From Tannerellaceae bacterium (GTDB lineage: Bacteria > Bacteroidota > Bacteroidia > Bacteroidales > Tannerellaceae): a stretch of 21,081 bases of DNA. A program made the translations under genes and the position numbers. The notes below the pieces were generated by a model that saw only the letters and a program-made list of their open reading frames with translations, was not told the origin of the DNA and searched no databases. Below, piece by piece: positions 1 to 21,081 of the stretch (its first letter is position 1; each line of letters begins with the position of its first letter). The DNA is taken from NCBI GenBank assembly GCA_031284275.1, contig JAITAD010000084.1:1-21081 (forward strand). Reading direction: 5' to 3'.

Positions 1-1
1 A

Positions 2-536
2 CAGCCACCCGATAATTCCTCAACGCATTCAACATTCTTCCCCTCTTTATTGCATCCCTACCTCTTCCAAGCCATCCGATACCTTCTCCCCCCTTCCTCT
101 TCTTTCCTCTTCTTTTGTCGCATCCTTTCCCTCTCCAAAGCCACCCGCCACTCCCTTCCCTTTTTTTCTTCCTTCCCTCTCTTTTGTCGCATCCTTTCCC
201 TCATCCTTTCCTTCATCCTTTCCTTCATCCAAAACCACCCCGATACTTCCTCCTCCTTTTCCGCTTTTTTCCCCTCTTTATTGCATTCCTACCACTTCCA
301 AGCCATCCGATACCTTCTCCCCATTCCTCTTCTTTTCTCCTTTTTTGTCGCATCCTTTCCCTCTCCAAAGCCACCCGACACTCCCTTCCCTTTTTTTCTT
401 CTTTCCCCCTCTTTGCCGCATCCTTTCCCTCATCTAAAGCCCCCAATACTTCCCTTCCCTTTTTTCTTCTTTCCCCCTCTTTGCCGCATCCCTTTCCCCT
501 CTCCAAAACCACCCGATACTCTTCCCCTTTCCTCTT
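2..536. repeat. Pyrimidine-rich ~68-bp tandem repeat array with three-unit higher-order period
   Basis: About 7.5 imperfect units lie head to tail. Each begins with a motif like AAGCCACCCGATACT and runs into a C/T-rich tail that usually contains TTTGTCGCATCCTTTCCC or TTTGCCGCATCC. Anchor positions are about 4, 71, 140, 234, 302, 370, 439 and 508, giving spacings of 67, 69, 94, 68, 68, 69 and 69. Units 4, 5 and 6 are most like units 1, 2 and 3 respectively, so the array seems to have grown by copying a ~230-bp trimer. The last unit stops near 536 and the left end probably continues outside the window. The plus strand is about four-fifths pyrimidine (11 purines in the 60 bases 361-420). Long open frames on both strands follow from the biased composition, so I do not call them genes. 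Function unknown. Confidence 0.85.
191..230. repeat. 12-bp microrepeat inside the third array unit
   Basis: The 12-mer ATCCTTTCCYTC occurs three times in a row, followed by a fourth ATCC. This lengthens the third array unit to 94 bp, where its neighbours are 67-69 bp. It looks like a local slippage expansion of the unit's own tail. Confidence 0.8.
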
Positions 537-596
537 CCGGTGGCCGTAACTTCCGAATGACGATGAGGTCACGCTTGCTATTTTTTCAGATGTCAT

Positions 597-915
597 TAAG
601 TCGAAAAGTCGAAGGGAAACAAGTCAGGGGAAACAGGGGAGTAAGGGGGGAATCCTTCCCGTTTGCCTGATGGCCTTGGGGTAGAGTCACCTTGACTTGA
701 CGGCATTGGGTAGAGCCTGCAAGGGAAAAATTGAGATAGGGGAAAAAGGCGGAGTTGAGTAAGTACAGGGAAGCTTGAGCTATGGATAAGGAGCCTGCAT
801 ACGCGACCCCTGCACCGACCCCTACATACGCACCCCTGAGATACCCGCACTTGATTTAGGCAAGTACAGGGAAGCTTGGGTTATGGACAGGGAGAGAATA
901 AAGAAGGGGGGAGGG
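597..915. other. Purine-rich non-coding spacer with degenerate duplications
   Basis: After the pyrimidine-rich array the strand bias flips: 601-655 and 721-770 are rich in A and G on the plus strand. The stretch holds two loose direct-repeat pairs, TGATGGCCTTGGGGTAGAG (668-686) with TGACGGCATTGGGTAGAG (698-715), and the better copies at 761-786 and 862-887. No frame here looks like a protein. The short minus-strand frame at 596-850 has no recognisable feature. I see no tRNA or other known RNA gene in it. Confidence 0.5.
761..887. repeat. Direct repeat pair, 26 bp, 101 bp apart
   Basis: Positions 761-786 and 862-887 share AAGTACAGGGAAGCTTG followed by (A/G)G(C/T)TATGGA, with only a few mismatches. 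The intervening ~75 bp has its own loose internal repetition around CATACGC and ACCCCTG. The function is unknown; this may be a decayed duplication. Confidence 0.6.
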
Positions 916-952
916 TACAAAACATTTAGGGTTGTCTCACGACAACCCTAAA
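916..952 (-). terminator. Perfect 12-bp hairpin with GNRA loop and T-rich 3' side (minus strand)
   Basis: TTTAGGGTTGTC (925-936) is the exact reverse complement of GACAACCCTAAA (941-952), leaving a 4-nt loop. Read on the minus strand the loop is GTGA, a GNRA tetraloop closed by C-G. The 3' side reads TGTTTTGTA, a short broken T tract. On the plus strand the loop is TCAC and no T tract follows. The orientation therefore favours a leftward intrinsic terminator or a stable RNA element. It lies 138 nt past the stop of the glycosyltransferase operon and about 50 nt past a candidate leftward start site. Confidence 0.6.
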
Positions 953-1001
953 CAAACTTGTTAACCTTAAATCTAATACTATTATGAAAAAAGAAAAACC
1001 A
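916..1001 (-). ncRNA. Candidate ~85-nt small RNA (promoter to hairpin)
   Basis: A promoter match (1007-1037) followed about 50 nt later by a perfect hairpin and a T-rich stretch defines a possible transcript of about 85 nt. It would have a U/A-rich 5' half and a 12-bp GNRA-capped 3' stem. It matches no RNA family I can name. It could instead be the attenuated leader of a transcript running into the repeat array, or the end of a decayed mobile element. Confidence 0.3.
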
Positions 1002-1006
1002 CGATG

Positions 1007-1037
1007 CAAAGGTAGGCATCTCTGTTCAGGATGCAAG
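1007..1037 (-). promoter_or_regulatory. Candidate Bacteroidetes-type promoter, leftward
   Basis: On the minus strand TACCTTTG (1014 to 1007) matches the Bacteroidetes -7 consensus TAnnTTTG exactly. CTTG (1037 to 1034) lies 19 nt upstream and is one base off the -33 consensus TTTG. Transcription would start near 1001 and run left into the hairpin. There is no convincing coding start between it and the hairpin. Confidence 0.5.
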
Positions 1038-1090
1038 CGTTTGGACGAAAAATTATGTTCTTCGGCAGTTAATTATTCAAAACAAACCTT

Positions 1091-2032
1091 TCATTCGCAA
1101 TTAACACGTTCATCTACAATGTATTCCGGACGCGCCTTGATTTCGTCGAAGAGCGTGCCTATGTATTGTCCGAGGACACCGACAGTGATCAACTGGATAC
1201 CGCCGAAGAAGATGACGGTGGTGATGAGAGAGGTCCATCCGGATTCGGCATGGCTGAAACCGTATATTTTCCCCAAGGTAAACCAAATCAGCAGAGCAAA
1301 GCCGATGGAGACGGCCAGAAAGCCCAGACTCATAGCCATTTTAAGAGGTTTCTTCGAGAAATACAGCAACGCCCGAGACGCAAAAGCGAGCATCTTGCCG
1401 AAAGGATACTTCGTTTGGCCGGCAAAGCGCATCTCCCGTTCGTAAAAGAAAGGCACCTGTTTGAAGCCGACCCAGCTGATGAGGCCGCGGATGTACTTGC
1501 CGCGTTCGCCGAAGCGGTTGAACTGGTCCATGATTTTGCGGTCGATGAGTCGAAAGTCGCCCGTATCGAGCGGGAAGCGCACCTCGCTCATTGCGTTGAG
1601 GGTACGGTAGAAAAACTTGGCGCCGGTCAGTTTGAAACGGCTCTCACCGGCGCGTGAGCGGCGGACGCAGTAGACCGAGTTGGCCTGCTCGCGCCGTTGA
1701 ACCTCCAACAGGGTAGGAATCAGTTCGGGAGGGTCTTGCAAATCGGCGTCGAGGATGACGGCAAAATCGGCGCGACTCTGGTGTATACCGGCCGATACGG
1801 CAGGCTGATGGCCGAAGTTACGCGAGAAATGGAGCACCTTGACACGAGCGTCGGCGGCGGCAAGGGCGTCGAGGATACGGCGCGTAGCATCGCTACTGCC
1901 GTCATTGACGCAGATGATATCCACCACCCAGTCATCGGCGAGGGCATCGATGACCGTTTTCATCCGCCGGTAAGCTTCCGGCAAGACCGCTTCTTCGTTG
2001 TAACAGGGGACTATAAGGCTCAGAGTATTCAT
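1091..2032 (-). CDS. GtrB/DPM1-like family 2 glycosyltransferase
   Basis: This 313-residue protein probably transfers a sugar from a nucleotide donor to a polyprenyl-phosphate carrier at the inner face of the inner membrane. The GT-A domain of family GT2 fills roughly residues 4-170, with SLIVPCYNEE at the start, NDGSSD at 43-48 and the donor/metal motif DADLQDPPE at 95-103. Two membrane helices follow at about 232-253 and 269-295, as in GtrB, ArnC and other polyprenyl-phosphate glycosyltransferases. The start ATG overlaps the stop of the GtrA-like gene as ATGA, so the two are translationally coupled. The pairing matches the GtrA/GtrB arrangement for moving a carrier-linked sugar across the membrane. 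The sugar and the final acceptor cannot be told from sequence. Confidence 0.93.
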   Translation of the reverse strand: MNTLSLIVPCYNEEAVLPEAYRRMKTVIDALADDWVVDIICVNDGSSDATRRILDALAAADARVKVLHFSRNFGHQPAVSAGIHQSRADFAVILDADLQDPPELIPTLLEVQRREQANSVYCVRRSRAGESRFKLTGAKFFYRTLNAMSEVRFPLDTGDFRLIDRKIMDQFNRFGERGKYIRGLISWVGFKQVPFFYEREMRFAGQTKYPFGKMLAFASRALLYFSKKPLKMAMSLGFLAVSIGFALLIWFTLGKIYGFSHAESGWTSLITTVIFFGGIQLITVGVLGQYIGTLFDEIKARPEYIVDERVNCE

Positions 2033-2418
2033 TGCTGCGCAGGAGACTTGAAAGTAAAATACTTGTTGAGGACGAAATTGACCGCCGTATAGACGCCCAT
2101 GGCGATGAGTTGGTTGCTATAGGGGCTGAAAGCCATGTGCCGGCGCAGCAACAGCAGGACGCCGAGTTGCAGGAGGTAACATATCAGGAAGGCGATGAGG
2201 AAACGCAAGCCACCCGCAAACCACCCGGTGTTGCTGCGGAATGTCCAGCGGCGGTTCCAGAAGAAACTGTTGAGCAACCCGGCGACATAGCCCGTGAAGT
2301 TGGACGTCACATCGCCTGTGCCGCACCAATGCATCATCACCCATATCACGGCAGCGGTGAGCAGCGTATTACCTGCGCCCACTACGCCGTATTTTAAGGC
2401 TTGTCTGACCGTTTCCAT
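2029..2418 (-). CDS. GtrA-family membrane protein, putative polyprenyl-phosphate-sugar flippase
   Basis: A 129-residue membrane protein with four hydrophobic segments (about 8-28, 38-55, 67-90 and 100-122). It has the spacing and typical GtrA-family features: FxxVGxxNT-like GVVGAGNTL near the start, N-S-F-x-W-N-R-R-W-T-F in the middle, and N-F-V-x-N-K-Y-F-T-F near the end. Members of this family are proposed to flip polyprenyl-phosphate sugars to the periplasmic face for modification of surface glycans. It is coupled downstream to the glycosyltransferase by an ATGA overlap, and its start lies 25 nt inside the preceding gene. Family assignment is firm; the substrate is inferred from the neighbour. 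Confidence 0.9.
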   Translation of the reverse strand: METVRQALKYGVVGAGNTLLTAAVIWVMMHWCGTGDVTSNFTGYVAGLLNSFFWNRRWTFRSNTGWFAGGLRFLIAFLICYLLQLGVLLLLRRHMAFSPYSNQLIAMGVYTAVNFVLNKYFTFKSPAQQ

Positions 2419-3143
2419 TGCTGTATCTCTTCCTCGGCCATCCTTTTCGCATTCGAGACGAAGAGTCGGGGCGAGAGGAAATGACCGTATTCATTGCACT
2501 CTTCGATGAGTTTGGCCAGAATACTGAAGCAATCGGTAGCGAGCGGTACGAGGAAGAGCAGTTCCACATGCCGTTCGCCCACATTGAGGATATCTATCTC
2601 GCAACCTTTTTCCGAGAGAATATAAGTGAACTCCTTCTCCATGAAACGCTGTTGCCACGCTTCGAAAGGAGCGTCGCCGTTGGAGGAGAAGAGGGCGAAG
2701 AAACGCAGTTTGTCGTCTTTTGCGCCCAGTCCGGAGGCTATCAGCATGTGCGGCTCGCCCAACAGTTCCGTCTGCAAACGGACGCTCAGGTCGGAGACAG
2801 CCAGCTGCAGCCAGTCGGCCAGCTCGCCTTCGGCCGTTGCGGCAAACGTTTCCAGTCGGCGCAAGGCTTTGATTGATCCGGAAACGACCAAGACGACGAT
2901 AGCATGTTTTTTCTCGTTTATCCCGTTCACCTCGCTGCACAACGCTTGAAAGGCTTCCTCTATCTCGGCCTCCGACACCTCGATCTGTCCGAAACGGCGG
3001 CGCGTCATACATTCGCGGCGCACGGCATGGAACCATGCGTCCCGCATTTCGGCAGACACAGCGTTACTCATCAGATGGATACGTCCATCCGCACGAGCGA
3101 GGGATTCACGAAACCTCCTGAAGACATCTTCCTGCTGGTGCAT
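2394..3143 (-). CDS. Conserved-looking protein of unknown function
   Basis: 249 residues, probably cytoplasmic: there is no signal peptide or membrane helix. I do not recognise the family. The N-terminal third is charged and helical, with many Arg and Glu. The middle has a hydrophobic strand (HAIVVLVVSGS, about 82-92), and the rest reads as an alternating alpha/beta domain with pairs such as HMLIASGL and HVELLFLVPL. It is the first gene of the operon leading to the GtrA and glycosyltransferase genes. It overlaps the GtrA start by 25 nt, so co-expression is likely. A -7 box lies 56 nt upstream. A regulatory or accessory role in surface glycan modification would be a guess from position only. 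Confidence 0.8.
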   Translation of the reverse strand: MHQQEDVFRRFRESLARADGRIHLMSNAVSAEMRDAWFHAVRRECMTRRRFGQIEVSEAEIEEAFQALCSEVNGINEKKHAIVVLVVSGSIKALRRLETFAATAEGELADWLQLAVSDLSVRLQTELLGEPHMLIASGLGAKDDKLRFFALFSSNGDAPFEAWQQRFMEKEFTYILSEKGCEIDILNVGERHVELLFLVPLATDCFSILAKLIEECNEYGHFLSPRLFVSNAKRMAEEEIQQWKRSDKP

Positions 3144-3198
3144 AACTGCCGGCCTTTAGCCCCTGTCCGTCGAAAGTCGAAACGGGCAAACGGGCTGA

Positions 3199-3206
3199 CA
3201 AAGGTA
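3199..3206 (-). promoter_or_regulatory. Candidate -7 box upstream of the unknown-GtrA-glycosyltransferase operon
   Basis: TACCTTTG on the minus strand matches TAnnTTTG exactly and would start transcription near 3192, giving a leader of about 50 nt before the ATG at 3143. No good -33 TTTG is seen 19-20 nt upstream, so support is partial. It lies in the 91-nt gap after thiH, the only sizeable gap on this strand here. Confidence 0.4.
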
Positions 3207-3234
3207 GCGTCTTTAAGCGTTCGCCGTCTTCCGG

Positions 3235-4365
3235 TCAGGCAAAAACTGCCTCTTGCAAGCTCAAATCCCAGTCTTTCCAGACCACGTCGTAGCCCTGTGA
3301 ACGGACGGCGGAGGCAACTTCCGCAGGGCTGCGGTTATCGTTGATAGCCCACTGTTCCAGCTCGGTGCGGAAGACGGAGTAACCGCCCGGGTCGGTCTTC
3401 GATCCGGCGCTCAGGGAGGTGATACCCAAGGTGGCCATATTGTCGCGGAAGACGGAACTTTCGCGAGTAGAGAGAGTCATCTCGACGTCGTTGTCGAAGA
3501 TACGGAAAGCGAAGATGAGTTGCGCCAATTCCCTGTCGCTCATCACCACATTGGGTTGAAAGGCGTCGCCCGTATGTGGACGGATACGCGGAAAGGAGAC
3601 GGAATAGAGCGTCTGCCAATATTTGCGTTGCAGATAACGGAGGTGTCCGGCCATCATGGCCACGTCCGTGCGCCAGTCCTCCAATCCGATGAGTACGCCC
3701 AAGCCGATCTTTCTCATGCCTGCGCGCCCCATCCGGTCAAACGCTTCCAGTCGCCATGCGTATTTCGACTTCATCCCCTTGGGGTGGTAAATCCGGTAAC
3801 GCTCGCTGTTGTAGGTCTCCTGATAGCAGTAGACGGCGCTGACGCCGGCGGCGGACAGACGGCGATAGTCCTCCTCCCGCAAAGGCTGAACCTCTATGGA
3901 GATGGAAGAGAAAAAAGGCCGTACCAGCGCTACGCTGCGCTCGAGGTAGTCTATGCCGGCATCGCGAGGGTTTTCGCCCGTGACGAGCAATATGTGGCGG
4001 AAGTCGCCCATCGCCTTGATAGCTTCCACTTCCTGAAGGATCTGTTCTTCGGTGAGTATGATCCGCCGGATGTCGTTCCGGTAATTGAAACCGCAGTAGA
4101 TACAGTGGTTGGTACAGGAATTGGTCAGATAGAGCGGCACGTAGAAACGTATCGCTTTCCCGAAACGCTCCTGCGTATAGCGTCGGCTGAGGGCAGCCAT
4201 CTCTTCGAGGTATTTGGAAGCCGCCGGCGAGATGAGCGCCATGAAGTCCTCCACACTTAGCCGGCGTTTTATCAAGGCGCGTTCCACGTCTGCGGCCGTC
4301 ATCCCGTAAATCTTATCCCCTGTCCGATTCCAATCCGCCGAGAACACCTCTTCTTGCATCGCCAT
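3235..4365 (-). CDS. thiH: 2-iminoacetate synthase ThiH (radical SAM, thiamine biosynthesis)
   Basis: ThiH cleaves tyrosine by radical SAM chemistry to give dehydroglycine (2-iminoacetate) for the thiazole ring of thiamine, working with ThiG and ThiS in the cytoplasm. The iron-sulfur motif CxxxCxxC is at Cys84, Cys88 and Cys91 within NSCTNHCIYCGF. Other regions follow E. coli ThiH closely: LLVTGE, SIEVQPL, YQETY, GRAGMRKIGLG, YSVSFPRIRP and the C-terminal VWKDWD. The length of 376 residues is that of ThiH; HydG, the close relative, is about 100 residues longer. I use the ATG at 4365, not the upstream GTG at 4380, because AGGTGG lies about 11 nt before it. The ATG at 4359 is also possible. It stands alone here, with no thiC, thiE, thiG or thiS in the window. 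Confidence 0.93.
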   Translation of the reverse strand: MAMQEEVFSADWNRTGDKIYGMTAADVERALIKRRLSVEDFMALISPAASKYLEEMAALSRRYTQERFGKAIRFYVPLYLTNSCTNHCIYCGFNYRNDIRRIILTEEQILQEVEAIKAMGDFRHILLVTGENPRDAGIDYLERSVALVRPFFSSISIEVQPLREEDYRRLSAAGVSAVYCYQETYNSERYRIYHPKGMKSKYAWRLEAFDRMGRAGMRKIGLGVLIGLEDWRTDVAMMAGHLRYLQRKYWQTLYSVSFPRIRPHTGDAFQPNVVMSDRELAQLIFAFRIFDNDVEMTLSTRESSVFRDNMATLGITSLSAGSKTDPGGYSVFRTELEQWAINDNRSPAEVASAVRSQGYDVVWKDWDLSLQEAVFA

Positions 4366-4381
4366 TGTGCATAAAACCACC

Positions 4382-4389
4382 TACATTTG
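4382..4389 (+). promoter_or_regulatory. Candidate -7 box for the S46 peptidase in the thiH/S46 divergent gap
   Basis: TACATTTG fits TAnnTTTG exactly. It sits in the short divergent gap and would give a leader of roughly 28 nt to the ATG at 4424. It also forms the centre of an inverted repeat CTACA-TT-TGTAG (4381-4392) that could be an operator. No clear -33 box is placed at the usual distance, so this is tentative. Confidence 0.4.
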
Positions 4390-4423
4390 TAGGGCGAAGT
4401 TAGACTTAATTTCAATCTGCGAC

Positions 4424-6619
4424 ATGGAAAATATGTGGGATTCGGCGTTCGTGGCGCTGCGGGCAGCGATGACAGGAGTGCGGACTTGGGCATGGTGTGT
4501 CCTGACGGCGGCAGGTATGATAGGCGGAATGGAAGCGGTCGCAGATGAGGGGATGTGGGTGCTCAAAGAGCTGGGTAAAGAGAACAGGGAACGGATGAAA
4601 GACCTGGGATGGGTCGCCGAAGCGGATTTGCTCTACAATGAAACCGAAGGGGCGGCCTGTCTGGCCAACGCAGTAGTGATATTCGGTGGGGGATGTACGG
4701 GGGTGACGGTCTCGAAAGCAGGGCTGGTGTTTACCAACCACCACTGTGGATTGGGAGCTATTCAACAGTTGAGCAGCGTGGAGAGGGATCTCCTGCGGGA
4801 CGGCTTCGTCTCCCACAGCTACGCCGAAGAGCTGCCCGCACAGGGCTTGACCGTGCGTTACCTGCGGGAAACGGTAGACGTGAGCGAACGCATGGCCGCC
4901 GCCGTCGAAGGGATTACCGACGAAGGGAAACGTCTGGCTATGGTGGATTCCATCGGGAAGGTCATCTGCGATTCCATAGGTAAATCGGAGTTTCGAGCGG
5001 CTGCGGTGACGCCCTTCTACAACCACAACAAGTATTACCTGCTGGTGTACGACGTGTTCAGGGATGTGCGACTGGTCTTCACCCCGCCGATGTCGGTAGG
5101 AAAGTTCGGCGGGGATACGGACAACTGGATGTGGCCCCGCCATACGGGAGACGTCTCGGTCTTCCGCGTCTATGCGGACAGCGCCAATGCGCCGGCGGCT
5201 TATGCCGAAAGTAACGTCCCTTACAGCCCGAAATATGTGGCCGAAGTGTCGCGTTCGGGATATGCGGCAGAGGATTTTGCGATGACGACGGGCTTTCCCG
5301 GCAGTACAGACCGTTACTTGTGCTCATGGGGCGTCCAACAGCGGGTAGAGGCGGTGAACAAGCCGCGCATAGCCGTCAGGGAAGTGAAACAGGATATCTG
5401 GCGGGCGGCCATGCGGGCGGATGCCGGAGTGCGTATCAAATACGCCTCCAAATATGCGGGGAGTTCCAACTATTGGAAAAACTCGATAGGAATGAATCGC
5501 GGTTTGTCCCGTTTGGGCGTGATAGAGCGGAAACAGGCCGAAGAGACGGAGTTTGCCGAATGGGTGAAAGCGGACACCCTGCGGGAAGAACGCTACGGAG
5601 AGGTGTTGGGACTGCTGAAAGACGGCTATCGGGGGACGGACAAATATGTACGTAACCTGACCTACCTCACGGAAGCCTTTTCTCGCGGAGCGGAAATCGT
5701 ACGCTTGGCGGACATGGTACGGGGAGTGGATGCCAAAGGCTCGTCGGAAGAAGATATCGATGTGTTCCTGCAAGACCGTATCCTGCCGTTTTTCAAAGAC
5801 TATGTGCCGGAACTGGATCGGCAGGTATTGGCGGCGATGATGCGTATCGTGAAGGAACGGGTAGACGAAGCATATCTGCCGGATATCTTCGAGAAAATCG
5901 ACAAAAAGTACAGGGGGGACTACGACCGTTATGCGGCTGACGTTTTCCGTCGCACGGCCTTGCTTTCGCCCGAAGGCGTCGAACGGATGCTGAAAACCCC
6001 CAAACGTTACCGTAAGCTGTTGAAAGATCCGGCGGCGGAGCTGAGCCTCTCGGCTATGCTGTCCATCTACGAACTGCAAGGACTGCGGGGCGCGCAAAAG
6101 GACAAAATAACGCAAGGCGAACGCCTCTATTACGCTGCGTTGCGGGAGATGTATCCCGACCGTTTACTCCCCTCGGATGCCAATTCGACCATGCGCATGA
6201 GTTACGGGACGGTAGGCGGTTATCGCCCCTACGATGCCGCATGGTATTCGCACTATACGACTCAGCAGGGACTGTTGGAGAAATACGATCCTGCGTCGGA
6301 CGAGTTTGATATGTCGCAAGAGTTCCTCGCACTCATTCGCGAGGGTGATTTTGGGGACTACGCCAACGCTAAGGGGGAACTGCAACTCTGTTTCCTGACG
6401 AACAACGACATCACCGGAGGTAACTCCGGCAGTCCGGTCTTCGACGGTCACGGACGGGTTATCGGCTTGGCTTTTGACGGTAATTGGGAAGCCATGAGCG
6501 GGGATATCGCCTTCGAGCCGGAACTGCAACGCTGCATAGCGGTAGATATCCGTTACGTCCTGTTCCTCATCGACAAGTGGGGCCAATGCCCCCGCCTCAT
6601 CGAAGAACTGAACCGATGA
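4424..6619 (+). CDS. Exported S46-family dipeptidyl-peptidase, DPP7-like
   Basis: S46 peptidases release N-terminal dipeptides from oligopeptides in the periplasm or at the cell surface and feed amino-acid use in Bacteroidetes. From the ATG at 4424 the protein has 731 residues, close to the ~710-720 of characterised DPP7 and DPP11. The upstream GTG at 4367 would overlap thiH and the promoter. A signal peptide ends near VADEGMW, as in other S46 proteins; the ATG at 4469 would give a shorter one. The triad is visible: His107 in TNHHCG, Asp243 in RHTGDVSVFR and Ser668 in GGNSGSPV, with spacing like P. gingivalis DPP7. The residue matching Arg673 of DPP11 is Gly686 (AFDGNWE), as in DPP7. This predicts preference for hydrophobic rather than acidic P1 residues. 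It is a lone rightward gene, convergent with the next operon (20-nt gap). Confidence 0.95.
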   Translation: MENMWDSAFVALRAAMTGVRTWAWCVLTAAGMIGGMEAVADEGMWVLKELGKENRERMKDLGWVAEADLLYNETEGAACLANAVVIFGGGCTGVTVSKAGLVFTNHHCGLGAIQQLSSVERDLLRDGFVSHSYAEELPAQGLTVRYLRETVDVSERMAAAVEGITDEGKRLAMVDSIGKVICDSIGKSEFRAAAVTPFYNHNKYYLLVYDVFRDVRLVFTPPMSVGKFGGDTDNWMWPRHTGDVSVFRVYADSANAPAAYAESNVPYSPKYVAEVSRSGYAAEDFAMTTGFPGSTDRYLCSWGVQQRVEAVNKPRIAVREVKQDIWRAAMRADAGVRIKYASKYAGSSNYWKNSIGMNRGLSRLGVIERKQAEETEFAEWVKADTLREERYGEVLGLLKDGYRGTDKYVRNLTYLTEAFSRGAEIVRLADMVRGVDAKGSSEEDIDVFLQDRILPFFKDYVPELDRQVLAAMMRIVKERVDEAYLPDIFEKIDKKYRGDYDRYAADVFRRTALLSPEGVERMLKTPKRYRKLLKDPAAELSLSAMLSIYELQGLRGAQKDKITQGERLYYAALREMYPDRLLPSDANSTMRMSYGTVGGYRPYDAAWYSHYTTQQGLLEKYDPASDEFDMSQEFLALIREGDFGDYANAKGELQLCFLTNNDITGGNSGSPVFDGHGRVIGLAFDGNWEAMSGDIAFEPELQRCIAVDIRYVLFLIDKWGQCPRLIEELNR

Positions 6620-6639
6620 GCTTCCCTCGCCCCTCATGG

Positions 6640-7740
6640 TCAGGACGGCAAAAAATGAAGGTGGAGGACGACGAGTTCGGAGCGGGTGCCGATGCGGTAG
6701 GGTTGGCCGGCTATGCCGATGCCGGAGCTGACGACGTATTGCGTAGCGCCTTTGCGGCAGTAGCCGTAAGGACAGTCGTAGACGAGACGTAACAGCAGAG
6801 GGGCCGGCCATATCTGGCCGTTGTGGGTGTGTCCGTGCAGGCAAAGGTCAGCGCCGTTCATGGCGGATTCGTTGAGCGTATTGGGCTGGTGGTCAAGAAC
6901 GATGAGGGGTTTGGAACGATCCGGAAGACGCATGAGGGAAGCGAGCGTCGCCCGTTGCGGGTTGATATAGTCGTCACGCCCTACGAGGTAGAGGAGAGAG
7001 TCCGGCGAGGCGACGGAATCGACGAGGACGGTGGCGCCGACGGTATGCAGCCATCGTTGCTTGGCGATATAGTTGGCACGGTATTCGTGGTTGCCGTAGA
7101 CGAGATAGACGCCCAAAGGCGCATGGAGGCGGCGCAGGTCGTCCTCAGCGTGCATGGCTTCGGCGAAACGCACCTCGTAATCGATCAGGTCACCTGCCAA
7201 CACGACGATGTCCGGACACTGGGCATTACTCAATTCCACGTAACGCCGAACCCATTCCTTGCCGACGATTTCGCCGATATGGAGGTCGCTCATGAGGACT
7301 ATCGTCAGGCTGTCCCGTTCCGGCACATGTTTGGGTATCGTCAGTCGGACGTGGCGCACGACGGGGTGAGACACCTTGTCGTAGCCTGCCACCAACAGGA
7401 GGGCTATCCCGACCATGGCAACAGTCGCCAATCCGGCGCGCAACGTCCCGCGCCACCGTTCGGGGGCGAAGCGTAAGGGCAGCAGAAGGATGGGGACGGC
7501 GGCGTAATAAATCAGCGCCAAGTACCACGTGTTACAGACGAGCATGATGGGAATCATCACGGCGTCCGGCAATACGTCGTGGAAGAAAAAGCCCGTGAAA
7601 AAGACTCCCCATTCCAATGCGAAAACGCCCAAGAGCGCTTTTCGCCCCCATCCGCCTTTCGGCAACCAACGCCATGCCCACCAACAGATCATCCCTCCGA
7701 GGATGACCTGCCCGTAAACGGATTGCAGGAAAACCCTCAT
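6640..7740 (-). CDS. Membrane-anchored metallophosphoesterase (YkuE-like)
   Basis: 366 residues. Four or so hydrophobic segments occupy about residues 8-120, followed by a calcineurin-like metallophosphoesterase domain. The dinuclear-metal motifs appear in order: SDLHIG (151-156), AGDLID (182-187), GNHEY (216-220), DHQP (283-286) and HGHTHNG (302-308). This layout is typical of YkuE-type membrane phosphoesterases; relatives act on phospholipid or UDP-diacylglucosamine substrates, but the substrate here cannot be inferred. It is the last gene of the leftward operon, starting 3 nt after the nitroreductase stop, and ends 20 nt from the S46 gene. No terminator hairpin is evident in that gap. Confidence 0.92.
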   Translation of the reverse strand: MRVFLQSVYGQVILGGMICWWAWRWLPKGGWGRKALLGVFALEWGVFFTGFFFHDVLPDAVMIPIMLVCNTWYLALIYYAAVPILLLPLRFAPERWRGTLRAGLATVAMVGIALLLVAGYDKVSHPVVRHVRLTIPKHVPERDSLTIVLMSDLHIGEIVGKEWVRRYVELSNAQCPDIVVLAGDLIDYEVRFAEAMHAEDDLRRLHAPLGVYLVYGNHEYRANYIAKQRWLHTVGATVLVDSVASPDSLLYLVGRDDYINPQRATLASLMRLPDRSKPLIVLDHQPNTLNESAMNGADLCLHGHTHNGQIWPAPLLLRLVYDCPYGYCRKGATQYVVSSGIGIAGQPYRIGTRSELVVLHLHFLPS

Positions 7741-7743
7741 TCG

Positions 7744-8379
7744 CTACTCCTTAGGATAGCCGACGGGATTATTCATCAGCAGGAGATGCGATTCTTTGAG
7801 TTGGAGAATGCGGGTGAGCGTTTCCTTATCCATCGTGGCGCGCGGGACGGTAGCCAGTCCGAGGGCGGCACAGGCGACGTTGATGTTTTGGCATACGATG
7901 CCCACATCTACGGCGCCGATGAGTTTCGTCCGTTCGTCACCTCCGCGTAGACGCGACAAGTCGGCTGCCAACACGATACTGACGGGCGCTTCGGCTGCGA
8001 ACGCCTGTCCTGCGGCGACGGCCGTCCGGAAATCACCGGCGGTGAGCAGGCGGAGGAGATGCCCTCCGGCATCGTAGAGGTAAGCCCCCTCTTTGGTGAG
8101 GACAAAGACGTCCACCTCCTGCGCATTGACAGCCGATGGCGCCGTCCGCCGTCCGTCGGGACGGTTCACGCCGTTGGCCGCCCAGAGCAGGTCTGACAAG
8201 TCCTGCGCCGAGAGTTCCTTCTCCGAAAAAGTGCGCTCCGACTTCCTTTTTTCCAGCACCTTCATCAGTCCCTCGCCCCGTTCCCTGTCGGGCGTCACCA
8301 GCTTGATTTCCTTTTCCTGCCCGAAGGCGCATCCGACAAACAGGCAGGAGGCCATCGCTACCGTAAATAAACTTCTCAT
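7744..8379 (-). CDS. Exported nitroreductase-family protein (SagB/ThcOx-like)
   Basis: 211 residues with an N-terminal signal sequence. LFVGC (13-17) is a possible but imperfect lipobox; alternatively cleavage falls after AFG. The rest is a nitroreductase fold: RKSERTF at 45-51 is the usual FMN phosphate-binding Arg/Ser segment, and LLWAANGVNRPDGRRTAPSA at 64-83 is the second FMN contact. The last helix-strand region ends PVGYPKE, a common nitroreductase ending. The family is FMN-dependent; exported members in Bacteroidetes have no settled substrate. An AGAACGA stretch lies just before the start. It sits 18 nt after the PD-(D/E)XK-like gene and 3 nt before the metallophosphoesterase, so it is clearly in the same operon. 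Confidence 0.9.
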   Translation of the reverse strand: MRSLFTVAMASCLFVGCAFGQEKEIKLVTPDRERGEGLMKVLEKRKSERTFSEKELSAQDLSDLLWAANGVNRPDGRRTAPSAVNAQEVDVFVLTKEGAYLYDAGGHLLRLLTAGDFRTAVAAGQAFAAEAPVSIVLAADLSRLRGGDERTKLIGAVDVGIVCQNINVACAALGLATVPRATMDKETLTRILQLKESHLLLMNNPVGYPKE

Positions 8380-8397
8380 ATCGTTCTCATTTTGTGG

Positions 8398-8967
8398 TTA
8401 TACCGTGATTTCCGTCGTTTCCATGAAAGAGAAGCCCAAATAGTATTCGGCAGGCGCTTGCGGCAATCGGATAAACGGCTGCGCTACATCGGGGATTGGA
8501 TGGGTTTTGGGGCGGTTGGAGAAAACACATTTCTTTTTTGCAAAGACACTTATGAAGCTTCGTGTTGCTTCTACCTTCGTGAGTAGTTTGGCGGTCGTGA
8601 GCAGTTGGTGTTTGGCATCTCGCCGCTTGTTCTTCGCCCTGCTGCTTTGGGAAAGTTCGTGCAGGATGAAGACCGATTTACCCTCCTCATAGACAATGAA
8701 ATCGCAACGTTTTATCCCCTCCGCATGTTTCGGCATTTGGTTGAGGAAGTTTTCGTAGTCGATGAGGACGAGCGTTTTCCGTTCCCTGTTGATGTACGTA
8801 GCGCTGCCTGCGCCGACAGGTTGCTTGATGCGGGGGCGTTTGTCCTGAATATCGAAACGGGCGTCACAGACCGTTTCCTTGCGGACGGAAAGCCGCTCCG
8901 GCAAGGGATACTCCGGCTTCGATGAGTGGAGATGGTCGGCGAGGCCGGAAAGCGGAAGGTCATTCAT
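8398..8967 (-). CDS. Small ATPase partner with PD-(D/E)XK-like core
   Basis: 189 residues, no signal or membrane helix; I know no named family for it. Residues 64-130 look like a PD-(D/E)XK nuclease core. A helix with Glu83 (KHAEGIKRC) leads into a strand with Asp89 (CDFIVY), then a strand ending at Glu104 (SVFILHELS), then a basic loop and a helix with Gln121 (AKHQLLTTAKLL). In a standard site the pattern after the second acid would be E-x-K; here it is E-L-S, so the lysine is replaced by Ser106 or supplied from Lys113-118. Its ATG overlaps the ATPase stop by 8 nt (ATGAATGA), so the two must be made together. Local base composition is lower in GC than the neighbours (22 of 60 at 8521-8580), consistent with acquisition. 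It might be a nuclease, or a nuclease-fold protein that has lost activity. Confidence 0.75.
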   Translation of the reverse strand: MNDLPLSGLADHLHSSKPEYPLPERLSVRKETVCDARFDIQDKRPRIKQPVGAGSATYINRERKTLVLIDYENFLNQMPKHAEGIKRCDFIVYEEGKSVFILHELSQSSRAKNKRRDAKHQLLTTAKLLTKVEATRSFISVFAKKKCVFSNRPKTHPIPDVAQPFIRLPQAPAEYYLGFSFMETTEITV

Positions 8968-10051
8968 TTTCCAGCTCGTTGTAACGGTCGTAGATGTCGG
9001 CTATCGGGTCGGACATCGAACGGGTGTTGATAGGTACCTGTCCGGGCTGTTTCAGGTGGTTGAGATATCCACCAAATATTTCAAACACATCGACGTCCTC
9101 TTCCCGCAGGAAAGCGCCGTCCTCCTCTTTCCCTTTCATGCCGGCCATCAGGAGGAGGTTCAGGTGATTGGCGATGTAGGGGCTGTGGGTGGTCATCATC
9201 ACCGTCATGCCGTAGCCGTCATGTTTTTCCACGAGGCAGCGATTGACGATGAAGTTGATCAAGTCCCGCTGACTTTCCGGATAGAGGTTCAATTCCGGCT
9301 CTTCGATGTGAATGTGGACGTTATGGGCTGTCACCATAGGGTCGAAACGCTTCGCAAAGCTGTAATGCCGAGCGAAATACTCGACGATGACGGCCAAAGG
9401 GATGACGGCCTGTATCCCCGAAGAAGCCGTATGCAGGTCTATTTTGTAATCCTCATCACCCTCTCCTTCGGCGTTCGCAATGCAGTATTTCATGCCGAGC
9501 GGGGTCTCTTCGGCAAGGTATCTGATACCGAGGTAACCCAACGACAAATCCCTGACAGACTGCGCCGCCATCCGAAAGTCGCTGAGCGTTTCCGCCGGAA
9601 AGTAATCCATGTACTCCAACCTTTGCGCCTCCGGCAAGGCCGAGATGGTAACCCGTCGTTCCGAGACGAAACAGATCTTTTCGAGGCTTAGCTCGGTTTG
9701 GGGGACGATACGGGAGGCCGCAAGCACCCCGTTCGCATAGGTAATCTCCACATTGCCCCGCACGTAAGTTATCTGCGTTGTCGGACGGACGAACTTCGCC
9801 ATGCCGTTACCTTCCCATATCGTTTGCGGGAGGGAATCAAGCGGCTGCTTGGACAGCCCTGCGTGGTACAGGCAGGATCTGACAGTGAGCGTCTTGTATA
9901 TCCACCGGAAGAGCGCAAGCGCTTTCATGACCGTACTCTTTCCCGAGCCGGACGCCCCGACGATAACGACGAAAGGACGCACAGGATCTAATTCCACCTC
10001 GCAGATGGGGCCGAAGTTCTTGATGCGGATATATTCTTTCGGAGCCTCCAT
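8960..10051 (-). CDS. Stand-alone ABC/AAA-type ATPase (AAA_21/OLD-like, no Toprim)
   Basis: 363 residues, cytoplasmic. The N-terminus is typical of SMC/RecF/OLD-like ATPases (YIRIKNFGPI). Walker A is GASGSGKST at 32-40. An SERR segment near 130 sits where related ATPases have an AERS-like motif. An ABC-like signature ASSGIQAVIPL lies near 209-219, Walker B IEEPELNLYP at 249-258, and the H-loop THSPYI at 288-293. There is no Toprim nuclease domain after it, so any nuclease must be supplied in trans. This makes it similar in design to the ATPase subunits of Septu or PARIS systems, but the partner is neither an HNH nor a DUF4435 protein. It starts 7 nt after nhaD and overlaps its small partner by 8 nt. 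I see no strong ribosome site. Confidence 0.9.
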   Translation of the reverse strand: MEAPKEYIRIKNFGPICEVELDPVRPFVVIVGASGSGKSTVMKALALFRWIYKTLTVRSCLYHAGLSKQPLDSLPQTIWEGNGMAKFVRPTTQITYVRGNVEITYANGVLAASRIVPQTELSLEKICFVSERRVTISALPEAQRLEYMDYFPAETLSDFRMAAQSVRDLSLGYLGIRYLAEETPLGMKYCIANAEGEGDEDYKIDLHTASSGIQAVIPLAVIVEYFARHYSFAKRFDPMVTAHNVHIHIEEPELNLYPESQRDLINFIVNRCLVEKHDGYGMTVMMTTHSPYIANHLNLLLMAGMKGKEEDGAFLREEDVDVFEIFGGYLNHLKQPGQVPINTRSMSDPIADIYDRYNELENE

Positions 10052-10058
10052 CGTTCGG

Positions 10059-11489
10059 TCAGTTGAGGATGAGCGTTTGGAGGTAATAGACGAGGGCGCC
10101 GGAGAGGTAGCCGGCGGAGGCTATCCACGTGATGCGTTTGAGGTACCAGAAGAAAGGGATACGTACAAGCCCCATGACCACCACGCCGGCGGCCGAACCC
10201 AACAGGAGGATGCTGCCCCCTACGCCGGCACAATAGGCCAGAAACTGCCAGAAAGCGCCGTCGGGCAGAAAGTTGGCCGCATAAACGGGGTCTGCCGCCG
10301 TGGCGAGCATCGTCTCATTGATGACGGGGTACATCCCGATGGCGCCGGCCACGATGGGGACGTTATCGACTATGGCCGATATCATGCCGATAATGACGTC
10401 GATGGCCAGCACGTTGCCGACGGTACGGTCGAGCATGGCGGCGAACGAGCCGAGTATGCCGGAGAAGCGCAGCGTATCGACGGCCAGCAGGATACCGATG
10501 AAGAAGAGCAGCGTCGTCCAGTCTATCCGTTGGACGACTTTCGAGAGGCGCAGCTTGATGCTTTCATCGACGGAGGACTTGCGGCGGTACATGATATCCG
10601 TATATATCCAGAGGACGCCGACGCCCAACAGGATACCCATGAAAGGCGGCAGATGGGTGAGGCCTTTGAAGATGGGGACGAAGAGGAGGCAACAGAGGCC
10701 GAGTATGAGGATAGAGAGGCGTTCTTTGGTTTTGAGTTCGTTCAGGATGGCGTTTTCTTTCTGGCGGACGGGGACATTAGGCGGAGTGACGTTGCCGTGA
10801 AGCGCCGGCAGCAGAATGGCCAACGGGACGGCGACCGAGACGATACTTGGCAACCACAGGTGGGATATCGTCTCCCAAGCGGATATATTGCCGTGCACCC
10901 AGAGCATGATGGTGGTGACGTCGCCTATGGGCGACCATGCGCCGCCGCTGTTGGCGGCGATGACGATCATGCTGCCGAAGACCCACCGCTCGCGGAAGTT
11001 ACCGACCCACTTGCTGACGAGCATCACCATGACGATAGAGGTGGTGAGGTTGTCGAGAACGGCTGACATGAAGAACGTCAGAACAGTAACCATGAAGAGG
11101 ATACGCCGTTTGTTCTTCGTCGTTATTCTGTTGGTGATGAACAGGAAGCCGCCGTGTACGTCTACCAGCTCGACGGTCACCATCGCCCCGATGAGGAAAA
11201 ATATCGTGCTCGCTATCCCGCCCAGACACTCCACGATCTGAAAGTCCAGAACGAAATGCAGACACTGTTCGGCAAAAGGCAGGTCGGCGTACTGCGGCTT
11301 CCCCAAGAGAAAGATTTCGAACTCGTGCGCCGACACCGTGGGGATATAGTCGCTTGCCGAGAAAGTATACAGCACCCACAGCAGCGTACCCGTCAGTAAC
11401 GCCGTCCCCGCCTTGTTTACCTTTAAGGGATGTTCGAGTGAGATGAAAAGGTACCCTAAGACGAACAGCGTTACGATAGCTACTTCCAT
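10059..11489 (-). CDS. nhaD: NhaD-type Na+/H+ antiporter
   Basis: A 476-residue inner-membrane protein with about a dozen hydrophobic segments, exchanging cytoplasmic Na+ (or Li+) for protons. NhaD and ion-transporter superfamily signatures are visible: SAVLDNLTTSIVM in the first half, NSGGAWSPIGDVTT just after it, the second inverted-repeat counterpart SAIVDNVPIVAG, and GGSILLLGSAAGVV near the C-terminus. Length fits the family. It is the first gene of the five-gene leftward operon. A candidate promoter lies in the 94-nt gap it shares with the divergent small membrane protein gene. Confidence 0.93.
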   Translation of the reverse strand: MEVAIVTLFVLGYLFISLEHPLKVNKAGTALLTGTLLWVLYTFSASDYIPTVSAHEFEIFLLGKPQYADLPFAEQCLHFVLDFQIVECLGGIASTIFFLIGAMVTVELVDVHGGFLFITNRITTKNKRRILFMVTVLTFFMSAVLDNLTTSIVMVMLVSKWVGNFRERWVFGSMIVIAANSGGAWSPIGDVTTIMLWVHGNISAWETISHLWLPSIVSVAVPLAILLPALHGNVTPPNVPVRQKENAILNELKTKERLSILILGLCCLLFVPIFKGLTHLPPFMGILLGVGVLWIYTDIMYRRKSSVDESIKLRLSKVVQRIDWTTLLFFIGILLAVDTLRFSGILGSFAAMLDRTVGNVLAIDVIIGMISAIVDNVPIVAGAIGMYPVINETMLATAADPVYAANFLPDGAFWQFLAYCAGVGGSILLLGSAAGVVVMGLVRIPFFWYLKRITWIASAGYLSGALVYYLQTLILN

Positions 11490-11515
11490 GTATTTTGCCG
11501 TTGATTTTCAGAGGG

Positions 11516-11546
11516 CAAAAGTCGGTATTTTGTCTTACTTTGCAAG
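11516..11546 (-). promoter_or_regulatory. Candidate promoter of the nhaD operon
   Basis: On the minus strand GACTTTTG (11523 to 11516) is one base off TAnnTTTG, and CTTG (11546 to 11543) lies 19 nt upstream, one base off TTTG. Transcription would start around 11510, about 20 nt before the nhaD ATG. The divergent rightward operon must start in the same 94 nt, where only weak matches such as TTACTTTG (11534-11541) are seen. Confidence 0.35.
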
Positions 11547-11583
11547 CGGTTTCCGATAAATTAAAGTTTTTGCTCCCGTTACC

Positions 11584-11784
11584 ATGAACAGACGAAAGAT
11601 TTTTACACGACTTTTCGCTATCCTTGCCATTTTGACGGCGGCGGCTTCGACGATCGCCTATTTTGCGCTTTGCGACGAAAAGCCGTGGCTGGCTTTTTTC
11701 ATCGCCTGTTGCGGCGGCCTGCTGACCTTCAACTTCCTCGTTTCCCTCTTTCTGGTGCGTAAGAACTTCCGCAAAGACCGATAG
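11584..11784 (+). CDS. Small two-helix membrane protein
   Basis: 66 residues with a basic N-terminus (MNRRKIFTR), two hydrophobic helices at about 10-28 and 35-58, and a basic C-terminus (VRKNFRKDR), so both ends probably face the cytoplasm. I do not recognise a named family. Its TAG stop is followed directly by the ATG of the SpmA-SpmB-like gene with no spacer. It is therefore almost certainly translated as part of that operon and may be a subunit or stabiliser of that membrane protein. Confidence 0.8.
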   Translation: MNRRKIFTRLFAILAILTAAASTIAYFALCDEKPWLAFFIACCGGLLTFNFLVSLFLVRKNFRKDR

Positions 11785-13026
11785 ATGGCGCTGAGTTACA
11801 TCTGGGCAGGTTTCTTTCTCATCGCCTTCGTCGTGGCGGCGGGAAGGATTCTGATGGGGGATACGGAGGTGTTTTCCGACATCGTGAACCAGTCGTTCGC
11901 CTCGGCCAAGATGGGCTTCGAGGTATCTCTGGGGCTGACGGGCGTCCTCTGTTTCTGGCTGGGTATCCTCCGGACAGGCGAAAAAGGCGGACTGGTGCAG
12001 GCGTTGGCACGTTGGGCTGCTCCGCTTTTCAGCAAGCTTTTCCCCGACATTCCCAAGGGGCATCCCGTCACCGGCGCCATCGTCCTCAACTTCTCGGCCA
12101 ACCTGCTCGGCCTGGACAATGCCGCCACCCCCCTCGGCCTCAAAGCCATGCAGCAGTTGCAGGAACTCAACGGCGGCGACAGGGAAACGGCTACCAACCC
12201 GATGATTATGTTCCTCTGCATCAACGCTTCGGGGCTGACCTTGCTGCCGGTGACCATCCTCATGTACCGTCTGCAACTCGGCGCCGCCAACCCTGCCGAC
12301 GTTTTCCTGCCCATCCTGCTGGCCACGTCGGTGGCGACTTTCGTGACGGTGATTGCCGTCGGACGGAAACAGCGGCTGCATATCGGTCGGCGAGCCGTCG
12401 CTGCGGTATCCCTCGCCGTGGGGGCGGTGATTGCCGGCCTGTGCCTCATGCTGCGCTACGCCGGTCAGGAAGCCCTCTCCGCCTATTCCACGCCGGCGGC
12501 CAACTTCTTCCTCTTCGCCGTCATCTGCGGCTTCATCGCCGTAGGGATACGCAAACGGGTGAACGTCTACGAAGCTTTTATCGAGGGGGCGAAGGAAGGC
12601 TTTCAGACGGCGGTGACCATCATACCGTACCTCGTGGCCATACTCGTGGGTATCGGCGTCTTTCGCGCTTCGGGGGCTATGGACTGTCTCATCGGCGGCA
12701 TACGCGCCGCCGTCGCTGCCGTCGGTTGCGACACCTCTTTCGTCGAAGCCCTCCCCACCATCCTGATGAAGCCGCTCAGCGGCAGCGGTGCGCGCGGACT
12801 GATGATAGACGCCATGACGACCTACGGCGCCGACTCCTTCGCCGGCCGCCTCGCCTGCATCGTGCAAGGGTCTACCGACACCACTTTCTACGTCCTTGCC
12901 CTCTACTACGGGAGCATCGGCATACGCCGCACGCGTTATACGTTGCCCTGCGCCCTGTTGGCCGACCTTGCGGGAGTGATCGCCGCCATTCTTGCGGCTT
13001 ACCTCTTCTTCCCGCCGATACCTTGA
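11785..13026 (+). CDS. Fused SpmA-SpmB-like membrane protein (nucleoside-recognition/Gate domains)
   Basis: 413 residues, about ten membrane segments. The N-terminal half resembles SpmA: FEVSLGLTGVLCFWLGILR, then PVTGAIVLNFSANLLGLDNAATPLGLKAMQ. The C-terminal half resembles SpmB: YEAFIEGAKEGFQTAVTIIP, then ILMKPLSGSGARGLM and IVQGSTDTTFYVLALYYGSIG. In Bacillus these are two spore-maturation proteins; fused copies are common in Bacteroidetes that do not sporulate, so the role must be different, perhaps transport of an ion or small solute. It abuts the small membrane protein gene upstream and is followed after 20 nt by an ABC ATPase. Confidence 0.92.
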   Translation: MALSYIWAGFFLIAFVVAAGRILMGDTEVFSDIVNQSFASAKMGFEVSLGLTGVLCFWLGILRTGEKGGLVQALARWAAPLFSKLFPDIPKGHPVTGAIVLNFSANLLGLDNAATPLGLKAMQQLQELNGGDRETATNPMIMFLCINASGLTLLPVTILMYRLQLGAANPADVFLPILLATSVATFVTVIAVGRKQRLHIGRRAVAAVSLAVGAVIAGLCLMLRYAGQEALSAYSTPAANFFLFAVICGFIAVGIRKRVNVYEAFIEGAKEGFQTAVTIIPYLVAILVGIGVFRASGAMDCLIGGIRAAVAAVGCDTSFVEALPTILMKPLSGSGARGLMIDAMTTYGADSFAGRLACIVQGSTDTTFYVLALYYGSIGIRRTRYTLPCALLADLAGVIAAILAAYLFFPPIP

Positions 13027-13046
13027 AAACCGCCGATGCCTTGAAC

Positions 13047-13874
13047 ATGCCGGCCGTCGAGACGCATAACCTCAGCTTGGCTTACCCGCTTCGCGGCGGA
13101 CATCGCCGTACCGTCTATTCAGGTCTCGACCTGCAAGCTCCGCGCGGCGGCCTCACCTGCCTGCTCGGCGTCAATGGCGCCGGCAAATCGACCCTCCTGC
13201 GGACGCTCTGCGGCTTTCTGCCTCCGGCCGACGGTGCGGTGCAGCTCTTCGGCAAAGCCATCGGGCGATATACGCAGGAGGAGCTGTCGCGGACGGCCGG
13301 CGTCGTGCTGACGGAGAAAATCGATGCCGGCGGTCTTACCGTCTACGACCTCGTCTCGCTTGGCCGGCATCCGCACACCGGTTTCTTCGGCCGCCTCGGC
13401 AAAGCCGACCGCCGTATCATCGACGCCGCTCTCCATGCCGTGTCCATCGCCCACAAGTCCGCCGCCCGACTGTCCGACCTGAGCGACGGCGAACGTCAGA
13501 GGGCTGTGATAGCCAAGGCGCTTGCCCAAGAATGCCCGCTCATCGTTCTGGACGAGCCTACGGCCTATCTGGACGTTCCGGCGCGTATCGACACCTTTGC
13601 CCTCCTTCGTCGTCTCTGCGACGAAGCGGGCAAGACGATACTTCTTTCCACGCACGACCTTGACCTCGCCCTGCGTTCGGCCACGCATCTCTGGCTGCTC
13701 CATCCCGACGGCCGTCGCCCGGCCTCCGGCGATCCTTCGGCGCTCCTTCGGTCGGGGGCTTTCGCCGACTTTTTCCGTCCGGACGTTCAGGCCGATCTCC
13801 TTGCCCGTTATTCTATCGAGAGCGTTTCGCCTTCCGATTTGGCGACCATCACCGCCACGCAGGTGTCGCCGTAG
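13047..13874 (+). CDS. FecE/BtuD-like ABC transporter ATPase
   Basis: 275 residues from the ATG at 13047. Motifs: Walker A GVNGAGKST (41-49), signature LSDGERQR (145-152), Walker B LIVLDEP (165-171) and switch His203 in STHD. The D-loop AYLDVPAR and the preceding RHPHTG-type stretch are those of the iron-siderophore, haem and cobalamin importer class (FecE, BtuD, HmuV). In that class the ATPase works with a FecD-like permease and a binding protein; neither is in the window, so it is an orphan or serves components elsewhere. The last 22 residues are encoded antisense to the end of the convergent symporter gene (67-nt overlap), and make this copy somewhat longer than the usual ~255 residues. 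The original stop may have been lost. Confidence 0.9.
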   Translation: MPAVETHNLSLAYPLRGGHRRTVYSGLDLQAPRGGLTCLLGVNGAGKSTLLRTLCGFLPPADGAVQLFGKAIGRYTQEELSRTAGVVLTEKIDAGGLTVYDLVSLGRHPHTGFFGRLGKADRRIIDAALHAVSIAHKSAARLSDLSDGERQRAVIAKALAQECPLIVLDEPTAYLDVPARIDTFALLRRLCDEAGKTILLSTHDLDLALRSATHLWLLHPDGRRPASGDPSALLRSGAFADFFRPDVQADLLARYSIESVSPSDLATITATQVSP

Positions 13875-15022
13875 ACGTTCACGGTGGTACGCATCATATC
13901 CAACAGCCTGTCTACGCCGATGACCAGCCCGATGCCTTCGATGGGCAGATGCACGGCGTGTAAAATCATGGTCATCATCACCAAGGCCGCCATCGGTATC
14001 CCCGCCGCCCCGATGGCGCATATCAGCGAGGTAAAGACGACTGTCAGCTGCTGTCCGACGGACAAATCCACGCCGTAAGCCTGCGCAATGAAGAGGACGG
14101 CGACACATTCCAACAAGGCTGTCCCGCTCATATTGACCGCCGACCCCAAGGGCACGACGAAACGGGCTACGCGGGGCGAGACGCCGTCCTTATGCTCTAC
14201 GGCATGGAGCGTGAGCGGCAGGGTGGCGCCCGACGAGGCGGTAGAGAATGCCGTCAGCAGCGGGGTAGACATGTTTTTCAGATGTCGTCGGGCATCGACG
14301 TGGAAACCGAAGCGCAAAATCAGCGGGAACCAGACGAAGGTATGTATGGCCAATCCAAGCACGACGGTCAGCGTATAGAGGAAAATCGTTTGCAACAGGG
14401 CGGAGAAGTCCGGCGCCGTACTGAACTGCCTCACTACGATGGCGAAAATACCGACAGGGGAACAGACGATGACCCAACGCGTGATGTGGAGCGTCAGTTC
14501 CAATCCGCCCTTGAAGAGGTTCGTCAGCGCCTCTTTCGGCTGCTCTGCCGACAGTTTCGGTAACGCCAAGCCTACCAGTACGGCAATCAGGATGACGGGC
14601 ATGGTGTTGTTCTGCGTAAAGCTGTAGAAGATGTTCTTCGGGATGAACCCCGACACGATATCCTCCACCGACACGGCGCCCAACCCTTGCGGAAGGGCTG
14701 CGGAGAGGTTTTCGCTCACCTGTGCGCCGACGCCCGGGGCGATGACGTTCACCAGAACAAGTCCGGTGACGATGGCCAGCAACATGGTCGTCACGTAGCA
14801 GGCCAACGTCTTCGCACTCAGTTTGCGCAACTCGGCGCCCGTAGCTCCGATGCCCGATATGCTGTCTACGATGGAGAAGAACAGTATCGGGACTATCAGC
14901 ATACTCAGCGCATTCATGAACAGGTTTCCTATCCATGCTACGTAAGGCGACAGCCCGGGCAGCAAAAGCCCGCACAACGCTCCCGCCACGACGGCCGTAA
15001 GTATCTGCCAGTGAAGCCTCAT
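13808..15022 (-). CDS. Dicarboxylate/amino acid:cation symporter (DAACS, GltP-like)
   Basis: A 404-residue inner-membrane protein of the glutamate/aspartate transporter family. HP1 is STASSGATLP (260-269), then PLGSAVNMSGTALLE (292-306), HP2 IGAAGIPMAA (338-347) and the TM8 segment VDRLLDMMRTTVNVYGD. Asp375 and Arg378 match GltPh Asp394 and Arg397, which bind the substrate amino group and side-chain carboxylate, so glutamate or aspartate is a sensible substrate. The TM7 motif is NMSGT rather than NMDGT, so the Asp that contributes to a sodium site in GltPh (Asp312) is Ser. ATG at 15022 is preferred over the adjacent GTG. It lies 6 nt after the threonine synthase stop, as the last gene of the leftward operon. 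Confidence 0.92.
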   Translation of the reverse strand: MRLHWQILTAVVAGALCGLLLPGLSPYVAWIGNLFMNALSMLIVPILFFSIVDSISGIGATGAELRKLSAKTLACYVTTMLLAIVTGLVLVNVIAPGVGAQVSENLSAALPQGLGAVSVEDIVSGFIPKNIFYSFTQNNTMPVILIAVLVGLALPKLSAEQPKEALTNLFKGGLELTLHITRWVIVCSPVGIFAIVVRQFSTAPDFSALLQTIFLYTLTVVLGLAIHTFVWFPLILRFGFHVDARRHLKNMSTPLLTAFSTASSGATLPLTLHAVEHKDGVSPRVARFVVPLGSAVNMSGTALLECVAVLFIAQAYGVDLSVGQQLTVVFTSLICAIGAAGIPMAALVMMTMILHAVHLPIEGIGLVIGVDRLLDMMRTTVNVYGDTCVAVMVAKSEGETLSIE

Positions 15023-15028
15023 CACTTT

Positions 15029-16225
15029 CTACTCCGCTATGTTTTCCAAATATTTGTAGCCGCTGCCCGTATTGAGCAACAGCACCGTTTCGCCTTCCGC
15101 TATCCACCCCGAAGCTATCAGGGTTTTGCAGGCGTGCCAGAGGGCGGCGCCTTCGGGGGCGGGCAGCAAGCCTTCACGGGCGGCCAACTCGCGGAGCGCC
15201 GCCAGAATATCGGCATCGCTGACGCTTACGGCATAACCCCCGCTGTCTCGCAAGACCTGCAAGATGACTTTGTCCGCATAGGGCTTGGGTACCCTCAGGC
15301 CGTTGGCGACGGTGAAACCGGCGTCTTTGTAGGTCGATTGGCGTTCGTTACGGTGAAAAGCGGTACAGATGCCGTCGCAACTGTCGCTTTGCACGGCTAC
15401 CATACGCGGCCGGACTTCTCCTATCCATCCCAGACGTTGCAACTCGTCGAAGGCTTTCCATATCCCGATGATGCCGGTGCCTCCGCCGGTGGGGTAGAGG
15501 ATGACGTCGGGGACTGTCCAACCGAGCTGCTCGGCGATCTCATAACCCATCGTCTTCTTGCCTTCGAGGCGGAAAGGCTCTTTCAGGGTAGAGATGTCGA
15601 ACCATCCGTTAGCCTGCGCACCGGCGTGCGCCAGCTTTCCGCAGTCACTGATGTTACCGTCCACCTCCGTCACGTCGGCTCCGAAGAGTCGTGCTTCGGC
15701 TTTGAAGGCGGCGGGCGTCAGTCGGGGCATGAAGATATGCGCCGTCAATCCCCCCCGCGCCGCATAAGCCGCCAACGCACCTCCGGCGTTGCCTGCCGTA
15801 GGGATAACGAACTCCTTAATTCCCAACTCTTTGGCTTTGGATACCGCTACGCTTAATCCGCGCGCTTTGAAAGAGCCTGTGGGGTTGCCGGATTCGTCCT
15901 TCAAGAGAATCTTCCGTCCCGCCGCATAGGTTTTCGACAGGTTGGGCAAAAGCAGCAAGGGCGTCCCTCCCTCGCCCAAACTGACCACATGCTCCTCCGC
16001 CAAAACGGGCAGGAACTCCCTGTAACGCCACAAGGACGGCTGTCGGCTTTTCAAAGCCTCTCTGTCAAGTACGTTCGCATCGAAAGCGTAGCGGGCGGAC
16101 AAAATGGATCCGCAGCCTTCTTCGGTACAAACGGTACGCACCTCGTTGCGTCCGTACTCTTTTCCGCACGCCACGCAAACGAGGTGCGTAAATAAACTAC
16201 CTGTCGTTCCTGTTTCTGCTGTCAT
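15029..16225 (-). CDS. thrC: Threonine synthase (PLP fold type II)
   Basis: 398 residues, cytoplasmic. Converts O-phosphohomoserine to threonine using PLP. An N-terminal zinc-ribbon-like segment has Cys17, Cys20, Cys33 and Cys38. Lys120 in DESGNPTGSFKARG is the PLP Schiff-base lysine. TAGNAGGALAAYAARGG and the glycine loop YPTGGGTGIIG bind the cofactor, and the C-terminal NTGSGYKYLE is usual for threonine synthases. The zinc-ribbon version is a distinct branch from the longer ThrC of many Bacteroides, and a related PLP lyase with another substrate cannot be fully excluded. Its start lies 29 nt inside the M14 peptidase gene and it is followed after 6 nt by the symporter. Confidence 0.88.
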   Translation of the reverse strand: MTAETGTTGSLFTHLVCVACGKEYGRNEVRTVCTEEGCGSILSARYAFDANVLDREALKSRQPSLWRYREFLPVLAEEHVVSLGEGGTPLLLLPNLSKTYAAGRKILLKDESGNPTGSFKARGLSVAVSKAKELGIKEFVIPTAGNAGGALAAYAARGGLTAHIFMPRLTPAAFKAEARLFGADVTEVDGNISDCGKLAHAGAQANGWFDISTLKEPFRLEGKKTMGYEIAEQLGWTVPDVILYPTGGGTGIIGIWKAFDELQRLGWIGEVRPRMVAVQSDSCDGICTAFHRNERQSTYKDAGFTVANGLRVPKPYADKVILQVLRDSGGYAVSVSDADILAALRELAAREGLLPAPEGAALWHACKTLIASGWIAEGETVLLLNTGSGYKYLENIAE

Positions 16226-18788
16226 TGCGCGTATCTCCGGCTGCCGGCGTCGTTGCCGTGAGCGTCGCGAAGTTAATCAGTCTGCCCCAGAAGACGGCAT
16301 TGGCCGTCAATTTATTCGTTCCGTACCAGATGCCGCGGAAATTGGGATTGACCGTATAGGCTATCACCCGCCCCTGTCCCGAACGGAAAGCGAGGGCTAC
16401 CGGCGTCTGCGCCAGCGAGGCGGCAACGCGCGGCAGTACGTTGCCGGAGAGCAGGGGTTTCTCGGCATAGGAGAGGGGTGTGCTCAAGACATTGTCCAAA
16501 GGTTTGACAATCAGGTTGCTGTTTTTGAATACCGGCAGTTGCGGCCGGTCATATCCCCACAACAAGGGGTGGGTCAGGTCACCTTGGGTACGGAATATCA
16601 CGCCGGCGATACCTTCTGCGCGCGATGCTACGCCAAAGTTGGCGTATGAACCGTCGTACTTACGGTCAGCCTCCGGCCATTCCACGTTGGCCAGTCCGGC
16701 GCGCGCCAAAGTGCGGAGAGCGCCGTCGAAGCCTATCAGGGTGTTCCCCGACGCTACCCAAGCCTTGATCTTTTCCGTTTCGGGGCCGGACAGTCCGGCT
16801 GCTCCCGCAAGTATCAGGACGTTGTATTTGCTGAGGTCGGCCGTCGCATGGATGATCGATACCGGAATATTGTATCGCCGGTCGAACAGATGCCACACTT
16901 CTCCGGCGCTGCCGGTGGCCAGTACGGCGATACGGGGCTTCGTCACGGTAGTAAAACTGCCGCTTCCCAGATTGTGTCCTTCGGTGAAACCGGAACGCAG
17001 GGCGTAGACGTCGATGGCATCTTCCTCGTTAATCGTTCTTACGATGTCATATATCTCATCTACAGACTTCTGCCGATAGTTTTCCCCCAAAGGAATCACG
17101 ACAGAGCCGCGTGAGAAGGTGCGTCCTTCCGCTACGAAAGCGTCTCCGGCCACTTTGACGAGTATACCGGCGTCCAACAGACGGTACAACGCCCGCGGGG
17201 CATAATATTCGCCCCATTCGAAAACATAGGCGTAGGCGTCTTTCTTTCCTTTGAAAAGGCCTTTGGGCAGTTCGCCGATATCGAACTTTTCTCCCAACAG
17301 GGCGGGGCGGTAATCCGCTTCCAGAATAGAATAGTCGAGGTTGAAGGCGAAAGGTATCGTCCAGCCGGTGATGTCATAGGAGATGCTGTCCCTATACTTT
17401 TCCCTGATTTCAAACAGGGCGTGTATGATTCTGTGCTGCGGTTGGTTCAAGGGTATGACGTAACTGCCTTGCGCCGTGTAACGCTTGCCGGCAATTTCGA
17501 CGTCTCCGGCAAGCCGGTAAACGTCGATGTTGTTGCGTTTCGCCAGTTCGGCCAGATGGTAGGCGGAAGCTTTGTCGGTGGCGGAGCCGAAGATGTAGGC
17601 TTTCACTTTGTCTTTCTTTGCGTCTTCCAAAGCTTGCTTGAAATACCATCTCTGGTAGTCCAACAAGTCTTTTCTCAGCGCATGGCTGCCGCGAACGGTG
17701 GCCAGACCTGCCGTCAATTGGTTGCGGATGGCCAAATGGAAAGAGACGTTGCCGTTGGGCGAACTTTGCAGGAAGCCTCTGGAGCTGGGCTGTTCCCAGA
17801 GAATGGCGACGCCGCCGTGGAAATCAATGTACTCCCGTCCGCGTCCCGGATAATAGTCGTCGAAGTTTTCGGCAGAGAAGTAAAGCAGTCCCTGCTCGTC
17901 GAAAGCCGGCACATAGTAATCTTCGGCGATTTTCCGGATGAACTCCTGCGCTTGGTCGGGGATAAGCGGATGGACACGTGTAGGCTCGCCGGGTGAGAAA
18001 TGGTAGTTGGCGTTCGTGCCTTGCTCGTGGGCATCGGTATAGACGTTGGGACGCCATTCTATCAGGGCGGCGATGCGCGCTTGCGATTCGGGCTGCTGTA
18101 CGTTCAACCAGTCGCGGTTCAAATCGAACCAGTAATGGTTGCCGCGTCCTCCGGGCCAAGGTTCGCTGTGCTCGATTTCCTGCGTATCGTCGTTCGGGAC
18201 GGCGCTCTTGTGTGCATTCACCCATTCGGCAAACCGGTCGATGCCGTCGGGGTTGATGGCGGGATCGACGAAGATGACCGACTCATCGAGCCACCGCAAG
18301 GTTTCCGCATCGTTAGCGGCGGCCAGCCGGTAGATGAGCAGCAGGGCGGCATTCACGCCGCTGGCTTCGTTGCCGTGTATGCTGTGTCCGAGCCACGTAA
18401 AAACGGGCAGCTTGTCCGTTGCCACCGAAGCGGAGACCGCCGGGTCGGACAATTTCAGGTGCTCGGCCTTGATCTGCGTGAGATTACGCTGATTTTCGGG
18501 CGAGGTGACGAGGACGAGGTACAGCGGTTTTTGCTCGTGCGAGAAACCGTAAGGGATCAACTTCACGCGATCGGAAGCGGCTTCTACGGCTTTGATGTAG
18601 GCGACCACTTTGTCGTGGTTCACGTGCCATTCCCCGACCTGATAGCCCAAGACGGCTTCGGGAGCGGGCACGTTCCTGTCGTAGCCGTCGCTGCCGGGCA
18701 GGTAATAGTCCAACGTTACCGCCGAGGCGGAGGCGTAAGCAAAGAGAGCGACTGTCGCCGCCAACAAATGCGTCACATAGCGTTTCAT
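16197..18788 (-). CDS. Exported M14-family zinc carboxypeptidase-like protein
   Basis: 863 residues from the ATG at 18788, preceded by GGAAA; a TTG nine bases further up is less likely. A signal peptide covers about residues 1-22 (MKRYVTHLLAATVALFAYASASA). The M14 catalytic domain fills about 40-345: zinc ligands His138 and Glu141 (HSIHGNEASG) and His255 (YTDAHEQG), the typical NPDG and DLNRDW segments, and a candidate general-base Glu333 in ILWEQPSSRG. The remaining ~500 residues are an additional C-terminal region without motifs I can name; a strand-rich stretch near 625-700 looks like a ThuA/glutamine-amidotransferase-like fold. Likely a periplasmic carboxypeptidase acting on peptides. It follows the S51 gene by 21 nt. 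Confidence 0.9.
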   Translation of the reverse strand: MKRYVTHLLAATVALFAYASASAVTLDYYLPGSDGYDRNVPAPEAVLGYQVGEWHVNHDKVVAYIKAVEAASDRVKLIPYGFSHEQKPLYLVLVTSPENQRNLTQIKAEHLKLSDPAVSASVATDKLPVFTWLGHSIHGNEASGVNAALLLIYRLAAANDAETLRWLDESVIFVDPAINPDGIDRFAEWVNAHKSAVPNDDTQEIEHSEPWPGGRGNHYWFDLNRDWLNVQQPESQARIAALIEWRPNVYTDAHEQGTNANYHFSPGEPTRVHPLIPDQAQEFIRKIAEDYYVPAFDEQGLLYFSAENFDDYYPGRGREYIDFHGGVAILWEQPSSRGFLQSSPNGNVSFHLAIRNQLTAGLATVRGSHALRKDLLDYQRWYFKQALEDAKKDKVKAYIFGSATDKASAYHLAELAKRNNIDVYRLAGDVEIAGKRYTAQGSYVIPLNQPQHRIIHALFEIREKYRDSISYDITGWTIPFAFNLDYSILEADYRPALLGEKFDIGELPKGLFKGKKDAYAYVFEWGEYYAPRALYRLLDAGILVKVAGDAFVAEGRTFSRGSVVIPLGENYRQKSVDEIYDIVRTINEEDAIDVYALRSGFTEGHNLGSGSFTTVTKPRIAVLATGSAGEVWHLFDRRYNIPVSIIHATADLSKYNVLILAGAAGLSGPETEKIKAWVASGNTLIGFDGALRTLARAGLANVEWPEADRKYDGSYANFGVASRAEGIAGVIFRTQGDLTHPLLWGYDRPQLPVFKNSNLIVKPLDNVLSTPLSYAEKPLLSGNVLPRVAASLAQTPVALAFRSGQGRVIAYTVNPNFRGIWYGTNKLTANAVFWGRLINFATLTATTPAAGDTRNDSRNRNDR

Positions 18789-18809
18789 GATTTCCAATGA
18801 ATGAGTTGA

Positions 18810-19667
18810 TTATTGATGAGTCCTGTCATATTCTCTGCGAATGAGCTTTCGCTCTTTCAAATCGTATTTCTGCCCTTTTCTTAACAGGGTGAAGGGAGGG
18901 GTATCCTGTTCGGTCCGGTGAATGGCGACGAAGGACTTGCCGATGACTTCCAACTCGTCCCGCACGACGACGATGGCGGTCGATTCGTCCAGCCCGATGC
19001 CGATGAAGTGTGGAGCGGCTTTCAGAAAAGCCTGAAGGTCGAACTGCCGGTTACGTACCAATATGTGCTGGTCGATGGCGGAGTTGCGCAGAAAACCCAA
19101 TCCTTGCGTGTGGTCTCCGATGTGAATATTCGCACTTTTCGTATCTCCCCGCCAGAGGAAAGACCCTTGTATGCTTGCACCGGCCGATGACCCGGCAATG
19201 ACGCCTCCTCTGTCGAGGAGGTCGAAAAAGGCTTGGTGGGCTAAGGTGTTCAGGTAGGCGTCGGCAATGCGCCACTGCCTTCCGCCGGTGAAATATATTC
19301 CCGTTGCCTGTTTGAGGAGTTCCAAATTGGCTTCGTCGTTGGCTTGGCGTATCGTCGTGAGATGGAGGCGATGTACGCTGGCCTCTCCCAAACGGCGCAC
19401 GAGGGTATCCAGAGCGGCGGAATGGAAATCATCCTGCTCTCCCGAGGCGTTCGACACCACCACGAAGCGTGCGCTATCGACGCCTCCGGCAAGCGCAATG
19501 ATGGTGTCCCATATCTCCGTCACGACCGTTCCTCCTCCGATAATGACCAAGGCTCCCTTTTCGGGACCGTGCCGCAATGCGGAAGAGTCTATTCGGATGG
19601 GGTTTTGTGCGTGGACAGATAAGCTCCAAGCGGCGGCGGCAAACAAAAAACCGATGATGTGTTTCAT
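18810..19667 (-). CDS. Exported cyanophycinase-like hydrolase (peptidase family S51)
   Basis: 285 residues from the ATG at 19667, which has AAAGGAA just upstream; the ATG at 19700 would put 11 polar residues before the signal peptide and overlap susD. The signal peptide (1-20) ends SVHA. The S51 core is clear: ALVIIGGG, YFTGGRQWRI with Gln131, nucleophile Ser161 in AGSSAGAS, then Asp199-Gln200-His201 (IDQHILVRNR) and Glu228 (LDESTA). These match Gln101, Ser132, Asp172-Gln173-His174 and Glu201 of cyanophycinase CphB. Of CphB's three pocket arginines, Arg205 and Arg207 are kept but the third (Arg183) is Asp210, so the substrate may not be cyanophycin. It sits between susD and the M14 gene, so a role in breaking down an imported peptide-like polymer is likely. 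Confidence 0.9.
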   Translation of the reverse strand: MKHIIGFLFAAAAWSLSVHAQNPIRIDSSALRHGPEKGALVIIGGGTVVTEIWDTIIALAGGVDSARFVVVSNASGEQDDFHSAALDTLVRRLGEASVHRLHLTTIRQANDEANLELLKQATGIYFTGGRQWRIADAYLNTLAHQAFFDLLDRGGVIAGSSAGASIQGSFLWRGDTKSANIHIGDHTQGLGFLRNSAIDQHILVRNRQFDLQAFLKAAPHFIGIGLDESTAIVVVRDELEVIGKSFVAIHRTEQDTPPFTLLRKGQKYDLKERKLIRREYDRTHQ

Positions 19668-19686
19668 TTTCAATTCCTTTGACGGT

Positions 19687-21081
19687 TTAATAGACGCCAT
19701 CTCCGTTCTGTTCCAAATCCGGATCGTTCTTCAATTCGCTCGTGGGAAGGGGGACGACCCAATAACGCGGATCCTTGTATATCGGATTCAGTGCGCCGAA
19801 GACCTCAGCGGCACGCTTGGTTCGGATAATGTCGGGATAACGGTGTCCTTCGAAAGCGAACTCGTAACGGTTCTCGTTTTCTACGACTAACAGCAGGTCT
19901 GTTACGCTCGGCGGCGTTTGCGTATCAATCAGGGGTATGCCGGCACGTTCCTTGATTTTGTTGATGTCGGCGATGGCGCCCTGTACGTCGGGAGCGGCCT
20001 TTTTCAGGCGCGCTTCCGCCCGTATGAGGTACTGCTCGGCCAAACGGAAAAGGAATACGGAGGAGGAACCGTCGGGTTTATTGTATGTCTGTATCAACCA
20101 TGCCGTTATGGAGGGTTCGTACTTCAAGTAGATAGACCGCTTGCCTCCGACGTTCGGGTCGTTCAAGAGATCGGCCAAATCGGGGTTGGCGATATAGTCT
20201 CCCAAGCCTCCCTCAGCGGCTGTGGCGAAATTGGTGCGGACAGGGTTCCCTTCCGTCGTGCTGCAAGCTATTTCAAAGATGCCTTCGGAAGAGAAACGGG
20301 TTTCAAACCAGTTGTCTCCCGCTTCCAACGGGGTTAATGCCAAGTCCGGATTGTCCGTCAGCTTGGAGGCGTAAGTTTCGGCTTCCTGCCACCGTTCCTG
20401 ATAGAGATAGAGCCGCGCCTTGAAGGCATAGACCGCCCAGATGGATACCCTGCCTTTGTTCCCGTTCCATCCGGTACCGTCCAACAAACGCTCGGCGATA
20501 TCCAAATCGCTCTCCACCTGTTTGAAGACGTCTGCTTTGGGACTTTTTTTGACGCCGTTCAGGTTGGTGGCCGAAGCGGGGATGAGGACGAGGGGTACGT
20601 TGGCGTAGGTGCGTACCAAGTCGAAGTAGGCAAAGGCGCGCAAGGTATAGGCTTCGGCCAGTATGCGTTCCTTTCCTCCGGTTTTGAATAGCGCATCGTC
20701 CAGTCCGTTCACGGCGGAGATGACGTGGTTAGCGCGATTGACGAGTCTGTAATAGCTGCCGTATCCTCCTCCGTCGGTGCGGTCAGCCCCGCCGGTAACT
20801 CCGCCGTCCGCCCTGAGGGTGGGGACGACCACCGTCCGCAAGCTGTTCAGGAGGACGTTGTCTGCTGCTGTTTCAAAGGTCAGAATGACCGTTCCGGAGG
20901 TGCTTTTTGCTGCGGTATAGACGCCTACCAACGCTTGCTCGGCAGAAGACTGGCTGAAAATGATGTCGCCGTCTTCAATCTCTGTCTGCGGTGGGAAGTC
21001 CAATAGCTGCTCTTCGCAGGAAGGAAGCAAAACGAGGGCGCTGCCGGCATAAACAAGGTGACTTACGACCTGATTCCTTAA
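19687..21081 (-). CDS. SusD/RagB-family outer-membrane lipoprotein, 5' end outside the window
   Basis: SusD-type proteins sit on the outer leaflet and hand ligand to a SusC/RagA TonB-dependent channel, whose gene is expected just beyond the right edge. The frame stays open to the last base: in-frame codons give LVYAGSALVLLPSC before EEQLLDF, a lipobox with the lipidated Cys. Hence the true start lies outside and the TTG at 21030 is internal. Family features follow: YRLVNRANHVISAV and AEAYTLRAFAYFDLVRTYANVPLV in the N-terminal TPR-like half, FLFRLAEQYLIRAEARLK in the C-terminal half, and ENENRYEFAFEGHRYPDIIRT plus the usual P-I-P-like ending (VVPLPTSELKNDP). Its partners downstream are hydrolases of peptide bonds, not glycosidases, so this is a peptide- or polyamide-type locus. 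Confidence 0.93.
   Translation of the reverse strand, partial: LRNQVVSHLVYAGSALVLLPSCEEQLLDFPPQTEIEDGDIIFSQSSAEQALVGVYTAAKSTSGTVILTFETAADNVLLNSLRTVVVPTLRADGGVTGGADRTDGGGYGSYYRLVNRANHVISAVNGLDDALFKTGGKERILAEAYTLRAFAYFDLVRTYANVPLVLIPASATNLNGVKKSPKADVFKQVESDLDIAERLLDGTGWNGNKGRVSIWAVYAFKARLYLYQERWQEAETYASKLTDNPDLALTPLEAGDNWFETRFSSEGIFEIACSTTEGNPVRTNFATAAEGGLGDYIANPDLADLLNDPNVGGKRSIYLKYEPSITAWLIQTYNKPDGSSSVFLFRLAEQYLIRAEARLKKAAPDVQGAIADINKIKERAGIPLIDTQTPPSVTDLLLVVENENRYEFAFEGHRYPDIIRTKRAAEVFGALNPIYKDPRYWVVPLPTSELKNDPDLEQNGDGVY

Follow-up and report, generated by a model that had tools for sequence, protein, structure and literature searches.

Introduction

In Septu (PtuAB) and in the retron Ec78, Ec83, and Eco7 effectors, the nuclease is of the HNH type, and in PARIS, AriB is DUF4435/Toprim-like. 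WonAB, a two-gene system of the Vibrio cholerae WASA-1 prophage, joins an ATPase to a PD-(D/E)XK nuclease (PMC12137116). Through abortive infection it protects this host from phage ICP1, and in E. coli it also acts on some coliphages (PMC12137116, PMC12409358). This defense needs both genes, the ATPase residues of WonA, and Lys71 of WonB; WonB is predicted to bind the C-terminal extensions of WonA, and translation is shut down (PMC12137116). When WonB is overproduced, DNA stays intact and translation stops, from which the authors suggest an rRNA or tRNA target. They see a relationship with PD-T4-4 and with an operon termed "OLD-ABC ATPase + novel REase," and they name a pair from Anaerovibrio (PMC12137116).

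PD-T4-4 of E. coli (Vassallo 2022, PMC9519451) is entered in a published table as an AAA_15 ATPase with a PD-(D/E)XK domain (PMC10952713). Candidates with PDC names stem from a guilt-by-embedding approach, and two of them, PDC-S01 and PDC-S27, are single proteins that fuse an ATPase and a PD-(D/E)XK domain (PMC12988326). Another, PDC-M29 of PADLOC-DB 2.0.0, is named in no paper found in a limited literature search. We place the gene pair described here, with a probability of roughly two in three, among the two-gene defense-type modules of this known kind, composed of an OLD-type ABC ATPase and a small PD-(D/E)XK nuclease, its role in defense being suggested by its relatives.

Results

Architecture of the gene pair

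The window, by which we mean the whole 21,081-nucleotide stretch analyzed, contains two minus-strand reading frames that overlap by 8 nt (8960-8967), and the following features of the pair and of its ATPase are considered below.

10051..8960, minus strand: ATPase ORF, 363 aa, an OLD/PtuA-type ABC ATPase without Toprim; presumed sensor and switch
8967..8398, minus strand: nuclease ORF, 189 aa, PD-(D/E)XK-like; presumed effector
9932..9958, minus strand: Walker A, GASGSGKST, ATPase residues 32-40 (sequence and alignment)
9322..9323, minus strand: 22-residue in-frame absence relative to homologs, between ATPase residues 243 and 244 (alignment and length comparison)
9185..9187, minus strand: H-loop His289 (sequence and alignment)
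8963..9151, minus strand: ATPase C-terminal tail, residues 301-363, which covaries with the nuclease and is the proposed nuclease dock

A CitMHS-type transporter gene (10059-11489) ends 7 bases upstream of the pair and a nitroreductase gene (7744-8379) starts 18 bases downstream, placing the pair within a tight same-strand array of housekeeping-type genes. The window contains no tRNA, and no integrase was detected in a Pfam scan of its 17 proteins, nor any reverse transcriptase among the 17 scanned. A promoter and terminator scan of the window returned counts below those of shuffles. No empty site is demonstrable, the transporter's best relative (L092, 66 percent, available as a short stretch only) adjoining no window neighbor. 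Elsewhere, the window encodes a SusD protein, an S46 peptidase, and a 249-aa protein (2394-3143, minus strand) with no Pfam match, and positions 1-670 hold C/T-rich tandem repeats with a unit of 68-69 nt (4.7 copies at 214-537 and 2.1 copies at 61-202). The SusD protein and the S46 peptidase, together with the nearest relatives of the pair, point to Bacteroidales as the probable source.

The ATPase bears Walker A (G32-S39), signature (S210-Q214), Walker B (H248-E253), and H-loop (H289) motifs, whose key positions are invariant in 23 aligned sequences including that of the window, except for residue 33 (Ala in the window, Glu in most) and the nearly invariant Q214. Only AAA_15, AAA_21, and AAA_23 reach the Pfam cutoff, and the protein has no Pfam match to Toprim. 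The sequence-only reading, made from the letters of the window, had described an ATPase with these four motifs intact and no Toprim, overlapping by 8 nt the gene of a 189-residue partner, and all of this agrees with what we find. The predicted fold is PtuA-like, with PtuA of Septu and of retrons as the best structural matches.

Both reading frames and the catalytic motifs of the window copy are intact. The stretch from signature to Walker B is 22 residues shorter in the window ATPase than in every one of the other 118 homologs measured (119 of 120 from the protein search were measurable); at the loci, a still shorter stretch occurs only in the distant L074, L076, and L077. It also deviates at 9 of 78 near-invariant positions, 4 of them through the gap, which is the highest number among 120 ATPases (the next is 4). 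This ATPase may be drifting or decaying, or the gap may be an assembly error.

The AlphaFold model of the 189-aa protein has a pLDDT of 91.5, and its structural matches are weak and mostly to PD-(D/E)XK enzymes, with nothing at an E value of 0.001 or better from Foldseek in PDB or BFVD. A PD-(D/E)XK-like nuclease fold, as the sequence-only reading had proposed, is thus moderately supported. A profile built from 58 downstream partners with the window protein left out scores that protein, well beyond chance, at E 1.7e-44 when run on 73 partner sequences, and a word-based protein search of limited sensitivity with the nuclease profile gave 5 matches, 2 of which are the window protein and a near copy. 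The residues that would form the active site are as follows.

8752..8754, minus strand: Glu72, in the helix before the core strands, likely the motif I acid (Glu or Asp in 63 of 67 aligned partners)
8701..8703, minus strand: Asp89, motif II (conserved in 66 of 67)
8650..8658, minus strand: E104-L105-S106, motif III, with Ser replacing the usual Lys (partner alignment)
8626..8628, minus strand: Lys114, the relocated lysine near the start of the next helix, 7 residues before Gln121 (model and alignments)
8605..8607, minus strand: Gln121 (conserved in 65 of 67)

Three of the four core residues previously named, Asp89, Glu104, and Gln121, stand, the position of Glu104 being filled by 56 Glu and 11 Asp in the 67 aligned partners. 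The fourth, Glu83, was ruled out as an active-site residue (Glu in 4 of 67), the conserved acid before the core being Glu72. Lys114, absent from the earlier list, stands in for the usual E-x-K lysine, and D89, E104, and the complementary lysine positions are consistent with a PD-(D/E)XK active site in a migrated-lysine variant form.

Relation to described systems

Compared through its published description rather than its sequence, WonAB resembles the window pair in its OLD-type ABC ATPase without Toprim, in the small PD-(D/E)XK nuclease directly downstream in the same gene order, and in the docking of the nuclease on the C-terminal region of the ATPase, which is predicted for WonAB and proposed for the window pair (PMC12137116). 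The nucleases differ, in that WonB is a 16.1-kDa protein that needs Lys71, by the wording of the paper the lysine of motif III, whereas the 189-aa window nuclease has Ser in the E-x-K position and Lys114 in the next helix (PMC12137116). A (D/E)xK lysine of the WonB type is missing from E104-L105-S106.

PDC-M29 is the nearest listed candidate in PADLOC, and both of its models match the window pair (A, 7e-37; B, 2.8e-5). The B score is far weaker in the window than in L085 (5.7e-62) and L091 (2.1e-67), which are among the Bacteroidota loci of the clade neighboring that of the window in both trees. Unlike the window nuclease, all strong B matches checked (L066, L067, L075, L085, and L091) carry the E-x-K lysine, as does L090 (B match, 1.7e-10). 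The clade of the window stands apart, and of 60 aligned partners that belong to it, only 9 score 1e-3 or better on PDLC04563.

The window ATPase matches PD-T4-4_A (1.5e-13 over residues 200-308) and 1 of 60 partners matches PD-T4-4_B (1.9e-4), but the small protein of the window does not match PD-T4-4_B at any E value up to 1, such that the pair does not match both models and the similarity is remote. The AriA models of PARIS likewise match the ATPase (4.7e-22), but the small protein has no AriB, DUF4435, or Toprim match. It also differs from the Septu and retron effectors in being PD-(D/E)XK-like and without an HNH match in PADLOC or Pfam, which bears out the view taken from the letters that such a partner fits neither Septu nor PARIS. 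Unlike OLD and Gabija, the window ATPase has no fused Toprim nuclease domain.

The sequence-only reading could give the pair no name, but the same design has been published as WonAB and as PD-T4-4 and is listed in PADLOC as PDC-M29. Because these three share the design, the kind is known and the window pair is a divergent variant of it. A match to an already named system, which that reading had set against its own proposal, thus exists at the level of the kind, the branch of the window being divergent.

Co-occurrence of the two genes

An ATPase alignment run against one genome per species (84,980 species) yielded 79 loci. In 65 of them, a homologous partner with an ORF of 150 aa or longer lies directly downstream, its first possible start codon no more than 80 nt ahead of the ATPase stop and no more than 18 nt behind it. 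Among the other 14, L014 has a short ORF inside a longer open homologous frame, L029 has a partner split over two frames and a shortened ATPase, and five (L011, L012, L017, L021, and L063) have a full-length ATPase with the nuclease truncated or missing. The ATPase ORF is incomplete in L016, L040, and L064; L070 and L071 have longer downstream ORFs (308 and 310 aa) with weak profile scores; and no partner accompanies the distant ATPases L078 and L079. A nuclease remnant confined to the first 41-47 profile positions follows the ATPase gene in L012, L040, and L063, and L017 retains a few nuclease-like initial codons ahead of a transporter-like gene.

Searches that started from the partner found an ATPase adjacent at 23 of 23 places examined, although they scored part of the candidates in many genomes, which leaves the absence of a lone partner unproven. 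These places comprise 12 from 11 of 395 Bacteroidota genomes (including two already known loci), 7 new ones from the order-level searches, and 4 from already known genomes; one 31-codon fragment match lies outside them. Among the 23 is L148, a second copy from the L001 genome that is decaying, its ATPase being split over two ORFs and its nuclease, 146 aa long, lacking the core. Partners occur in 11 of 395 genomes of the phylum (E 0.001) and, at the level of the order, in 4 of 393 (E 1e-6) and 6 of 241 (E 1e-4), counts that include the center genomes G004 and G013. These results support co-inheritance of the two genes as a module with a patchy distribution in Bacteroidota. The earlier expectation of co-occurrence holds from both directions, and small-protein homologs without the ATPase, which would have spoken against it, were seen at none of the 23 places.

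Among viral contigs, none of 37 pattern matches was confirmed, and distant ATPase matches at 24-29 percent identity turned up in 2 plasmid and 2 phage records. On the contig of L001, a 3355-base block, in which the nuclease gene is flanked by the final part of the ATPase gene and by the genes that follow, is present twice at 100 percent identity (L151:3298-6652 and 6724-10078), which is probably an assembly artifact or a very recent duplication. The second nuclease copy of L001 belongs to this repeat and was dropped as a tandem duplication and extra test case. The ATPases of L025 and L033 are identical, and their MAGs are labeled Lachnospiraceae and Alistipes, reflecting either recent transfer or a binning error.

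As to the earlier question of whether the pair sits in defense islands, no sign of one was seen around its relatives; defense genes showed no visible enrichment there, and we claim neither enrichment nor depletion. The neighbor set began with 353 ORFs of 150 aa or more located up to 6 kb from a pair; removal of 19 longer than 900 aa left 334, from which 150 were taken by random draw, and without the last 16 drawn the set came to 134 proteins. The 132 control proteins came from 14 stretches of 14 kb at blindly chosen places in pair-holding genomes (138 ORFs, 6 over 900 aa dropped; of 20 stretches, 5 were nonexistent and one was 1.3 kb). At E 1e-15 in PADLOC, both sets show a handful of restriction-modification and candidate genes among the 25 families listed for each. 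AICARFT/IMPCHase matches account for 4 of the 134 neighbor proteins, perhaps through a shared insertion place.

Reciprocal positions of the presumed catalytic lysine

In a first count, 54 of 77 partners had no Lys in E-x-X and a Lys exactly 7 residues before the conserved Gln, and the other 23 had E-x-K and no Lys at Gln minus 7; none had both or neither. The rule was then obeyed by all 13 further distinct partners gathered after it was fixed (L137-L143, P0123-P0125, L144, L145, and L147). In total, 58 of 91 partners, that of the window included, are of the Gln-minus-7 type and 33 are of the E-x-K type, again with no case of both or neither; the 91 are 90 distinct proteins and one identical copy in L001, and partners that were broken or shorter than 150 aa went unscored. 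Among 1431 pairs of lysine-bearing columns in an 88-row alignment, this pair alone is fully complementary, the next best reaching 64 of 88.

The lysine switched at least 5 times on the ATPase tree, with 3 switches forced by well-supported branches, and 3 times (2 forced) on a partner tree built without these columns; both trees contain long branches. Some of the switches on the ATPase tree may reflect partner exchange. All independent pairs changed as expected in a sign test (3 pairs on the ATPase tree, P = 0.25; 2 pairs on the partner tree, P = 0.5), a test incapable of significance because the switch events are few. Migration of the lysine from motif III to the motif IV helix is known in other PD-(D/E)XK families, and YhgA-like proteins show a similar reciprocal correlation of Gln and Lys/Arg (PMC1913061, PMC1189080). 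Lysine migration as such is therefore already known, and its clean reciprocity inside one effector family is what the present data add.

Covariation of the ATPase tail with the nuclease

Distances in the ATPase tail (residues 301-363) track nuclease distances more than they do core distances. With the core controlled for, tail and nuclease show a partial correlation of 0.60 across 62 pairs, 0.47 across the full 77, and 0.87 within the clade of 14 rows that surrounds the window; in each set, 0 of 2000 permutations, which ignore relatedness, were as high. In sliding segments of a 16-row set picked after the trees had been seen, the partial r stays between -0.14 and 0.20 throughout residues 1-295 and rises to 0.63 at 281-315 and 0.85 at 301-335 and 321-355. 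For the 62-row set, the corresponding range inside residues 1-295 is -0.18 to 0.13, followed by a rise to 0.26, 0.43, and 0.60 over the last three segments. As an example, L004 and L002 are 79 percent identical in the core, 34 percent in the tail, and 27 percent in the nuclease.

By tail motifs selected by eye, with partners seen for part of the 120 ATPases, 107 were assigned to one of two tail types (66 and 41). The 13 unassigned ATPases were dropped, and at least 5 of them are slight variants of the first type or are cut short. On the core tree of the 107 typed ATPases, 14 tail-type switches are needed, 9 of which are forced by supported branches. The data fit an exchange of tail together with nuclease, reflecting either docking on the tail or neighborhood on the DNA. 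Neither the reciprocal lysine rule nor this covariation had a match in a limited literature search, one aimed at topics other than tail exchange.

Discussion

In the defense-type module that we favor, and by analogy with WonAB, an ATPase dimer would sense a phage-induced signal, and the nuclease would dock on the C-terminal tails and be held until ATP turnover licenses it. Once licensed, it would cut DNA, or else RNA as has been proposed for WonB, and so bring the infected cell to a stop. The repeated switches of tail and nuclease on a conserved core suggest that this effector cartridge is exchanged by recombination just past the conserved H-loop region. The five loci that keep a full-length ATPase with a truncated or missing nuclease fit the idea of a costly effector.

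A role in DNA repair or recombination, like that of Rad50- or RecF-type ATPases with a nuclease, is unlikely given the patchy distribution within phylum and order, the PtuA proteins that head the structural matches of the ATPase, and the discovery of the related designs WonAB and PD-T4-4 as phage defense (PMC12137116, PMC10952713). The overlapping genes, and the loci that keep the ATPase while losing the nuclease, could also be read as a simple toxin-antitoxin pair whose ATPase merely neutralizes the nuclease. This is very improbable, however, in that a mere antitoxin would presumably have no need of a conserved ABC ATPase site, and the WonAB nuclease is toxic only with active WonA, which in the authors' published account excludes simple sequestration (PMC12137116). 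The ELS of window motif III and the 58 of 91 partners without that lysine raise the question of a dead nuclease, which, having lost the E-x-K lysine, would now merely bind nucleic acid or the ATPase. We hold this to be improbable as well, since every partner without the E-x-K lysine has one at Gln121 minus 7 and no partner with it does, in the sole fully complementary column pair, a relocation with precedent in other families (PMC1913061, PMC1189080).

A more serious alternative, bearing on the cartridge alone, is that co-segregation of tail and nuclease amounts to linkage, the tail being carried along, with no docking involved, by recombination tracts whose ends fall in the conserved H-loop region. 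Tail and nuclease are contiguous on the DNA, and the covariation steps up immediately beyond the conserved H-loop stretch, where recombination would naturally occur. Against this, published models of WonAB put the nuclease on C-terminal extensions (PMC12137116), and covariation in the 62-row set peaks at the very tail, though linkage could yield the same gradient. We consider linkage a real contender, falling somewhat short of an even chance.

The wider proposal is a modular immune family in which a conserved phage-sensing core repeatedly swaps its tail and nuclease and in which the catalytic lysine has moved between strand and helix several times; we advance it tentatively, as conceivable and yet on the doubtful side. 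If it is true, switching of the lysine topology perhaps evades phage inhibitors or changes the substrate. A search for E-x-K would misjudge many effectors of this family as dead. The branch constitutes a natural experiment: its nucleases, about 90 in number, vary in the topology of the active site, and many of them are paired with sensors closely related to one another. It yields predictions of the nuclease docking site, of the catalytic lysine, and of a sensor core that can be separated from its effector.
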